Shown in pieces: positions 1-64,000 of a stretch of 64,000 bases of DNA. The stretch lies in contig NZ_CP028092.1 in assembly GCF_005491705.1 (NCBI RefSeq), forward strand, positions 4,898,001 through 4,962,000. The letters are read 5' to 3'. The number at the start of each line of letters is the position of its first letter. Positions within the stretch are counted from its first letter, which is position 1. This DNA is from Pontibacter sp. SGAir0037. GTDB taxonomy: Bacteria > Bacteroidota > Bacteroidia > Cytophagales > Hymenobacteraceae. Made by a program: the position numbers and the translations under genes. The notes under the pieces were generated by a model that saw only the letters and a program-made list of their open reading frames with translations, did no database searches and was not told the DNA's origin.

Positions 1-797
1 AGATTTTTATTAAGAAGGTAATTATAGAGGTTAATGACCTTTTCCTTCTCACTAATTTCAGAATCTATTGCAACAGTTCTGTATTCAAGGTCACGTAACT
101 CTAACCGTAGAGCGAACAGCATTTGATTCTCATAAATTATTATTTGACTATACTTAGCGGTAAGTTGATCTATAAGGATAATTGCCTTAGAATATTCTTT
201 CCCGATTATGTGATCTACTATATCAGCTATACATTCTACGTCAGCATCTTTCTTCAAACGATTAGCCTGTAGCAATAGATCTTCTTCTTCATCCAATGCA
301 ATGAAATGCTTAACCACTTGCAAGCGTTTCAGAATGCTATTTACATTTGGGTTAGTTGCCTGGTTAGCACGAGAACCTGTAATGAGTTGAAACTGCTCAA
401 TAAATTTATGGGCTAAATCAAAATCATCATAAGTGATAACAATGTTCTCCATATTCAATGCCGAAGCTTTTCGTGTCCAGTTAAATGAGCCTGTTATGAG
501 GGTACGACCATCAATTACACAGAACTTATTGTGCATCAGACTACCTTCAAGAGCAAAGAACTTTCCTCCTGCATTAGTCAAACTATCAAAGTTAAGCCCA
601 TATTCCCCAAAATTTATTTCATCCTTGACTAATGCCAGACTCACTAATACTCCTTGTTTCTGCTTCTGTAACAATGCTTGAAGAAGTTCATAATCCGTAA
701 ACCAAGCTACTGCAACATAGATATGCTTCTTAGCTAATGCAATTTCATCCTTGATTTTGAATTTAATTCCGGAAAAATGCGCTTCTGTTAAAATCAT
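1..797 (-). CDS. Phospholipase D-like (HKD) domain protein, cut at the window start
   Basis: This is an open frame of 265 codons from an ATG at 797 that runs off the left edge, so the C-terminus is missing. One HKD motif is visible, HNKFCVIDG with H89, K91 and D96, followed by GSFNWT at about 103-108; this is the arrangement of single-HKD nuclease-type PLD proteins, which act as dimers. The visible C-terminal half is helical and charged and may be a coiled coil. Single-HKD proteins act as DNA/RNA nucleases or phosphodiesterases, often in defence or restriction settings. The neighbours (DUF262, HEPN, PD-(D/E)xK genes on the same strand) favour a nuclease role, but substrate and partners cannot be read from sequence. 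The gene is AT-rich like the rest of this block. Confidence 0.85.
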   Translation of the reverse strand, partial: MILTEAHFSGIKFKIKDEIALAKKHIYVAVAWFTDYELLQALLQKQKQGVLVSLALVKDEINFGEYGLNFDSLTNAGGKFFALEGSLMHNKFCVIDGRTLITGSFNWTRKASALNMENIVITYDDFDLAHKFIEQFQLITGSRANQATNPNVNSILKRLQVVKHFIALDEEEDLLLQANRLKKDADVECIADIVDHIIGKEYSKAIILIDQLTAKYSQIIIYENQMLFALRLELRDLEYRTVAIDSEISEKEKVINLYNYLLNKN

Positions 798-1130
798 TTA
801 GCTTATTATTTAAAAATCACAAGAATTAACACCTTATTTCTGAGACGGAGACACTGCTGCAAATCATTTCATACTTGGCACCCGATTGGCAACCAATAGC
901 AACATTAGATAACAAAAAACGATAATGGTAATTGGTAGGCCTAGGATGTAGAATAGTAAAGAAAATCTTCCTTGATTTTACTCCAGGTAAAGACGTTCTC
1001 TGTTATGAAACACAAGGTATTTCGAAACTGAGTACATGTCTGCCGAAACTAAGTTTGCAAAGACCCAGGAGCTTGCGGAAATTACTGTCCGCCTCATGTT
1101 TTACACCCATTGTTGGGCCTTCGTGTTTTT
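798..1130. other. Intergenic stretch with an attC-like half site
   Basis: No credible gene lies here. Just downstream (minus strand) of the HEPN gene, 1098-1118 reads on the plus strand as GTTTTACACCCATTGTTGGGC. It ends in a GTTRRRY-type core (1112-1118), as integron attC sites do. No matching second half was found toward the PLD gene, so if this is a recombination site it is partial or decayed. Confidence 0.35.
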
Positions 1131-1751
1131 TTATTTCTTAAAGGTTTCATTCTTTTCACTGTCCTCAACTCCAATCACGATATCTAACATCAAATTTTCT
1201 ACAAGAGAAACAAATTCTGTTAAATGATTCATATTGACGATTATAGAATTTTCACCATGAGCAATTTTGTTCCTAAAGAGTAAAAGCTTATTAAGTCCGT
1301 TGTTGTATTTGTCATCTATTTTAGGAATGCAAAAACGTTCTAGAACTTGATTCAAGACTTTTAGATTTACATTTGATTCAGTCGGGACGGTTGGAGTAAT
1401 AATGATTTTGTCTTGAAATAAGCTGTCTAATGATTGAACTAGCTTTATCTTTTTTTCGAAATTTACTCTCGGATTATTGAAGTCGCATTCCGAGTCCATT
1501 TGGTGTGTCAAAAGCGCATAGGAAATTTCAGCCCGACTAAGCGATAATGTATTTAGGTGGTTAGAATAAATTATAAAACAACTTTTCACAAAACCTTCCC
1601 AAATCGAGTAAATAGCTGGTATTGAATATTTAATATGCAACTCCTTATGATCGGGACTAAAGCTGTACCTAATCGGAATACTTTTTAAAGTAGCGAGTTC
1701 AAATGTTCTCCACTCAATATCAGCTAATATTTCTTGAACAAATGTTTTCAT
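1131..1751 (-). CDS. HEPN-domain protein (MAE_28990/MAE_18760-like)
   Basis: The protein is 206 aa from the ATG at 1751; a TTG 18 bases upstream would add six residues and overlap the upstream gene. Near the C-terminus it has FRNKIAHG, the RNxxxH signature of HEPN ribonucleases (R160, H165 in this numbering), in an all-helical context. It lies 10 bp downstream of the DUF262 gene on the same strand. HEPN proteins of this type often sit next to DUF262 proteins and are predicted RNases in toxin-antitoxin or abortive-infection modules. The motif supports RNase activity, and the pairing suggests the two products act together. Family assignment is from the motif and neighbourhood only. Confidence 0.72.
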   Translation of the reverse strand: MKTFVQEILADIEWRTFELATLKSIPIRYSFSPDHKELHIKYSIPAIYSIWEGFVKSCFIIYSNHLNTLSLSRAEISYALLTHQMDSECDFNNPRVNFEKKIKLVQSLDSLFQDKIIITPTVPTESNVNLKVLNQVLERFCIPKIDDKYNNGLNKLLLFRNKIAHGENSIIVNMNHLTEFVSLVENLMLDIVIGVEDSEKNETFKK

Positions 1752-1761
1752 AGAAAGTCTT

Positions 1762-2814
1762 TCAACCAAAAATTTCGTCTGCTACTTCAATTCGCTTTAA
1801 GATTCTTGATTTACTTGCAGAAGCCGAACCTGAGGCTTTCTTAAAGGATTGTGACTCCTTTAATTGATTTACTTTAGCAATTAACTCATCAGTTCGGAGA
1901 TCTTTATACTTTTGGTAATATTTGGTTATGCCAATAGAAACGCAATCATACAAACTTGTTGAGAACACATTGTTTGAACCCCTAAACACATCCCTTCCTA
2001 CTGGGTGTAGTAAGTTTATCATGTTTTCAAAGGAATTTTTCAAGTGGAAAATTCTCTCGTCATCTGAAACTGCCTTTTTCATATAATTTGTCATGTGCTG
2101 GGAAATGTTTTCAGACAACTCGTCCTGCCCATCTGTAAGTGAACAAAAACGTAAAACTAATTCATCCATGTAAAGCTGTTCTAACTGTCTTTCTGTAGGT
2201 TGAATTAATTGAACAAATTTGTCATTTTTAGCACAGTCTCTCAGGAAAATATTGAACTCTTTTGAAACGCCCCTAAAAATTGCATTTCTTATTTCTTGAT
2301 CTGTTAGTTCTGAGCCACCTGTATTCAATCGATTAAATAATTCGTAGCGCATATCAAATGCACTATTCCACTTAATAATTTCTATTCTACAAGTGGCTCT
2401 TTTGATATTTAATTGAAATTTTAATGGAAGATCTTTACATGCAAGGTGTTCCAATTCTTCAGTCAAATCACCTTTACACATGACCCAATTATTTTTGTCT
2501 TTTGTGTCCTTGAGAACCCCAAAGAATGAGAACACGGTCGAAATTCTTTGAAGACCATCAACAAGCTCCCATCTGCCATCTTCGTCTTCTGCAACAAAAA
2601 TTGGAGGAACTGGAATCCCAATTAAAATAGACTCAATAAACCTTGTTTTTTGATAAGTGTCCCACCTGAATAATCTTTGAAAGTCTGGGTCAATAATGAT
2701 TTCTGCTCGTTCATACATGCTCATTATTTCTCCAAAAGACATATCTAGTCTGTCAGTATTTAAACTATTTCTTGTTTTTTCTAGTCTTTTCTCAAGTTTT
2801 TCTATTTTATTCAT
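1762..2814 (-). CDS. DUF262 (GmrS/ParB-fold) domain protein
   Basis: The protein is 350 aa from the ATG at 2814; an in-frame TTG at 2829 is also possible. After a short charged N-terminus it has the DUF262 core: DPDFQR (about 42-47), then FIESILIGIPVPP and DGLQRISTV (about 86-94), which matches the DGQQR nucleotide-binding signature of the family. The later FNRLNTGG segment is also typical. DUF262 forms the NTPase half of GmrSD-type restriction enzymes that act on modified DNA. Here the HNH-like DUF1524 half is missing and an HEPN gene follows instead, so the effector is probably the HEPN RNase. Base composition is AT-rich, unlike the core genes right of the tRNA. Confidence 0.85.
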   Translation of the reverse strand: MNKIEKLEKRLEKTRNSLNTDRLDMSFGEIMSMYERAEIIIDPDFQRLFRWDTYQKTRFIESILIGIPVPPIFVAEDEDGRWELVDGLQRISTVFSFFGVLKDTKDKNNWVMCKGDLTEELEHLACKDLPLKFQLNIKRATCRIEIIKWNSAFDMRYELFNRLNTGGSELTDQEIRNAIFRGVSKEFNIFLRDCAKNDKFVQLIQPTERQLEQLYMDELVLRFCSLTDGQDELSENISQHMTNYMKKAVSDDERIFHLKNSFENMINLLHPVGRDVFRGSNNVFSTSLYDCVSIGITKYYQKYKDLRTDELIAKVNQLKESQSFKKASGSASASKSRILKRIEVADEIFG

Positions 2815-2840
2815 AATATTAGATATCAAATTTGCATGTG

Positions 2841-2970
2841 GCCCAACGAACTTAGCTATGTGTAGGGCGAAGGGTTAGCCAGTTAACTTTCCGCTTAGTG
2901 ATTTGTTTATTCGTTGTAACTACGTTCATATTAGCATTTTATCTCGCATTACGTATAGCCATTAATGGCG
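2841..2970 (-). repeat. attC-like imperfect inverted repeat between gene blocks
   Basis: This spacer separates the PD-(D/E)xK gene from DUF262. One end is GCCCAACGAACTTAGCTATG (2841-2860) and the other is CGCATTACGTATAGCCATTA (2945-2964). The inner segments AGCTATGTGTAG and the reverse complement of TACGTATAGCC can pair, giving an imperfect inverted repeat about 130 bp long with a GCCCAAC/GTTGGGC core at one side. This is the general layout of integron attC sites. The second core is degenerate (GCCATTA), so this is a resemblance, not a proof. Confidence 0.4.
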
Positions 2971-2978
2971 ACTGGCTT

Positions 2979-3515
2979 TTATTCAATCGTTCTGTTTATT
3001 GTCAGACGCATTATTTTCCTTTGTAGTAACTGAACCAAATCATCAGTAGTTTGAAAGGCTAAAATGTCTTCTCTTTTTATAATTAATATTCTAATATTAT
3101 CTCTCGTCAAAGCATTAATTATTTCACTATGTGCATTACTAACTCCATCAGCTGCACCTGTAATACCACTCAATGAAATTAAGATTCCAGTTGTTGCAAA
3201 TCTATCTTGTAACTTTCTTATAAACCAACCTACTTGAGCACTACTTACAGGAGATGCTGTATTCTTACATTCTGTTATTATAGCATAGTCCAAAAAATAT
3301 AAATCTGAATTTCTAGTATCATTATTAAAAATAACATCTAATTCGTGAGCTCTAACGCCATCAAGAACATTTGAGTCATAATGAGTTACTTTTGGCACTT
3401 TACAAAAAATGTAGCGAACTAATTCTTCAAGTTTAGCTCCTTTTACAGCGGTGTTTGGAGCGGTGTCTGACTCTCTTAATAATCGAGATATTTTTGGTTG
3501 AGAATATCTTGCCAT
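2979..3515 (-). CDS. PD-(D/E)xK nuclease-like protein
   Basis: The protein is 178 aa. It has the ordered signature of PD-(D/E)xK nucleases of the Mrr/resolvase kind: an early helix acid (E30/E31), D60 in HELDVIF, ECK at 82-84 in AIITECKN, and Q94 in the following helix. The start codon shares one base with the stop of the upstream TIR-like gene (TAATG), so the two are translationally coupled. Such small nucleases cleave DNA in restriction, repair or transposition. No specificity domain is visible, so targeting, if any, would come from the partner. It could also be a repair or resolvase-type enzyme, but the neighbourhood favours defence. Confidence 0.72.
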   Translation of the reverse strand: MARYSQPKISRLLRESDTAPNTAVKGAKLEELVRYIFCKVPKVTHYDSNVLDGVRAHELDVIFNNDTRNSDLYFLDYAIITECKNTASPVSSAQVGWFIRKLQDRFATTGILISLSGITGAADGVSNAHSEIINALTRDNIRILIIKREDILAFQTTDDLVQLLQRKIMRLTINRTIE

Positions 3516-4450
3516 TATTCAAGTCCGTGTGCTATTTTATTTCTTTGATTTAAAAGTAAGGCCTCAAATGAATTTTTTATTAATTCATTTACAAAGTCCT
3601 CTAAATCATAGCTTATTATTAAGGGGGCTAGTGAAGATTTTATTTTGGGTCTATTGTTATCTCTATCAATGTAGAGTAGAAGTCCAACTTTCGCATCTGA
3701 AATATTTATGTATCTTTTAATTTGATTTTCCGCATTTTCTAATCTACTTCTATCTAATCTGCCATATTTCAATTCTACTATTATTGGATTTCCTAGAACC
3801 TTCCCTAGGTTATCACTCCACAAAGCAAAGTCAATACCTTTGTCTTTATTTGTATTATTTTCGACATAATTAAGATTAATTATATCGAAAATTTTAGCCG
3901 TAATTTGTTCCATCCTAAACGCATTCCGAGCTGCATTTTGGTTATTGTTAATATCAAAGTTTCTTAAATCATTTATCTCTGGAAGAATTTGTTTTAACTG
4001 ACTTTTAATTTTATTTGAATATTCGGTTACTTTATCAAATCTGTCATTCTTTCTATGATATGATTGTTTCGGTTTCTTCTTTACATCTGAAAGTAACTTA
4101 ACAATAGAGTTACTGGTAAATTCCGAGTCGTTCAAGTCTGTTCTTATGAACAACTTGTTTTCTAAGTAAAATGGAATTTTTAAATTCTTATCTAATAAAA
4201 TGAAATGTTGTTTCCCTAAACCTTCACAGACACCCATTTCATAAATAACATTTGGATTGGTATCTGTAACAATAAAAATGGCAAAATCTGATTCTTTTAT
4301 TTTCTTCTTTAAAATTTGTTGAATAGAATCTCCAATTGAAAAATCGTATAGGTCAAAAGACTCAATACCATTCTCAGCAAGAATATTCTTAACTGAAGTT
4401 GTGTCAACATTGTGTGACGCGGATATGAAACATTTTAAATTTCTGTTCAT
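3515..4450 (-). CDS. TIR-like domain fused to a PD-(D/E)xK nuclease domain
   Basis: The protein is 311 aa and AT-rich. Residues 5-125 resemble the TIR/nucleoside deoxyribosyltransferase-like fold: a CFISAS first strand, SDFAIFIVTD, then NPNVIYEMG with a candidate catalytic glutamate E71. Residues 170-290 carry a nuclease signature: E181, D207 in GIDFALW, E226-L-K228 in VELKYG, and Q243. The last residues are RNKIAHGLE, the same heptad that forms the HEPN motif of the gene at 1131. TIR-like domains in defence proteins bind or consume nucleotides. Here the fusion suggests sensing at the N-terminus coupled to DNA cleavage, with the downstream nuclease as partner. This is inference; the pair is not one I can name. 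Confidence 0.65.
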   Translation of the reverse strand: MNRNLKCFISASHNVDTTSVKNILAENGIESFDLYDFSIGDSIQQILKKKIKESDFAIFIVTDTNPNVIYEMGVCEGLGKQHFILLDKNLKIPFYLENKLFIRTDLNDSEFTSNSIVKLLSDVKKKPKQSYHRKNDRFDKVTEYSNKIKSQLKQILPEINDLRNFDINNNQNAARNAFRMEQITAKIFDIINLNYVENNTNKDKGIDFALWSDNLGKVLGNPIIVELKYGRLDRSRLENAENQIKRYINISDAKVGLLLYIDRDNNRPKIKSSLAPLIISYDLEDFVNELIKNSFEALLLNQRNKIAHGLE

Positions 4451-4494
4451 TTATTTATATCAGCTTGCTGCCAACTATTGGATGTAAGGAGTTA

Positions 4495-4531
4495 TTCTGT
4501 TTATCCTCTCATAGAGGGAGGATAAACAGAA
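4495..4531. repeat. Perfect 14-bp inverted repeat in the divergent promoter region
   Basis: The arms 4495-4508 (TTCTGTTTATCCTC) and 4518-4531 are exact reverse complements around a 9-base loop. The repeat lies between the divergently transcribed TIR-like gene (minus) and the Xre antitoxin gene (plus). Beside it, 4469-4475 reads TGCCAAC, a possible attC-type core. It could be an operator, the hairpin of a recombination site, or a terminator; no T-run adjoins it. Confidence 0.6.
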
Positions 4532-4687
4532 CTGTATTAACGAATATACTATATACATTCATTAATATTTACTACAAGACTTTTGTTTCTTAATTCATTA
4601 GCAAAATAGCGTTTGATATTTCTATTATAAAATAAACGATTTTAAACTATATTGCGTTCATATGACTGTATTTAAACATTCAAATTG

Positions 4688-5128
4688 ATGCTTATGTCAC
4701 TTGATTCGATAGTAGAAGTAATGGGCGGCCCCAAAAACATTGGGCGCGACATTCATAATACACATGATTTTATACTGGCCTCACGGGAAGGTATTTCCGT
4801 GGCTGTTATCAAGGTTCTCCAGAGCAGAATAGGTTTGACGAACAAAATGATGAGCAGTATTCTGGAGATCTCTGAGAGCACTCTACAGCGTCTTATTAAG
4901 CAAAAAAGCCGGCTAGGAAAGTCTGAGTCTGAGGCCGCCTACGAGATATCTAAAATCATTGCGAAAGGCATTGAAGTGTTTGGAGACGAACAGGACTTCA
5001 CAGAGTGGCTTAACACTAAGAATATCGCCTTGGGAGATGAAAGGCCAATCGACTGGTTGGACTCATCTATCGGCAGGGAGCAGTTGGTGGATTTATTGGT
5101 GGGTATTCAATACGGTCATTACTCCTAA
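4688..5128 (+). CDS. Xre/MbcA/ParS-type antitoxin (DUF2384)
   Basis: The protein is 146 aa from the ATG at 4688; TTG 4685 and ATG 4694 are alternatives. An N-terminal helix-turn-helix-like segment (LTNKMMSSILEISESTLQRL) is followed by the DUF2384 toxin-binding region with FGDEQDFTEWL and ALGDERPIDWL. The stop is 2 bp before the RES-domain gene, the standard order for Xre-RES pairs. Antitoxins of this family neutralise the RES toxin by binding its active site and repress their own promoter; the inverted repeat at 4495-4531 is a possible operator, though it is about 160 bp upstream. Base composition is closer to the core than to the AT-rich block on its left. Confidence 0.88.
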   Translation: MLMSLDSIVEVMGGPKNIGRDIHNTHDFILASREGISVAVIKVLQSRIGLTNKMMSSILEISESTLQRLIKQKSRLGKSESEAAYEISKIIAKGIEVFGDEQDFTEWLNTKNIALGDERPIDWLDSSIGREQLVDLLVGIQYGHYS

Positions 5129-5130
5129 GC

Positions 5131-5580
5131 ATGATTGTATATCGTTTAGCCAATCGGGACTTTATCGTGGACTTGGCTGGGACTGGAGGATTGTTCGGTT
5201 CGGGCAGGTGGCATGACAAAGGGATGCGAATATTATATACATCAGAAAGCTTCTCCTTGGCCAAACTAGAAGTGCTGGCCAATACAAAGTCCATTCCTAG
5301 GAATTATGCCCTAATCAAAATTGAGATTCCGGACGACCTGGAGCACAAGAGACTCACAGTAGAAGATCTTCCGGCTAACTGGAATATCTTTCCCCATCCG
5401 AAAGAGTTGAAGGTTTTTACAGAGGAGTGGATTAGGGAGAATAAGTATCTGGTCATGCAAGTGCCGTCTGTACATTCCCCTTATGAGAGTAATTACCTGA
5501 TCAACCCGATGCACCCGGATGCGGGGCGAATAAAGATAATAGAAAACAGGCCGCACGACTTTGATGCCCGCCTTAAGTAA
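5131..5580 (+). CDS. RES-domain toxin (NAD-degrading type)
   Basis: The protein is 149 aa. It shows the residues that name the RES family in order: R26 in GSGRWHDKG, Y36, E47 in SLAKLEV, and S113 in QVPSVHSP, followed by NYLINPMHPD. RES toxins deplete NAD+ (hydrolysis or phosphorolysis in characterised members) and cause growth arrest. All key residues are present and the length is normal, so the toxin looks functional. It follows its antitoxin by 2 bp and is surely co-transcribed. Such pairs occur in chromosomes and mobile elements; here the pair sits between a nuclease cluster and a RadC gene. Confidence 0.92.
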   Translation: MIVYRLANRDFIVDLAGTGGLFGSGRWHDKGMRILYTSESFSLAKLEVLANTKSIPRNYALIKIEIPDDLEHKRLTVEDLPANWNIFPHPKELKVFTEEWIRENKYLVMQVPSVHSPYESNYLINPMHPDAGRIKIIENRPHDFDARLK

Positions 5581-5712
5581 GGGAGTGGCAAAGGGAAAGA
5601 TACCTTAGCAAGGTCGTGTTCTTCCTAAGATTGGCGACACCTACTTTACATAATCTTACTTATTGGCTAGGACGAAAAAAAATGTTTATCTTATTCATTA
5701 ATGGTAATGAAT

Positions 5713-5735
5713 AAAAAAGGGCTACAAGAGCCCTT
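5713..5735 (-). terminator. Intrinsic terminator of radC
   Basis: On the minus strand AAGGGCT (5735-5729) pairs with AGCCCTT (5723-5717), followed by a T-run (A5713-5718 on plus). The hairpin overlaps the radC stop codon. Confidence 0.65.
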
Positions 5736-6192
5736 CATCTGCCATAGAGTAGTATGTCTCACTGGTGAGGATAATGTGATCCAGGACGACGATGTCGAGC
5801 AATTCTCCACCCTGCTTCATTTTCTTTGTCAGCTGTAGGTCTGCCGCACTTGGTTTGGTATTACCGGAGGGGTGGTTGTGGCAAAGGATGATGGAGGAGG
5901 CGCAGGCTTTGAGTGCCGCCGCGAAGATAAGCTTAGGATCAGCTATGGTGCCTGCGATACCTCCGGTGGAAAGTTCATAAATGCCCAGCACCCGATTGGC
6001 CCTGTTGAGTAGCATCACCTTGAACTGTTCTACAAATTCGATTTTGCCGGTGTCCCAGTTTTGACGGAGAACCTCTGCGCTGTCGGTGGAACTGGTCACC
6101 TGTGGGCGCTCGGACGGTTTTACTTTGGAGCGGTAGGTCAGTTTGATTTCTGCTACTTTGTTCATTCCGGTTTTTTTAGTTGGCTTTTCCAT
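5722..6192 (-). CDS. radC: RadC-like JAB/MPN domain protein
   Basis: The protein is 156 aa, shorter than chromosomal RadC (about 225 aa) because the N-terminal helix-hairpin-helix part is absent. The JAMM metal site is complete: E55, H105-N-H107-P-S-G, S115 and D118. Short RadC proteins of this type are frequent cargo of Bacteroidota conjugative elements and genomic islands. The biochemical role is unsettled; the JAMM fold suggests a metal-dependent hydrolase or nuclease. Its place on the island side of the tRNA-Arg gene, with a long G+C-richer leader upstream (6193-6400), fits a mobile-element origin. Confidence 0.88.
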   Translation of the reverse strand: MEKPTKKTGMNKVAEIKLTYRSKVKPSERPQVTSSTDSAEVLRQNWDTGKIEFVEQFKVMLLNRANRVLGIYELSTGGIAGTIADPKLIFAAALKACASSIILCHNHPSGNTKPSAADLQLTKKMKQGGELLDIVVLDHIILTSETYYSMADEGLL

Positions 6193-6835
6193 AATCTTGT
6201 TCTTTTAAGGTTTTAGGAATTGATTATGGTGCCTGCCCTGCCTGGCGAACGGACTAAGGGCAGGGTGGAGCCGAAGAAAATGCGGAGGGCTCCCTTTAGG
6301 GATACCCATTTTGTTCGGACTACCTTGTCCCGTGTCCGGGCGGCAGGCTAAATTGCGCCGGAATGAATGACCTCGGACTTTTATATTGGAGTGTCTTGAG
6401 GGGTGGTGTTTTTAGCTTCTTTTTAAACTATTTTGCTTCAGTCTAAAGATGGAGGAGGATACAGTCATCTTAAAACGAGTGAGTAAGAATAGAGTAGGAG
6501 CAAGGTTATTTGATGGCCTTAACTATTTTATCATTGATTTTTTAACTATAAAGACATTAAGAAAGTCTGTCCAGTTGCTAAAGCAAGAAACTTGACGTGT
6601 AGAGGCTTGTGAAAAAATGGGCTGGAAGGGTAAAAAAGCTCTCAGAGTATACACTTAGGAGGCTGTAGCGGGGAGCTCAAAGCTTTACTGAAAATTAATT
6701 GAAATAATAATAAGTCTAGCAATGTGGTTCGGAAGAAGGAAAGATGAAAAAAAGTTAAGTAGCTATGGAGAGAATTATTTGCAAGTAAGAAGTCGGCTGA
6801 ATAGCAAAAAGTTTGTGTGCAAATTGTGTGTACAT
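6193..6835. other. Non-coding stretch upstream of radC
   Basis: About 640 bp without a credible gene. 6225-6400 is G+C-richer and contains the inverted pair TGCCTGCCCTGCC / GGGCAGG. This resembles leaders before mobile-element genes in Bacteroidota, but I cannot assign a function. A frame running through 6642-6977 on the minus strand only translates the tRNA. Confidence 0.4.
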
Positions 6836-6872
6836 AAAAAAAGCCACTTAACGATTTTACTCGTAAGTGGCT
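6836..6872 (-). terminator. Terminator of tRNA-Arg
   Basis: Minus strand AGCCACTTA (6872-6864) pairs with TAAGTGGCT (6850-6842), followed by a seven-base T-run, 11 bases beyond the tRNA 3' end. Confidence 0.85.
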
Positions 6873-6882
6873 GATTTTCAAG

Positions 6883-6956
6883 TGGTCACGTAGGGAGTCG
6901 AACCCCAAACCTTCTGATTCGTAGTCAGATGCTCTATCCAATTGAGCTACGAGACC
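6883..6956 (-). tRNA. tRNA-Arg (anticodon ACG)
   Basis: The cloverleaf is complete: acceptor GGTCTCG/CGTGACC, D arm GCTC..GAGC, anticodon stem TCTGA/TCAGA with loop CTACGAA (anticodon ACG), and T arm with TTCGACT. CCA is not encoded. Acceptor position 5-68 is a T-T mismatch; an A at position 68 would restore pairing. The 3' end faces the accessory region, the side where tRNA-targeting integrases insert. Confidence 0.97.
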
Positions 6957-7021
6957 ATTCCTTAATTGTGAGTGCAAAGTAAAGGCTTTTTTTTGTTCTA
7001 CGCAAGAGGCTGCATAAATTT

Positions 7022-7744
7022 TTACTCATTTTTAATGCTGGCATTCCGCAAAGCTTTCTTCAGGGCACGGTCGAAAACGAAGTATAGGCCACCTATCGAA
7101 ATGATTATCAGGGTAATCATTAAAATCTGGCCTTTGCTGCCACTGTCGGGGTTTTGCAATAAATTTATAATATCGTTTGCCTGCGTGCCAATCCAGAAGA
7201 AGAAAAGTGTGCGTGGGAGCATACCTACAATGCTTGCCAAGAAGAATCGTGTTCTGTTTACCTGTAGTAAAGAGAGCACAAAGTTCATCAAAGCAAAAGG
7301 CAGAACAGGAGAAATGCGGCATAGGAAAATAAGGCTCCAGCTTTGTGCCCGCAGCTCCTGCATCAAAGCCCTGGCCTGATCGAAGCGGTTCAGGAAGCTC
7401 ATCATTTTACCGTGATCAATGAAGCGGGCCAGGCTATAGCCCACTAAGGCAGCTATACCATACGAGACAACAATGCCCGGAAAAGCCTGCCAGCCCAGGT
7501 AAAAACCACTAACCAGCGCTACAAAGGTAGTGGGTGTAAGTGCTAGTGCCATGGTTATGGAAATCACCATAAAATAGAGCAGCATTTGCCCAAACGAAAG
7601 GTTCTGAAAAAGGTCCTGGTACTGGTAGAGCTGATAAGCAAGCGTGGAGCTTACAACCAGCGGCACAACCACCAGTAGCAGCATAGAAACAAAGGTGAAA
7701 GCATTTTCGCGGACGAAGTTCCGGAGCAAAGAAAATTTAAACAT
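7022..7744 (-). CDS. TVP38/TMEM64 (VTT domain) membrane protein
   Basis: The protein is 240 aa with five to six hydrophobic segments: about 15-36, 55-80, 83-110, 135-165, 170-190 and 205-225. The SNARE-associated/VTT core is visible as LTPTTFVALVSGFYLG (about 70-85) and FLCRISPVLPFALMNFVLS (about 140-158). Members of this DedA-related superfamily are inner-membrane proteins; some relatives move undecaprenyl phosphate or other lipids across the membrane. The substrate here is unknown. It is the first gene on the core side of the tRNA-Arg gene and is transcribed toward it, with no operon partner; the next gene is divergent. Confidence 0.85.
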   Translation of the reverse strand: MFKFSLLRNFVRENAFTFVSMLLLVVVPLVVSSTLAYQLYQYQDLFQNLSFGQMLLYFMVISITMALALTPTTFVALVSGFYLGWQAFPGIVVSYGIAALVGYSLARFIDHGKMMSFLNRFDQARALMQELRAQSWSLIFLCRISPVLPFALMNFVLSLLQVNRTRFFLASIVGMLPRTLFFFWIGTQANDIINLLQNPDSGSKGQILMITLIIISIGGLYFVFDRALKKALRNASIKNE

Positions 7745-7884
7745 TGTTGATGTATCAATTCATGAAACACAAGGCTGGTTGTGCCGAAACCGGAGTAAAG
7801 CAGCGAATTAAATTTGATTAGCCTTTCAGACAGAGCAAATTTATTAACTTGCAGCATATCGTTTAATACTTTAAACAATAGCAC

Positions 7885-9024
7885 ATGAAATTCGGAACAA
7901 AAGCCATACACGCTGGCGTAGAGCCAGACCCAAGTACAGGCGCTATCATGACGCCCATTTACCAGACTTCTACATACGTGCAAAAGTCGCCGGGCGACCA
8001 CAAGGGCTATGAGTATTCCCGTACGCATAACCCAACCCGTACAGCACTGCAAAATGCGTTGGCAGCATTGGAAAACGGAAAGCACGGATTATGTTTTGCT
8101 TCTGGAATGGCCGCTATTGATACTATCCTGAAGCTCCTGAAATCGGGTGACGAGGTTATTTCTACTAACGACCTGTACGGCGGTAGCTACCGTATTTTTA
8201 CTAAAATTTACCAGGATTACGGTATCAAGTTTCACTTCGTGAACATGAATGACCTTGGTAGTGTAGAAGCGCTGATAAATGATAAAACACGGCTTATCTG
8301 GGTAGAAACACCAACCAACCCACTACTGAACATCATCGATATAGCAGGTTGTGCGGCTATTGCCAAAAAACATAATATTTTGCTGGTAGCAGATAATACG
8401 TTTGCTACACCATACCTGCAAACACCTCTAGATTTAGGTGCCGATATTGTGATACACTCGCTTACAAAGTATATGGCAGGCCACTCAGATGTAGTAATGG
8501 GAGCCATCATTGTAAATGACGATGAACTGAAAGACAGGTTAGCCTTTATACAAAATGCCTGCGGGGCAACACCAGGGCCCCAGGACTGCTTCCTGGTGCT
8601 GCGGGGATTGAAAACACTGCATATTCGTATGGAACGCCATTGCCAGAATGGGCGTAAGGTAGCGGAATACCTTAAAAAGCATCCGAAGGTAGAAAAAGTG
8701 TTGTGGCCGGGCTTCGAAGATCATAAGAACCACCACATTGCAAAAGCCCAGATGAATGACTTTGGAGGTATGATCTCTTTTGTGCTGAAAGGCGACCGAA
8801 TGGAAGACGCCATTAAAACCCTGGAGCGCTTTCAATACTTTGCTTTGGCTGAATCATTAGGTGGAGTAGAATCGCTTTGCGGGCACCCGGCTACCATGAC
8901 GCATGCCAGCATACCTGGAGTGGAACGTATGAAAGGTGGCCTTAGTGATTCTTTGATTCGTTTAAGCGTAGGTATAGAAGACGCAGAAGATTTGATTGCA
9001 GACCTGGAGCAGGCAATCGGGTAA
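7885..9024 (+). CDS. Cystathionine gamma-synthase/lyase family PLP enzyme
   Basis: The protein is 379 aa, full length for the Cys/Met-metabolism PLP family. Visible features are YSRTHNPTR (about 44-52), substrate and cofactor residues Y98/G99, D170 in ADNTFATPY, and the PLP lysine K195 in HSLTKYMAGHSD. This cytosolic enzyme works in transsulfuration, either forming cystathionine from an activated homoserine (synthase) or cleaving it to cysteine (lyase). Sequence alone does not separate the two. It is a single-gene unit, divergent from the TVP38-type gene and closed by a strong hairpin at 9033-9087. Confidence 0.9.
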   Translation: MKFGTKAIHAGVEPDPSTGAIMTPIYQTSTYVQKSPGDHKGYEYSRTHNPTRTALQNALAALENGKHGLCFASGMAAIDTILKLLKSGDEVISTNDLYGGSYRIFTKIYQDYGIKFHFVNMNDLGSVEALINDKTRLIWVETPTNPLLNIIDIAGCAAIAKKHNILLVADNTFATPYLQTPLDLGADIVIHSLTKYMAGHSDVVMGAIIVNDDELKDRLAFIQNACGATPGPQDCFLVLRGLKTLHIRMERHCQNGRKVAEYLKKHPKVEKVLWPGFEDHKNHHIAKAQMNDFGGMISFVLKGDRMEDAIKTLERFQYFALAESLGGVESLCGHPATMTHASIPGVERMKGGLSDSLIRLSVGIEDAEDLIADLEQAIG

Positions 9025-9032
9025 CCTCTGTA

Positions 9033-9087
9033 TTTGAAACAGGAAGAGCCGCCTGCTGCTACAGCAAGCGGCTCTTCCTGTTTCAAA
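9033..9087 (+). terminator. 20-bp perfect hairpin after the PLP enzyme gene
   Basis: Arms 9033-9052 and 9068-9087 are exact reverse complements with a 15-base loop. No T-run follows, so it may act as a terminator of weak polarity or as an mRNA 3' stabiliser. The next gene starts 15 bp later. Confidence 0.7.
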
Positions 9088-9102
9088 GGTAAAGGGTAGT
9101 GT

Positions 9103-9615
9103 ATGGCAGAACCACAGGTACTTTTTAAGGAAAAACAGCGATTCAGGCAGATCGGGCTTTGGCTTATTGTGCTGGCTGTGGCGGCATTATTTTGGGCAGG
9201 CTTTGTATACCAGGTAATGTTGGGGTATACCGTTGGAAACAATCCGGTAGGTACAGGTGGCGCCTTTCTGTTAACAGCACTTTTCGGAACAGCGTTACCA
9301 CTGTTCTTTTACCGGATGTCGCTCACAACACAGGTAGAGCCAGGGTTGCTAAAACTACGCTTCTGGCCATTTCACCTGAAAGCTGTTGAAATTCCGCTTC
9401 ACCTTGTCCGTGATTATGAGCAGGTAGTTTATGAGCCGATTCATGAGTACGGGGGCTGGGGAATACGCTGGACTTCCCACGGAAAAGCATATAATGTATC
9501 GGGGCAGGAGGGAGTGAAACTACACTTTTATAACCAGAAGCCTATTCTGATAGGTTCTCAATACCCGGAAGAGCTATTTGTGGCTGTTCGAAAGGCTAAG
9601 ACAATGCAGGCATGA
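9103..9615 (+). CDS. Small membrane protein, possibly DUF6141
   Basis: The protein is 170 aa. The charged N-terminus with FKEKQRFRQIGLWL precedes two transmembrane segments (about 18-40 and 52-70), then a soluble C-terminal half with FWPFHLKAVEIPL and GGWGIRW. This layout resembles the DUF6141 proteins of Cytophagales, but I recall that family only from general pattern. No catalytic motif is visible. It is preceded by a hairpin 15 bp upstream and followed by a bidirectional terminator. Confidence 0.72.
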   Translation: MAEPQVLFKEKQRFRQIGLWLIVLAVAALFWAGFVYQVMLGYTVGNNPVGTGGAFLLTALFGTALPLFFYRMSLTTQVEPGLLKLRFWPFHLKAVEIPLHLVRDYEQVVYEPIHEYGGWGIRWTSHGKAYNVSGQEGVKLHFYNQKPILIGSQYPEELFVAVRKAKTMQA

Positions 9616-9634
9616 AATTTTAATTGCTTGTAAA

Positions 9635-9680
9635 ACTATAAAAGCCGGTCTCTTTCATAACAGAGATCGGCTTTTATAGT
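9635..9680. terminator. Bidirectional terminator between convergent genes
   Basis: ACTATAAAAGCCG (9635-9647) pairs exactly with 9668-9680, with further partial pairing of GTCTCT/AGAGATC inside. A/T-rich outer stems serve both strands. Confidence 0.85.
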
Positions 9681-9698
9681 TAAGGCTTAAGCATATAC

Positions 9699-10409
9699 TT
9701 ATGATTGAATACCCAGAATCCTGTAGATTTCAGTGAAGTCTGGCGTTAAAATAATTTCGGTACGGCGGTTCTTCGCCTTTGCTTCAGGAGAACGGCCTGT
9801 ATCAACCGGCTGGTAGAAAGAACGTCCTGCAGAAGTAATTCTATCCGGAGAAAGACCTTTTGATGTCATCAGGCGGGTAATTTCAGTTGCACGAAGCACA
9901 CTTAAGTCCCAGTTATCCTGCATACCAAAAGTGCCTTTCGAAAGAGGAACATCATCGGTATGGCCTTCCACCATAATGCCAACACTTTGATTTCTTTTCA
10001 GTACACTAGTCAGCTGGTCGATTGCTTTTTGGCCGTTTTCGTTCACCTTAGTACTGCCTGTGGCAAACAAAAGTTTATCAGACATAGATACATACACTTT
10101 GCCCTCGCGGATGCTCACATTTAAGTCACCTTGGTTAAAACCTTGTAAGGCCGCATTTACTTCGTTACGAAGGTTGTCGAGTACCTTTTGCTGCTCATTC
10201 ATGGCGCGCTCCAGGTCCGCCAATCTCTTTTCGCGGTCCTTCAGGCTAGATGTTAAATCATTGACCTGCTGGCGGCTGGCGGCTTGCTCACGCTCCAATG
10301 CATCTCTGCTAGCTTTTAGTTCATCGTATTTTTTTGAAGAAACGCACGAGGTCATCAATCCTGCACAAAGTGCCAGAGAAAGAGAGGCCTTAAAAAAGTT
10401 AAATTTCAT
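9699..10409 (-). CDS. OmpA-family lipoprotein
   Basis: The protein is 236 aa. It has an SPII signal peptide with lipobox MTSC (C22), a coiled-coil region (about 27-90), then an OmpA_C peptidoglycan-binding domain: GSTKVNENG, VEGHTDDVP, NWDLSVLRATEI and NRRTEIIL. It is probably anchored in the outer membrane by lipid and holds the peptidoglycan through the C-terminal domain, like Pal/YiaD-type proteins. There is no barrel. It is a single-gene unit with bidirectional termination at its 3' end. Confidence 0.92.
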   Translation of the reverse strand: MKFNFFKASLSLALCAGLMTSCVSSKKYDELKASRDALEREQAASRQQVNDLTSSLKDREKRLADLERAMNEQQKVLDNLRNEVNAALQGFNQGDLNVSIREGKVYVSMSDKLLFATGSTKVNENGQKAIDQLTSVLKRNQSVGIMVEGHTDDVPLSKGTFGMQDNWDLSVLRATEITRLMTSKGLSPDRITSAGRSFYQPVDTGRSPEAKAKNRRTEIILTPDFTEIYRILGIQS

Positions 10410-10693
10410 GTGTGTTGTTAATTAGTTGTTTCGAAATATGTAAGTTCCTATGGTTACCAATTGCAAATATGTGAAAGAATCATGGTTAAACCATACATGA
10501 GCTACATTGCCATACCTGCCCCAGGTGTTTAAGGGTGAGGCAAATATTGTGCTAGAAATATATTTAAACCTCTTTAGAAGATATATTTTTGAAGAATGTA
10601 AGCCAATTGTAAAAATAGAGGGAAAAGTGATAGCAGAAATATGAACAGCATATGGATGTACCTTGCTGTAGAGCATAAGGATATTTGATAAAG
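10410..10693. other. Intergenic region upstream of the OmpA-like lipoprotein
   Basis: This is AT-rich leader and promoter space. No credible gene or RNA was seen; with the terminator that follows, the gap between genes is 369 bp. Confidence 0.5.
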
Positions 10694-10746
10694 CTAAAAA
10701 GAGAGCATTGCATTTCTATTCTCTAAAGCAGCACAGAAATGCAATG
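10694..10746 (-). terminator. Terminator of the SpoIIAA-like gene
   Basis: Minus strand CATTGCATTTCT (10746-10735) pairs with 10717-10706, followed after a short CTCTC by a T-run (A10696-10700 on plus). Confidence 0.75.
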
Positions 10747-10778
10747 TGTGCAGGTATATAACACAAGGTATTTAGCTT

Positions 10779-11144
10779 TTACACTGCATCAGCTTTTGCC
10801 CATTGCATAGCCTCTGCTCTTTGCGCAGGCTCAAAGTATTTTACTTTGGCAGTAGTAAAAGGGGTAGCCATTACTGTAAGCCAGTCCAGCCATTTTTTAT
10901 CGCCTACAATTGCTACATTCCTGAAATCGGCTGCATGTTTAAAATCGTACTTGAGGTCGTCCCATAGTGCTCTCAGAGAATAAGTATCTACCTCCTGCAC
11001 TTCAGCATATACATTAATTTTGCTGTACTGCTTAATCTTTTCATCTAATACAGGCAGCATAACTGCATAATCCTGTTTATCTACTGAACCTGAAAGTTTA
11101 AAGGCAACTAAGTCTCCTCTTGATTCTTCTAAGAGCTGCAGCAT
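10779..11144 (-). CDS. SpoIIAA-like (STAS-related) protein
   Basis: The protein is 121 aa and cytosolic. The pattern fits the SpoIIAA-like family: an initial strand GDLVAFKLSGSV, then DKQDYAVMLPVLDEKI, INVYAEVQEVD, LWDDLKYDFKH, and VAIVGDKKWLDWL with the conserved W. Proteins of this family have a CRAL-TRIO/STAS-like fold and are thought to bind hydrophobic ligands or act in stress signalling. No partner kinase or phosphatase is nearby. A DUF5329-like secreted protein gene lies 60 bp upstream on the same strand, so they may share a transcript, without an obvious functional link. Confidence 0.8.
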   Translation of the reverse strand: MLQLLEESRGDLVAFKLSGSVDKQDYAVMLPVLDEKIKQYSKINVYAEVQEVDTYSLRALWDDLKYDFKHAADFRNVAIVGDKKWLDWLTVMATPFTTAKVKYFEPAQRAEAMQWAKADAV

Positions 11145-11204
11145 GTGAACTGGTTTATGGTTTTACAATTAATTTCTTTTTGCTGATAACGTATTTTATG
11201 GCCA

Positions 11205-11615
11205 TTAATTACCTGCTGATGCCTGTGATAATCGTTGAAGCTCTGCTCTCAGTACCTTACCTGCTTCGGTTACAGAGCCATTAGGCATCTTAATTTTGTA
11301 AACTTCACCAGACATAGACGATTTTGAGGCCAGCTGCTCTATAAAGATTTCTGCTGTTGTAACGCGCTTCGCATGTTTTTTATACTTCGCCTGCAAATGA
11401 TCGGCAGCTTCGGCAGGCGAATGTTCACTTCCGTTCCGGATAAAAGTGGCGCCTTCCAGGTTTCTGATGTAAGCAATAAGCTTATTAATTTTCTGGTCTT
11501 CTGAAAGAGCCGTGGTGCTGGCTGTCGCTTGAGGCCCTGATTGCGCCAGGGTAGTTGGCGCATACACTGAGAAGGCTGTTGCAAGAGCCAATCCAAGTAT
11601 CAGTTTTTTAAACAT
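11205..11615 (-). CDS. DUF5329-like secreted protein
   Basis: The protein is 136 aa with a signal peptide cut near TLAQS (about residue 25). The mature part has LIAYIRNLEGATFIRNGSEH, EAADHLQAKY, FIEQLASKSSMSGEVYKI and LRAELQRL, which fits the DUF5329 pattern (RNG, AA-HL-KY, SKSS-SG). Function is unknown; the protein is predicted periplasmic. The family signature would normally contain a cysteine before RNG; here it is replaced by alanine (GATFIRNG). It stands upstream of the SpoIIAA-like gene on the same strand. Confidence 0.75.
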   Translation of the reverse strand: MFKKLILGLALATAFSVYAPTTLAQSGPQATASTTALSEDQKINKLIAYIRNLEGATFIRNGSEHSPAEAADHLQAKYKKHAKRVTTAEIFIEQLASKSSMSGEVYKIKMPNGSVTEAGKVLRAELQRLSQASAGN

Positions 11616-11748
11616 ATATTGTAAATGGATAATGAATGATTACAAAATTTTAATTGCATCGAAGTGCACTTAATTTAATCCTATAACGTTTAGGTTGCTG
11701 CAGAAGCTGTATCCGTTTTGTCGGTTCCGAAAGAATTTAATGTAATAC

Positions 11749-13680
11749 ATGAAAAAAATCCTTTATGCGTTTGTTCTGCTGCTGTGCCAGCAGGCTGTTG
11801 CTCAACATACTATAGAAACCCGCCTGGGCTATAGTTATAACGATAAATTTGAGTTTTCGGATGAATGGCAGTATCTCTCAACTGATATTTACTTGTTTAA
11901 TGGCGGTAAATTTAATCGTGTACTAAACGAGCTGGATGGGGGAGTAAAGAAAAAAGCCAAAAAGAACTATGCCTATGAGCTGGAATATCTGTTTATTACA
12001 GCGCAGCTTAAGAATGTAAAGTTGTTTGGCAACGATGAGATCGTGTACCCGCTTTACAACTTCTATATAAATAAAGACAAGAGCGATTATCAAACGCAGG
12101 TAAGCGATCACCTCGAAGTAGTTCGTATTATTGATAAAATGCCCCTTGGCTCTACCCAGAACAGCATTGATGCCGCTATAAATGCAAAGGCTGTAACGAA
12201 TCAGGACGGAGACCAGGTATTTAATCTGGTAGCCACGCAATTGGTAAGCTTATCGCGCCTTACAAATCCTACCACTGCTGCTATGGCATTAGTAGGGGAG
12301 TTTGGTAATTTACTTAGTTCCCGTGCAAAGAAGAAGGAGTACAAGTTTAGCTCTACTATTCGTTTGTACGAAGGCAAAGACTTTGACACACGCCTGCATT
12401 CTGTAAAAATTTATGTTTTTGTTCCCGGAGAGGTGAAAACGGTAACAATCAAATCTGTTAAGCTGGCCGACTATCTTACCAAGAATCCCAACAAACTTGA
12501 TCGGAAGCAGTTGGAAGAGGTAATTGGCTATAGCGAGTATCCTTACATGGTTGTGGCTAACTATAAATCGCTCTACAAAACAGATGTGCTAACCGGCGAC
12601 GAGGTGACCATGGAGCTGATTGAGAAACGGAAACAGAAAATTCAGGCTGCTTACGACGCTAAACTTATAAACGACGAGACATTCCGGCAGGAAAAGCAGT
12701 TTGTGGAGTTTCTGCGGGTTTTTGCTGAAATGAAGCAGAACCTGAATGCCTATCGGTTAAATTACCGAAACAATAGCCCGGAGATTAATGCAAAAAACCT
12801 GTTTGGCATTATGCAGGAGTATAAGCGCCTGAAAACCTTTTTTGATGCGCGGGAGAAGGAGTTTAGTAATACAAGCTCCTATAAGAACATCTTCAGGCCC
12901 GAATATGAGTCTATTCTGAATAATGCAGACCTCTACCTGGAGGCTGATCATAATTTAAAGAATGGCAAAATATTGGTGAACACTCTACGGGAGCTGGAGG
13001 GAAATCCGAAGGCTTGGGCAACACCAGCTTTGCGCGAGGCTGCTTTGGCAAAACTATATGCAGTAGAGCTGCCACGAACTGAATACCTTTCTGCTTCAGT
13101 GGAGGGCGAAGCCATTGTGCGGCTTGTCAAGAAATTGGAAGATATGCAGTATGCGGAAGTTTTCGAAAAAGATGTGAAAAAACTGGCAGAGGTACCGGCA
13201 TCTGATGAGACAACAGCACAGCGTAATGGCTTGCTGGAAAAAGCTGGTACAAGCAAATGTATCAGTTGCCGCGATAAAGTGCGAGAGGCTGTAAATGAAT
13301 ATAACAAGCGCTACGATAGCTTCAGGTTACGGGAAGCACTATATAAGCAGGAGGAGCTGAATAAGCAGGCCGAGCAAATGGTTTTTAAATATTTGCGTCT
13401 TCAGCTTTGTTTCCAGAATAACTTAAATGCAGTGGCTGTGGCCGGAGCTTCAACGGTCATGGAAGCTTATTTTACCCGCATTAACGAGAAAAGCACTCTT
13501 TTGGCGGCAGCCATCAAAGAGCTGGATGAGCTCACTAAAAAGCCGGCAGATTTTATGGCGCTACAGGCGGTGCAGGAGAAAACCAGGAGATTAGAACTTG
13601 CCATGAAAGAGGTGGAGCGAAACTATGAGTTACTCTGCAACCTCGACAAGAAGCTTTGTGAGTGTGAATCTGTAAAGTAG
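11749..13680 (+). CDS. Large secreted protein of unknown function
   Basis: The protein is 643 aa with a signal peptide (cut near AVAQ, about residue 19). I do not recognise a domain. Residues 20-270 look beta-rich and polar; residues 300-643 are strongly helical with long charged segments that could form coiled coils or a helical repeat. A CISC motif (TSKCISCRD, about 502-510) and three to four further cysteines near the C-terminus (LCNLDKKLCECES) could form disulfides or bind metal. It is a single-gene unit ending in a long bidirectional hairpin. Envelope location is likely from the signal peptide; the role is unknown. Confidence 0.85.
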   Translation: MKKILYAFVLLLCQQAVAQHTIETRLGYSYNDKFEFSDEWQYLSTDIYLFNGGKFNRVLNELDGGVKKKAKKNYAYELEYLFITAQLKNVKLFGNDEIVYPLYNFYINKDKSDYQTQVSDHLEVVRIIDKMPLGSTQNSIDAAINAKAVTNQDGDQVFNLVATQLVSLSRLTNPTTAAMALVGEFGNLLSSRAKKKEYKFSSTIRLYEGKDFDTRLHSVKIYVFVPGEVKTVTIKSVKLADYLTKNPNKLDRKQLEEVIGYSEYPYMVVANYKSLYKTDVLTGDEVTMELIEKRKQKIQAAYDAKLINDETFRQEKQFVEFLRVFAEMKQNLNAYRLNYRNNSPEINAKNLFGIMQEYKRLKTFFDAREKEFSNTSSYKNIFRPEYESILNNADLYLEADHNLKNGKILVNTLRELEGNPKAWATPALREAALAKLYAVELPRTEYLSASVEGEAIVRLVKKLEDMQYAEVFEKDVKKLAEVPASDETTAQRNGLLEKAGTSKCISCRDKVREAVNEYNKRYDSFRLREALYKQEELNKQAEQMVFKYLRLQLCFQNNLNAVAVAGASTVMEAYFTRINEKSTLLAAAIKELDELTKKPADFMALQAVQEKTRRLELAMKEVERNYELLCNLDKKLCECESVK

Positions 13681-13696
13681 CCCATTCCTGCAGGTA

Positions 13697-13742
13697 TATA
13701 AAAGCGACAGCCTCTCCACATGGAGAGGCTGTCGCTTTTATA
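13697..13742. terminator. 22-bp perfect bidirectional terminator
   Basis: Arms 13697-13718 and 13721-13742 are exact reverse complements around a 2-base centre (in practice a TCCACATGGA-type turn). A/T-rich ends give T-runs on both strands. It lies between the secreted-protein gene and trxA. Confidence 0.9.
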
Positions 13743-13759
13743 ATTATTCTCTATACTGC

Positions 13760-14086
13760 TTACGCAATCTGTGCTTCTAGTTTTTGAGAAAGCACATTTT
13801 TAGGAACAGCACCTACCTGCTTGTCCACTACCTGGCCACCTTTGAACACCAAAAGTGTAGGAATGCTACGGATACCAAATTTAGCAGAAGTTTGTGGGTT
13901 AGCGTCTACGTCAACTTTACCGATAACAGCTTTGCCTTCGTACTCGCCAGCCAGTTCTTCTACAATTGGGCCTACCATACGGCAAGGTCCGCACCACTCT
14001 GCCCAGAAGTCAACTAAAACGGGTTTATCTGAATTGATGATTTCATCAAAGTTCGCGTCTGTAATTTCTATTGCTTTATTAGCCAT
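13760..14086 (-). CDS. trxA: Thioredoxin
   Basis: The protein is 108 aa, the normal size. The redox motif WCGPC has C32 and C35, the buried acid is D26 in LVDFWAEW, and the cis-proline is in [10 protein letters not shown]. It has no signal peptide, so it is cytosolic. It reduces disulfides of ribonucleotide reductase, methionine sulfoxide reductase and other targets, and is itself reduced by thioredoxin reductase, which is not in the window. It is a monocistronic gene with a bidirectional terminator 18 bp after the stop. Confidence 0.96.
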
Positions 14087-14497
14087 AACTTTAACGGTTT
14101 ATAAAATAAGTTCTGTGTTATAAAGGTAATAACAAATATAGGTTTGGCAAATATACATCCAAACTCTATTACTATGACAAGCTGTCGTGTCTTACTAGTT
14201 ACACTCAAGCTGGTTCTTGTCCTATACTTACGGTAGAATAGGGCCAATGGGTGTATTTTATTTGTATCAACAAATGTTGTAAATAAAAGTTTCAGAAACA
14301 AGAAGAACTTACAGCTATAGAATAGAACAAGATGTGTGCTAGAGGCTGCTTAAATTTATGATTACTATATAGTGGTATAAAATTGAGGGTAAATTGACCT
14401 TTTTTTTAAGTAGAATTGCTTCCACCTCAAATCTATTTACTGTATTTACTTCGTAAGTATAAATCACAAGGATTTTTAAACTTAAAACCATTTAACT
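14087..14497. other. Intergenic region between divergent trxA and lipoprotein genes
   Basis: 411 bp of AT-rich sequence that must hold both promoters. I see no gene, hairpin or clear promoter match in it. Confidence 0.5.
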
Positions 14498-15526
14498 ATG
14501 AAAAAATTATTCCGTTTAGGTGCCCTGCTTGGAATTGCAGCCATTACGTTTTCATCTTGTAAGAAAGACGATGACTTTAACTTTCATCTTCCTATAAATA
14601 AGCAGATAGAGGCTTATGTAACCAGCAATACAGCCGGCAAGTTAGCTATTCTTAGCATGGACGATCTTTATGATTTGCTGACAGGAAAAGATGCTACGTT
14701 TGAAATGAAATCTTTAGCGCCTGGTTCAACAGATACGGAGGGTGTTCACTATAACAAGGAAAGAAACGAGCTGATTATCGCATCCAGAGGAAACAACAGA
14801 GTGGAAGTTTATCAGAAGCTTGTTAACGGAACTTTAGAGCTGAAAACTACAAGTGAACGGAATTTTACTAATGCGCGCGACGTAACCATGATCGGAAACA
14901 TGATTATTGTAGCACAGCAGGGTAGTGCAGCAAACAACAACATGAATATGCTATATGCATATGAGCGTACGCCGAGTGGAGTTAGATTGCAAAAAACATA
15001 TTCTGTAGATTTTAATCTATGGGGCATACATGGTGAAGGCATGGACCTTTGGGCTGTGGTTGATAACACCAGTGATATCGTTATGTTTAAAGATTTTTTA
15101 ACCAACCCATCAGGTATGGTGATGCCAACTAAGCGTGTTACGGTCGAAGGTATTGTTAGAACGCACGGCCTTGTGTATTCGAAGCATGATGATAAAATGA
15201 TTTTAACGGATGTTGCTGCCGCTACTTCAGATTCAGACGGTGCTATTTCTGTCATTAACAATTTTACCTCTGTATGGAGTAGTGTTGCCAATGGCGGAAC
15301 AATTGGTGCTGGAAGCCAGATTCGTATTGCGGGGCCTAATACCATGTTAGGAAACCCGGTTCAGGTATCTTATGATATGAAGAAAAAGCATATTTATGTA
15401 GCTGAAAGAGCGAATGGCGGTGGTAGATTATTGGTTTTTGAAATGCCAACCTCAAACGGAGATCCAAAGCCAGCAGTGTCGAAAAATGTACCTGGTGCTT
15501 CTGACGTTTATGTGGAAGTAAGATAA
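14498..15526 (+). CDS. Lipoprotein with beta-propeller-like repeats
   Basis: The protein is 342 aa with an SPII signal and lipobox FSSC (C21) followed by KKDDD, a charged start that in Bacteroidota lipoproteins often accompanies surface export. The mature part has recurring strands of the style VHYNKERNELIIASRGNNRVEVY and RTHGLVYSKHDDKMILTDV, spaced as in WD/YVTN-type propellers. No enzyme motif is visible. It is a stand-alone gene with its own terminator. The likely role is a surface or periplasmic binding protein; the ligand is unknown. Confidence 0.82.
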   Translation: MKKLFRLGALLGIAAITFSSCKKDDDFNFHLPINKQIEAYVTSNTAGKLAILSMDDLYDLLTGKDATFEMKSLAPGSTDTEGVHYNKERNELIIASRGNNRVEVYQKLVNGTLELKTTSERNFTNARDVTMIGNMIIVAQQGSAANNNMNMLYAYERTPSGVRLQKTYSVDFNLWGIHGEGMDLWAVVDNTSDIVMFKDFLTNPSGMVMPTKRVTVEGIVRTHGLVYSKHDDKMILTDVAAATSDSDGAISVINNFTSVWSSVANGGTIGAGSQIRIAGPNTMLGNPVQVSYDMKKKHIYVAERANGGGRLLVFEMPTSNGDPKPAVSKNVPGASDVYVEVR

Positions 15527-15544
15527 TTCGGTTAAGTTTAATTT

Positions 15545-15586
15545 AACAAAAAGGCCAGTCTTTCTTTAAAGACGGGCCTTTTTGTT
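15545..15586 (+). terminator. Terminator of the lipoprotein gene
   Basis: AACAAAAAGGCC (15545-15556) pairs with 15575-15586, extended by GTCTTT/AAAGAC; the T-rich right arm follows. The rest of the gap to 15854 shows nothing else recognisable. Confidence 0.85.
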
Positions 15587-15854
15587 GGTAGGTATATCTA
15601 ATACATAGGATTTACATAAGATATTTGCTGCAGGAGTTTCTTATACTTATGTACATGCTGAGTGATCTGTTGAATTATGATGGTACAAAATCCGCAAGAA
15701 AGCTACTGCTGCTTCTGTTTTAAAATTGAAAATCTTAAATTAACTTTAATTAATATAAAGTATTATTAAATTTGAAAAGGTGTAAATGATCAACAAACGT
15801 TGGGGTTCTGCAGCCGGATAATTTAACCAAGATACACTACTTAAGCTGTGCTTT

Positions 15855-16475
15855 ATGAAGATTAAATTGTTACTGACGCTTTTACTTCTGGCGAAATCCT
15901 TTTTGCTGTTCGCACAAGATGAAGCAGTTGCCCCTGATCCGCGAGCAAACGCTTTTAAGTTAAATCTACTCCCCTTGTGGGGTGGGTCTATAAATGTTAT
16001 GTACGAGCGTAAACTTAATCAGCTACATTCTGCAGGAATTACACTAACGGCTTATCCTAAAAGGTTAACACTTGCGGCAAGAGACGCATCCTCTACATAC
16101 GCAGTTACCGGTGAGTTTCGCTTTTATGCAGAAGGTGATGCATTGCATGGGTTCTATATGAACCCATACATAAAGTACCGTTTGCGCTTGCATAATGAAA
16201 AAGAAGCTGTTCCAAAAGATCCGGACACACGTATTGTATTGATCAGACTGCCAGCCAGAGAGAAAGAGGTTTGGAGTTCTTATGGTGCAGGAGTAACAGT
16301 AGGATATCAAAAAATAATGGATAATGGCTTGGCTTTAGATGTATTTGGTGGAGCTGGTTATTACCTGATTCATCGCCTGGAAAGTAACAATTCTTATACA
16401 GATAAACAGAAAAAGGAATATGCTCCTTCGTTTGGAGAACTTAGATTAGGAGCTTCTCTAGGGTATGTTTTTTAG
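15855..16475 (+). CDS. Outer-membrane beta-barrel protein (DUF3575-like)
   Basis: The protein is 206 aa with a signal peptide ending near LLFAQ (about 20). The mature chain alternates amphipathic strands: FKLNLLPLWGGSINVMYERKL, VTGEFRFYAEG, FYMNPYIKYRLR, SYGAGVTVGYQ, LALDVFGGAGYYL and LRLGASLGYVF. The C-terminal F is typical of barrel proteins inserted by BamA. The start resembles DUF3575 barrels of Bacteroidota (LNLLPL, YER). No enzymatic residues are apparent. It is a single-gene unit with a bidirectional terminator. Confidence 0.85.
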   Translation: MKIKLLLTLLLLAKSFLLFAQDEAVAPDPRANAFKLNLLPLWGGSINVMYERKLNQLHSAGITLTAYPKRLTLAARDASSTYAVTGEFRFYAEGDALHGFYMNPYIKYRLRLHNEKEAVPKDPDTRIVLIRLPAREKEVWSSYGAGVTVGYQKIMDNGLALDVFGGAGYYLIHRLESNNSYTDKQKKEYAPSFGELRLGASLGYVF

Positions 16476-16479
16476 ATAT

Positions 16480-16517
16480 AGCAAAAGCGGCAGGTTAGCT
16501 AACCTGCCGCTTTTGCT
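16480..16517. terminator. Bidirectional terminator between barrel gene and dnaE
   Basis: Arms 16480-16496 (AGCAAAAGCGGCAGGTT) and 16501-16517 are exact reverse complements with loop AGCT. It serves both convergent genes. Confidence 0.9.
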
Positions 16518-16552
16518 GTTATCAGAGCGTTGTTGCATTACACAACTATAGC

Positions 16553-19500
16553 TTATATCAACTTACACTCACCCAATCCCAAACCTTTAATTTCTGACAG
16601 AAACTGTTTTGGTTCAATGCGGTAGCGGCGGGAGTAGGTAGGCAATGCCAGTTTTTCTTCTGGTAAGTGCAAGGTGATTTCCAAGCGTTTTTGCCCCGGG
16701 CTGGTTACAATAGCGTTTTCCAATGCCTCCGCCAGATTTGGGGTAAATAGCTCCAGATTCACGTTCACCTGTACCCCCTGGGCCATCTTATCCATCACAT
16801 CGCCCAGCAACTGAATGTTGGTTGGCTTTAGCTCCCACTGATCTTCGGTGCGGTAGCGCAGCTGTACTTTGCCACGAATGAACAGGTACAAGCCTGTCTT
16901 CAGGTAAGGGGAGAACTTAACGTAATCTTCACCAAACAGCGCCATCTGCAAAGTAGAATCATAGTCCTCAATTGAGAATAACGCAAACGGATTACCGTTT
17001 TTGGCCGTTCGGATGACAACTTCCGATACCATGCCTGCCACATTAATATCACGGTTCTTGTATTCGGCAATTTTGTCTAAAGAACAGCTACAGTAGGAGT
17101 CAATTTCCAGCTTAAACTGATCGAGCGGGTGCCCTGAGATATAGAAACCTACTACCTCTTTTTCGCGTCGCAGCATTTCGGCCTGTGTCCAGGGGGCCAC
17201 TTCAGGTACTTTAGGTAACGGGGCTGCTACGGCGGCTGAACCACCAAATAACGATTGCTGCGCTGCCTGCTGTTCTGCCTGGTAGTTGTTGCCGTATCGC
17301 ACTGCCTTCTCCAGTAAGCTGATGTTTTCTCCTTCCGGAATCTCCATCAATTGCGCACGGTGGTACAGCCCCCACGAGTCGAAAGCACCGGCCAGAGCCA
17401 TACTCTCGAAAGTTTTTTTGTTAACAGCACGAAGGTTAATGCGCTTTGAAAAGTCAAAGATATCCTGATACATGCCATTCTTCTCTCTTTCGGATATAAT
17501 GGCATCTACAGCGGCTTCACCGGTACCTTTTATGGCAGCCAGGCCAAAACGAATTTGTCCCTGCTCGTTTACATTGAACTTCAGCAACGATTCATTTACG
17601 TCAGGACCTAGTACGGCCACCCCCTGCTTACGCGCTTCCTCGATAAAGAACGTCACCTTTTTAATGTCGTTCATGTTGTTGGTAAGCACCGCCGCCATAT
17701 ATTCGGCTGGGTAGTGCGCCTTTAAATAACCTGTCTGGTATGCCACCACCGAGTAGGCGGCAGAGTGGGAGCGGTTAAAGCCGTACTGGGCAAATTTCTC
17801 CATCACGTCGAACACTTCCGAGGCCTTTTTAGCGGGGATATTGTGCTTTTCGGCGGCACCAGCAATAAATTTCTCCCGCTCCTCGGCCATCTTCTTCATG
17901 TCCTTCTTACCCATGGCGCGGCGCAGCAAGTCGGCACCACCCAGTGAGTAACCGGCCAGAATCTGGGCCGTTTGCATAATCTGCTCCTGGTACACCATAA
18001 TACCGTAAGAGTATTCCAGGATCGGCTTGAGCAGTTCGTGCGGGTATTCTACTTCTTCTTTCCCGTGTTTCCGGTTAATGAAGTTCGGGATGAACTGCAT
18101 CGGGCCCGGACGGTAAAGGGCGTTCATGGCGATCAAGTCTTCAATGTTGGTAGGCTGCAGGTCCTTGAGGTACATGCGCATACCTTCCGACTCGAACTGG
18201 AATGTACCAATCGTATCCCCACGCTGGTACAACTGGTACGTTTTCTCATCATCAATCGGAATTTCATCAATGTCTATTTTAACGCCATGGTTCTTCTCGA
18301 TCAGGTCAATAGCATCTTTGATAATTGTAAGCGTCTTCAGCCCCAGGAAGTCCATCTTCAGCATGCCGGCACTCTCAATTACCTTACCATCGAACTGCGT
18401 TACCAGCAGGTCGGCGTCTTTAGAAGTGGATACAGGAATGTAATTTGTAATATCATCGGGGGCAATAATAACACCTGCTGCGTGAATACCTGTGTTCCGT
18501 ACAGAGCCCTCCAGCTTTTCAGCCAGCTTTAGAACAGAAGCCCGGTGGTCGTCGCCTTCGCGTATGGCAGCTAGCTCCAGGTTTTCCATAAAGGCTTTTG
18601 CCAGCGTAGTGCCAGGCGTATCCGGAACCATTTTTGCCAGTTCGTTGGCTTCTGCCAAAGGCAGAGAGGTAGAACGTGCCACATCTTTAATCGACGACTT
18701 AGCTGCCATGGTGCCGAAAGTGATAATCTGTGCCACCTGCGTTTTCCCGTACTTATCCACCACGTAGTCGATCACACGCTGGCGGTTCACGTCGTCGAAG
18801 TCGATATCAATATCGGGCATAGACACACGCTCCGGGTTCAGGAAACGCTCGAACAGCAGGCTGTATTTAATGGGGTCGATGTTGGTAATACCGATACAGT
18901 AAGCCACAGCCGAACCTGCCGCTGATCCACGGCCAGGACCCACACCCACGCCCATGTCGCGTCCACGGTTAATAAAGTCCTGTACAATCAGGAAGTAACC
19001 GGCAAAGCCCATTGTCTGGATAATGCGCAGTTCGTAGTCAAGGCGTTCTTCTACTTCAGGCGTAATATCAATGTATCGTTTCTTTGCTCCTTCATAAGTC
19101 AGGTGGCGTAGGAAAGCATCGGCATCGGCATGCTCTGGCGGAATCGGAAAATTGGGCAGCAGGATATCGCGCTTCAGCTTAGGAGGCGTGATTTTGTCTA
19201 CAATTTCGTTGGTATTGTCTACAGCTTCAGGCACATCTTTGAACAATTCGTTCATTTCAGCCTGCGATTTAAAGTAAAACTGGTCGTTTGGGAAGCCAAA
19301 GCGCGTTTTAGGTCCGGCTTCGTCTATGCGTTGCAGCATCTGGCGTATGCCCGGGCTGTTGCCGTACTTCTGACGCACATTCTCCACCGTATCATAAATT
19401 ACTTTCTGGTCGTCTGACAGGAAGCGGTAATAGCGTGTCTGGAAGTCACCGACCGGTGTGCTTTGGTCTTCGCCGGTATTTACACAAAGTAAAATATCGT

Positions 19501-20176
19501 GTGCATTCCAGTCATCCTGGTCTACGTAATGGGAGTCGTTGGTGCAGATAACCTTTACATTGTACTTCTTCGCCCACTTCAGCAGTACCTGGTTTACATC
19601 TTCCTGGCTTTTGCCTGTACCGTCTATGTTCATGAGGCCGTGGCGCTGCAGTTCTATATAGTAATCTTCGCCAAAGAGATCAAGCCACCACTTAAAAATC
19701 TCCTCTGCCTCTTCTTCTGATTTCCATAGAATGGCCTGCGGTACTTCAGCACCAATGCAGCAACTGGTCGCAATAAGGCCCTTGTGGTACTTAAGCAGTA
19801 ACTCTCTGTCAATACGAGGCCACTTGCTGTACATCCCCTCAATATAAGAGTAGGAGCAAAGCTTGGCCAGGTTCTGGTAACCTTCCTGGTCTTTGGCCAG
19901 CAGCAGCTGGTGGTGGCGCACGTCTTTCAGTTCTTTGCTGAAGTTCTTTTGGTGGCGGTCCTGCACCAGGTAAAACTCGCAGCCTACAATTGGCTTCACG
20001 TTATATTTGTTTGCCTCAGCCACAAAGTTAAAGGCAGCAAACATATTGCCGTGGTCGGTCATGGCTACGGCAGGCATGCCATCGGCCTGCGCCTTCTTCA
20101 TGAGTGCGCTGATGCTGGCCTGCCCATCGAGCAGGGAATACTGCGTATGCGTATGTAAATGCGAAAAAACTGGCAA
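16553..20176 (-). CDS. dnaE: DNA polymerase III alpha subunit
   Basis: The protein is 1207 aa, full length. It begins with a PHP domain (HLHTHTQYSLLDG at about 6-18), then the PolC-type palm with GVGPGRGSAAGSAV and the catalytic PDIDIDF (about residue 454), the tau/beta-binding helical region, and a C-terminal OB fold (INVAGMVSEVV, about 1030-1110). It is the replicative polymerase subunit. The start is TTG at 20176; an in-frame TAG lies three codons upstream and the PHP motif sits at the usual distance, so this start is well supported. It is monocistronic, sharing a bidirectional terminator with the barrel gene. Confidence 0.97.
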   Translation of the reverse strand: MPVFSHLHTHTQYSLLDGQASISALMKKAQADGMPAVAMTDHGNMFAAFNFVAEANKYNVKPIVGCEFYLVQDRHQKNFSKELKDVRHHQLLLAKDQEGYQNLAKLCSYSYIEGMYSKWPRIDRELLLKYHKGLIATSCCIGAEVPQAILWKSEEEAEEIFKWWLDLFGEDYYIELQRHGLMNIDGTGKSQEDVNQVLLKWAKKYNVKVICTNDSHYVDQDDWNAHDILLCVNTGEDQSTPVGDFQTRYYRFLSDDQKVIYDTVENVRQKYGNSPGIRQMLQRIDEAGPKTRFGFPNDQFYFKSQAEMNELFKDVPEAVDNTNEIVDKITPPKLKRDILLPNFPIPPEHADADAFLRHLTYEGAKKRYIDITPEVEERLDYELRIIQTMGFAGYFLIVQDFINRGRDMGVGVGPGRGSAAGSAVAYCIGITNIDPIKYSLLFERFLNPERVSMPDIDIDFDDVNRQRVIDYVVDKYGKTQVAQIITFGTMAAKSSIKDVARSTSLPLAEANELAKMVPDTPGTTLAKAFMENLELAAIREGDDHRASVLKLAEKLEGSVRNTGIHAAGVIIAPDDITNYIPVSTSKDADLLVTQFDGKVIESAGMLKMDFLGLKTLTIIKDAIDLIEKNHGVKIDIDEIPIDDEKTYQLYQRGDTIGTFQFESEGMRMYLKDLQPTNIEDLIAMNALYRPGPMQFIPNFINRKHGKEEVEYPHELLKPILEYSYGIMVYQEQIMQTAQILAGYSLGGADLLRRAMGKKDMKKMAEEREKFIAGAAEKHNIPAKKASEVFDVMEKFAQYGFNRSHSAAYSVVAYQTGYLKAHYPAEYMAAVLTNNMNDIKKVTFFIEEARKQGVAVLGPDVNESLLKFNVNEQGQIRFGLAAIKGTGEAAVDAIISEREKNGMYQDIFDFSKRINLRAVNKKTFESMALAGAFDSWGLYHRAQLMEIPEGENISLLEKAVRYGNNYQAEQQAAQQSLFGGSAAVAAPLPKVPEVAPWTQAEMLRREKEVVGFYISGHPLDQFKLEIDSYCSCSLDKIAEYKNRDINVAGMVSEVVIRTAKNGNPFALFSIEDYDSTLQMALFGEDYVKFSPYLKTGLYLFIRGKVQLRYRTEDQWELKPTNIQLLGDVMDKMAQGVQVNVNLELFTPNLAEALENAIVTSPGQKRLEITLHLPEEKLALPTYSRRYRIEPKQFLSEIKGLGLGECKLI

Positions 20177-20185
20177 AGCGTCCTA

Positions 20186-20216
20186 AGAATTAAAAATTAG
20201 AAATTATGAATTAAAA
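20186..20216. repeat. AT-rich intergenic repeat, copy A
   Basis: The core AATTAAAAATTAGAAATTAT recurs in inverted orientation at about 35394-35422 (TTATTTCTAATTCATAATTT), allowing small changes. It is a short dispersed element of unknown role near dnaE's start. Confidence 0.5.
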
Positions 20217-20429
20217 GTGACTGCTGTATTAGCTGAATACTATACTTAAAAGTCATTTTCGGGATGTTAAAATTACGAAAAAGGGGTGGATATGTAAAGG
20301 TTTTATCGCCTGCGTTACTACCTTTAGAACATCTGTTTGAGGAAAGGCGTTCTAAACGAGCTGGATAAGATTTACTGTCAAATTCGCGATATTGCCAGTT
20401 CCTACTATTAAAAAAAGTACCAGCCGTAC

Positions 20430-21011
20430 ATGAACCTGATCATTGTGACATTTCCTGCTCCTTTTCCTGAAGAACATAAGTATATAAATCTTCTTCTTGA
20501 GCGGGGCCTGGAGAGGCTGCACCTCCGTAAGCCAGGTTTTACTCTTCAGGAGATGCACAGTTTTATACAGCAGATTCCTGCTGAGTACCACTCCCGGCTG
20601 ATGCTGCACAGTTACCATGAACTGGCTCAGGAGTTTGAGGTTAAAGGTTTACATTTCCCGGAAGCACTACGTGTAAGAGTGGCTACAACTCCAAAAGGAA
20701 GCCTACTCTTCTCTACTTCTTTTCATCATTTACAAGATATAAAACAACCTCAGCCGCTTTTCGATTACGCTTTTCTGAGCCCTGTTTTCAACAGTATTTC
20801 CAAAGAAGGATACAAGGCTGCTTTTGCACCTGCCGAGTTAGCGCTAGCCGTACGGCAGTCCAACTTGCCTGTCGTAGCTTTAGGAGGCATAGATGCAAGT
20901 AATCTGGCAAAGGTGCAGGAACTAGGTTTTGCTGGTGCTGCAGTTTTAGGTGCTGTATGGCAGGCGGAAGATCCCTTAAAAGCCTTTAGTGAGTTGCAGA
21001 AGCTTGTATGA
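20430..21011 (+). CDS. TenI/ThiE-like thiamine-phosphate-synthase family protein
   Basis: The protein is 193 aa, a TIM-barrel protein of the ThiE/TenI family: LHLRKPG (about 31-37), VKGLHFPE, FLSPVFNSISKEGYK (about 114-128) and VVALGGIDASN with the phosphate-binding glycines. Compared with the true ThiE at 25977, the substrate loops differ: the HMP-PP/THZ-P contacts QLRVKN and DGVHLGKTD are changed, and SISKEG matches TenI better. TenI in Bacillus is a thiazole tautomerase. It lies outside the thi operon, on the opposite strand, with no riboswitch. It is probably a thiazole-processing paralogue, though a minor thiamine-phosphate synthase is possible. Confidence 0.8.
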   Translation: MNLIIVTFPAPFPEEHKYINLLLERGLERLHLRKPGFTLQEMHSFIQQIPAEYHSRLMLHSYHELAQEFEVKGLHFPEALRVRVATTPKGSLLFSTSFHHLQDIKQPQPLFDYAFLSPVFNSISKEGYKAAFAPAELALAVRQSNLPVVALGGIDASNLAKVQELGFAGAAVLGAVWQAEDPLKAFSELQKLV

Positions 21012-21285
21012 GCTATAAAGTGGAAAATAATTAACTATTATTACTGAAGCAGACAACCGTTTTAGCTATTGCTGCATCTGTTAACCAGATCATGAAGTTA
21101 CTACCTCTTTATTAGCAAGTGTAGCTCATCCGTATTACTATAAGTTAAGTTTCGTAATGGCAGATTTTCTATAGCCCTTGATACATGAAATTGACTTTGG
21201 GTGAGTATGCGGCTAAAATCATGGGAGTACTTTTTAACGGTACTGGTATAGACTCTGTATGCTTTAATGTGAACCTTGCATAGCT

Positions 21286-22233
21286 ATGAAAAATTTATTC
21301 CCACTTTTTATTCTATTTATCTTTTCCCACAATGTTCATGCTCAGTATAGAAAGGAATTATCTCCTAAAGTCTCTCTTATCATAAGCAGCAACATCGAAA
21401 CCTATTTTTTTGTTGAAAAGTTAGCGGTGGAACGGATTGGAAATTATGTTTTTAATATTAAAGGCCAAGATTACTCCCATCAGCCTGTTGTTCACTTTGC
21501 GTTTAACCATTTTAAGGATTATCAGAACGATCCCCTGATAATAAGATCAGCTGAGCTACTGCAGGCGCTAAGAGACTCTTTACACGATAATGGCCCGATC
21601 ATGGATTACTTATTAAATCAAAAAGAATTTCCTGCGTCTGGTCCACGTTTCCCAGGTGCTGAAATTGATGTGGCTACTCCTTCTGTAAGGCCTTTGTTAG
21701 CAGAGCTTACAGAAAATTTAAGAAAATTTTACATACAGGCTAATGTTGGTAAGTTTCTAAAAAAGAATGTTTCATTTTACAATGGCGTACTTCAGGAAGC
21801 CCAAAAAGATATTCGTATCGATGCTTTTCCTTATATGGAGAAGTGGTACGGAAGAGAATTTCCGCACTATATGCTGTATTTAGCTCCCGCTATGCCCATT
21901 ACTACTGGAGATGATAACTACAGGGGATATGGGCCATCTATTGCGTCGGCAGAGGGTAAAATACCAGCTATGGTCATTAGTTCAAGTAAAATGTTGCCTC
22001 TGCAAACAAACTTGTCAGCTTATAAAAAATTTGGGTTTGACAATCCAGACGTTACACGCTTTCTCTCCAGTCATGAAATCGGGCACACTTTTGTTAATCC
22101 ATTAGTTGAAAAATATGCTTCTAAAATTAAAGCGGACTTAATTTTATTTACGCCGGAATTACAAGAGATATTAAGCCCTCATTACATTACTGATTGGTAT
22201 GTATGTGTTATTGAGCACTTGAAGGCTAGGTGA
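21286..22233 (+). CDS. DUF4932-like putative metallopeptidase, N-terminal part (frameshifted)
   Basis: The frame is 315 aa with a signal peptide ending near VHAQ (about 20). FLSSHEIGHTFVNP carries an HExxH zinc-peptidase motif (H263, E264, H267). Pattern and order suggest the DUF4932 family. The frame ends at TGA 22231-22233, but homologous-looking sequence continues in another frame from 22223 (see next feature). Removing one A at 22222-22223 would give EHL-RLGEIRIAVSMEDDK, a 397-aa protein. So this is either a real one-base insertion, programmed shifting, or a sequencing error. The HExxH site lies before the break; the C-terminal part of the domain would be lost. No clear operon partner. 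Confidence 0.8.
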   Translation: MKNLFPLFILFIFSHNVHAQYRKELSPKVSLIISSNIETYFFVEKLAVERIGNYVFNIKGQDYSHQPVVHFAFNHFKDYQNDPLIIRSAELLQALRDSLHDNGPIMDYLLNQKEFPASGPRFPGAEIDVATPSVRPLLAELTENLRKFYIQANVGKFLKKNVSFYNGVLQEAQKDIRIDAFPYMEKWYGREFPHYMLYLAPAMPITTGDDNYRGYGPSIASAEGKIPAMVISSSKMLPLQTNLSAYKKFGFDNPDVTRFLSSHEIGHTFVNPLVEKYASKIKADLILFTPELQEILSPHYITDWYVCVIEHLKAR

Positions 22234-22480
22234 AATTCGTATAGCTGTATCTATGGAAGATGATAAAGAAGCAGAACGTTTAAGAAGACTGCATATTTAT
22301 GACTATAAATGTGTCTTAATTCCTTTGCTGGAAAGTAAAATAAAGGAATATGAGCAGAACAGAAAGGAATACCCAGATTTTGAAAGTTATGTGCCAGAGC
22401 TTGTAGCGTACTTACATTCGTTGTCACCGCAGACTATAAACGCTCAAATTAGAGTGCATAGGAACTATGGTCAAAAGTAG
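22223..22480 (+). pseudogene. C-terminal continuation of the metallopeptidase-like gene in a shifted frame
   Basis: Reading from 22223 gives RLGEIRIAVS followed, from the ATG at 22253, by a 75-residue helical, charged tail (MEDDKEAERLRRLHIYDYK...). It overlaps the end of the upstream frame and has no start signal of its own. This makes it much more likely to be the severed end of that gene than a separate gene. Confidence 0.75.
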
Positions 22481-22556
22481 TATTAATTGCTGCTTCTTGA
22501 AAAAAAGTATTATTGTTAATGATATAGATATCTTAACCTACTTTAGGAGGCATTAG

Positions 22557-23645
22557 TTAATACGGATACCCATCAATGCCGCCGGTCAGGTTGTAGAAAG
22601 TAGTGCCAGGGAAGTGCTGTTGGAGTAGCTGGATAGCCTGGCGGCTGCGGCTGCCTGTTTTACAATGCACCACTATCGTTTTTTGAGGTTCTATTTGGCT
22701 GAAGTGCTGCTCCAGTTCTGATAGTGGCAGCAGTACTCCCTCTATATTATACTGCTCGTACTCATGCGGCTCCCGCACATCAAGCAGTTGGAAATCAATT
22801 TCCTCATCCAGCATATCTTTCAGTTCATCAGCGGAGATTTCGTTTATTTCGGCAGCAGGTGTGGTTGTAGCAGGAGAGCAGAAGGCTTCATAATCTGACA
22901 GGAGTTGCCTTACCTCGGCCTGATCTGTTCGACGGAAATTAAAAGCGCTTGTTTCCATGGTTAAGGCATTGAGCATGAATAGGCGCCCTGATAGTTTCGT
23001 GCCTATTTGGCATATAATTTTGATAGCCTCGTTTGCCTGAATGGTGCCAATTATACCTGGTAATACACCCAAAACACCTATCTCGGCACAATTAGGTACT
23101 TCATCTTTGCCAGGAGGCTCCGGGAAGAGACAGCGGTAAGAGGGACCGTTCAGGTAATGGAATACCGTTACCTGTCCTTCAAATTTAAAAATTGAGCCAA
23201 ACACCAGCGGCTTCTGCAATAGAGCACAGGCATCGTTCACCAGGTAGCGTGTCGGGAAGTTGTCGGAGCCATCTACCACCAGATCATACGCCTGCACTAG
23301 CTCCAGCGCATTCTGCACAGTTATACCCTGCCCGTGCACTACAAACTGCACAAAAGGGTTTTGTAGTTTTAGCTTACGTGCTGCTACCTCTGCTTTAGGC
23401 TGCCCAACTTCTTCTGCTGTAAACAGAACCTGGCGGTGCAGGTTGCTCTCCGATACTACATCATAATCGGCTATACCTATGGTGCCCACACCCGCAGCTG
23501 CTAAATACTGTAGAATAGGGCAACCTAATCCTCCTGCTCCAATTACCAATACCCGCGCCTCTTTCAGCTTCTGCTGTCCGGCAGGGCCGATTTCAGGTAG
23601 TATAATCTGGCGATTGTAACGGTTATATTCGGCAGGAGAAAACAT
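22557..23645 (-). CDS. thiF: ThiF/MoeB-type adenylyltransferase with a rhodanese domain
   Basis: The protein is 362 aa. Residues 1-245 form the E1-like ATP-binding domain: RYNRQIILPEIG, VIGAGGLGCP (about 34-43), ESNLHRQ, and DGSDNFPTRYLVND. Residues 270-362 are a rhodanese domain with VREPHEY and the active-site loop CKTGSRS. ThiF adenylates the C-terminal glycine of ThiS so that sulfur can be added; the rhodanese domain probably delivers the persulfide sulfur. It is the last gene of the thi cluster, 286 bp after thiH. A MoeB-like role in molybdopterin synthesis is possible, but the context argues for thiamine. Confidence 0.9.
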   Translation of the reverse strand: MFSPAEYNRYNRQIILPEIGPAGQQKLKEARVLVIGAGGLGCPILQYLAAAGVGTIGIADYDVVSESNLHRQVLFTAEEVGQPKAEVAARKLKLQNPFVQFVVHGQGITVQNALELVQAYDLVVDGSDNFPTRYLVNDACALLQKPLVFGSIFKFEGQVTVFHYLNGPSYRCLFPEPPGKDEVPNCAEIGVLGVLPGIIGTIQANEAIKIICQIGTKLSGRLFMLNALTMETSAFNFRRTDQAEVRQLLSDYEAFCSPATTTPAAEINEISADELKDMLDEEIDFQLLDVREPHEYEQYNIEGVLLPLSELEQHFSQIEPQKTIVVHCKTGSRSRQAIQLLQQHFPGTTFYNLTGGIDGYPY

Positions 23646-23931
23646 TTCTTAGGAAGTTAAGAGGTAAAAAGTTAGATAGTTTAAGAGTTAGAAAGTTATT
23701 TGTGAGTTGAGGGTTGAAAGTTATGAGTTTTGTAGGATTTAAAACAGGAGTTATTTTTTAAGGCTCCTGACCTGTTCTTCTGTAAAGTTATAAATCATTT
23801 AAATAATGAGCTGTTACTAATGAGCTAAAGAAAAAAGTTAATAAGAAAGTAAGGTTGAATTTCCCGTCACACATCCCCAAATTTCCAATTCTATTCCTCC
23901 CTAACTCTTCCCTCCATACCTCGCTAACTTT
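23646..23931. repeat. AG/T-rich degenerate repeats between thiH and thiF
   Basis: Several short units resembling GAGTTAGAAAGTTA occur in direct (about 23655-23730) and inverted (about 23895-23937, CTAACTTTCTAACTT) orientation. Similar units appear at 25045-25090. No gene is present; the two arms could form a long imperfect hairpin in the thi mRNA. Confidence 0.5.
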
Positions 23932-25041
23932 CTAACTTAAAACGCTGTCCCAGTCTTTCCAGACAGCTTCGTAGCCCTGGCTGCGGATCATGCGGATGAT
24001 TTCAGCGGGTGTGCGTTCGTCGCTGATTTCGAACTGCTCCAGCGCTTTTTCCTGCGAGGCGTAACCGCCTGGGTCTGTTTTAGAACCGGCGCTGATGGAG
24101 GTAATGCCCAGCTTAACTACGTTGTTGCGGAATGTCTGGCTTTCGCGGGTAGACATTGATAGCTCCACTTCTTCGTTAAATATACGATACGCGCAGATTA
24201 GCTGTACAAGCTCCCGGTCGTTCATTTCTACTTTAGGCGGCAATCCGCCGGAGAAAGGGCGTAGCCTTGGGAAGGAAATAGAATACTTCGTTTGCCAGTA
24301 TTTCTTCTCCAGGTAGCTCAGGTGTAGTGCTGTAAAGAAGCTATCGGTGCGCCAGTCTTCCAGGCCAATCAGTACGCCCAGTCCAATTTTATGTATACCT
24401 GCCTGGCCAAGGCGGTCAGGAGTTTCGATGCGGTACTGGAAGTTCGACTTTTTGCCTTTCGGATGGTGCTTTTTATAGTCTTCCTGGTGATAGGTTTCCT
24501 GGTAAACCAGCACGGTATTCAGCCCCAGTGGCACCAGCTCTTCATAGTCGTGCTGGTCGAGTGGCTGTACTTCCATAGAAATATGCGAGAAGTATGGCCT
24601 GATCAGTTGTAGCACATTCTTGAAGTAAGGCACTCCTACAGTTTTGTTGGCCTCACCTGTTACCAGCAGCACATGATCGTAACCATAGCCTTTAATTACT
24701 TCCACCTCTTTCAGAATCTGCTCATGGGTGAGGGTGGTGCGGGGTATAGGGTTATCGAGGCTGAAACCGCAGTAGGTGCAGATGTTCTGGCATTCATTCG
24801 AAAGGTAGAGCGGAATGTACAGTTGCAGCGTTTTTCCAAATCGCTTCTGTGTAAGCTGCTGACTTAGCTGTGCCATCTGCTCCAGGTAAGGCATGGCAGC
24901 AGGAGAGATAAGTGCTTTAAAATCCTCAAGATCGCGCACAGGTTTCACCAGCGCCTGTTCTACATCAGCACCTGTTTTAGCATAGATGCCTTGCTTCACC
25001 TCATCCCAGCTATACTGTTCAAATACTTCGTTAAAGCCCAC
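23932..25041 (-). CDS. thiH: 2-iminoacetate synthase
   Basis: The protein is 369 aa from a GTG start at 25041. It is a radical-SAM enzyme: the cluster motif CQNICTYCGF gives C84, C88 and C91. A GEANKT segment and the C-terminal THxS-type region (GSKTDPGGY) fit ThiH. It cleaves tyrosine to 2-iminoacetate for the thiazole ring, with p-cresol as by-product. The choice of ThiH rather than ThiO is common in Bacteroidota. It lies 165 bp after thiG in the same direction. Confidence 0.95.
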   Translation of the reverse strand: MGFNEVFEQYSWDEVKQGIYAKTGADVEQALVKPVRDLEDFKALISPAAMPYLEQMAQLSQQLTQKRFGKTLQLYIPLYLSNECQNICTYCGFSLDNPIPRTTLTHEQILKEVEVIKGYGYDHVLLVTGEANKTVGVPYFKNVLQLIRPYFSHISMEVQPLDQHDYEELVPLGLNTVLVYQETYHQEDYKKHHPKGKKSNFQYRIETPDRLGQAGIHKIGLGVLIGLEDWRTDSFFTALHLSYLEKKYWQTKYSISFPRLRPFSGGLPPKVEMNDRELVQLICAYRIFNEEVELSMSTRESQTFRNNVVKLGITSISAGSKTDPGGYASQEKALEQFEISDERTPAEIIRMIRSQGYEAVWKDWDSVLS

Positions 25042-25206
25042 TTTATTAGTTAAGGTTAAAAGTTTAGAATTATGAGTTGAGCGGATCAGAAATTAAGTTG
25101 CATGAGCCATGCCGCCTTTGCTGGCGCGAGACGGTATGGGTTTCAGCGAATACTTTCCCCACCGCGTGCAGGTATAAAAGTCTTACGTCCTTTGTCCTTT
25201 ATTAAA

Positions 25207-25980
25207 TTATAGCTCATCCAGAAAAGCTGTAAGCGGGCTGCTTGCTTCTGCCAAATTGCCTGCCGGAGCTAGTTTTGCTTCGTAGGCCATACGTCCTGCT
25301 TCTACAGCCATTTTAAATGCTTTTGCCATTTGCACCGGGTTCGGAGATACAGCTATGGCTGTATTCACTAACACCGCATCTGCACCTAGTTCCATTGCTT
25401 CTGCTGCATGTGAGGGAGCACCTATACCGGCATCTACCACCACAGGCACGTGGCTTTGCTGGATAATAATTTTTAAAAACGCTCTGGTTTGCAGGCCGTT
25501 GTTGCTGCCAATGGGGGAGCCCAAGGGCATAACGGCTGCCACCCCAACTTCCTCGAGCCGCTTGCACAGCACCGGATCGGCATGTATGTAGGGCAGCACC
25601 ACAAAACCCAGCTTTACCAGTTCCTCCGCTGCCTTTAGCGTCTCAACAGGGTCGGGGAGCAGGTATTTGGGGTCGGGGTGAATTTCCAGCTTCAGCCAGT
25701 TTGTTTCCAGTGCCTCACGTGCCAGTTGAGCTGCAAAAACTGCTTCTTTGGAATTGCGAACTCCCGATGTATTAGGTAGCAGGCTGAACTGTGGATGTGA
25801 CAGGTGCTGTAAAATGTCATCGTCCTGATTGTGTACATCCACTCGCTTTAGTGCTACTGTTACTAACTCTGATCCGGATGCCAGCAGCGCTTCTTCCATT
25901 TCCAAACTGGAGCTAAACTTACCGGTGCCAGTAAAGAGGCGGGAAGTGAATGTTTTATTGGCTATTGTTAAGTCTTTCAT
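25207..25980 (-). CDS. thiG: Thiazole synthase
   Basis: The protein is 257 aa, a TIM-barrel with the Schiff-base lysine K97 in [10 protein letters not shown] and the conserved [13 protein letters not shown] and [12 protein letters not shown], with [19 protein letters not shown] as phosphate site. It condenses deoxyxylulose-5-phosphate, iminoacetate and ThiS-thiocarboxylate sulfur to the thiazole phosphate. The start codon overlaps the end of thiE by 4 bp, so translation is coupled. Confidence 0.96.
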
Positions 25981-26621
25981 TTTGTTTGATATTGGTACAG
26001 TTCATCTGTTAACTGAGATACCGCCTGTTTTTTATCCTGCGCCATGTTTATGCCCGAAGAAACAGCTATTCCGTGTATACCAACCTGAAGCAAGGGAGCA
26101 ATATCTGTTGGGGTAATGCCGCCAATAGCCACAACCGGAGTTGTGATGCCAGACAGAGTACATTGCTGCAGTAGCTGCTCGTATCCGTTCAGGCCAAGTA
26201 TAGGGCTTAGGTTTTCTTTGGTGCTGGTAAAGCGGAAGGGGCCGAGGCCAATATAGTCTACTTCTGCTGCTATAAGCCGCTGTATATCTTCGAAGGTATT
26301 GGCCGTGCCTCCTATTATTTTAGCAGTGCCCATAAGCTTACGAGCCGCAGCAGGTGCCATATCTGTTTTACCTAAATGCACGCCATCGGCACCTACTTCG
26401 GCAGCCAAAGCAACGTTGTCGTTGATGATAAAAGTAGCGCCGTAGTGGCGGCAGATTTCCTGGGTGCGGAGTGCCTCTTCCTTCCAAAGGTTGTAAGAAG
26501 CGTTTTTCACCCGCAACTGCACCCAATCCACCCCTGCAGCACAAGCCCCGGCAGCTGCTTCGGAATGGTTTTTACCTGCAATTGCCTGGGTGATGTAATG
26601 CAGTTTAGCTATCTTCTTCAT
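25977..26621 (-). CDS. thiE: Thiamine-phosphate synthase
   Basis: The protein is 214 aa. Canonical residues are visible: VQLRVKNAS (about 34-42), [33 protein letters not shown] and [11 protein letters not shown]. It joins HMP pyrophosphate with thiazole phosphate to make thiamine phosphate. It overlaps thiG by 4 bp and lies 159 bp after thiC. A second, diverged family member is encoded at 20430. Confidence 0.95.
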
Positions 26622-26780
26622 GTTTCGTTACGGTGTATGCCTGCCCGCCTGGTGCGGCAAAGGCAGGCAAAGGTTATTTTTGTTTTCTGCTGTTTTGCCT
26701 GCTCCTTGCTTCGTTTTTCACTGGCAAAGGAGAGGCAAACGCAACAGGTTTCATAGCCTGGAAAAGCAGGGCGAGGTATT

Positions 26781-28667
<1,887 letters not shown>

Positions 28668-28869
28668 TTAGGTTTAAGACACAGGATTTTTTGAACATTG
28701 ATAGAGCTTAGCATGCTTCTGCTAAATATTAACTCAATTCCCGACCTCTTTTATAGGGCTGAGAAGTTTAGATTACAGCATGATTTAAAATTAACTCAGC
28801 TAAGGAGCAGGAGTAGCAGCCTTTATAAACATTGTGTTCATCCTGATATTTTGTAAATCCTGATTCGGA

Positions 28870-29073
28870 TCACCCTCCTTGAGTAGCCCGAATAACAGTT
28901 ACTTTATCATTATCCTGGAGTAGGTGTGCCTGCCAGTTTGTTTTGGGCACAATCTGGTTGTTCACGGCAATGGCCAGGCCACGCGTGTGCTGCACCTGAA
29001 GCAGGTTCAGAATAGCGGATACAGGCTGAGGCTGCGTAAGCTCCTCCGGCTGGTTGTTAATAAAGATCTTCAT
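28870..29073 (-). CDS. thiS: Sulfur carrier protein ThiS
   Basis: The protein is 67 aa with a ubiquitin-like fold pattern (NNQPEELTQP, AIAVNNQIVPKTNWQ, DKVTVI) and the obligatory C-terminal GG. ThiF adenylates this terminus, which then carries sulfur as a thiocarboxylate to ThiG. It is the first gene after the TPP riboswitch, about 95 bp downstream. Confidence 0.95.
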   Translation of the reverse strand: MKIFINNQPEELTQPQPVSAILNLLQVQHTRGLAIAVNNQIVPKTNWQAHLLQDNDKVTVIRATQGG

Positions 29074-29165
29074 GATTCGCTCGGGTTGGGATACAGTTAG
29101 CTTGAACGCCGGTGTGCCGAGCGGCAGTAAGAAGAAGTAAGAAGACAGGTCTGTTTATCATATAC

Positions 29166-29253
29166 TTTTCCCTTCGTCAGTGCTAACTGTATCAGGTTCA
29201 GAGGGTATTTCTCAGTTCTGCGCTTATGCGTCAAGCGCAGAACACCCCTAAAG
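29166..29253 (-). promoter_or_regulatory. TPP riboswitch (THI element)
   Basis: On the minus strand the element reads AGGGGTG (29249-29243), an 11-bp variable stem (29243-29233 with 29225-29215), CTGAGA (29215-29210), ACCCTCTGAACCTGAT (29206-29191), then GAAGGGAA (29175-29168). These are the conserved THI-box blocks in the right order and spacing. It precedes thiS and should lower expression of the whole cluster when thiamine pyrophosphate is plentiful; in Bacteroidota this is often through translation or termination. No clear terminator hairpin is seen between it and thiS, so the mode is open. Confidence 0.96.
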
Positions 29254-29261
29254 TGTTTGAT

Positions 29262-29293
29262 CAAAGCTAAAGCTTTACTTGATTAATAACAAG
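29262..29293 (-). promoter_or_regulatory. Bacteroidota-type promoter of the thi cluster
   Basis: Minus strand: CTTG (29293-29290), 20-base spacer, TAGCTTTG (29269-29262). This matches TTTG / TAnnTTTG of the Bacteroidota primary sigma factor. Transcription would start just before the riboswitch. Confidence 0.75.
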
Positions 29294-29352
29294 TTTTAAT
29301 TTATAAATATAAATAATCATTTTAGATTAGATTTATCGGAAATGGCATTACC

Positions 29353-30459
29353 TTAAACCAGAAGCGGACTTTCTTTCTCATCCTTTTGCTGCCCTCCCTG
29401 CTGCTCATTCACGACAAATAAAGTGCGGGTTGGGTAGGCAATTTCTACGCCCATTTCTGCGAAAGACTTATAAATACCCAGATTTATAGCTTGTTGTATG
29501 TCCATATACACGTTATAACTGGAGTCTAGTACATAGTATACAATTTCAAAATCGAGGCTGGAGTCGCCGTAAGATACAAAGTGGGCACGATCGAACTCCA
29601 CTGGGCTTTGTTCCAGGATAATTGACTTCAGAACCTCGGGAATTTTTGCGAGGTCTTCGTAAGAGGTCTGGTAAGTAACGCCGATTTTAAACAAGACTCT
29701 GCGGCGCTGCATCCGTTTGAAGTTGTGAATGCGGGAGCTGGTCAGGTCGCTGTTCGAGAAAATAAGCTGCTCGCCTGAAAGTGTTTTAATGCGGGTTGTT
29801 TTTACGCCAATGTTTTCAATAACTCCGTTCTTATCGTCAATTACCACAAAGTCGCCAATTTCGAAGGGTTTATCTAAGAAGATAACAAAATAGTTAAAAA
29901 GGTCGCCGAGTATATTCTGTGCTGCCAGCGCCACTGCAATACCTCCCACACCCAAACCTGCTATAACAGCTGTCAGGTCGTAACCCAGGTTGTCGAACAG
30001 GAAGCCTAGGCCTATAAACCATACAATGGCGTTGATAATGAGTTTAAGTGCCCCAAACTCATTTAAAGTTTCAGAGCCCTGGTGCCTTTTCTTCAGGTAT
30101 GCTTTTAACAGCATTACCAAGGTAGAAGAAACAAAGAGAATGACTAAAACAGTAATGGCAACCGTTGTAACCCTGCTTAAAAACACGTTTGCCTTGGCCG
30201 ATAGCCGGAGGTATTCAAAAGCAAAATAGATAATGCTGATGTTGATAATAGGAATACCATAGCGGCTAAAGGTTTGCACCACAGAATCATCAAGATTTGT
30301 TTCTGTGTTCTCGGCAATCTTAGCGACTTTGGTAAGTATAAATCTTTTAAAGGCCTTTACTAGCAATAAGGAAACAAATACAAAGGCAGTTGCAATAAGG
30401 TAATCTCTGACAGTATTGTGAAGGTAAGTTCTGTTTAAGAATTCATTTATTTCATCCAT
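29353..30459 (-). CDS. MscS-type mechanosensitive channel
   Basis: The protein is 368 aa. Four hydrophobic segments (about 18-36, 65-85, 95-118 and 140-165) precede the pore helix with GLGVGGIAVALAAQNILGD (about 168-186) and the beta domain with LDKPFEIGDFVVID. The C-terminal soluble vestibule contains VYMDIQQAINLGIYKSF. It opens under membrane tension to release solutes on hypo-osmotic shock. It is monocistronic and back-to-back with the thi promoter region. The length fits the small MscS subfamily with one or two extra N-terminal helices. Confidence 0.93.
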   Translation of the reverse strand: MDEINEFLNRTYLHNTVRDYLIATAFVFVSLLLVKAFKRFILTKVAKIAENTETNLDDSVVQTFSRYGIPIINISIIYFAFEYLRLSAKANVFLSRVTTVAITVLVILFVSSTLVMLLKAYLKKRHQGSETLNEFGALKLIINAIVWFIGLGFLFDNLGYDLTAVIAGLGVGGIAVALAAQNILGDLFNYFVIFLDKPFEIGDFVVIDDKNGVIENIGVKTTRIKTLSGEQLIFSNSDLTSSRIHNFKRMQRRRVLFKIGVTYQTSYEDLAKIPEVLKSIILEQSPVEFDRAHFVSYGDSSLDFEIVYYVLDSSYNVYMDIQQAINLGIYKSFAEMGVEIAYPTRTLFVVNEQQGGQQKDEKESPLLV

Positions 30460-30727
30460 AGTATAAAGGGTTATCCCGCAGATAAACTGAATTTATGTGT
30501 TAAAAATGAACAAAAATTTTACTGGCTTTCCAGGTATTGTTCTCTTGATTACGATCTGGTATAGCTAGAAAAGCAGGCTGCTGCACAGGCTGTCTTGCTG
30601 CGACCAAGGTTAAAATTAAATCATATAGCACGGGCTTCCAAAAGAAATCGGCCTAACTATAACAACACTACACCTGCTATACGTAAGAAAAAGCCTGTGC
30701 AGAAACAGGTGCAGCAAATTAATTTTA

Positions 30728-32056
30728 ATGGCAACAGAGGAAACTTCAAGTAATATTGGTGGTATGTTCAGGGCCTTGCAGTATCGCAATTACAGGCTTT
30801 TTTTTATAGGGCAGGGTATATCACTTATAGGCACCTGGATGCAACAGATCGCACTGAGCTGGCTGGTGTACCGCCTTACAGATTCGGTGTTTTTGTTGGG
30901 TGCTGTTACTTTTTGCAGCCAGGTACCCTCCTTTGTACTGGGGCCATTTGCAGGTGTGGTTGCAGACCGGTTTGACAGGCACAAGGTGCTGGTAGTGACG
31001 CAGGTGCTCTCTATGGTGCAGGCCTCTACTCTAACGGCTCTGGTGCTTACCAATACAGTGCAGATATGGCATGTGCTGGCGTTGAGTGCTTTTCTGGGAA
31101 TTGTAAATGCTTATGATATTGCTACCCGCCAGGCTTTTGTAATCCAGATGGTAGATAAACGGGAGGATGTAAGCAATGCCATTGCTCTGAACTCTTCTAT
31201 GTTTAACATGGCCAGGTTGGTAGGGCCGTCAGTGGCAGGTATTTTAATAGCAGCAGTAGGAGAGGGAATGTGCTTTCTGATTAATGCTGTCAGTTATGTG
31301 GCTGTTATTGGGTCGTTGCTGCTCATGCGTCTGAAGCCTTTTGAGAAAGTGATCCAGGAACGAAAGGTTTGGCAGTCGTTGAAGGAAGGCTTTGGCTATG
31401 CGTTCGGGTTTGCACCAATAAGAGCCCTCATTAGTATAGTGGCGTGCCTGAGTTTATTCGGGATGCCCTTTAGCGTACTGATGCCTGTTTTTGCACGAGA
31501 CATACTGCATGGCGGGGCCAATACGCTAGGTTATTTAATGGGTGCTTCGGGTGTAGGCGCACTGATAGGAGCCTTGTTTCTGGCGCAACGCAAAACAGTG
31601 GTGGGCTTGGGGAAAGTGATGGTGTTTACAATGCTGACTTTTGGTGTGGGCCTGATCGCTTTCTCATTTTCGGAAGTGTTGCCGGTGTCCCTGGTGTGTA
31701 TGCTGTTCAGCGGTTTTGGCATGATTGTGACAATGGCCTCCTGCAATACCTTGCTGCAGACTATCGTGGAAGACGACAAGCGTGGCCGTGTGATGAGTTT
31801 GTACAGCATGGCTTTTATGGGAATGGCACCTTTCGGGAGTATGTTGGCCGGCTCTGTGGCAGCGTATCTGGGCGTTAACTATACCCTGGCAGCCTGTGGA
31901 GTACTTTGTGCTCTTAGCATTGTGCCGTTTGCTTTAAATCTGGGAAGGCTGCGTAAAATGGTAGATCCTATTTATGAGCGTTTAGGTATTTTGCCTGAAA
32001 TAGCGACCGGACTACAGTCTGCTTCTACGCTCACAACTCCGCCTGAAGAGAGATAA
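30728..32056 (+). CDS. MFS transporter (EntS/MFS_3-like)
   Basis: The protein is 442 aa with about 12 transmembrane helices. Motif A of the major facilitator superfamily is present as GVVADRFDRHKVL (about 76-88), and the N-terminal FRNY-like start (LQYRNYRLFFIGQGIS) is typical of MFS_3/enterobactin-exporter relatives. Likely a drug or siderophore exporter; the substrate cannot be read from the sequence. No siderophore genes are nearby. It ends in a bidirectional terminator shared with the convergent LysM gene. Confidence 0.88.
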   Translation: MATEETSSNIGGMFRALQYRNYRLFFIGQGISLIGTWMQQIALSWLVYRLTDSVFLLGAVTFCSQVPSFVLGPFAGVVADRFDRHKVLVVTQVLSMVQASTLTALVLTNTVQIWHVLALSAFLGIVNAYDIATRQAFVIQMVDKREDVSNAIALNSSMFNMARLVGPSVAGILIAAVGEGMCFLINAVSYVAVIGSLLLMRLKPFEKVIQERKVWQSLKEGFGYAFGFAPIRALISIVACLSLFGMPFSVLMPVFARDILHGGANTLGYLMGASGVGALIGALFLAQRKTVVGLGKVMVFTMLTFGVGLIAFSFSEVLPVSLVCMLFSGFGMIVTMASCNTLLQTIVEDDKRGRVMSLYSMAFMGMAPFGSMLAGSVAAYLGVNYTLAACGVLCALSIVPFALNLGRLRKMVDPIYERLGILPEIATGLQSASTLTTPPEER

Positions 32057-32085
32057 ACCCAACAATAAGAAAGCTATTATAAACA

Positions 32086-32121
32086 AAAGAGGAAAGACCT
32101 GCAGAAAGATCTTTCCTCTTT
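32086..32121. terminator. Bidirectional terminator between MFS and LysM genes
   Basis: AAAGAGGAAAGA (32086-32097) pairs exactly with 32110-32121. Confidence 0.85.
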
Positions 32122-32150
32122 GATGACGGTTGCCAGGTATGTCTCTACCC

Positions 32151-34406
32151 CTATGGCTTCCTTACTACAAGCTTTTCTCCAACAGCTACATTAAAGTCGC
32201 TTTTCTTGTTCCATTCCATAATGTCTTTGATGGTAACTCCATACTTGCGGGATATCTGGTACATGCTTTCGCCTGATTGCACTACATGGTAGTTCCCCTG
32301 GCTGGTTTCGGAGGCTGCTGGTTTTGGGGCGGCGGCAGGTGCAGTATATCCCTGGGGAGCCACCACGCGTAGTTGCTGACCCACCTTTATATTAGTGTCT
32401 GTCATGTTGTTCCAGTCCAGCAGGTTTTCCATGGTAATGCCATACTTTCGGGTGATCTGGTAAAGTGTTTCCCCTGTTTCTACTGTATGATAAGGACTGC
32501 CTGTTGCTGTTGGTGCAAAAGGCTCATGACGCTCAGCCGGTGCCATCTGCGGCTGAGCAATCAATAATTCCTGGCCGATTTTTATTGGTTCATCGCCCAG
32601 GTTATTCCACGTGGAAATATCGTTTACAGATACGGCATACATTCTGGAGATGCCATACAGTGTTTCTCCTTGTTGCACCACGTGAGTGGTAGCTTTTGTA
32701 ACAGGTGTAGGCGCTTTTTCTTGTACAGGAGCTGGCTGGGAAGAAAATACAGATTCCTGAACCGGAGTAGTGTTGGTTACAGTGGTGGTTACTGGAGCTA
32801 CTGTTCCCGAATCAGGCTTTGACTGAGGCGATGCAGGTGCTGTTGTAGTTTTTTTGCCAGGATAAACAGCCGCTTTGGTTGATCTTTTTACCGCTTCTCC
32901 TTCTTCTATGGAATAGGTTGTTTCTTCAAACTCTTCTTCTAAAGCTGCTTCATCTTCTGTTTCATCCTCAGTTTCCTCAGCTGCAACAACCACTGTTTCT
33001 TCTGTAGTGTCGGCTGGCTTTTTCTTCAGGCTGTTGATAAATCTTGTAAAGATATTTTCTTTAGGTGCTGGTTCTGCTTCAGTTGAGGAAGCAGAAACTT
33101 TTGGTGAGGGTGCTTCTTTTACTGCAATAGCTGTATTTGGCACGGATAGCGGCTGTTGTTTCAGGTCACGAATCTCAACAGGAGTTTTAGCAGGACGTCT
33201 TTTCTGCAGCCAAAGCACACGTCCGGGTACAGGAACCTCAGCCCTGTCCATACGGTTTTTAAACAACAGGTAAGTTAATCTCATGCCGTAATGCTGTGAA
33301 ATCATCTGCATGGTTTCTCCTGGCTGCACGACATGATATTCTTTATCTGCCTTAGTCCTTTTCTGCTCAATATAATATGCGCTGCCTTTTTCGATATTGT
33401 CAAAGCTATGCATGTCATTATAATTTAAGAATTTCCGGGTTGAAATGCCTGCCTGCAAAGCAAGCTTGTCTTTGGTATCGCCCTCTCTGGCAACCAATGC
33501 GTTTAACCCGTTTTTCTTAATGATACTGGCGGCTGGTTGTGTAGTTTGTTTGGCTATAGGCGTTGAAGTGGTGGTAGAAGCGAGTAACGGGCCACCTTCG
33601 GCACCAGTCTGTATTGGTACCATCACATAATAATCTTTGTCTGAAGGAATAGAACTGCCCAATAACCACTTATTGTACTTCTCAAGCTCAGCATAATCTG
33701 TCTGAGTGGCTAAAGCAATATCGGTCAGGCTTTGGCCAGGTGTGGCACGCATTTCTCTGAGTGAAACAATGGGCCTTTTTCCTACAAAGTTTTCGTAGGC
33801 AACTTTATGTGCCAGGAAAGTGAGCAGGTAAGGGTGTGTTTTTTCAGTTACCTCCATTTTTTTACTTCCAATATCAGAAGGGCTGGTAGCTGTTTTTGCA
33901 CCTGAGTAGCCAAGCAGGTAAGAAAGAATGGTATTAAACCAGTTATCGTAGTAGTTGTTGCTGCGCTTAAAATACTTTGCTGCACCGCGGCTTGCTTCTA
34001 TAATATGTTTGCGCTCATCAATAATATGATCGATACGAAGGCTAAAGTCCTGAGCAGCCTCTTTCTTGAATTGCCAGTAACCAACTGCGTTAGAAGTGGA
34101 AACAGCATCGCCTATCAGACCGCTTTCCTGTAGAGCCAGGAATTTAAAATCATCAGGTACGCCTTCTTCTCTGAAAGTCCGCTCAATGATAGGGAAATAA
34201 GCATCGGCCAGGTTTACCTTAATGTTAAAGTAGGTGGGGTGGCGATGCAGGGCATCTACTTTTTTCTGTATTTCCTGTTGCGCACCATCCGATATTTTAA
34301 GGTGAACATCTGCCACATATATATTTTTTGGTACTACTACAGCGCTTTGTGCCCATGCCATTAGCGGCAACAAAAGCAGCAGGAGAAGAGGTAAGCTTTT
34401 TCTCAT
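32151..34406 (-). CDS. Lytic transglycosylase with multiple LysM modules (MltD-like)
   Basis: The protein is 751 aa with a signal peptide (cut near AWAQ, about 20). An SLT catalytic domain follows at about 70-200: FLALQESGL with the catalytic E94, then SNAVGYWQFKKEAA. Four clear LysM modules start near 357 (HVVQPGETMQMIS), 571, 639 and 705, with two degenerate ones around 225 and 300. Between about 400 and 560 lies a linker rich in E, T, P and S. It cleaves peptidoglycan glycan strands, with LysM repeats for wall binding. MltD of E. coli is a shorter relative. Confidence 0.92.
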   Translation of the reverse strand: MRKSLPLLLLLLLPLMAWAQSAVVVPKNIYVADVHLKISDGAQQEIQKKVDALHRHPTYFNIKVNLADAYFPIIERTFREEGVPDDFKFLALQESGLIGDAVSTSNAVGYWQFKKEAAQDFSLRIDHIIDERKHIIEASRGAAKYFKRSNNYYDNWFNTILSYLLGYSGAKTATSPSDIGSKKMEVTEKTHPYLLTFLAHKVAYENFVGKRPIVSLREMRATPGQSLTDIALATQTDYAELEKYNKWLLGSSIPSDKDYYVMVPIQTGAEGGPLLASTTTSTPIAKQTTQPAASIIKKNGLNALVAREGDTKDKLALQAGISTRKFLNYNDMHSFDNIEKGSAYYIEQKRTKADKEYHVVQPGETMQMISQHYGMRLTYLLFKNRMDRAEVPVPGRVLWLQKRRPAKTPVEIRDLKQQPLSVPNTAIAVKEAPSPKVSASSTEAEPAPKENIFTRFINSLKKKPADTTEETVVVAAEETEDETEDEAALEEEFEETTYSIEEGEAVKRSTKAAVYPGKKTTTAPASPQSKPDSGTVAPVTTTVTNTTPVQESVFSSQPAPVQEKAPTPVTKATTHVVQQGETLYGISRMYAVSVNDISTWNNLGDEPIKIGQELLIAQPQMAPAERHEPFAPTATGSPYHTVETGETLYQITRKYGITMENLLDWNNMTDTNIKVGQQLRVVAPQGYTAPAAAPKPAASETSQGNYHVVQSGESMYQISRKYGVTIKDIMEWNKKSDFNVAVGEKLVVRKP

Positions 34407-34669
34407 AACGAGGGGTAATTAAACAAACAGGCTAATTAAAATTCTTGTTATACTTTCTGTTTAAACAGAAGCATGTAAGGTGCTCTAGTATAGTTTATTC
34501 AGAATATAATATGAACCTACAAAATTAGAGTTTTTTGTTTCTCTTCCTAGGTTTGAAAACGAAGATGTGCGGATAAAATTTTTATAAAAAGAAGGAGTTT
34601 TGCTTCCCCTATAGGAGGAGGTAGGGGAGACGTAAAATTTAAAGTTGAGTGTTTCTGCTACTTAAGCAT

Positions 34670-34694
34670 AAAAAAAGAGGCTTTTAGCCTCTTT
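34670..34694 (-). terminator. Terminator of the O-methyltransferase gene
   Basis: Minus strand AAAGAGGCT (34694-34686) pairs with 34682-34674, followed by a T-run; it starts directly after the stop codon. Confidence 0.88.
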
Positions 34695-35339
34695 CTACAG
34701 TTTGCGTGCGACCAGGAGTCCGTCCCGTATTGGCATCAGAATATTTTCAACACGTTCATCATCGTGTACTTTTTTATTGAAAGCGAGTAAGGCGGCAGTG
34801 TCCTCGTCAAGCTTCTTTCGATACTTCTCCAGTACCTTGCCACTCCATAGCACGTTGTCGGCAATTATGTATCCACCCTGGTTTACTTTATCTATAACCA
34901 TATCGTAATATAGGGCATTGTTAATTTTATCAGCATCAATAAATACCAGATCAAACGTGGCTTCAATTGTTGGGATAATATCAAGTGCATGGCCAATATA
35001 ATATTTTATGCTATCCTGAAGCCCAGCTTCTGCAAAATAACCCCGCACAACGTCTTCCAGCTCTTCATTCTTATCAATTGTGTGCAGTATGCCTCCTGCT
35101 TGCATACCCTCTGCCAGGCAAATAGCAGAATAACCCGTATAGGTGCCTATTTCCAGAATCTGATTTGGGCGTATCATGTGAGAGAACATGGCCAGTAATC
35201 TTCCCTGCAGGTGGCCGGATAGCATGCGCGGTTTTAACACGTTCAGGTGCGTCTGGCGGTTAACCTTGCGCAGCAGTGCGCCTTCTGGCGAAGTATGCTC
35301 TTCTGAATAATTTAAAAGTTCCTCGTCTATGAATTCCAT
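34695..35339 (-). CDS. Class I SAM O-methyltransferase (caffeoyl-CoA OMT family)
   Basis: The protein is 214 aa. Motif I is LEIGTYTGYSAICLAEGM (about 60-77), followed by IDKNEE, and the metal-binding DLVFIDADK (about 130-138) with ADNVLWSGKV. This is the cation-dependent O-methyltransferase family; bacterial members methylate catechols or tRNA wobble uridines (TrmR-like). Either substrate class is possible here. Monocistronic, with a terminator at its stop. Confidence 0.9.
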   Translation of the reverse strand: MEFIDEELLNYSEEHTSPEGALLRKVNRQTHLNVLKPRMLSGHLQGRLLAMFSHMIRPNQILEIGTYTGYSAICLAEGMQAGGILHTIDKNEELEDVVRGYFAEAGLQDSIKYYIGHALDIIPTIEATFDLVFIDADKINNALYYDMVIDKVNQGGYIIADNVLWSGKVLEKYRKKLDEDTAALLAFNKKVHDDERVENILMPIRDGLLVARKL

Positions 35340-35341
35340 AT

Positions 35342-35422
35342 GTAAATTTGAGAATTTGAAGAAGTGGGAATTTGAAAACTATGTTTGGCTCCCTTATTTC
35401 TAATTCATAATTTTTAATTGAA
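35342..35422. repeat. AT-rich intergenic repeat, copy B
   Basis: Contains TTTGAGAATTTGAAGAAGTG (35347-35366), similar to units at 52235-52262, and an inverted version of the 20186 element at 35394-35422. It lies between the M16 peptidase and methyltransferase genes. Confidence 0.45.
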
Positions 35423-35435
35423 CAAGCTTCGCTTG

Positions 35436-36668
35436 TTACAAAGGTACATAGTTTAAAAAGCTTAGCTTGTCCTCGCTTAGCACGTCGTTTGCAATATCTA
35501 CTAATTCCTGGGCGGTAATTCTTCGGATCTGTTCAAAGATGTCGTTCAGAGAATCGATGGAATTCTGGTCCAGGATGCTTTTACCCATCATCATCATCAG
35601 GCCCATGTTGCTTTCTTCGGCCATGGCTAACTGCCCCATCAGCTGTTCTTTGGTAGTATGCAGTTGCAGCGATCCCAGCGGCTTTTCCCGTAGCTTTCTC
35701 AGCTCTTTCAGCACGAGAGATGTTGTGCGCTTCAGCTGCTTTTTCTCGGTGCCAAAGTAAATACTGAGCAGGCCAGTATCTATATAGGTAGCATAGTTGG
35801 CATCTATGGTATACACTAGTCCGTGCTTTTCGCGAACGGCGAGGTTAAGGCGCGAGTTCATGCCTGGTCCGCCCAAAAGGTTTACCAGCATAAAAAATGG
35901 GATCCGGCGTTTGTCGTTTAAGGCATAGGCAGGACAGCCTATTACACAGTGTGCCTGTGATATAGACTTCTCCAGCGTAACTGTGCGGGGTATATAGTTG
36001 TCGAAGCCAAGTCTGTTGCGGCTTTTCTGAATAGTTGGTATATCAGCCAGGTATTTCTCTGCCAGCTTCAACACTTTTTCGAATGGCAAATTACTCACAG
36101 AGCAAAATACCAAAAAATCTGTGCTAAGGTTCCTGTCTATAAAGTTCAGGAAATCCTGTTTCTTAAAACCGGCTACACTTTCTTTTGTACCCAGGATATT
36201 GTACCCAAGTGGGTGCTTTCCAAAAATTACCTCGTCAAATTCATCTACAATAGCTTCTTCAGGCGTATCAAGGTACATCGACATCTCCTCCAGAATAACT
36301 CCACGTTCTTTTTCGATTTCCTTTTCAGGAAAGACAGAACGAAACGTGATATCAGTAAGCAGTTCGAAAGACTTCTCAAAGTGTTTGTCTAACACGGAGC
36401 TGTAAAAGCAGATCTTTTCTTTTGTGGTATAAGCGTTAAGCTCTCCTCCCACTGATTCCAAGCGATTCAGAATATGGAAAGATTTGCGCTTGGTAGTGCC
36501 TTTAAAGGCCATGTGCTCCCAAAAGTGTGCTAGGCCTACTTCTTCGGGCAGTTCATCACGACTGCCGATGTCCATTATAAAGCCGCTGTGTGCAATTTTG
36601 GTGTGGATTACTTGTTTGTGAACGATACGAATACCGTTCGGTAATGTATGGATATGATAATCAGGCAT
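35436..36668 (-). CDS. M16 family zinc peptidase
   Basis: The protein is 410 aa, about one half of a pitrilysin. The inverted zinc motif HFWEH has H48, E51 and H52; the third ligand lies in EKERGVILEEM around residue 125-130. No signal peptide is seen, so it is probably cytosolic. The C-terminal domain has the R/Y substrate contacts of the family (GPGMNSRLNLAVREKHGLVY). M16 half proteins may pair with an inactive partner; none is nearby. It is similar to mitochondrial processing-peptidase-like proteins of bacteria. Confidence 0.93.
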   Translation of the reverse strand: MPDYHIHTLPNGIRIVHKQVIHTKIAHSGFIMDIGSRDELPEEVGLAHFWEHMAFKGTTKRKSFHILNRLESVGGELNAYTTKEKICFYSSVLDKHFEKSFELLTDITFRSVFPEKEIEKERGVILEEMSMYLDTPEEAIVDEFDEVIFGKHPLGYNILGTKESVAGFKKQDFLNFIDRNLSTDFLVFCSVSNLPFEKVLKLAEKYLADIPTIQKSRNRLGFDNYIPRTVTLEKSISQAHCVIGCPAYALNDKRRIPFFMLVNLLGGPGMNSRLNLAVREKHGLVYTIDANYATYIDTGLLSIYFGTEKKQLKRTTSLVLKELRKLREKPLGSLQLHTTKEQLMGQLAMAEESNMGLMMMMGKSILDQNSIDSLNDIFEQIRRITAQELVDIANDVLSEDKLSFLNYVPL

Positions 36669-36776
36669 TCAATTTTAAATTAGCCTGCAAAGATACGGAA
36701 AAATTACATGTTTTCGCTGCTTCTGAATGATTTGCCCATGCCTCATTTAGGAGGCGGTGCTAAGAATGTAATTAGC

Positions 36777-37559
36777 TTAATTAAGCGACCTTCCGCCTAC
36801 GTTAATCACAAATCCGATTGAAAATACAGAGTAGGCGGCCGTAAGCGTTTTGCCGTTTTTTAAGCCAATGGTTGTTCCGCTGGTATATTGAAGTTGTACA
36901 GAAGGGTTAAGTGTTAAGCGGGTGAAAAAGATCGGCTCCAGGAATATATTGCTCTCTGTTGGCTCTGCAATACCATTGTGCAGGTATTTAGTCATGTTTA
37001 TATAGCTTCCACGCAATACGGTGCCATAATTCAACGGGTATTCCCAGTTCCACAATTTAAACGTTCTTTTCCTTTTAGAGCTGAAATTAACCTGTACAAA
37101 GTACTTGTTAAAGTTTGATTCAAAACGTTCGAAGGCGGGTTCGCCCAGTTCATTTCTTGTCTTTTCAGTTCGATCGCTACTTCCTTTGCCGTAGCCGCCA
37201 TATATTTCAAGCACACGGTTTTGCTGAGGCCCAAAAGTTGTGAAATAACCGCCAGCCGCTTCTATGAGGTTATGCCGGAAGTCACGCTTCTTGCGCTCGC
37301 TGTTTAGCATAGAGCCATTAAGCAAGACACCAAAATGATCTGAAACAGCATAAGCAGTGTTAAAAGTAATATTGCCTTTTGGGGTAATATGCCCGGCAGC
37401 ACTTAATTCGCCTTCTTCTGTGAACATAGGCACATTGGGAACATTGGGCATATAAATAGAAACACAGCTTGAAAAAAGAAGTGGTAGGGTAACAAACAGG
37501 AGAAGATATAGCTTGTATCTTTTTTTGAACTGGAAAATGAATTTCATTCCTGGAGCCAT
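36777..37559 (-). CDS. Predicted outer-membrane lipoprotein, function unknown
   Basis: The protein is 260 aa from 37559; the ATG at 37547 is equally possible. A basic N-terminus and hydrophobic stretch lead to lipobox LFSSC (C32). The mature part has amphipathic strands (ITFNTAYAVSDHFGVLLNG, RVLEIYGGYGKG, LEPIFFTRLTLNPSVQLQY, YSVFSIGFVINVGG) that suggest a beta-barrel-like or sandwich fold. No family recognised. Stand-alone gene. Confidence 0.75.
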   Translation of the reverse strand: MAPGMKFIFQFKKRYKLYLLLFVTLPLLFSSCVSIYMPNVPNVPMFTEEGELSAAGHITPKGNITFNTAYAVSDHFGVLLNGSMLNSERKKRDFRHNLIEAAGGYFTTFGPQQNRVLEIYGGYGKGSSDRTEKTRNELGEPAFERFESNFNKYFVQVNFSSKRKRTFKLWNWEYPLNYGTVLRGSYINMTKYLHNGIAEPTESNIFLEPIFFTRLTLNPSVQLQYTSGTTIGLKNGKTLTAAYSVFSIGFVINVGGRSLN

Positions 37560-37723
37560 TATCTTATATCAGATATATTGTGTTTTATCTATTTAGGTAG
37601 AGCAAGTTAGGCTGAATTAAACCTTTTTGCAATTTTGCTTTATGCTGATTTTGATTAAAGAAATTAAGTGCTTCTTAAAAAGAAGAAAGCAGCAGATAGC
37701 CGGAACATGCCAATGATTGTTTG

Positions 37724-38851
37724 TTAGTCTTTCAGTACCTGTTCGTAAAGAGCGTATAGTTGCTTGATGGTGTGCTCAGGCCGGAACTTTAAAGCATGTG
37801 TATAACCAGCTTCTATCATCTGCTGGCGTAGGTGCTGGCTTCGACTCACCTCGTTTATGGCCTGCGCTAAGGCCTCTACATCACCTGGTTCTATGTAAAT
37901 AGCAGCTTCTCCACCAGCTTCGCTGAAACAGGAGCCTTTGGAGGTGATAACAGGCACCCCGCTATTCAAAGCTTCAATAATAGGTATGCCAAAGCCTTCA
38001 AATACGGAAGGATACGCAAATACTGTGGCTTGCTGAAAGAAGGCAGGTAGTTCCTGGAATGGTATGTACGGCATAAAATGCACTTTCCCTTCCAGCTTAT
38101 GCTGTGCCACATACTCTTTCAGCAGGTATGTATATTTGGTTTGCCTGCCAATAAATACCAAATCTAAATCAGTGCCGGATGTATGCCAGGCTTTCAATAA
38201 GTTAAGCTGATTTTTACGGGGTTCCAGTGTGCCGACACATAAGAGGTAATGGTTAGGTAAACTGTACTTCTGTTTAATGGCAGCTAGTGCTTCATCGCTA
38301 CATTTTTGGTGAAAAATAGGGTGGCAGTCCTGGTAAATTACTTCTATTTTAGAAGAGTCGGTGCCGAAGTAGTTCACGATATCCTGCTTTGTCTGCTCGC
38401 TGATGGCAACAATCCGATGCGCCTGTTCACAAGCCCGTCGGAATTTATTATTATAAATATTGCGATCTATGGGTTTAAAGAGCTCAGGGTAGCGCAGGTA
38501 TATCAGATCATGAATGGTAACTACTGCCTTGGTGCCACTCTTTTGAATGTTAGAGGGTAATTCGTTGCTTAGGCCGTGGTAAATATCTAGCTGCTGCTTT
38601 TTTAAGACAGAAGCTAACTTGAAAACTCGCCAGAACGAGGAAAATTTCCGCCACACACCTTGTGGCTCCACTACATGAACTGAGTTTGTGGAATTATAGA
38701 AGTTACTGAAAAGCTGATGCTGTTTAGTAGTATAGAGTATGTACTCGTCCTGAGGGAATTGCTGTATAAGCGAGTCTATTATAAAACGGCTGTAGTTGCC
38801 TAGCCCGGAAGCATTTGTAAAGGCTCGTTTAGCGTCAAATCCTATCTTCAT
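37724..38851 (-). CDS. Glycosyltransferase family 4
   Basis: The protein is 375 aa with a GT-B fold. The donor-binding half has CVGTLEPRKNQLNLLKAW (about 205-222) and the EX7E-type FEGFGIPIIEALNSGVPVI (about 285-303). It uses a nucleotide sugar, retaining type. It is probably a cytosolic or peripheral enzyme of surface-polysaccharide assembly, but no polysaccharide genes flank it. Acceptor and sugar unknown. Confidence 0.92.
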   Translation of the reverse strand: MKIGFDAKRAFTNASGLGNYSRFIIDSLIQQFPQDEYILYTTKQHQLFSNFYNSTNSVHVVEPQGVWRKFSSFWRVFKLASVLKKQQLDIYHGLSNELPSNIQKSGTKAVVTIHDLIYLRYPELFKPIDRNIYNNKFRRACEQAHRIVAISEQTKQDIVNYFGTDSSKIEVIYQDCHPIFHQKCSDEALAAIKQKYSLPNHYLLCVGTLEPRKNQLNLLKAWHTSGTDLDLVFIGRQTKYTYLLKEYVAQHKLEGKVHFMPYIPFQELPAFFQQATVFAYPSVFEGFGIPIIEALNSGVPVITSKGSCFSEAGGEAAIYIEPGDVEALAQAINEVSRSQHLRQQMIEAGYTHALKFRPEHTIKQLYALYEQVLKD

Positions 38852-39072
38852 TAACTTAGATACTATTTATTCAGGGTGCAAGTATACAAATTGTTTTGTT
38901 TGCATGAGCTTCCGGAAATACCATAGAAGCTTCTATGATCTTGATTGAAATAACCTAAAGTAAACAGCTGTTTAGAAATAACCAGGTATATAAAAAGTAA
39001 AATATTTAATTGTTATTTGTATATCTTTAAAAGTAAATATGTGCAGCTACAAATTTTACCTCTTCAAAAGCT

Positions 39073-40362
39073 ATGAAATACACACCTATCGATCCTGCTT
39101 TGTTTGTTCAGAACCGCCGGAAGTTTTGCAAGCAGCTAAAGCCTTCATCCATTGCAGTTTTTCATTCGAATGATGTAATGCCTGCAAATGCTGATGCTAC
39201 CATGGCTTTTAAGCAAAATAACGACTTGTTTTATTTAACTGGGCTAGATCAGGAAGAAAGCATCCTGCTCATTTACCATGATGCGCGCGATCCCAGGATG
39301 AAGGAAGTATTGTTCATCAGGGAAACAAACGATCAGATTGCCAGATGGGAGGGATATAAATACACTAAAGAGCATGCCCAAAAAGTATCAGGAATAAGCA
39401 CCATATTTTGGACGCATGAGTTTGAGCAGGTATTAAATAGCCTGATACTGGAGGTGGAGCATGTTTATCTGAATACCAATGAGCACTTGCGGGCGGTTGT
39501 AGAAGTAGAAACACGGGACTCCCGGTTTATTAAATGGTGCCAGCAACGTTATCCGCTGCATAAATACGAACGAAACGCTCCTATAATGCATTACCTGCGG
39601 GCAATTAAGTCTGAATATGAAATAAATTTAATAAAGCAGGCTTGTGCTATTACAGGAAGGGGCTTTCGCAGGTTACTCCGTTTTATTAAGCCAGGAGTAA
39701 TGGAATACGAAATCGAGGCTGAGATATGGCACGAATTTCTGCGTAACCGTTCTACAGGGCCCGCTTATAGTTCCATTATTGCTTCAGGAGCAAATGCCTG
39801 TATTTTACACTACATTGATAACAATAAAGAATGTCAAGACGGCGACCTGCTCTTAATGGATTTTGGTGCTGAGTATGCCAATTATGCTTCGGATCTGACA
39901 CGGACGGTGCCTGTAAACGGTAAATTTTCAAAGCGGCAGCGCGATGTTTATGAAGCCGTTTTACGTGTAATGAAAGCTGCTACCCAGATGCTGGTACCGG
40001 GCAATACATTAGATCAGTATCATGCCTTTGTAGGAAGGGTGATGGAAAACGAGCTTATTCGCCTGGGCTTACTGAATGAAAGTGATGTACGTAACCAGGA
40101 TCCTGGTAAACCCCTGTACAAGAAGTATTTTATGCATGGCACCTCACACTTTCTAGGGCTTGATGTACACGATGTGGGAAACAAGTACAGGCCATTTGAA
40201 GAAGGAATGGTATTTACCTGTGAACCTGGTATCTATATTCCGGAAGAGGGAATGGGAGTACGACTGGAGAATGATATTCTAATTACTAAAAGCGGTCCGG
40301 AAGATTTGATGAAAGAGATACCGCTCGAAGCAGATGAAATAGAAAGACTAATGGCCAGGTAA
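39073..40362 (+). CDS. pepP: Xaa-Pro aminopeptidase (M24B)
   Basis: The protein is 429 aa. The pita-bread catalytic domain has all five metal ligands: D263 in LLMDFGAEY, D274 in ASDLTRT, H359 in HGTSHFLG, E384 in CEPGIYI, and E399 in VRLENDILI. The N-terminal domain (to about 175) fits aminopeptidase P. It removes the N-terminal residue before proline; cytosolic, Mn-dependent in E. coli. A single-gene unit. Confidence 0.94.
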   Translation: MKYTPIDPALFVQNRRKFCKQLKPSSIAVFHSNDVMPANADATMAFKQNNDLFYLTGLDQEESILLIYHDARDPRMKEVLFIRETNDQIARWEGYKYTKEHAQKVSGISTIFWTHEFEQVLNSLILEVEHVYLNTNEHLRAVVEVETRDSRFIKWCQQRYPLHKYERNAPIMHYLRAIKSEYEINLIKQACAITGRGFRRLLRFIKPGVMEYEIEAEIWHEFLRNRSTGPAYSSIIASGANACILHYIDNNKECQDGDLLLMDFGAEYANYASDLTRTVPVNGKFSKRQRDVYEAVLRVMKAATQMLVPGNTLDQYHAFVGRVMENELIRLGLLNESDVRNQDPGKPLYKKYFMHGTSHFLGLDVHDVGNKYRPFEEGMVFTCEPGIYIPEEGMGVRLENDILITKSGPEDLMKEIPLEADEIERLMAR

Positions 40363-40599
40363 GAAAGCACGGGTATAGGTGCAAATTTGATGATTGGGTA
40401 ACCTTTCTTTTATAGTATTTCGTTTAAGCCAAACTAGATTTGAATTCGTCTTCATTTTTTGGATTAAAAAGAAATATTAACATGGAATATACCTTTTTGA
40501 AAATTAAGCCGTAGTGATATTACATTAGCTATTTAGAGTACAGTAAACTTAAATGAAAACTTTTAAATCCTATTTTGTATTGAGTATCAACTATTCATG

Positions 40600-40629
40600 T
40601 TTGCCAACTTCAAAATTAGAGTAAACTTG
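40600..40629 (+). promoter_or_regulatory. Candidate promoter of OmpA/TSP3 copy 1
   Basis: TTTG (40600-40603), 18-base spacer, TAAACTTG (40622-40629), close to TTTG / TAnnTTTG. A start near 40636 would give a leader of about 50 bases. The rest of the gap 40363-40684 is AT-rich with nothing else recognised. Confidence 0.5.
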
Positions 40630-40684
40630 AGAACCTAGGAATAGTGAGTACGTATTGTCATATCATAATATACCTATTAAAACT

Positions 40685-42166
40685 ATGCAGAAATTAGTTA
40701 CAAAGATACGAAAAGCAGCGTTAGCGCTAGGGTTCTTGCTTGCGGCAAGCCCTGGTCTCCTAGCTCAGACGTCGGACATGCCCTGGAACATCCAGGTGTA
40801 CGGCACGGCTCTGCAGCAGCACAACGAGATGATCAACCGTTGGTGGAAGTTTGACTGGAACGGCGGGGCCGGCCTGTCGCTGAACCGCTACATCAGCCCC
40901 TCTTTCGACGGCGGGCTTCACCTGGGCTATCAGGACATGCGCGCAGGTCAGCAGGGTGCAGGTAACTGGTACAGAGCCAATATGACTTCGGCCTCTCTTG
41001 GCCTGAGGCTGAAGATGTACGGCACGATCCTCAAGGAGGACGCCTTCATCGGGCCTTACCTGTCGGGTACGATCGGCGCCGGCTTCGGCAGCACGGAGGG
41101 TTCCACCACGGCCTACGCCAACAACCCTGTTGGTCCGTTCGACAAGAACTACAGCGCGCTTCTGGGCTCGCTCGGCGGCGGTATCCGCCTTCGCTTCTCG
41201 GACCGCATCAGCGGCTTTGTGCAGTCGAGCTTCATGTTCGACCTGAACGACGGCATCGACGGTCGCGAGGTTGACGGCGGCTGGGACAAGTACCTGCAGC
41301 ACAACGTGGGCCTGGGCTTCAACCTGGGATCTGCGACCGACACGGACGGGGACGGCGTTCCTGACAGAAGGGACGAGTGCCCTGACACGCCGACGGGCGT
41401 TCAGGTGGACCGCAAGGGCTGCCCGATCGACACGGACGGGGACGGTGTTCCGGACTATCAGGACCAGTGCCCGACAGAGGCCGGACCTGCCTCTACGCAA
41501 GGCTGCCCTGACGGCGACGGCGACGGCGTGGCCGACAAGGACGACCGCTGCCCGACAGAGCCAGGCACTGCCGCTCTTCAGGGCTGCCCTGACTCAGACG
41601 GCGACGGGGTTGCCGACATCGACGACCAGTGCCCAGACACGCCTGCCGGCGTTCAGGTGGACGCGCAGGGTTGCCCGATCGACACGGACGGGGACGGCAT
41701 TGCCGACCACGAGGACCTGTGCCCTAACTCAGCGGGCCCTGCCGAGAACAAAGGCTGCCCTCAGCTGGACGAGCGCACGCTGCGCCTGATGGAGGAGAAG
41801 GTTCGCTTCGAGTTCGACCAGGCCCGGGTGCAGGACGGCTACCGTCAGCTGCTCGACAGCATCGTTGTGGCGCTGGAGCGCTACCCGGACCACGTGCTGC
41901 TGATCAAGGGTCACGCCGACCACATCGGCTCTGAGGAGTACAACCAGGCGCTTTCCGAGCGCAGGGCGCAGGCGGTGAAGGACTACCTGATCTCGAGAGG
42001 TGTTCAGAACCCGGACAGGCTGGTGACCAGAGGCTACGGCGAGAGCCAGCCGCTCGTGCAGGTGAACACGCGCCTGTCGAAGGCCAGAACGGCTGCGGCC
42101 CGTGCCCAGAACAGGAGGGTTGGCTTCCAGATGGACACGCCCGACATGAAGCTGGACATGGAGTAA
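40685..42166 (+). CDS. OmpA-family barrel protein with TSP3 repeats, copy 1
   Basis: The protein is 493 aa from ATG 40685; a TTG at 40655 would add ten poor residues, and the ATG gives the same length as copy 2. Signal peptide to about LLAQ (28); beta-barrel about 30-217; five calcium-binding TSP3 units of the type DTDGDGVPD about 218-359, each with a cysteine pair pattern; OmpA_C about 368-480 with GHADHIGSEEYN and NRRVGF. It would span the outer membrane and bind peptidoglycan, with the TSP3 stretch as a stiff linker. Codons end in G/C far more than in neighbours, as in highly expressed or acquired genes. From 40707 on it is identical to copy 2. Confidence 0.95.
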   Translation: MQKLVTKIRKAALALGFLLAASPGLLAQTSDMPWNIQVYGTALQQHNEMINRWWKFDWNGGAGLSLNRYISPSFDGGLHLGYQDMRAGQQGAGNWYRANMTSASLGLRLKMYGTILKEDAFIGPYLSGTIGAGFGSTEGSTTAYANNPVGPFDKNYSALLGSLGGGIRLRFSDRISGFVQSSFMFDLNDGIDGREVDGGWDKYLQHNVGLGFNLGSATDTDGDGVPDRRDECPDTPTGVQVDRKGCPIDTDGDGVPDYQDQCPTEAGPASTQGCPDGDGDGVADKDDRCPTEPGTAALQGCPDSDGDGVADIDDQCPDTPAGVQVDAQGCPIDTDGDGIADHEDLCPNSAGPAENKGCPQLDERTLRLMEEKVRFEFDQARVQDGYRQLLDSIVVALERYPDHVLLIKGHADHIGSEEYNQALSERRAQAVKDYLISRGVQNPDRLVTRGYGESQPLVQVNTRLSKARTAAARAQNRRVGFQMDTPDMKLDME

Positions 42167-42255
42167 GATAACAGAGGCCTGCCCGCAGGGGCGGGCCCTG
42201 CACCAAGGGGAGGCCCCCGCTCGAATGAGAGCGGGGGCCTCTTCCTTTTTTAGAG
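40707..42255 (+). repeat. Direct repeat, 1549 bp, copy 1
   Basis: From TACGAAAAGCAGCG (40707) to TAGAG (42255) the sequence matches 42595-44143 at a constant offset of 1888 bp. No difference was seen by eye, and the translations of both strands in several frames agree. It covers nearly the whole gene and its terminator but not the start codon or promoter. Confidence 0.95.
42210..42251 (+). terminator. Strong terminator of OmpA/TSP3 copy 1
   Basis: GAGGCCCCCGCTC (42210-42222) pairs exactly with 42229-42241, then a TTCCTTTTTT run. A second short G+C hairpin (42181-42196) precedes it. Confidence 0.93.
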
Positions 42256-42478
42256 GGCAAAGGAATGGCTAAGGGAGTTTGAAAAGAAAGTGAATAATAA
42301 GTAAATACTTACCTTCTGCACTGTCTGGTATTAGGTTTTTGAATACATATCTTGTATTTCTAATATTAAAATGCTTTTTTTGATCTAAGGGTAAAGAAGA
42401 GAGTACATACTCATTTAGAAGAAATGGTGGCGTAAAAACAATAAAATCAATGCAAACTACATGTATTTTCGTTTGAGG

Positions 42479-42510
42479 ATTGGCATTTTAAAAAAATGTC
42501 ACTAAACTTG
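42479..42510 (+). promoter_or_regulatory. Candidate promoter of OmpA/TSP3 copy 2
   Basis: ATTG (42479-42482), 20-base spacer, TAAACTTG (42503-42510). The -7 octamer is the same as upstream of copy 1, although the surrounding sequence is unrelated. The leader would be about 55-60 bases. The rest of the gap 42256-42572 shows nothing else recognisable. Confidence 0.5.
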
Positions 42511-42572
42511 CGTGAAAATATGTGAATATCTTCATATTGACATACTAGCTGAAGAATTATCAAATAATAATT

Positions 42573-44054
42573 ATGCGAACATACTTCACAAGATTACGAA
42601 AAGCAGCGTTAGCGCTAGGGTTCTTGCTTGCGGCAAGCCCTGGTCTCCTAGCTCAGACGTCGGACATGCCCTGGAACATCCAGGTGTACGGCACGGCTCT
42701 GCAGCAGCACAACGAGATGATCAACCGTTGGTGGAAGTTTGACTGGAACGGCGGGGCCGGCCTGTCGCTGAACCGCTACATCAGCCCCTCTTTCGACGGC
42801 GGGCTTCACCTGGGCTATCAGGACATGCGCGCAGGTCAGCAGGGTGCAGGTAACTGGTACAGAGCCAATATGACTTCGGCCTCTCTTGGCCTGAGGCTGA
42901 AGATGTACGGCACGATCCTCAAGGAGGACGCCTTCATCGGGCCTTACCTGTCGGGTACGATCGGCGCCGGCTTCGGCAGCACGGAGGGTTCCACCACGGC
43001 CTACGCCAACAACCCTGTTGGTCCGTTCGACAAGAACTACAGCGCGCTTCTGGGCTCGCTCGGCGGCGGTATCCGCCTTCGCTTCTCGGACCGCATCAGC
43101 GGCTTTGTGCAGTCGAGCTTCATGTTCGACCTGAACGACGGCATCGACGGTCGCGAGGTTGACGGCGGCTGGGACAAGTACCTGCAGCACAACGTGGGCC
43201 TGGGCTTCAACCTGGGATCTGCGACCGACACGGACGGGGACGGCGTTCCTGACAGAAGGGACGAGTGCCCTGACACGCCGACGGGCGTTCAGGTGGACCG
43301 CAAGGGCTGCCCGATCGACACGGACGGGGACGGTGTTCCGGACTATCAGGACCAGTGCCCGACAGAGGCCGGACCTGCCTCTACGCAAGGCTGCCCTGAC
43401 GGCGACGGCGACGGCGTGGCCGACAAGGACGACCGCTGCCCGACAGAGCCAGGCACTGCCGCTCTTCAGGGCTGCCCTGACTCAGACGGCGACGGGGTTG
43501 CCGACATCGACGACCAGTGCCCAGACACGCCTGCCGGCGTTCAGGTGGACGCGCAGGGTTGCCCGATCGACACGGACGGGGACGGCATTGCCGACCACGA
43601 GGACCTGTGCCCTAACTCAGCGGGCCCTGCCGAGAACAAAGGCTGCCCTCAGCTGGACGAGCGCACGCTGCGCCTGATGGAGGAGAAGGTTCGCTTCGAG
43701 TTCGACCAGGCCCGGGTGCAGGACGGCTACCGTCAGCTGCTCGACAGCATCGTTGTGGCGCTGGAGCGCTACCCGGACCACGTGCTGCTGATCAAGGGTC
43801 ACGCCGACCACATCGGCTCTGAGGAGTACAACCAGGCGCTTTCCGAGCGCAGGGCGCAGGCGGTGAAGGACTACCTGATCTCGAGAGGTGTTCAGAACCC
43901 GGACAGGCTGGTGACCAGAGGCTACGGCGAGAGCCAGCCGCTCGTGCAGGTGAACACGCGCCTGTCGAAGGCCAGAACGGCTGCGGCCCGTGCCCAGAAC
44001 AGGAGGGTTGGCTTCCAGATGGACACGCCCGACATGAAGCTGGACATGGAGTAA
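42573..44054 (+). CDS. OmpA-family barrel protein with TSP3 repeats, copy 2
   Basis: The protein is 493 aa. It differs from copy 1 only in the first eight residues (MRTYFTRL versus MQKLVTKI), before the shared RKAALALGF signal-peptide core; barrel, five TSP3 units and OmpA_C domain are the same. The gene therefore makes the same mature protein from its own promoter and start site. Having two apparently identical copies with strongly biased codons suggests a need for large amounts of this outer-membrane protein, or gene conversion between copies. An assembly artefact is unlikely, because upstream and downstream flanks of the copies differ. Confidence 0.95.
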   Translation: MRTYFTRLRKAALALGFLLAASPGLLAQTSDMPWNIQVYGTALQQHNEMINRWWKFDWNGGAGLSLNRYISPSFDGGLHLGYQDMRAGQQGAGNWYRANMTSASLGLRLKMYGTILKEDAFIGPYLSGTIGAGFGSTEGSTTAYANNPVGPFDKNYSALLGSLGGGIRLRFSDRISGFVQSSFMFDLNDGIDGREVDGGWDKYLQHNVGLGFNLGSATDTDGDGVPDRRDECPDTPTGVQVDRKGCPIDTDGDGVPDYQDQCPTEAGPASTQGCPDGDGDGVADKDDRCPTEPGTAALQGCPDSDGDGVADIDDQCPDTPAGVQVDAQGCPIDTDGDGIADHEDLCPNSAGPAENKGCPQLDERTLRLMEEKVRFEFDQARVQDGYRQLLDSIVVALERYPDHVLLIKGHADHIGSEEYNQALSERRAQAVKDYLISRGVQNPDRLVTRGYGESQPLVQVNTRLSKARTAAARAQNRRVGFQMDTPDMKLDME

Positions 44055-44143
44055 GATAACAGAGGCCTGCCCGCAGGGGCGGGCCCTGCACCAAGGGGAG
44101 GCCCCCGCTCGAATGAGAGCGGGGGCCTCTTCCTTTTTTAGAG
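42595..44143 (+). repeat. Direct repeat, 1549 bp, copy 2
   Basis: Second copy of 40707-42255. Unique sequence of 339 bp (42256-42594) separates the two. Homologous recombination between them would delete one gene. Confidence 0.95.
44098..44139 (+). terminator. Strong terminator of OmpA/TSP3 copy 2
   Basis: Same hairpin and T-run as at 42210-42251. Confidence 0.93.
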
Positions 44144-44362
44144 AAGTGGCAGAAGTAGCTTGTTTGGTTGCTTCTGCTTTTTATTTATACAGACAAATTA
44201 TAACAATTTAGCATTAACATATTATCAGTTGCTTCTCTCTTGCTCCTACAGATGTCATTCTGGCAAAAAGTACATCTGTTTAATATCATAGAACTTCCCT
44301 TAGAATCTATTATAAAATAATACTTATATATATTTTTAATTTTATATGAATATTGAGAAACG

Positions 44363-44396
44363 CTTGTGAAAGTATAACATTGATAGGTTATATTTG
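44363..44396 (+). promoter_or_regulatory. Candidate promoter of the barrel-only paralogue
   Basis: CTTG (44363-44366), 22-base spacer, TATATTTG (44389-44396), a full match to the -7 consensus. The gap 44144-44458 holds nothing else recognisable. Confidence 0.5.
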
Positions 44397-44458
44397 GAAT
44401 ACGCTTACTTGGGTATAGCGCTGATTATGTTGAAGATACACGCTTGACTATTGTTCAT

Positions 44459-45193
44459 ATGAAGCTTCTCATTACTCGTACATTTAAAGTATCATTGCTC
44501 GTTTCTTGCCTGCTATTCGGGAAAGTATCATGGGTAACCGCACAAACATTAAAAATGCCTGTTAACATTCAGGTTTATGCGAGTGGGTTACAGTATGCCG
44601 GAGATATTACGAACCAGTGGTGGACGCCAGCAGTAAACTGGGGCGGTGGTGTTTCATTTAACCAGTATCTGAACAGGTGTTTTGATGGAGGACTACATAT
44701 GAGCTACGGCAAAACCAGCACAGCTGCTGCTACGCTTGCTGCAAATGAAAATGTGGCCAAGTTCGATGCGCGTGTGGGAACGGCTATGTATGGCATCAGG
44801 CTTAAATTGCATGGCTTACGGGCGGTGCTGGATCAAAACCCGCTGAGAAAAGTTGGCTACAGGAGGTATGGGTTCCGGAAAAGGAGAGAGGCTATTGTAG
44901 GGCCGTACCTGATGCTGGCAGCAGGAATGAGCTTTGTTGATACGAAAAGTACTAATGCTGCCGAAAGTGCAAAAGAAAAATACGTGACGGGTACTTTGTT
45001 TGGCGGAGCTGGAGTTAATATCCGCTTAACGAGGGCTGCTAATGTTTTCCTGCAGACAGGCAGGCACTGGGCTGCTTCCGATAGTTTTGATGGTGTAGTG
45101 GGAGGAGAAAAGAACGATCATTTCTTACAGCATACCTTTGGCATTGGTTTTAACTTAGGTGGTGGAAAAAGCTTAACAAAGTTGATGCGATAG
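44459..45193 (+). CDS. Barrel-only paralogue of the OmpA/TSP3 proteins
   Basis: The protein is 244 aa from ATG 44459 (a TTG at 44444 is rejected). Signal peptide to about VTAQ (29). The mature part aligns with the barrel of the two preceding proteins: MPVNIQVYASGLQ against MPWNIQVYGTALQ, NQYLNRCFDGGLHMSYG against NRYISPSFDGGLHLGYQ, and a closing FLQHTFGIGFNLG against YLQHNVGLGFNLG. TSP3 repeats and OmpA_C are absent, and an insert of basic residues (RKVGYRRYGFRKRREA) is present. Codon use is ordinary for this genome. It looks like an old duplicate of the barrel that lost, or never had, the peptidoglycan anchor. Confidence 0.88.
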   Translation: MKLLITRTFKVSLLVSCLLFGKVSWVTAQTLKMPVNIQVYASGLQYAGDITNQWWTPAVNWGGGVSFNQYLNRCFDGGLHMSYGKTSTAAATLAANENVAKFDARVGTAMYGIRLKLHGLRAVLDQNPLRKVGYRRYGFRKRREAIVGPYLMLAAGMSFVDTKSTNAAESAKEKYVTGTLFGGAGVNIRLTRAANVFLQTGRHWAASDSFDGVVGGEKNDHFLQHTFGIGFNLGGGKSLTKLMR

Positions 45194-45281
45194 CTTACTT
45201 CATAAAGCTTAATTTGAACAGACTATTTCTTCCTGTCCGTTTTAACATTCTCAAAATAAGAAAAACATAAGCGCTGCTAAA

Positions 45282-46211
45282 TCAAATCTTATTTTTAGAC
45301 GCCAAAAGATACAAGACAGCCATTCTGATGGCTACTCCGTTCTCCACCTGGTTTAATATGATGGAGTGATGGGAATCTGCAGCATCACTGCTTAGCTCTA
45401 CTCCCCGGTTTATCGGGCCTGGGTGCATAATTGTGATCTGCTTATCCAGCTTGTCGAGCATTTTCTTATTAATGCCGTAGTACAAGGTATACTCTCTCAG
45501 GGAAGGGAAATATTTCATTTGCTGCCTTTCCAGCTGGATGCGGAGCACATTGGCTACATCGCACCAGGCAAGAGCTTTATTTATATCCAGCTCTACTTTT
45601 ACTCCCAGTTCCTTTATGTATTTAGGTAGCAGAGTAGAAGGCCCACATACCATTACTTCTGCACCTTGCTTTTGCAAAGCGAAAATGTTAGATAAAGCAA
45701 CCCGTGAATGAAGGATGTCACCAACAATCACGATTTTCTTGCCTGCCACTTCGCCATACTTTTCTCTTATAGAAAATGAGTCCAGTAGAGCCTGCGTAGG
45801 GTGTTCATGCGTGCCATCTCCGGCATTTACAATATTGGCTTTGATATGCCTCGACAAAAAGTGAGGTGCTCCCGGGCTTGAATGGCGCATCACAATCATA
45901 TCTACCTTCATGGCCAGAATGTTATTCACAGTGTCCAGAAGTGTCTCTCCCTTTTTAACGGAGCTGCCACTGCTGGAAAAGTTAATCACATCTGCAGAAA
46001 GTCTTTTCTCGGCTAGCTCAAAAGAAAGGCGGGTGCGGGTGGAGTTCTCGAAAAAGACATTGGCAATCGTAATGTCGCGTAGCGAAGGAACTTTCTTAAT
46101 TGGGCGGTTCAGTACATCTTTGAAATTATCAGCGGTTTCAAAAATGAGCTGAATATCTTGTTTGGTAATATCTTTAATGCCTAACAGGTGCCTCACGCTG
46201 AGCTCTTGCAT
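45282..46211 (-). CDS. pyrB: Aspartate carbamoyltransferase catalytic subunit
   Basis: The protein is 309 aa, full length. The carbamoyl-phosphate site STRTR is at 57-61 and the aspartate-side HPGPINRGVE is present near the C-terminus. It makes carbamoyl aspartate, the first committed pyrimidine step. No pyrI regulatory gene is adjacent. It starts 7 bp after pyrR in one operon. Confidence 0.96.
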   Translation of the reverse strand: MQELSVRHLLGIKDITKQDIQLIFETADNFKDVLNRPIKKVPSLRDITIANVFFENSTRTRLSFELAEKRLSADVINFSSSGSSVKKGETLLDTVNNILAMKVDMIVMRHSSPGAPHFLSRHIKANIVNAGDGTHEHPTQALLDSFSIREKYGEVAGKKIVIVGDILHSRVALSNIFALQKQGAEVMVCGPSTLLPKYIKELGVKVELDINKALAWCDVANVLRIQLERQQMKYFPSLREYTLYYGINKKMLDKLDKQITIMHPGPINRGVELSSDAADSHHSIILNQVENGVAIRMAVLYLLASKNKI

Positions 46212-46218
46212 GGATGAT

Positions 46219-46788
46219 TTAGTCTTCGTTTTTCGTAATTAGCCAGATATTATCTTCTTCAACCTCCTGCCCTTGCCATTCTACCAAAACGCGTTGCGAT
46301 TGAAGTGAATTCACACTTTTGCCTACATAGGTTGGCTCTATAGGCAAATGCCGGCTATAAAGGCGGTCTATCAGAACCAGTAACTCCACATTGGCAGGGC
46401 GGCCGTAAGCTATCATCGCATCTAAAGCAGCTCTCACAGATCGGCCTGTGTAGAGAACATCATCAACCAGGATCACTTTTTTTCCTTCAATCAGAAAGTC
46501 GATGCGGGTTGCATTTGCTGCAAGTGGCGTTTCTCTTCTGCGAAAGTCGTCGCGGTGAAAGGTGGTATCCAGGTAGCCTGTAGGTACAGACGTGCCCAAA
46601 ATAGAAGTTAGTTTTGCCTGAATGCGCTGTGCTACTTGTCTGCCACGGGGTTGTAAGCCTAAAATAACAGAATCAGAAAAGTTACCATGGTTCTCAATCA
46701 GCTGGTGGCAAAGCCGCAATACCATAATATCGAGCAACTGGTGATTTACAATTAGTCTTTTCTGCATAAGAAGCGGTATGTGTTGCAA
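46219..46788 (-). CDS. pyrR: Bifunctional PyrR (pyr regulator / uracil phosphoribosyltransferase)
   Basis: The protein is 189 aa. The PRPP loop VILVDDVLYTGRSVRAALD (about 98-116) is intact. In Gram-positive bacteria PyrR binds pyr mRNA to control attenuation and has weak UPRTase activity; in Bacteroidota its RNA role is less clear. First gene of the pyrR-pyrB unit, 7 bp upstream of pyrB. I see no PyrR-binding attenuator upstream. Confidence 0.94.
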   Translation of the reverse strand: MQHIPLLMQKRLIVNHQLLDIMVLRLCHQLIENHGNFSDSVILGLQPRGRQVAQRIQAKLTSILGTSVPTGYLDTTFHRDDFRRRETPLAANATRIDFLIEGKKVILVDDVLYTGRSVRAALDAMIAYGRPANVELLVLIDRLYSRHLPIEPTYVGKSVNSLQSQRVLVEWQGQEVEEDNIWLITKNED

Positions 46789-46858
46789 ATATAGATACTT
46801 CGGCGGGAGTAGTGCAAATTTTTAAAATCAATGATGGCTAAATTTAGCCCGCTGCTTT

Positions 46859-48340
46859 TTAGAAGGTGATTTTATTAATGTAAAACACTTTTTCCTCAGA
46901 GTAGCTTTTGTTGTTTTTATTTTTAAATCCAAATGCAGCAAAGGTTGAGCCATACCAGCGGATAACACCTGGATCATAAGTGTCCTTTATTTTTTCATCA
47001 GCATCAAGGCGTAGTAACTCTAGCTCAGAAACTTCATTCTGGTACGTGTTACCCTGTATCACCTGGTAAAATATTTTGTTTTCGTCCGGGTAAGCAATAA
47101 TTATTTTCTCATCTGCTGTGTGGGCGATTTCAACGGCATAAGTAAGAGTGGGTGTGGTAATTTCGCTCATAGGGAAGTTGTTGTCCCAAACCAGGTTGCC
47201 AGCCCTGTCAAAACCTAGTAATACCAGGTGGCTCCGCTTATAACCCTCTGTTCTGCGCGACGAAGGAAATAAAAGCGGATAGTTTAACGTGCTGACGCTG
47301 CCACCTGAGTAGGGGCTGTAAACTTCTGCCGCTAGAAGATAGCCAGCAGGAGTAGGCATAAGATCATGTAGCAGAAGCCTGTATTGGTTCAGCGGTTCTT
47401 TGCCTGATTTTATACGTGCTTTTTCGCGTGCTCTTACTCGTTTTTCTCTTCTTGGCTTCATGTACTTGTAAAAGTTTTCAAGCTGGAGCATATCGTAAAA
47501 GTCGGCATTTACTACGCCCGAAGCTACATCTGCTACAAAAAAGCCCTGATTTAACCGGATATCGCGTGTGCCAAATGTTCCAAAAAGCAATTTGCTAGTA
47601 CTGTCTCCTGGCGTGATTTCAGCATTAAGCAAGCTCCGGTTGCCGTTTTGTAGGATAAAGTGGTTGCTGATTAGTTTTCCGTACACATCAAAGCTTTTTA
47701 CCTGAAGGCGTGAGATACGATTATTAGACTCTGTTAAGACTACATCTACACGCTTATGTTCTTTGTCGATCAGCAGATCAGAGAAAGAAGAGCGCTGATC
47801 GTATAGTGTTGGCAGTATCTGAGGCTCTTTGTGGTCGGGGTTCAGGTAAAGAAGCACCGGATTGTCGTCTTTGCTGTTATGAGCTATAATGAAATAATTA
47901 CCCTGTATAACACCATATTCATAGATGCTGTCAATGTTTTTAAACTCCTGCTCTACCAGTTTTAGGTTTCCGGTTGGAATATGTACCTGCAGGAATTTGT
48001 ATTCCTCTGTTTTTCTGCCTGAGAGGGCAAGGTAGGTATAAGGAGCTTCGGTATAGTATCTGATAAACTCACATTCGGAAGGAATGTCAAGCGCTTTACT
48101 CCAGACCTGCTTCAGGTTTGCATCGTACTTGTTAAGATTAAAAGTTGCTTTGCTGCCCCATGTACTACTGGTTTTGCTGAAAATGAGAAGGCTGCTATCT
48201 GGTAAAGCAATTACTTCTACAGAAGTTTTGTTCCAGTCAAATGGCAGTTCTATGCGCAAAGACTGGTCTGGCTCCTGGGCCATGAGTGGTTCAGCTGAAA
48301 GAATGAGTAAGCAAAGAAGCAGGAAGTAAACTCTAATCAT
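46859..48340 (-). CDS. Secreted protein of unknown function, propeller-like
   Basis: The protein is 493 aa with a signal peptide (cut near PLMAQ, about 22). The mature chain is rich in strand-turn units (LPDSSLLIFSKTSSTWGSK, FDVYGKLISNHFILQ, FDRAGNLVWDNNFPM), suggestive of a beta-propeller. A basic patch, KPRREKRVRAREKARIKSGK (about 297-316), interrupts it. No known family recognised. It is monocistronic. Periplasmic or surface location is inferred from the signal peptide. Confidence 0.82.
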   Translation of the reverse strand: MIRVYFLLLCLLILSAEPLMAQEPDQSLRIELPFDWNKTSVEVIALPDSSLLIFSKTSSTWGSKATFNLNKYDANLKQVWSKALDIPSECEFIRYYTEAPYTYLALSGRKTEEYKFLQVHIPTGNLKLVEQEFKNIDSIYEYGVIQGNYFIIAHNSKDDNPVLLYLNPDHKEPQILPTLYDQRSSFSDLLIDKEHKRVDVVLTESNNRISRLQVKSFDVYGKLISNHFILQNGNRSLLNAEITPGDSTSKLLFGTFGTRDIRLNQGFFVADVASGVVNADFYDMLQLENFYKYMKPRREKRVRAREKARIKSGKEPLNQYRLLLHDLMPTPAGYLLAAEVYSPYSGGSVSTLNYPLLFPSSRRTEGYKRSHLVLLGFDRAGNLVWDNNFPMSEITTPTLTYAVEIAHTADEKIIIAYPDENKIFYQVIQGNTYQNEVSELELLRLDADEKIKDTYDPGVIRWYGSTFAAFGFKNKNNKSYSEEKVFYINKITF

Positions 48341-48365
48341 AACAGCGTTGCTTTTAATTTAAGAG

Positions 48366-48408
48366 GAAAAAGCCTGTCATGGCTTACATACTAAAGATGA
48401 CAGGTTTT
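48366..48408 (-). terminator. Terminator of the EVE-domain gene
   Basis: Minus strand CCTGTCAT (48404-48397) pairs with ATGACAGG (48380-48373), extended by A-T pairs, then a T-run. Confidence 0.75.
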
Positions 48409-48433
48409 AAGTAAGCTCTAGCTACAGGCTTAT

Positions 48434-48838
48434 TTAATTGCCCAGAGATAACAGAACTTCAAATTCTTCTGTTTTTAACGGCATTACAGACAACCGGGAT
48501 TGGCGCAGCAGGGCTATATTTTCCAAGCGGTTATCTTTTTTAATTTGATCCAGTGTTACCGGATCTTTAAAATCACGTTCTGGTACCAGGTCTACGGCTA
48601 CCCATTTTGCATCTTCGGCTTTGGGATCTGGATAGGCCGCATTTTTTACTTTGGCAATGCCCACTACAGCTTTCTCAGAAACGCTATGGTAAAATAGCAC
48701 CAGATCGCCTGGCTGCATTTGTTGTAAATTATTTCTTGCCTGATAATTACGTACGCCATCCCAGCAGGTGACGCCGTCTCGTACCAAATCAGCCCACGAA
48801 TATGCTTCAGGTTCTGATTTTACTAGCCAGTATTGCAT
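48434..48838 (-). CDS. EVE-domain protein
   Basis: The protein is 134 aa. It starts with the diagnostic YWLVKSEPEAYSW and continues with WDGVRNYQARNNL, GDLVLFYHS, VVGIAKVKN and LIxLRQSRLSVMPL-like segments. EVE domains belong to the PUA-like superfamily and bind modified bases in DNA or RNA. The stand-alone form is conserved in many bacteria and eukaryotes (thymocyte nuclear protein 1). No restriction partner is adjacent, so a housekeeping role is likely. Confidence 0.93.
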   Translation of the reverse strand: MQYWLVKSEPEAYSWADLVRDGVTCWDGVRNYQARNNLQQMQPGDLVLFYHSVSEKAVVGIAKVKNAAYPDPKAEDAKWVAVDLVPERDFKDPVTLDQIKKDNRLENIALLRQSRLSVMPLKTEEFEVLLSLGN

Positions 48839-48871
48839 GGATATTATTAATTTATGTAAGTTTTATTGGTT

Positions 48872-49273
48872 TTAGTTTTGTAGTGGCAGTCTTCTTATTT
48901 TTAAGACCTGGTCTTTGAGAGACAGGATTTTGATGCGATAATCCTGTTCAGGCGATTGCTCTTCTCTATCAAATTTCACCAGTATCGTGTCCTGGCCTTC
49001 CAGTTCCCAATGGCCCGTTACTTCTTCCAGTCCATCGGCAGGAGCAATTTCATATTGGCGGATAATGCCATCTTTTTCCATAGTAAAGCCTGTTCTGCCT
49101 CGGGAAGGTGGAAAATCAAATGTATTAGGCCGAAAGGTCATAATATCACCTTGGTCTTCTTCATAAGAGTGTAGCCAGGTTTTCTGCAGAAGCTCCGACT
49201 CCAGTTTACTTTTCTTGCAGGTAACTGCCAGCAGAAAAAGGCCCAGGATACAGAGCAGCGATGTGTATTTCAT
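48872..49273 (-). CDS. Small lipoprotein, lipocalin-like pattern
   Basis: The protein is 133 aa from ATG 49273, chosen because MKYTSLLCILGLFLLAVTCKK then gives an SPII signal with lipobox AVTC; ATG 49294 would add seven residues. The mature part has a lipocalin-like order: LLQKTWLHSYEEDQG, MTFRPNTF, TGHWELEGQDTILVKF and YRIKILSLKDQVLKIRR. Many Bacteroidota lipoproteins show this pattern. Function unknown; envelope location likely. Confidence 0.78.
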   Translation of the reverse strand: MKYTSLLCILGLFLLAVTCKKSKLESELLQKTWLHSYEEDQGDIMTFRPNTFDFPPSRGRTGFTMEKDGIIRQYEIAPADGLEEVTGHWELEGQDTILVKFDREEQSPEQDYRIKILSLKDQVLKIRRLPLQN

Positions 49274-49375
49274 AGAAATAAAGGTAGAGGCCATAACAAG
49301 CAGCCTATTTTAAAGCTAAGATAGAGAATTCCGTGTTTATTTTGAAGTCAAAATTCAAATGTTAGAAGTTGAAGC

Positions 49376-49409
49376 GTTGCTCTGGTACAGGGCGAATTTT
49401 CTATCTTTG
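49376..49409 (+). promoter_or_regulatory. Candidate promoter of the PolX gene
   Basis: GTTG (49376-49379), 22-base spacer, TATCTTTG (49402-49409), a full -7 match. A start near 49415 would leave a leader of about 15 bases before the GTG start codon. Confidence 0.5.
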
Positions 49410-49429
49410 TACAACACAAGAAGCTGGCA

Positions 49430-51130
49430 GTGGAAAATAAAAAAATAATAAAACAGTTTAAGCTAACGGCAGAGCTTATGGAGTTGCATGACGAGAATCC
49501 TTTTAAGGTGCGCTCTTATGCAAATGCCATAGCGGCCCTGGAATTGGTGGAAGAGCCACTGGTGGGCAAAACCTTAGCCGAATTAGAGAAGATAAATGGT
49601 GTAGGCAAAAGTATAGCCGCACGAATTCTGGCATTAAACGAGGAAGGTTCTTTTGAGGAACTGGATCAGTTGCTTGCTGCCACACCGCCAGGCGTGGTAG
49701 AGATGCTTCGCATTAAAGGTATAGGCCCTAAGAAGGTGCGTACTATCTGGAAAGAGTTGGGCACAGAAACGCTGGAAGAGTTGCTGGAGGCATGTGAACA
49801 GGATAAATTAAGCAAGATTAAAGGGTTTGGAGCTAAAACGCAGGAAAACATAAAGCAGGCATTGCTCTTTACGCAGCAGAACAGGGGTAAGCTACTGTTT
49901 GCTGAGGCAGAAGCCAGTGCTGATGAACTGCAGCAAACTATTAAAGCTGTTTTACCTGATGCCGAAGTTGCCCTTGTCGGGGCAGTCAGGCGGAGGATGG
50001 AAATTGTAGAGGAACTGCAGCTTTTAATTGGTGCCGACCAACCTGTTGCCGTGCAGGAACAGCTGAATGCATTGGAAGTGCTGCACCAGGAGGAGAAAGC
50101 CTCCGGACCTTTTGCCTGGAGAGGTATGCATACAATAAGTAGCCTCCGGACAGAAATAAACATAGTACCTAAAAAACGTTTCGCAAACGAACTATTAATG
50201 CATTCGGCTGCCATAGAGCACATAACGCTTCCTTACGAAGCTTCTGATACATTATTCGGATTAATTAAAAAGCAGGACTTCGCTTCTGAAAAGGCTATTT
50301 ATCAGGCAGCAGGTATGGCATATATTGTGCCTGAACTCAGAGAAGGCACGAATGAGCTGCAACTGGCAAGAGAGAACAAACTGCCGGTTCTGCTGGAGGA
50401 GAGCGACCTGAAAGGAATTCTGCACAACCATAGTACTTATTCGGATGGTGCCCATACACTGGAACAAATGGCTGTTTATTGCCGTGATCTGGGATTTGAG
50501 TATCTGGGAATTTCGGATCATTCTAAAACAGCTTCTTATGCCGGTGGTTTGCGAGAAGGCGATGTGCTGCGGCAGCAGAAAGAGATAGATGAACTGAATA
50601 TAAAGCTGGCTCCGTTCAAAATCTTTAAAGGAATAGAATCTGATATTCTGGGCGATGGGTCTCTTGATTATGACCCAGATATACTGGCTACTTTCGACTT
50701 TATAGTAGCTTCTATCCACAGCACACTCAACATGGACGAAAAAAAGGCCACCGCACGACTTATTACAGCCATCGAAAATCCTTATACTACCATGCTTGGG
50801 CATCCAACGGGCAGGTTGCTGCTTCGCCGCGAGGGCTACCCGATCAACCACAAAGCTGTTATTGATGCCTGTGCTGCCAATAACGTTATTATAGAAATAA
50901 ACTCAAACCCCTGGCGGCTCGACCTGGATTGGCGTTGGGTACAGTATGCACAGGAGAAAGGGGTTATGCTAAGTATAAACCCGGATGCTCACCATACCAG
51001 CGGTTATCACGATATGCGCTATGGCGTGCTGGTAGGCAGAAAAGGTGGCCTTACCAAAGAGATGACCTTTAATGCAAAAACTGTGGAAGAAGTAGAGGCC
51101 TATTTTAAAAACCGGAAAGCAAAAATCTAA
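49430..51130 (+). CDS. polX: PolX-type protein: degenerate polymerase domain + PHP domain
   Basis: The protein is 566 aa from a GTG. Residues 1-150 are helix-hairpin-helix repeats (KINGVGKSIA, IKGIGPKKVRTIW). The family-X nucleotidyltransferase region follows, but the catalytic acids are gone: in GAVRRRMEIVEELQ (184-197) the GDxD is replaced by E195-L-Q197, and the third Asp is E242 (RTEIN). The PHP domain (about 330-560) looks intact: H332-N-H334, SDG, SDHS, GIESDI, SIHS, GHPTG, EINSNP, NPDAHH. So this is probably a metal-dependent 3'-5' exonuclease or AP endonuclease without polymerase activity, for DNA repair. Confidence 0.9.
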   Translation: MENKKIIKQFKLTAELMELHDENPFKVRSYANAIAALELVEEPLVGKTLAELEKINGVGKSIAARILALNEEGSFEELDQLLAATPPGVVEMLRIKGIGPKKVRTIWKELGTETLEELLEACEQDKLSKIKGFGAKTQENIKQALLFTQQNRGKLLFAEAEASADELQQTIKAVLPDAEVALVGAVRRRMEIVEELQLLIGADQPVAVQEQLNALEVLHQEEKASGPFAWRGMHTISSLRTEINIVPKKRFANELLMHSAAIEHITLPYEASDTLFGLIKKQDFASEKAIYQAAGMAYIVPELREGTNELQLARENKLPVLLEESDLKGILHNHSTYSDGAHTLEQMAVYCRDLGFEYLGISDHSKTASYAGGLREGDVLRQQKEIDELNIKLAPFKIFKGIESDILGDGSLDYDPDILATFDFIVASIHSTLNMDEKKATARLITAIENPYTTMLGHPTGRLLLRREGYPINHKAVIDACAANNVIIEINSNPWRLDLDWRWVQYAQEKGVMLSINPDAHHTSGYHDMRYGVLVGRKGGLTKEMTFNAKTVEEVEAYFKNRKAKI

Positions 51131-51206
51131 TGCCTTTCTTTTGTTTTACTTGCCACAGCCAATGTACTGGAACAAACTTTAATACGAACAGCTTAAACAC
51201 GTTCTC

Positions 51207-52190
51207 TTGAAAAAAGAAAACTTAAAAATACTGGTTATCCGGTTTAGCTCTATTGGTGATATTATTTATACCACGCCTGTTGTGCGTGCATTAAAACAGC
51301 AGTTACCCGGGGCTGAAATCCATTTTCTCACCAAGAAGAGTTTCAGCTTTATGTTTAACCATAATCCTTATGTGGATAGGCTTCATCTGCTTAAAGACAA
51401 GTTATCTGATACGATAAAAGACCTGAAAGCAGAGAAATATGATTACGTAATTGATTTGCATAACAGCCTTCGCTCAGCCATGGTGAAGGTGGCATTGGGA
51501 GTAAAATCTTCTACTTATAAAAAAGAGAGGATTAAGAAGGTGCTAGCAATACGGTTCAAAATAAACAAAATAGAACCTGTGCACCTGGTTGATCGCTATT
51601 TCAAAGCCGTTAAATTTCTGGGAGTAGCTAACGATCAGCAGCCTATTGATTACTTTCTGGCAGGTGATTACCAGGTGGAACACCTGTTGCCGGAGAGCCA
51701 CCATAAAGGATATGTGGCTTTTATTATTGGCGCCACTCATTTTACAAAGAGGATGCCCAATGAAAAAGTAATCAGTATCTGCCGGTCGCTTCAGAAGCCT
51801 GTTGTTTTACTGGGAGGAAAAGATGTGGAAGAAAACGGCCGCATTATTCAGCAGGGGGCAGGAGCGCACGTTGTGAGCACCTGTGGTAAAATCAGCATGA
51901 ATGAATCTGTGTTCCTGGTGAAACAAGCGGATAAAGTTATTGGCTTTGATACAGGGCTTACACATATTTCAGAAGCTTTTAACAAAGACCTGGTTTCTAT
52001 TTGGGGTAGTACAGTGCCTGAATTGCTGGGTGTGCAGCCATACCTGGTAAGCAATCACTATGAGGCAGGAGTGGAACTACCGTGTCGGCCTTGCTCTAAA
52101 TTCGGATTGCCAAAGTGCCCGCTTGGTCACTTTAAATGTATGCACGATATCGATGAAGCGTCTATAGTTGCTTTTGCAAACAGGGATTAA
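51207..52190 (+). CDS. Glycosyltransferase family 9 (heptosyltransferase-like)
   Basis: The protein is 327 aa from a TTG start; no upstream ATG in frame fits better. N-terminal ILVIRFSSIGDIIYTTPVVRAL (about 8-29) is the typical GT9 opening, and GFDTGLTHISEAFNK (about 248-262) matches the donor-binding region. GT9 enzymes add heptose or related sugars to the lipopolysaccharide core at the inner face of the inner membrane. Four Cys near the C-terminus (CRPCSKFGLPKCPLGHFKCM) are usual in this subgroup. Starts 76 bp after polX; co-transcription is possible. Confidence 0.9.
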   Translation: MKKENLKILVIRFSSIGDIIYTTPVVRALKQQLPGAEIHFLTKKSFSFMFNHNPYVDRLHLLKDKLSDTIKDLKAEKYDYVIDLHNSLRSAMVKVALGVKSSTYKKERIKKVLAIRFKINKIEPVHLVDRYFKAVKFLGVANDQQPIDYFLAGDYQVEHLLPESHHKGYVAFIIGATHFTKRMPNEKVISICRSLQKPVVLLGGKDVEENGRIIQQGAGAHVVSTCGKISMNESVFLVKQADKVIGFDTGLTHISEAFNKDLVSIWGSTVPELLGVQPYLVSNHYEAGVELPCRPCSKFGLPKCPLGHFKCMHDIDEASIVAFANRD

Positions 52191-52195
52191 TGTGG

Positions 52196-52405
52196 GAATG
52201 AGGTAATGTGCTGATGTACTAATTTAGGGATGTGAGAATTTGGAAATGTGGAGATTTGAAAATTAATGACAGTTGAGAGCTGCCTTAGATATACAGTAAC
52301 CTTAAAGCCTATCACAGAGAAGCCGTGGAATTGCTCCGCGGCTTCTCTGTGATAGGCTTACTAAACATTCACATCTTCAAATTCTCACATTGAAAAATTA
52401 GCACA
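52196..52405. repeat. Terminator hairpin nested in a longer degenerate inverted repeat
   Basis: Left unit TGTGAGAATTTGGAAATGTG (52232-52251 region) and right unit CACATCTTCAAATTCTCACA (52370-52389 region) are near reverse complements, each with a further match GTGCTnATGTACTAATTT / AAAAATTAGCACAT. They flank the hairpin 52305-52359. Related units occur at 35342-35366. Confidence 0.65.
52305..52359. terminator. 21-bp bidirectional terminator between GT9 and serS
   Basis: Arms 52305-52325 and 52339-52359 are exact reverse complements with a 13-base loop (partly paired). Convergent genes on both sides. Confidence 0.85.
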
Positions 52406-52409
52406 TGAC

Positions 52410-53684
52410 TTATGAAATGGAGCTGAACCCAAGGTATGGATGCAGCACCTTTGGCATGTTAATACCATCGGGCGTCTGATTATTCTCCAGGATAGCAGCA
52501 ACAATACGAGGAAGAGCAAGCGCACTACCGTTAAGGGTATGCAGCAACTGGGTTTTGCCTGATTCTGTTTTGTAGCGTAGTTTCAGGCGGTTAGCCTGGT
52601 ATGTTTCAAAGTTAGAGGCAGAACTTACTTCCAGCCAGCGGTTTTGGGCGGTAGAGTATACTTCCATATCATAGGTAAGAGCCGAAGTAAAGCCCATATC
52701 ACCACCGCACAGGCGTAGCACACGGTAAGGTAATTCCAGTTTCTGTAGCAAACCCTGAATATAGCTGCTCATTTCTTCCAGCACTTCATAAGACTTCTCA
52801 GGCAGCGTAATTTGCACTATCTCTACCTTATCAAACTGGTGCAGGCGGTTCAGGCCACGTACATCAGCGCCCCATGAGCCAGCCTCTCTTCTAAAGCAAG
52901 GCGTATGGCCAGCATTTTTAACAGGGAGCTGCTCTGTAGGCACAATCACATCACGGTAAATGTTTGTGATCGGCACTTCAGCAGTTGGGATCAGGTACAG
53001 GTTATCTTCAGTAGCATGGTACATCTGTCCGTCTTTATCCGGTAGCTGACCAGTGCCGTAGCCTGAAGCTTCGTTTACAAGAATCGGGGGTTGTACTTCT
53101 GCATAACCAGCCTTAATGGCTTCGTCTAAAAAGAAGTTGATGAGTGCACGCTGTAAACGTGCCCCTTGTTTCTTATAAACCGGGAAACCGGCACCGGAAA
53201 TTTTATTGCCAAGCTCAAAGTCTATGATATCATACTTCTGAATTAGCTCCCAGTGTGGAAGAGCACCTTCATGTAAAACAGGAATTTCTCCATGTTGTAG
53301 AACTACTTCGTTGTCTTCTGCTGTTCTACCTTCAGGCACGCTTTCGTGAGGCAGATTAGGTAACTTGTAAAGTGCTTTCTGAAGTTCTTCTTCCAGCGAC
53401 GAAAGCTGCTCAGCCAAGGCCTTTGCCTTTTGCTTCAGCTCGGTTGTTTCCGATTTGTAAGCCTCGGCTTTGTCGCGTTGGCCGCTCTTCATTAATACGC
53501 CAATTTCTTTCGATAGCGTATTCGATCTAGCCTGTAGTTCATCATGCTCGCTTTGTGTCTGGCGTCGCTGCTGATCGAGCTCCAGCAGGGCGGCAACTTC
53601 TGCTGCCGCATTTTTGTAGTTTTTCTTGGTCAAACCTGCCACTACCAGGTCAGTCTGATCTCTTAAAACATGTAACTGTAGCAT
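52410..53684 (-). CDS. serS: Seryl-tRNA synthetase
   Basis: The protein is 424 aa from ATG 53684, where MLQLHVLRDQTDLVVAGL matches the usual SerRS start; the frame continues 32 codons upstream but that part is unlike the family. N-terminal coiled-coil arm (about 25-105), then the class II core with motif 2 (PCFRREAGSWG) and motif 3 (LNGSALALPRIVAAILEN). It charges tRNA-Ser. Convergent with the GT9 gene; no operon partner. Confidence 0.97.
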   Translation of the reverse strand: MLQLHVLRDQTDLVVAGLTKKNYKNAAAEVAALLELDQQRRQTQSEHDELQARSNTLSKEIGVLMKSGQRDKAEAYKSETTELKQKAKALAEQLSSLEEELQKALYKLPNLPHESVPEGRTAEDNEVVLQHGEIPVLHEGALPHWELIQKYDIIDFELGNKISGAGFPVYKKQGARLQRALINFFLDEAIKAGYAEVQPPILVNEASGYGTGQLPDKDGQMYHATEDNLYLIPTAEVPITNIYRDVIVPTEQLPVKNAGHTPCFRREAGSWGADVRGLNRLHQFDKVEIVQITLPEKSYEVLEEMSSYIQGLLQKLELPYRVLRLCGGDMGFTSALTYDMEVYSTAQNRWLEVSSASNFETYQANRLKLRYKTESGKTQLLHTLNGSALALPRIVAAILENNQTPDGINMPKVLHPYLGFSSIS

Positions 53685-53965
53685 AATTGGGGCTTGTATT
53701 GAGGCACAAAAATATACTTTTTTGAGTAGTATGCTGTCATTACGAAATCTTTTACATAAAAATTGAAACATTTTTAACAAAATACATCGTAATATTTGTT
53801 AATTAAAGCGCATTGCAATAACATTGCAGTACAATTTGAAGAAGGCCCTTTCCTGAGCCTCACTTACTCAATCACAACCTGATCTTAATCCTAATAATTA
53901 AAAATCTCTCGCTGGCTACACATGCCGTGTACCGGCAAGTATAGTTAACTACCATACAACTATTT

Positions 53966-55825
53966 ATGTACAATATTGAAGAATTGAAAGATAGGCTTCT
54001 TTCAGAACTCAAGGAAATTGCTGAAGACCTGGGTGTTAAGAACTTTAAAAAGCTTAGCAAACAAGAAATCATTTACAAAATCCTTGATCAGCAAGCCATC
54101 ACCCCACCTGAGAAACTGCCTAAAAAGTACAAATCTCCTCCTCGTCCAGTTACTCCAGAAGAAGTAGAAACCCCGGAAAGCACAACTGAAGTAGCAGAGG
54201 TGCCTGAGCCTGAGTCTGAGGCTGCGCCAGCTCCGGCTCCAGCTTTAAGAAAGCAAAGCCGACCAGAGCGTAAACCTGCTCCGGCAAGAGCCGAGGCCCC
54301 TGCTGCCCGTGTTGATGTGGCGGCTCCTACTGTAGCACAGGCTCCTGCCGCACCTGCAAAGGATCATGGACCACAACAGGGAAGAGAGCGTTTACGCCGC
54401 GATAACCGCCCCGAAGCCCGCGAACCTCGCCCTGAAAGAACAGAGAATCGTGAGCCACGTGCCGAAAGAGTAGAAAACCGTACAGAACGGACTGATACCC
54501 GTGAGCAGCAAAGACCTGAACGCCCCGAAAATCAGAATCAAAACAGAGACCGTTTTGAACGCAACGAAAACCGTGAGCCTCGCCCTGAAAGAACGGAAAA
54601 TCGCGAACAGCGCGTTGAAAGGAACGACAACCGCAACGACAATAACCAACGTCGTTTTAACCAGCAACAACCGCAACAGGCGAATGTTAGCAGCAATAAC
54701 TTTAAAGAGTTTGATGGAATAATCCTAAACGAGGGTGTTCTGGAACTCATGCAGGATGGGTATGGCTTCCTGCGATCCACACATTACAACTACCTGGCCA
54801 GCCCGGACGATATTTATGTATCGCCTTCGCAGATCAAGTTATTTGGCCTTAAAACCGGAGATACTGTAAAAGGTCAGATCCGCCCGCCAAAAGAAGGAGA
54901 GAAATATTTCGCTCTTTTAAAGGTAGAAACAGTAAATGGACGTACGACAGAGGAAATCCGTGATCGTATTCCATTCCAGCACCTGACACCGCTTTTCCCG
55001 GAAGAGCGCTTAAAGTTAACTACAAGGCCAAGCCAGCTTTCTACCCGTGTGCTGGATCTTTTTGCCCCGATAGGTAAAGGACAACGCGGTATGATTGTCG
55101 CCCAGCCGAAAACAGGTAAAACGGTATTGCTGAAAGAAATTGCAAATGCGATTACCGAAAATCATCCGGAAGTATACCTGATGATCCTGCTGATAGACGA
55201 ACGTCCGGAAGAGGTAACAGACATGGCCCGAAGCGTAAAAGCGGAAGTAATAGCTTCTACATTCGATGAAACTGCTGAACGCCATGTAAAGGTATCGAGC
55301 ATTGTGCTGGATAAGGCGAAGCGTATGGTAGAGTGCGGACACGATGTGGTTATCTTATTAGACTCTATTACCCGTCTTGCCCGTGCTTACAATACTGTGG
55401 TGCCTTCTTCTGGTAAAATTTTATCAGGTGGTGTGGATGCCAATGCACTGCACAAGCCGAAGCGTTTCTTTGGTGCCGCCCGTAACGTAGAAAACGGCGG
55501 TTCCTTAACTATTATAGCAACAGCCCTGATAGACACAGGTTCTAAAATGGACGAGGTTATTTTTGAAGAGTTTAAAGGTACTGGTAACATGGAGCTTCAG
55601 CTGGATCGCAAACTGGCGAACCGCAGAATTTATCCTGCTATTGATGTGCCTGCTTCCGGTACCCGCCGCGAAGATCTGTTAATGGACAAAGATGAATTAA
55701 ACCGCATCTGGATTCTGCGCAAGTTTATGTCTGACATGAATTCTGTAGAAGCTATGGAGTTCCTGAAAGACAGAATGACCGGCACGAAGAGCAACGAAGA
55801 ATTCCTGATTTCTATGAATGGCTAA
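53966..55825 (+). CDS. rho: Transcription termination factor Rho with a long disordered insert
   Basis: The protein is 619 aa against about 420 for E. coli Rho. Rho_N at 1-48 is followed by a disordered segment, about 50-245, rich in P/A then in R, E, N and P, with repeats of the type ENREPRPER. Next come the cold-shock RNA-binding domain ([15 protein letters not shown]), Walker A QPKTGKT (about 379-386), Walker [14 protein letters not shown], and the Q/R-loops. Core residues are intact. Extended Rho proteins are known in Bacteroidota, and the insert of Bacteroides Rho has been reported to drive phase separation. Bicyclomycin-site residues appear conserved. Monocistronic, with a terminator. 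Confidence 0.97.
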
Positions 55826-55852
55826 TTGCCAGCACATTTGTAAATAGTATAG

Positions 55853-55887
55853 AAGAGCCTGTACCCGAAAGCGGGTGCAGGCTCTTT
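55853..55887 (+). terminator. Terminator of rho
   Basis: AAGAGCCTGTACCCG (55853-55867) pairs with 55872-55886 with a single T-G wobble, then TTTGCTTTT. Confidence 0.85.
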
Positions 55888-55932
55888 GCTTTTATAGGTC
55901 AAACAACCTGCCTCTCCTGTAGCACGGCGGCT

Positions 55933-56406
55933 TTATTGCCAGAACCCGTACTCCGGATGGGAGAGGAGGTAATAGGTATAGGTAACAACCAGACCGAACA
56001 CCACATGGGCGAAGATAAGCGTGATCAGGTAAAGGCGGAGTGGAATAAGTGGTGGCATTGGATGAATCATAAAAAAGAAGTACCATACAAACATTGCCAG
56101 TATACCGTTGCCGAGTCCGAATAACAAACCCCATGAGGCTGTAACCAGCCCCACACCGGATTCCCAGAGCGCCAGGTAAGCTATCGCAAATAAAATACCT
56201 ACCAGGTAATGCGCCAGTGTACCCACTACTCTTGTTCCGATTGCATCAGATAACTCTCCATTGCGCTGCGTGCGACTAAGCAACATAGTTCCCAGAATTT
56301 TTATCACTTTCATAACCCTGTGTGTTGCGTAAGACAGCAGGTATAGAAATGCAGTCATGGCGGCGGTTGCTGCTAAACCGGAGAGAATGGCGTACAGTAA
56401 CTTCAT
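55933..56406 (-). CDS. Small four-helix membrane protein
   Basis: The protein is 157 aa. Four hydrophobic helices are at about 5-25, 65-85, 88-112 and 124-146. Between the first two lies a hydrophilic stretch with SRTQRNGELSDAIGT. No family recognised; it is a conserved-looking integral membrane protein. It lies 71 bp before the UbiA gene's end on the same strand (downstream of it), so it may share that transcript. Confidence 0.78.
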   Translation of the reverse strand: MKLLYAILSGLAATAAMTAFLYLLSYATHRVMKVIKILGTMLLSRTQRNGELSDAIGTRVVGTLAHYLVGILFAIAYLALWESGVGLVTASWGLLFGLGNGILAMFVWYFFFMIHPMPPLIPLRLYLITLIFAHVVFGLVVTYTYYLLSHPEYGFWQ

Positions 56407-56477
56407 GTATCAATATATTTTTGAAGTCATATACGTAGCCACAGCATGGGGTTGCAAGAAATGCTGTAAAAGTAATT

Positions 56478-57386
56478 TCAGGCTCTTATAGCCTCCACAA
56501 CCATTATCGTTACAAAGGCTAGGCTGATGCAGATAGAAGATATTTTATTCATACGCATGGTATTTTCATAGTTAACTACCTGTGCATTTTTTTGAGCCTG
56601 CCACACCCAACTGGAAAAGAAGTAAAGAATAGGCCCGGTGCAAACCAGGAAAATCAGGATATTGATTGCCTGATCAGTTATAAAGTATAGATAGAGAAGT
56701 ACTCCGCTGCCAAGGGTGAGGCAGCTTGCAGCAAATATAAAAGTGCCCTGTATTCCTAAAAGCAAGCTTAATGTTTTGTCGCCTCGTTTGCTATCTTCTT
56801 CATGCTGATAGATTTGAGTAAGAGGATAGGAGCCACAGAGGAGAAGCGTGCTTGCCAAAGCAAAGCCCTCAGTTGGGAAGTACAAGGTATTTTGGGGTTC
56901 TACTCCTGCACCCACCTGCACCATTATAAATGTAAAAGCGCCCTGAAATACCGTTACAATTATCGTGCTGGTAATGGGGTATTTTTTCAGCCGAATGCCT
57001 TTGTAGCTATAGGCTTTCGAGACAAGAAGGTATAGGGCCACCATAGCAGCAAATACAGGTGAAAGTAAAAGGCTCGCCAGAACCGCAAGTGTATCGAAGA
57101 TCAGGACGACATGAAGCAATTCGGGTGTAACTCTCGGTGGTTGTTTTAACCCGCCTATGCTGCCTTCATCTTTATCAAAATAAGAGTTATAGCCATTGCT
57201 GGCCGGGTACACCAGCAGGTGCAAAATAAAGAAGGTAAGTATGGCAGAAGCAGGGCTGACCACAGGAGCAGCACTTAATGCAAACCAGTATACAGGCATC
57301 AGGTATACCGAGAAAGGTATCCGCATCAGAACCAAAGCGGCTCTATATCTCTGGAACATGGAGCTTTCAGTTAGCAGCGGCTGCAT
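56478..57386 (-). CDS. UbiA-family prenyltransferase
   Basis: The protein is 302 aa from ATG 57386; a frame extension to 57488 would overlap the upstream methyltransferase. It has eight to nine hydrophobic helices. The two aspartate-rich motifs are present: NGYNSYFDKDEGS (about 80-92) and YQHEEDSKRGDKT (about 185-197). UbiA enzymes transfer prenyl groups to aromatic or other acceptors in the membrane (quinones, hemes, chlorophyll, tocopherol). Spacing and the first motif fit the family, but it is not clearly MenA, UbiA or CtaB. A methyltransferase gene lies 32 bp upstream, suggesting a two-step lipid or quinone modification. Confidence 0.85.
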   Translation of the reverse strand: MQPLLTESSMFQRYRAALVLMRIPFSVYLMPVYWFALSAAPVVSPASAILTFFILHLLVYPASNGYNSYFDKDEGSIGGLKQPPRVTPELLHVVLIFDTLAVLASLLLSPVFAAMVALYLLVSKAYSYKGIRLKKYPITSTIIVTVFQGAFTFIMVQVGAGVEPQNTLYFPTEGFALASTLLLCGSYPLTQIYQHEEDSKRGDKTLSLLLGIQGTFIFAASCLTLGSGVLLYLYFITDQAINILIFLVCTGPILYFFSSWVWQAQKNAQVVNYENTMRMNKISSICISLAFVTIMVVEAIRA

Positions 57387-57418
57387 CGGCGTAGTGTTTT
57401 GTATCTGAAAGCATCCGT

Positions 57419-58207
57419 TTATTTTGTGCGGGGATACCCGATAAGATAAATGACATGTTTCCCTAAACGGTTTCCCGCTTTTCCGCATTTCCAGGTATAA
57501 TCTGGCGCATGTACTTTGGCAACCATCTGCTGAAGCATGTGTGGAGTGTATATTCTGAAGAGCGATACTGTTCCATCCCAGATAATGCCTGCCGGTATAA
57601 GAGGAACCACGTAGGTGAAGAACAAGCGGCTTATTTTAAAAGGCCGGATAAATGGTGTTACTACCAGAATAAGCACAGGAAAAACAACCCAGAGGAACAG
57701 TAGTTCTAACCAGCTCTTACTGGTGCCTTCGAAAATACCGATAGCCGCTCTGTGGTTAGCCGCACTTTGCAGGATTGCCTGCGCCTGCTCCGGTTTAAAA
57801 TGGTGAAATGACGAAAATATAGTAAGAATACCTGTTATACGACGAGGAACAGCAGTGGCATCTACTGGTTCTTTTTCATAGTCTATAGTACCACCGGATT
57901 TTGAGTATAAATACTCGTAGGCATCTATGTTTGGATAAAGATCAGTTAACGTAACCTTAACCTCTTTTCCCATACGCTTACTTATGCCTTTCTGGATTAC
58001 CTCAATACCTCCTCCTGCTCCCGAGCACAAATCTGTAAAGTGGTTGAGCCCGGTTTTCAGCAGCAATTCCTCCAGCAAAGGCAAAGCGGCCTCATATGCT
58101 CCCAATTTTGAGATCATGAACCGGAGAAAATCAAGCATTCCCTGCCGTATAAAATGAGGGAACCAGGGCTGATCTTCTAATTCAAATAAATGAAGGCGAA
58201 TGTGCAA
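57419..58207 (-). CDS. SAM methyltransferase-like protein with membrane segments
   Basis: The protein is 262 aa from a TTG start; the first in-frame ATG is 23 codons later. Motif I DLCSGAGGGIEV (about 60-71) and the acidic LTDLYPN mark a class I methyltransferase fold. Around residues 165-215 two hydrophobic stretches (WLELLFLWVVFPVLILVV, FFTYVVPLIPAGII) suggest membrane attachment. It probably methylates a membrane-bound lipid. It lies 32 bp upstream of the UbiA gene and the pair looks like one operon. The substrate is unknown. Confidence 0.78.
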   Translation of the reverse strand: MHIRLHLFELEDQPWFPHFIRQGMLDFLRFMISKLGAYEAALPLLEELLLKTGLNHFTDLCSGAGGGIEVIQKGISKRMGKEVKVTLTDLYPNIDAYEYLYSKSGGTIDYEKEPVDATAVPRRITGILTIFSSFHHFKPEQAQAILQSAANHRAAIGIFEGTSKSWLELLFLWVVFPVLILVVTPFIRPFKISRLFFTYVVPLIPAGIIWDGTVSLFRIYTPHMLQQMVAKVHAPDYTWKCGKAGNRLGKHVIYLIGYPRTK

Positions 58208-58291
58208 CGTAGCTTTTAAGCTACATTACTACTGCAGCACCTAAAAAGTTTTGCAGATATAAGCCTTAATTTACTTCAGAAAAACAAGGAG

Positions 58292-58801
58292 TTATACTAC
58301 ACCGGCCGGGCCTGCGCCTATTCTGAAATTTTCGGCTGTATTGCTGAACAGCTGCCAGAATTCTTCTGTTGTTTTAGCGGTATCAGGTGTGATAATAAGC
58401 TGGATCTGCTGGCCAATATGCAGGATGAGACCATAGTTGCCGGTAGACTCTACGCTTTTTACCAGCAGTTCTCCATGCTGGTGAATAAACTCCTTCAGGC
58501 GTTGGTCGCGCAGGTTATCCCCCGGAATCTTCCAGTTCCAGCCTGGAGTTGGCAAACCAGCTTCTCTTTTTCGCATAAATACCTCCTTATGCTCGATGGT
58601 TTCGCCTCCGGGCTGCTGTAACTGCCACGGACAATTTACAGCCAGCGTAAAGGCTCCCACATCCAGTACTAAGCCCTGCGGAGTAGTATAGTGCGCATTT
58701 CCAAAATGAAAATACTCTATCAGTTCCGTTCGGGTGGTTCTGGTAAGGGGCAAACCGATAATTTGTTCAAAAGCCTGCTGTAACTGCTGTTCTTGCATCA
58801 T
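58292..58801 (-). CDS. Conserved hypothetical protein
   Basis: The protein is 169 aa, soluble, without signal peptide. It alternates strands and helices: LIEYFHFGNAHY, LVLDVGAFTLAVNCPWQL, LPTPGWNWKIPGDNLRDQRL, LLVKSVESTGNYGLILHIGQQIQLIITPD. I recognise no domain. It lies between the methyltransferase and PBP1A genes with 84 bp to the former on the same strand. Confidence 0.7.
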   Translation of the reverse strand: MMQEQQLQQAFEQIIGLPLTRTTRTELIEYFHFGNAHYTTPQGLVLDVGAFTLAVNCPWQLQQPGGETIEHKEVFMRKREAGLPTPGWNWKIPGDNLRDQRLKEFIHQHGELLVKSVESTGNYGLILHIGQQIQLIITPDTAKTTEEFWQLFSNTAENFRIGAGPAGVV

Positions 58802-58981
58802 GGTGTTTTAAGCTACTGAGGGCAAAGATAAGCAGCTGCATTTAATGTTTGGTAAAATGAGAGGGCTTTACTAAGTTTTAGGACTTATATCCCTTAGATG
58901 TTGTACAGTTAGATTATATTTGTAGCTGTTTTGAAAAAAACTTGAATTCGAATTTTAAGTGGGTTTACCCTGTTTTATATA

Positions 58982-61327
58982 ATGCTGCAAGAGCAAAAGA
59001 TAGTACAAGAAGAGCCGAAAAGGAAGAAATCTGTTTACAGGAGCATTATAAAGCTTTTTTGGAACGTTTTCATTTTGAGCCTGTTGCTGCTGGTTCTGTA
59101 TGTAGTAAGTGTAGAGTATAATTTCTTCTATTTGTTTGGGGCTTCACCAAGTCTTGATAAACTGGAGAACCCAAGGTCTGACCAGGCTTCGGAGCTTTAC
59201 ACTTCTGATGGAGAACTGATAGGTAAATATTTTAAAGAAAACAGGAGCCCGGTTAGCTATGACGATATGTCGCCTGTGCTGGTGCAGGCACTGCTGGCAA
59301 CAGAAGACGCCCGCTTTTACGAGCACTCAGGAATAGATGTGAAGGCTATTGCTTCTGTAGGCTATAATCTGGTGCGCGGAGATAATCGTGGGGGCGGCAG
59401 TACCATTACCCAACAGTTAGCCAAAAATCTTTACAAAACACGAACCGAGGATTCGAAAGGCGTTTTGGGTCATATACCGGGAATTAATATTCTGATATCT
59501 AAAACAAAGGAATGGCTGACGGCCATCAAGCTGGAGCAGCGGTATACCAAAGAAGAAATTCTGGCTATGTACCTGAATACCGTCGACTTTGGCAGTAACT
59601 CTTTTGGTATAAAAGTAGCTTCCAAGACTTTCTTCAACACCTCGCCCGACAGCTTAAAACCAGAGCAAGCCGCGGTACTGGTAGGTTTGCTAAAAGCACC
59701 TACCTACTACAGCCCCCGCTTTAACCCTGAAAATGCTACCCGTCGCCGTAACACCGTGCTGGCTCAAATGGCGAAGTATAACTATATGCCTGCCACTGTG
59801 GCTGATTCGCTAAGCCAGGTTCCGCTAACACTGCAGTATCGTGTAGAGAACCATTACGATGGCCCTGCTACTTACTTTAGAGGTGCAGTAGCCGACTATC
59901 TGAAAGAGTGGTGCAAGCAGAATGGCTACGACCTGTACCGGGACGGTTTAAAAATTTATACAACCATAGATTCGCGCATGCAGGCTCATGCCGAAGCCGC
60001 AATGGAGAAGCAGATGCGCACCCTGCAGCGAAGGTTTGATAACCATTGGGGGAGTAAGAACCCATGGGTTGATGAGAAAGGCCGTGAGATTCCAGGATTC
60101 ATTGAAGAAACAATCAAGCGTACAGATTACTACAAGCGCCTGAAGAAGAAGTATGGGGATGACGAGGCAGCCATTAAGCGTGAGTTGACCACGCCACGGG
60201 AGATGATGGTGTTCACTTGGGAGAATGAAGCACGTGAGAAGCAGGTTACCATGTCGCCGATGGATTCGCTGCGCTACTACAAGCGTTTTCTGCATGGAGG
60301 TATGATGACCATGGATCCCTTTACAGGACAAATAAAAGCCTGGGTAGGTGGTATCAACTTTAAATATTTTAAATACGACCATGTGAAGCAGGCCCGCAGG
60401 CAACCAGGTTCAACCTTTAAGCCTTTTGTATATGTAGCTGCTATCGATAACGGCTATTCGCCCTGCGATAAAATAGTAGATCAGCGCATTACAATAAACT
60501 ATGTGGAGAAAGGGGAGAAGAAAAGCTGGTCTCCAACCAATGCCGATTGGTCGTATACTGGAGCACCTATGACACTTAGGCGGGCAATGGGTAAATCTGT
60601 GAACTCTGTAACCGCGCAGCTAACAGAAAAAATTGGTTGGGAAACTGTTGTAAAATACGCTAAGAAGTTAGGTATAGAAAGCCCGCTGGAATCTGTACCC
60701 TCTATTGGCTTAGGACCAAGTGATGTTTCTATTTACGAAATGGTGGGGGCCTATAGTACCTTCCCGAATCATGGCTTCCATACCGACCCAATGTTTATAA
60801 CGCGTATAGAAGACCGCAATGGCAACCTGATTCACCAGTTTATGCCTCGCCAGAAGAAAGTGTTAAGCGAAGAAACTGCCTTCCTGATGATGCACATGCT
60901 AAAAGGAGGTATGGAAGAGCCTGGAGGTACCTCACAGGCACTCTGGGAGTACGACCTGTGGAAAGGAAATGAAATAGGAGGCAAAACAGGTACCACATCT
61001 AATCACTCGGATGGCTGGTTTATGGGTGTTACAAAAGACCTTGTAACAGGCGTGTGGGTAGGAGGTGAAGACAGAAGTATACATTTCAGGACATCACAAT
61101 TGGGAGAGGGGTCTAAAACGGCTTTGCCAGTGTTTGGCCTGTACATGGAAAACATCTATAAAGACAAAGACCTGGGATATACAATGGGGCGCTTCCCCGG
61201 GCCATCCGTGAAAATTAACAAAAAGTATAACTGCACCACCATACTACCCAAAGTCGTTGAATCTGATTCTACGGCTGTAGATCTGGAACTGGAGCTGTTA
61301 AACCTGGACGATAGTATACTGCAGTAA
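58982..61327 (+). CDS. mrcA: Penicillin-binding protein 1A (bifunctional)
   Basis: The protein is 781 aa. One membrane anchor (about 23-45) is followed by the GT51 glycosyltransferase domain with E108 in LATEDARFYEHSG, GGGSTITQQLAKNL and IKLEQRYTKEEILAMYLN. The transpeptidase domain has S477-T-F-K480, S539-V-N541 and K668-T-G670. It polymerises and cross-links peptidoglycan in the periplasm. An octamer TATATTTG at 58915-58922 fits a Bacteroidota -7 element about 60 bp upstream, without a clear -33. Monocistronic, with a strong terminator. Confidence 0.96.
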   Translation: MLQEQKIVQEEPKRKKSVYRSIIKLFWNVFILSLLLLVLYVVSVEYNFFYLFGASPSLDKLENPRSDQASELYTSDGELIGKYFKENRSPVSYDDMSPVLVQALLATEDARFYEHSGIDVKAIASVGYNLVRGDNRGGGSTITQQLAKNLYKTRTEDSKGVLGHIPGINILISKTKEWLTAIKLEQRYTKEEILAMYLNTVDFGSNSFGIKVASKTFFNTSPDSLKPEQAAVLVGLLKAPTYYSPRFNPENATRRRNTVLAQMAKYNYMPATVADSLSQVPLTLQYRVENHYDGPATYFRGAVADYLKEWCKQNGYDLYRDGLKIYTTIDSRMQAHAEAAMEKQMRTLQRRFDNHWGSKNPWVDEKGREIPGFIEETIKRTDYYKRLKKKYGDDEAAIKRELTTPREMMVFTWENEAREKQVTMSPMDSLRYYKRFLHGGMMTMDPFTGQIKAWVGGINFKYFKYDHVKQARRQPGSTFKPFVYVAAIDNGYSPCDKIVDQRITINYVEKGEKKSWSPTNADWSYTGAPMTLRRAMGKSVNSVTAQLTEKIGWETVVKYAKKLGIESPLESVPSIGLGPSDVSIYEMVGAYSTFPNHGFHTDPMFITRIEDRNGNLIHQFMPRQKKVLSEETAFLMMHMLKGGMEEPGGTSQALWEYDLWKGNEIGGKTGTTSNHSDGWFMGVTKDLVTGVWVGGEDRSIHFRTSQLGEGSKTALPVFGLYMENIYKDKDLGYTMGRFPGPSVKINKKYNCTTILPKVVESDSTAVDLELELLNLDDSILQ

Positions 61328-61344
61328 TTCCCCTGAGATGATAT

Positions 61345-61390
61345 AAACGGGAAGGCCAGCTAATGTTTGAGTTAGCTGGCCTTCCCGTTT
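61345..61390. terminator. 19-bp bidirectional terminator after PBP1A
   Basis: AAACGGGAAGGCCAGCTAA (61345-61363) pairs exactly with 61372-61390. Serves both convergent genes. Confidence 0.9.
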
Positions 61391-61410
61391 ATGTGCAAAT
61401 AATATATACA

Positions 61411-62325
61411 TCAGGCTTTCTTTTCATAGAAAGAAGCCAGTGCTTCATCAAGATAGGCATATTCAAACGTAAAGCCGGTTTGAATTACTTTGTTGGCACT
61501 TACCCGCTGGCTAAACAGAATGGCCTCACTCAGTTCGCCTAATACCATGTTAAGGGCAAAAGCAGGAACTTTAGGCAGCAGCAGGGGGCGATGCATTACT
61601 TCTGCTAATTTCTTAGTGAACTCCTTGTTTGTAACAGGATGAGGCGCAACTGCATTGTAAACTCCTTCAAATTGGGTGTCTTCTATAGCCCTGATAAAAA
61701 GCCTACAAACATCATCAATATGAATCCAGGACATGTATTGGTTGCCAGAGCCTAAGGGAGCACCCGCAAACATTTTAACCGGGCGAGCCATTTGTGGTAA
61801 TGCCCCTCCCACACTACTAAGCACCACACCCAGCCTGAGAATAACGGTACGTAGGCCCAGTTCTTTAACCTTCCAGGCAGTAGACTCCCATTTCTTGCAA
61901 ACCTCAGCCAGAAAATCGTCGCCATAGGTACTTTCCTCCGACATCAGGTTTTCACCTGAATTACCGTAAATACCAATGGCAGAAGACGAAATAAAGCCTT
62001 TTACATGGTGTTTTGATTCTGCTAAACATTTATAGAGCAAACCTGCACTATCTATCCGGCTCTTAATAATTTCTTTCTTCCGATCTTCAGTCCATTTCTC
62101 AGCGGCAACATTTGCACCTGCCAGGTGGATAATATAATCGGCATAGGTGATGGCGCTCTCATCTATATAATGCTCCTTTATATCCCACTTGAAAGTTTTG
62201 TAATGCGAAAATTTACCCGGACTCCTGCTTAAATGTGCAACCTCATAGCCTAAGTCTATCAGCATTTCGGAGAGGCGCATGCCTACCAAACCAGAACCGC
62301 CTGTTATAAGTATCTTATCCGGCAT
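61411..62325 (-). CDS. TIGR01777-family NAD(P)-dependent epimerase/SDR
   Basis: The protein is 304 aa. Rossmann start ILITGGSGLVGMRL (5-18), then HLAGANVAAEKWTEDRKKEI (about 67-86), which is diagnostic for the TIGR01777/YfcH group, and SSAIGIYGN with the SDR tyrosine. The C-terminal DUF1731-like part (LPKVPAFALNMVLGELSEAIL) completes it. Nucleotide-sugar epimerase activity is often annotated but not proven for this group. Monocistronic. Confidence 0.92.
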   Translation of the reverse strand: MPDKILITGGSGLVGMRLSEMLIDLGYEVAHLSRSPGKFSHYKTFKWDIKEHYIDESAITYADYIIHLAGANVAAEKWTEDRKKEIIKSRIDSAGLLYKCLAESKHHVKGFISSSAIGIYGNSGENLMSEESTYGDDFLAEVCKKWESTAWKVKELGLRTVILRLGVVLSSVGGALPQMARPVKMFAGAPLGSGNQYMSWIHIDDVCRLFIRAIEDTQFEGVYNAVAPHPVTNKEFTKKLAEVMHRPLLLPKVPAFALNMVLGELSEAILFSQRVSANKVIQTGFTFEYAYLDEALASFYEKKA

Positions 62326-62569
62326 AATTTGTCTTTAGCATAAAGCAAACAATTCTAATGAAATTAATACGTAATAAGCAGAATTATACGTTCTGCTGTA
62401 ACAGCTTGGAAAGGGTAAAGTTTGTTTAATTGCAACTAAGCATACCTCAGATATACCTAAAACAGGTGCAGGTAAGCTTTGCAGTTCTGAAAGCGGTAGG
62501 AAGAATAAATGCTAAAATAGTAAATAGCTGGTAAAATCAATGTATTAATTTTACCAGCTATACAGAAAT

Positions 62570-63235
62570 TTATTTTTTTCGGATATGGCTCAGAAATTCA
62601 TTCCGATACTGCTCCTGTTCAAAAAGCCCTGAGTACTCTGCTGTAATAGTGCTGCTGCTCACATCGTTTACGCCGCGGCTCATCACACAAAGGTGGTCTG
62701 CCTCTATTAATACAGCTACATTTTCTGTTTGTAAGGCTTCTTTTAGCTCGTTGGCAATCTGCATGGTCATACGCTCCTGCACCTGTGGGCGGCGGGCATA
62801 GTAGTGTACAATACGGTTAAGCTTCGATAAACCAATAACGTGCTCATTCGGCATATAGGCTACATGAGCCTTACCTATAATCGGTACAAAATGATGCTCG
62901 CAGGAAGAGTAAACTGTAATATCGCGCTCTACCAGCATCTGGTTATACTTATACTTGTTTTCGAAACGGCGTATTACCGGCTTGTTTTCCGGATGCAGTC
63001 CACTGAATATTTCCTGCACATACATTTTAGCCACACGCAAAGGAGTGCCCTTCAGGCTATCGTCATTCAGGTCAAGCCCCAGCGTCTGCATAATCTCTCT
63101 AAAGTGGCCTTCAATCAGAAGGATTTTCTCTTCGTCAGATAAATCAAACGCATCTGTACGCAGAGGAGTCTCCAGCGAACTCATCATATGATCATCTATT
63201 TCTTCCTCGTCGCGCCGCAGATTATTTTTATCCAT
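62570..63235 (-). CDS. folE: GTP cyclohydrolase I
   Basis: The protein is 221 aa from ATG 63235; longer frames upstream run into queD. Zinc and catalytic residues are present: SSCEHHFVPIIG (Cys and two His) and DHLCVMSRG (second Cys). It converts GTP to dihydroneopterin triphosphate, first step of folate and of queuosine precursor synthesis. Its start overlaps the queD end by 8 bp, so the two are translationally coupled. Confidence 0.95.
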   Translation of the reverse strand: MDKNNLRRDEEEIDDHMMSSLETPLRTDAFDLSDEEKILLIEGHFREIMQTLGLDLNDDSLKGTPLRVAKMYVQEIFSGLHPENKPVIRRFENKYKYNQMLVERDITVYSSCEHHFVPIIGKAHVAYMPNEHVIGLSKLNRIVHYYARRPQVQERMTMQIANELKEALQTENVAVLIEADHLCVMSRGVNDVSSSTITAEYSGLFEQEQYRNEFLSHIRKK

Positions 63236-63635
63236 TGTATTCAACAAAGTTTCGTTCAGTTTCATAAAGTGTAAGGCCCAGATCGTAGTCGGTGCTAATT
63301 TTTGCCCGGAGCAGGTTCCAGATAACAATGGCTATATTTTCTGCTGTCGGGTTAAGCTGGTTAAATTCCGTAGTATCAAGATTAAGGTTCTTATGGTCGA
63401 ACCGCTCAATCACCTCTGCCTTAATAAGGTTGCTGAGCCTCTTCATATCATACACATAACCGGTGTCCGGGTCTACATTTCCTGATAATTTAACTATAAG
63501 GTTATAGTTGTGCCCGTGATAATTCGGATTATTGCATTTGCCAAATACAGCAGCATTCTGCTCATCGCTCCAGGAGGGGTTGTGTAACCTATGTGCAGCA
63601 TTAAATTGCTCTTTCCGACAGATGGTTATCTTCAT
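63228..63635 (-). CDS. queD: 6-carboxytetrahydropterin synthase (QueD/PTPS family)
   Basis: The protein is 135 aa. Zinc ligands are H15 in FNAAHRL and H40/H42 in NYHGHNY; the catalytic Cys is in GKCNNPN, and PTAENIAIVIW and ETERN supply the substrate and acid residues. It takes dihydroneopterin triphosphate from FolE to carboxytetrahydropterin, on the route to preQ0 and queuosine. First gene of queD-folE; its partners queC/queE are not in view. Confidence 0.93.
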   Translation of the reverse strand: MKITICRKEQFNAAHRLHNPSWSDEQNAAVFGKCNNPNYHGHNYNLIVKLSGNVDPDTGYVYDMKRLSNLIKAEVIERFDHKNLNLDTTEFNQLNPTAENIAIVIWNLLRAKISTDYDLGLTLYETERNFVEYNG

Positions 63636-63838
63636 AGTGGGTTAACAACTATAGAGGTGCTATAGTTTGAGTATTTCTAAAATTTTAATTCTAGAGCACC
63701 ATAATTTGCAAAGTTAGTGCTTCGCAGCGAAACCCAAGCCTAATTTTGTTTAAATTAGGTTTCAGATACAGGATGATTCGTGTAGATTGCTTAGTTTCGT
63801 AGACACAATAGTAAACTAGAATAAAGAGTACCCCAAAG

Positions 63839-64000
63839 ATGAAGTGGAAAGTTTCCATACTCTGGCTCATGTTAGCCTTTTCAGGAGTATGCCAGGCGCA
63901 GACAGTACAAGTAGAAGAAAAAGAACAATCAGTGAACGGTTTATTCAGGCAGGGGCAGCAGCTAACCGTGCAGCTCGACCAGAAGTTTGTGGAGAAGTAC
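63839..64000 (+). CDS. Secreted protein, start only (cut at window end)
   Basis: 54 codons from ATG 63839 to the edge. A signal peptide (WKVSILWLMLAFSGV, cut near CQAQ, about 21) is followed by a polar segment with GLFRQGQQLTVQLDQ. Too short to assign a family. Divergent from queD; the 200-bp gap between them has no other feature. Confidence 0.75.
   Translation, partial: MKWKVSILWLMLAFSGVCQAQTVQVEEKEQSVNGLFRQGQQLTVQLDQKFVEKY

Follow-up and report, generated by a model that had tools for sequence, protein, structure and literature searches.

We propose that two adjacent genes in a 64,000-nucleotide stretch of the Pontibacter sp. SGAir0037 genome (the window; contig NZ_CP028092.1, positions 4,898,001 to 4,962,000) encode a heterodimeric PD-(D/E)xK nuclease in which a domain of the NDT/DNPH1/TIR type binds a ligand signalling infection and so licenses DNA cutting, a reading that in our judgement has about an even chance of being right. 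The pair is probably an anti-phage defence, and its parts are known modules in a new arrangement, a defence-type nuclease system. Heterodimer formation, the ligand and its chemistry, the sequence of events and the role in defence are all inferred. A sequence-only reading of this DNA had concluded that the pair matches no system it could name. This agrees with our searches: no system listed in PADLOC-DB 2.0.0 gave a confident joint match to both genes, which had partial nuclease or TIR matches only (gene 1 a weak match to PycTIR, gene 2 a weak match to PDC-S02), and a literature search covering mostly titles and the starts of abstracts, without subscription papers and most preprints, found no description of the pair. 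Should the proposal hold, the two genes form a conserved defence module that this database lacks, and in it a heterodimeric DNA nuclease is directly linked to nucleotide-glycosidase (NDT/DNPH1/TIR) chemistry. With only two proteins, such a system would be a simple one in which to ask which small molecule tells bacteria that they are infected, and it would add a new mode of control for restriction-type nucleases, which are themselves used as tools.

The gene pair and its domains

Both open reading frames lie where the sequence-only reading had placed them, and the start of gene 2 does overlap the stop of gene 1, by a single base (Table 1). Conservation is given for aligned sets of 22 gene-1 and 23 gene-2 proteins; the gene-1 alignment is without loci L044, L055, L060 and L061, the gene-2 alignment is without L055, L060 and L061, and L062 stands outside both. 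AlphaFold2 models built from 19 and 21 sequences had a mean pLDDT of 83.2 (gene 1) and 91.9 (gene 2); the folding alignment A6 was without L031, L032 and L052, and A7 without L031 and L032. Both genes are under purifying selection, which is stronger on gene 2 (pN/pS of 0.09-0.26, vs 0.25-0.45 for gene 1, in seven pairs).

Table 1. Positions in the window of the two genes, their domains and motifs, and the element repeat.
Feature	Position	Strand	Description or basis
Gene 1	3515..4450	minus	311 aa, ATG start; putative large subunit, with an NDT/DNPH1/TIR-like and a PD-(D/E)xK nuclease domain
Gene 2	2979..3515	minus	178 aa, ATG start; putative small subunit, an Mrr-type PD-(D/E)xK nuclease
TAATG, in which the gene 1 stop (TAA) and the gene 2 start (ATG) share one base	3513..3517	minus	
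Flavodoxin-like domain of gene 1 (residues 1-125), NDT/DNPH1/TIR type	4076..4450	minus	Fold match, profile match, conservation
Gene 1 residues 168-311, predicted PD-(D/E)xK domain, homologous to gene 2	3518..3949	minus	hhalign, residues
Gene 1 C-terminal RNxxxHG motif (R303-G309)	3524..3544	minus	R, N, H and G all in 17 of 22
48-bp exact direct repeat, 3' part of tRNA-Arg	6880..6927		Right end of the integrative element

Gene 2 had been read as a small nuclease, and both profile and fold bear this out. The protein passes the Pfam Mrr_cat cut-off (24.4 vs 21 bits), and the same family is matched by all 23 aligned gene-2 proteins (E≤0.01). Its model best matches the R.BspD6I small subunit (Z 12.4, 146 residues aligned, 2.8 Å), with the catalytic domain of Nt.BspD6I (Z 11.8) and FokI (Z 10.7) close by; Can2, Card1 and NucC (Z 8-9) and the modification-dependent enzymes MspJI and AspBHI (Z 7-8) match more weakly. 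The catalytic residues E30, D60, E82 and K84 are invariant (23/23). Of the residues that had been singled out from the letters alone, D60, E82 and K84 are confirmed, the conserved Glu is E30 instead of E31, and Q94 is dropped, as Q occupies that place in only two of the 23 proteins.

The nuclease signature reported for gene 1 (E181, D207, E226 and K228) is present in full. D207 and E226 are kept in all 22 aligned proteins, E181 in 20 and K228 in 19; Arg replaces the Lys in L031, L032 and L042, implying that the gene 1 site may be inactive in some members and that a heterodimer with two active sites is not universal. The domain aligns along its full length with the gene 2 profile (hhalign probability 98.2, E 4e-13) and has a weak profile match to 2eo0 (E 0.04). 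From the motifs, the hhalign result and the 2eo0 match, we assign the C-terminal domain to the PD-(D/E)xK nucleases by its sequence, and by the hhalign result the two nuclease domains are homologous to each other. The earlier description of a sensor with two nucleases keeps both of its nuclease domains; they look, however, less like two independent nucleases than like subunits of one heterodimeric enzyme. Homologous nuclease domains on coupled genes, with likeness to both R.BspD6I subunits, make a heterodimer the simplest reading.

At the C-terminus of gene 1, directly before the coupled gene 2, we found an RNxxxHG motif that the earlier reading does not mention. It is complete in 17 of the 22 proteins, across phyla; it is absent or changed in a clade of four (L051, L056, L058 and L059), and L049 has Ala for the Asn. 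We considered a HEPN reading of the motif and rejected it, as no HEPN Pfam family matched gene 1 or the 22-member alignment (E≤0.01).

The N-terminal domain was compared with structures in VIA-align, whose rows for gene 1 span residues 3-127 only. Its model comes closest to DNPH1 (Z 14.9, 2.3 Å, 117 residues aligned) and, tied with it, the TIR domain of SfSTING (Z 14.7, rmsd 1.9 Å over 120 residues); further matches include MilB (Z 13.8), the SPARTA TIR domain (13.6) and AbTir (13.0). The model combines a TIR/flavodoxin-like fold with a catalytic-type Glu (E71, in NPNVIYEMG). A TIR/deoxyribosyltransferase-like domain around this residue was what the sequence-only reading had claimed, and structure prediction, which it had named as able to refute it, returned a TIR/NDT-like fold here and a nuclease fold for gene 2. 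Among profiles of PDB sequences the nearest are the nucleoside 2-deoxyribosyltransferases (NDT 2a0k, E 2e-7); then come DNPH1/Rcl and, at weaker scores, CAP12, PycTIR and MilB. The Pfam scores of gene 1 stay below the cut-offs, narrowly for CAP12-PCTIR_TIR (23.2 vs 24.7 bits) and by more for TIR_2 (19.7 vs 28), TIR (18.5 vs 21.3) and Nuc_deoxyrib_tr (15 vs 28.8), with PDDEXK_3 and Mrr_cat weaker still; Nuc_deoxyrib_tr is matched by 18 of the 22 gene-1 relatives (E≤0.01). The domain resembles TIR no more closely than it does the nucleoside 2-deoxyribosyltransferases and DNPH1. Because the NDT and TIR fold matches are equal (Z within 1), the fold does not reveal the ligand.

The conserved residues listed for this domain are S10, D55, E71, G73 and K80, of which S10, D55 and K80 are each kept in 20 of 22 proteins. 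The place of E71 holds Glu in 20 and Asp in two, L049 and L052, and the pair on the viral contig L062 (961-2427) has Gln there, indicating that catalysis by this Glu is not universal; L062 is a natural variant that bears on the need for the residue. Six residues before the Glu, NDT has its active-site Asp and DNPH1 a Ser. The window protein has neither, carrying Asn at this place, and the family varies (D 9, N 5, S 4, A 2, R 1, P 1; n=22).

Inheritance and genomic setting of the pair

A further test set in advance for the sequence-only reading was whether the two genes occur together elsewhere, and they do: besides cellular genomes, plasmids of two lineages and a pair of viral contigs hold both. 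Scanning the genome collection with a four-row gene 2 alignment, gene 1 not being used, returned 22 loci, and 18 of them have a complete gene 1 immediately upstream. One further locus has a partial gene 1 (L044, the nuclease half, cut by the contig end) and three have none (L055, where gene 2 is broken, L060 and L061). By their record titles, several of them MAGs, the loci span Bacteroidota, Bacillota, Pseudomonadota, Actinomycetota, Methylomirabilota and Planctomycetota. A tblastn search of plasmids with gene 1 found two Agrobacterium records (97% covered, 24% identity) with a gene 2 match adjoining; a Sphingomonas plasmid also carries the pair, its first gene being annotated as nucleoside 2-deoxyribosyltransferase. 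The viral contigs are L034 and L062. In all 21 aligned loci besides the window, a gene 2 start codon falls between -14 and +3 bases from the gene 1 stop, the commonest arrangement being the one-base overlap. Pairwise distances of the two genes are correlated (r 0.92; none of 5000 permutations as high) and the two trees have their main splits in common. The correlation speaks for co-inheritance and not for contact.

Within the phylum, the 22-row gene 1 profile matched 71 of 395 genomes (E≤1e-6). Among the matches listed for these genomes, only the window's own genome had a full-length one (1-294 of 295), and the next best covered 1-161 only, implying that many genomes hold the N-terminal module, whereas the gene with both domains is rare and patchy. 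The gene 2 profile matched five of the 395 genomes, four of them weakly, and one of 39 close relatives, the window itself. A gene-1 profile from a three-row alignment matched nothing among the viral contigs, gene 2 had no tblastn match in the phage records, and a blastn search of E. coli genomes with gene 2 gave none either, the last being a weak test at the DNA level.

Some proteins carry a gene-2-like domain in another setting. A fusion of gene 1 and gene 2 was sought among the gene-2 relatives that lack gene 1. In L060 (3358-4590) the gene-2-like domain is clear (hhalign 99.8), but the segment ahead of it fails to match the gene 1 profile (11.8). From its sequence this segment looks to be of PD-(D/E)xK type, which is suggestive only. 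In the Halorussus protein L063 (2492-4486), a gene-2-like Mrr domain ends a longer chain, seemingly with another nuclease-like segment ahead of it. L060 and L063 are possible single-chain versions of a two-nuclease design. Neither the Halorussus locus nor the Kozakia plasmid locus (L033) was accepted as the pair, as the gene-2 domain sits behind different N-terminal parts. At the latter, a protein with a terminal gene-2-like Mrr domain (2337-6413) is followed by genes for SIR2 and ATP-binding proteins, possibly another NAD-linked nuclease cassette.

In the window the pair is AT-rich (GC about 0.29-0.32, vs about 0.44 further right) and lies to the left of the 48-bp repeat in Table 1. The other copy of this repeat is 46.8 kb to the left (G000:C1:4858100-4858147), where it is adjoined by a recombinase-like ORF (L065 262-1617) whose sequence reads as a tyrosine recombinase. 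The repeated 3' part of tRNA-Arg and this ORF make it probable that an integrative element carries the pair as cargo. The same element holds a relaxase-like ORF (L065 4701-5891), and the whole, roughly 47 kb with transposases, an RHS-like ORF and defence-type cargo, is probably integrative and mobilizable. Immediately downstream of the pair is a two-gene cassette on the same strand (1131-2829), in which a GmrSD_N protein, matching NsnA of PADLOC (E 4.8e-63), overlaps a HEPN_MAE_28990 protein; the RNKIAHG motif of the latter resembles the C-terminal motif of gene 1. Other neighbours are an Xre/RES toxin-antitoxin pair and a RadC-like gene. Neither a methyltransferase (Pfam, seven window proteins) nor a CRISPR or cyclase gene was found among the window proteins scanned.

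Around the relatives, we aligned 110 neighbour ORFs (set A8; six of 116 left out). Among the 25 Pfam families listed for them, no methyltransferase family matched more than two of the 110, and we saw no further gene recurring with the pair from locus to locus. PADLOC matches (E≤1e-8) lie near the pair in 10 of 17 loci, a count drawn from 20 hand-chosen neighbour ORFs without a matched control. They include Gabija GajAB (L050), pAgo-associated genes (L054 and L058) and a type IIG enzyme; the matches at L044, L053, L056 and L047 are weaker evidence, and some, such as a dGTPase and a helicase, could be housekeeping. One neighbour ORF among the relatives matched HamB. At the Agrobacterium locus a DEAD/DEAH helicase gene adjoins a DUF1837 gene, and we read the two as Hachiman.

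Proposed mechanism and its rivals

Gene 1 would be the large and gene 2 the small subunit of one heterodimeric endonuclease, each supplying one catalytic domain and kept in step by the tight translational coupling. The NDT/DNPH1/TIR-type domain would replace the DNA-recognition domain of heterodimeric restriction enzymes, and its presence in that place suggests control by, or production of, a nucleotide-type ligand. We suppose that the domain binds, and in most members cleaves, such a ligand when it signals infection, the candidates being a phage-altered deoxynucleotide, NAD+ or an NAD+-derived signal. This event would license the nuclease pair to cut DNA, which would block the phage or kill the infected cell. 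A wider claim, which we put forward more tentatively, is that the pair represents an undescribed immune system, widely spread by transfer, whose heterodimeric PD-(D/E)xK nuclease is gated by an NDT/DNPH1-like nucleotide N-glycosidase domain and not by a DNA-recognition or cyclic-oligonucleotide (CARF/SAVED) domain; infection would be sensed as an altered free nucleotide or an NAD+-derived molecule, and both subunits would be needed to cut.

The main rival turns the roles around, with the NDT/TIR domain as the killing enzyme that depletes NAD+ or dNTPs, as TIR effectors and Retron-Eco1 do, and the nuclease pair as its trigger or a second weapon. It owes this place to Retron-Eco1, which has an NDT-like effector and acts by NAD+ hydrolysis (PMC12405507), and is further favoured by the DUF4062 TIR-like NADases (PMC13174449). 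The fold matches to the SfSTING, SPARTA and AbTir TIR domains and the Glu kept in most gene-1 proteins are also consistent with an NADase. However, this Glu is lost in 3 of the 23 members seen, to Asp or Gln, yet the gene 2 catalytic site never is, which leans towards the nuclease as the essential activity, and the pair travels without a constant third gene. On balance we find an NADase weapon rather unlikely. We think it improbable, too, that the N-glycosidase domain strips a modified base from phage DNA, or from its nucleotide precursor, for the nuclease pair to cut there in a base-excision-like form of restriction. Two of the near structures hydrolyse modified nucleotides (DNPH1 5-hydroxymethyl-dUMP, MilB hydroxymethyl-CMP), and MspJI and AspBHI, among the weaker gene 2 matches, depend on DNA modification; but DNPH1, MilB and NDT have free nucleotides or nucleosides, not DNA, as their substrates, and six positions ahead of the Glu the window protein has Asn, with variation across the family. 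Defence by a DNA glycosylase is known (PMC11078745).

The strong likeness to R.BspD6I and FokI would also suit site-specific restriction of a type II-like kind, or a stray nuclease pair, in either case unconnected with nucleotide signals. Against this reading speak the lack of a methyltransferase among the seven window proteins scanned and of a recurrent one among the families listed for the neighbours, and an N-terminal domain that is conserved and resembles nucleotide enzymes; we consider it very improbable. To a role outside defence, as a nucleotide-pool or DNA-repair enzyme or as a toxin-antitoxin pair, we give hardly any weight. DNPH1 and NDT, of the same superfamily, do act in nucleotide salvage and sanitation, and the Xre/RES toxin-antitoxin pair adjoins the two genes; against this stand the patchy occurrence of the full-length gene 1 among the matches listed for the phylum, the presence of the pair on a mobile element, plasmids and viral contigs, and the fact that both proteins look enzymatic and neither antitoxin-like. 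We retain the ligand-licensed heterodimeric nuclease as the best explanation.

Relation to known systems

Card1, Can2 and NucC are nucleotide-activated PD-(D/E)xK nucleases, to which gene 2 has its weaker fold matches. Card1 and Can2 hold a nucleotide-binding Rossmann-like domain and the nuclease on one chain, and each of the three is encoded by a single gene and forms homo-oligomers. Their sensor is a CARF domain or a cyclic-nucleotide pocket, where the pair has an NDT/TIR-like domain.

CAP12 (TIR-STING) and PycTIR are the best Pfam and PADLOC near-matches of gene 1, and the SfSTING TIR domain is among its closest folds. Unlike them, gene 1 scores below the Pfam cut-off, has no STING or Pycsar sensor domain and no adjoining cyclase; where they have a sensor, the pair has a nuclease domain and a second nuclease gene. 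The Mrr-type part of the PADLOC candidate PDC-S02 matches 13 of the 23 gene-2 proteins and the gene 1 nuclease domain of L045, and the window's own two proteins do not match it at E≤0.01. We rejected PDC-S02 as the same system, since its nuclease region alone matches.

NDT-like domains are found in anti-phage systems, in the effector of type II retrons and in AbiJ-NTD1/NDT fusions, as described in PMC12405507 and PMC3710099; the latter, the nearest text that our literature search turned up, reports separate fusions of AbiJ-NTD domains with Mrr nucleases and with deoxyribosyltransferases. The pair differs from these in having neither a reverse transcriptase nor the AbiJ N-terminal domain, and in that gene 1 joins its NDT-like domain to one nuclease while the coupled gene encodes a second.

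The closest layout is that of R.BspD6I/Nt.BspD6I (PDB 2p14 and 2ewf), in which two homologous catalytic domains likewise sit on separate adjacent genes. The large subunit has a C-terminal nuclease domain, as gene 1 has, and a small single-domain nuclease subunit is encoded downstream of it, as gene 2 is; in R.BspD6I the small subunit is active only together with a large subunit that is itself catalytically competent (PMC6261011). Sequence identity is about 12%, and the pair, unlike the R.BspD6I type, has no conserved methyltransferase partner. Where the large subunit of R.BspD6I carries DNA recognition, gene 1 carries its NDT/TIR-like domain.

Follow-up and report, generated by a model that had tools for sequence, protein, structure and literature searches.

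In the 64,000-nt stretch of the Pontibacter sp. SGAir0037 genome analysed here (the window), two neighbouring ompA genes share an identical tract that is far richer in GC than the DNA on either side of it. Of the explanations considered, the best, and in our judgement a quite probable one, is that an old tandem ompA pair has undergone concerted evolution by GC-biased gene conversion. Whether recombination raises GC content in bacteria is in open dispute. Single-copy relatives at a conserved locus serve here as controls, and a second Pontibacter, G047, allows the recombining and the non-recombining halves of one gene to be compared, so that gene conversion can be separated from mutation, transfer and codon selection.

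The two ompA copies and the borders of the identical tract

A base-by-base comparison of the repeat found 1549 of 1549 bp identical at an offset of 1888 bp, confirming what the preliminary description had reported, and a whole-genome search (5.38 Mb, 2 contigs) recovered exactly two copies of the block and no third. Each block starts at codon 8, within the signal peptide, and continues past the stop codon to just beyond a strong intrinsic terminator, a 16-pair stem (−62.9 kcal/mol, z −6.5). The description of two complete genes with terminators was therefore accurate: both ORFs encode 493 aa with OmpA (PF00691) and TSP3 (PF02412) domains, and both terminator stems lie inside the blocks. A signal peptide and a beta-barrel are predicted from the sequence. 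As had also been described, the repeat begins within the signal peptide. The two ORFs differ only in codons 2-8, and the promoters are unrelated. The arrangement is not a pristine head-to-tail duplication, as 339 bp of unrelated spacer separate the copies. With different flanks around each copy, an assembler could not readily have invented the second one. The coordinates of the locus are given in Table 1.

Table 1. Features of the ompA locus, in positions of the window
Feature	Position	Strand	Remarks
pepP (Xaa-Pro aminopeptidase)	39073..40362	+	conserved left neighbour; GC3 0.42
promoter region, copy 1	40363..40684	+	resembles upstream regions of single-copy orthologues; element in common around ACGTATTGTCATATCA; GC 0.28
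ompA copy 1	40685..42166	+	493 aa; predicted signal peptide and beta-barrel, TSP3 repeats, OmpA C-terminal domain; occupies the ancestral place directly 3′ of pepP; GC 0.64, GC3 0.81
homogenised tract, copy 1	40707..42255	+	1549 bp, GC 0.644; codon 8 to beyond terminator
intrinsic terminator of copy 1	42207..42244	+	within homogenised tract
promoter region, copy 2	42256..42572	+	unrelated to copy 1 promoter; GC 0.29
ompA copy 2	42573..44054	+	493 aa; unlike copy 1 only within codons 2-8
homogenised tract, copy 2	42595..44143	+	100% identical to copy 1 tract
intrinsic terminator of copy 2	44095..44132	+	identical to copy 1 terminator
third tandem paralogue	44459..45193	+	barrel only, 244 aa, 39% identity, not homogenised; GC3 0.43; internal control
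pyrB (aspartate carbamoyltransferase, assigned from sequence)	45282..46211	-	conserved right neighbour; GC3 0.48

Composition of the tract relative to single-copy orthologues

The tract has a GC content of 64% and a GC3 of 0.81, and the flanks on either side of it are 28-30% GC. In binned sequence, the left edge of the copy 1 tract is marked by a rise in GC from 0.28 to 0.58, and beyond the right edge GC fell to 0.30. The window genome is 45% GC, and the mean ORF GC3 in a 1.28-Mb sample of it was 0.48 (sd 0.08).

In nearly all of the Pontibacter genomes examined, the locus consists of pepP, one ompA and pyrB, in that order. The GC content of single-copy ompA ranged from 45 to 56% in 45 relatives, mostly at this locus, and among the genomes examined no other Pontibacter outside G047 had an ompA above GC 0.56. 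At every locus where both neighbours were measurable, the GC3 of single-copy ompA was 0.10 to 0.28 lower than the pepP-pyrB mean; by contrast, that of the window ompA lies 0.36 above it. GC at fourfold sites in the C-terminal part averaged 0.307 in single copies (sd 0.096, maximum 0.535, 45 loci), as against 0.731 in the window and 0.86 and 0.85 in the two G047 copies. After regression on the neighbouring genes, the window gene left a residual of z 9.3 in the C-terminal part and z 6.4 in the barrel, and with this correction the C-terminal residual in the tandem cases was z 8-9.

The shift is found outside coding sequence as well. In the 95 noncoding nt 3′ of the stop codon, GC was 0.65, 0.63 and 0.53 (window, 0.65) compared with 0.43 ± 0.04 in single copies, and over the 95-100 bases past the stop codon it was about 0.65 in the window and 0.34-0.52 in single-copy orthologues. 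GC is thus higher in the tract, where recombination between the copies would be frequent, than in its single-copy counterparts. The preliminary description made no mention of the extremely high GC of the block, its most informative feature.

A composition step at the border of paralogue identity in G047

G047 (locus L104, in a draft assembly) was the sole other Pontibacter in the set with a tandem full-length ompA pair at the same locus. Its beta-barrel halves are only 54% identical in nucleotide sequence, indicating that the pair is old, and they have an ordinary composition (z 0.9 and −0.2). The TSP3/OmpA halves, which extend from where the barrel ends as far as the stop codon, are by contrast 98% identical with a GC3 of about 0.9, and the similarity between the copies continues past the stop codon into the terminator.

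Change-point analysis placed the end of paralogue identity at aligned codon 214 (support interval 214-215; log-likelihood gain 158). The GC3 change points of the two copies fell at codons 214 (206-218) and 213 (212-219) and brought gains in log-likelihood of 40 and 50, whereas the best GC3 gain in 42 single-copy controls was 6.7, at other positions. The composition step therefore tracks the border of paralogue identity inside one ORF, and the shift is confined to the homogenised part. The preliminary description had held that a relative with clearly diverged copies would speak against its reading; in G047 divergence is limited to the barrel, the remainder being homogenised, and this half-diverged pair speaks for conversion, not against it.

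The window and G047 are independent cases, since the pepP+pyrB species tree separates the genomes and each tract protein is nearer to single-copy genes than to the other tract. The tree groups the window genome with P. silvestris (L036; 99% support) and places G047 elsewhere. The two tracts share only 76% protein identity, compared with up to 86% (window) and up to 81% (G047) to single-copy Pontibacter proteins.

Direction of substitutions

To count departures against living relatives, we took as conserved those columns kept in at least 85% of single-copy genes. In TSP3+OmpA, the window gene had 32 W>S and 5 S>W departures and copy 1 of G047 had 35 and 13, whereas all single-copy genes summed gave 200 and 332. 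First and second codon positions of TSP3+OmpA take part in the W>S bias, so that the shift reaches synonymous, non-synonymous and noncoding sites. At codon positions 1+2 of the window barrel no W>S bias was observed (15 versus 21), in a barrel that is divergent and whose placement in the tree is uncertain, and this sets a genuine limit to the argument.

GC-biased gene conversion as the probable explanation, and the alternatives to it

Under the preferred explanation, repeated non-reciprocal recombination would hold the tandem copies identical. RecA-type homologous recombination between them would produce heteroduplex, in which mismatches would be resolved, or intermediates chosen, to G:C more often than to A:T. 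With repetition, the exchanging tract alone would be pushed to very high GC, in the terminator as well as at synonymous and non-synonymous sites. The non-homologous flanks, comprising both promoters and the first seven codons, would escape conversion and stay AT-rich and different, and divergence outside the tract would eventually block further exchange. The zero differences in 1549 bp suggest that exchange is still active.

The bias probably lies in how recombination intermediates are resolved, and not in mutation during recombination synthesis. The latter possibility, in which the DNA synthesis of conversion is itself G:C-biased without any biased resolution of mismatches, predicts the same tract-limited pattern; we nevertheless consider it unlikely, as no repair polymerase of bacteria is known to us that favours A:T to G:C changes to such a degree. 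As for the molecular agent that may act in biased resolution, an origin in mismatch repair is a suggestion from the literature only (PMC4450053).

Equally improbable, in our assessment, is that a GC-rich tract was imported from a high-GC relative by horizontal transfer and then copied onto the adjoining paralogue. The block is a compositional outlier, and the genome does carry high-GC3 islands of foreign look (L196, L147), but the window OmpA is 63-71% identical to Pontibacter proteins (up to 86% in the C-terminal part) and at most 52% identical to those of any other genus. Its position between pepP and pyrB is syntenic, and neither closest relatives outside the genus nor broken synteny, the marks of a horizontal island, was observed. 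No high-GC donor turned up in searches that covered the genus and the family, 84,980 species genomes, and plasmid and phage sequences, and the last two sets yielded no close match to the tract. Transfer is further contradicted by the G047 tract, which ends in mid-ORF exactly where paralogue identity ends, by the lack of any Pontibacter ompA above GC 0.56 outside G047, and by the need for a private donor for each of two unrelated species. Since these searches yielded no donor, and since an import would leave unexplained the synteny of the locus, its phylogeny within Pontibacter and the G047 border in mid-gene, we rejected transfer in favour of conversion between the copies, with which the identity of the paralogues (100%, as against at most 71% for the best orthologues) is in keeping, as expected of concerted evolution.

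A very recent simple tandem duplication, in which the copies are identical only through youth and their composition is unrelated, would account for zero differences over 1549 bp. A simple tandem duplication is expected to have a repeat length equal to its offset, but here the two are 1549 and 1888 bp, an unrelated spacer intervenes, and codons 2-8 have diverged. The preliminary description was correct that the surroundings of the copies differ: the two upstream regions aligned with a score of 22 (shuffled mean, 21.6) and the two downstream regions with a score of 28 (shuffled maximum, 41), no better than shuffled sequence. The upstream region of copy 1, by contrast, scored 41-65 against those of single-copy orthologues (shuffled maxima, 28-34), with which it has an element around ACGTATTGTCATATCA in common, whereas the upstream region of copy 2 was at or near chance level. 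Copy 1 alone has thus kept the orthologous promoter. Because only its upstream region is related to those of orthologues and the flanks of the copies are unrelated, we conclude that copy 1 occupies the ancestral place, that the pair is old, and that the 1549-bp tract alone stays identical, by gene conversion. The homogenised tract is sharply bordered in a pair that is old outside it, as seen from the unrelated flanks in the window and from the mid-ORF border in G047. The GC shift, moreover, requires far longer than zero differences imply, and in G047 the same process acts on an old pair. The offset, the spacer and the unrelated flanks led us to reject a fresh duplication, which is very improbable. 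The preliminary description put forward two readings. Active gene conversion stands, as gene conversion of an old pair, and a very recent event is contradicted by the unrelated flanks, the orthologous promoter at copy 1 only, the old pair in G047 and the reshaped composition.

Least credible of all is that selection on codon usage or mRNA raised GC after the duplication of a highly expressed major outer-membrane protein: OmpA-type proteins are often abundant, but codon usage in the ribosomal-protein region of the window genome runs in the opposite direction (GC3 0.32, A/T-ending codons), so that codon optimality does not account for the GC of the tract and translational selection was rejected. 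Single-copy ompA, moreover, has a GC3 below that of its neighbours wherever both are comparable. The shift also extends to the terminator and to conserved sites at codon positions 1 and 2, and it has left one half of the gene in G047 unaltered.

Other multicopy DNA and other tandem pairs

In the window genome, 536-848 bp of DNA upstream of the six rRNA operons are common to other copies. This common part has a GC content of 0.54-0.58 and the adjoining unique part one of 0.37-0.44, and the distance of the border varies between copies. The contrast was clear in G000, G001, G029 and G192 and weak or absent in G002, G136 and G097, and differences between coding and noncoding DNA may contribute to it. 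We regard this GC step at the rRNA flanks as supporting, but not decisive.

In 1.28 Mb of the window genome, ompA was the only homogenised tandem pair, the other long repeats in this sample being the rRNA operons and a 2.9-kb reverse-transcriptase element. No further homogenised tandem pair except that of G047 was found in about 1.5 Mb of loci compared, and two tandem loci only carried the GC signal. Tandem pairs in Hymenobacter-like genomes and G201 (L119-L124, L127) were considered as conversion cases and rejected: they are old, being 45-90% identical in stretches, and no homogenised tract or GC step was found in them. The Hymenobacter-like loci are already 54-61% GC. An integrase gene (L147, GC3 0.82) has one full-length copy and partial relatives at 68-84% identity, and was judged to be a mobile-element gene and not a case of conversion.

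We put at about even the chance that GC-biased conversion acts strongly and generally on the multicopy DNA of Pontibacter, and perhaps on that of many bacteria, to the point that it would override codon selection and alter amino acids, with tandem duplicates as the place to measure it directly. If it is general, high GC alone is not evidence of horizontal transfer. The ompA system also points to a tractable laboratory assay.

Relation to known systems

Lassalle et al. (2015) proposed from genome-wide data that recombination raises bacterial GC and suggested mismatch repair as the agent (PMC4450053), whereas GC-biased conversion in bacteria has been denied as unobserved (PMC8153448), and an AT bias was reported by Bobay and Ochman (2017), as cited in PMC8223754. 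Our reading of the ompA pair agrees with that of Lassalle et al. in linking recombination to higher GC. Their article does not contain the words "paralog" and "ectopic"; in the ompA case, a single gene contains both a recombining and a non-recombining part.

In duplicated sequence, GC-biased conversion is established for primate X-chromosome palindromes (PMC8981503), in which, as in the ompA pair, near-identical paralogous arms have a GC content above that of single-copy flanks. The ompA case differs in that it concerns a bacterium, which has no meiosis, and a tandem pair of a single gene, and in that the step is very large, with fourfold GC of about 0.31 in single copies and 0.73-0.86 in the tandem ones. 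Intragenomic conversion also homogenises the rRNA operons of Escherichia coli (PMC8022953), an article in which "biased gene conversion" occurs in the reference list only; in ompA, by contrast, homogenisation is accompanied by a strong compositional shift. Text searches of the open-licence literature turned up no previous example from bacteria of a homogenised tract being compared with the unconverted part of its own gene, which is not proof of priority. The ompA product itself is ordinary, and only its evolution is unusual: residues 218-462 match the OmpA-family protein of PDB 5wtl_A with an E value of 1.9e-63.

Sequence context of the ompA pair

An element conserved across Pontibacter, ACGTATTG(T/A)CATATCA..ATATA, lies upstream of ompA and is likely to be a strong promoter. 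Within the window pair it is retained only ahead of copy 1. In this GC-rich copy, codons do not end in G or C throughout: valine is encoded exclusively by GTT and GTG, with GTC and GTA absent, and ACG predominates among threonine codons. This uneven choice hints that the bias toward G:C depends on sequence context.

OmpA tandem pairs also occur at the pepP locus, as in the window, in L119-L124 (genus g4, Hymenobacter-like). Their identity is 70-90% between barrel halves and about 50% between C-terminal halves, a mosaic in which the conserved and diverged halves are swapped. L108 (genome G034) carries one ompA 3′ of pepP, with a strongly divergent barrel and a conserved OmpA domain, which suggests that the barrel was replaced or that a former pair was reduced by one copy.

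Candidate mobile and acquired DNA

One window segment shares 77% identity with DNA adjoining the GC-rich tyrosine recombinase gene of L147, and this match makes a related mobile element probable in the window segment. A 2.9-kb element with a reverse transcriptase, present in two 100% identical copies, is mobile and group II intron-like. The L196 gene cluster (GC3 0.69-0.79) was probably acquired; inspection by eye places in it a peptidase-type ABC transporter together with an extended ORF resembling a lanthipeptide dehydratase. The left end of the window is AT-rich (GC 0.31-0.35, ORF GC3 0.17-0.31), differs from the remainder and is possibly an acquired island.

Coordinates of the features described
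Feature	Window	Other loci
Conserved element upstream of ompA	40640-40684	
ompA copy 1	40685-42166	
Single ompA, G034		L108:4891-6291
Segment matching L147	5713-6398	L147:3864-4550 (C1:5043863-5044549)
2.9-kb element		L133:864-3766; L218:17098-20000
High-GC3 cluster		L196:5600-17640 (C1:1990600-2002640)
AT-rich stretch	1-4500
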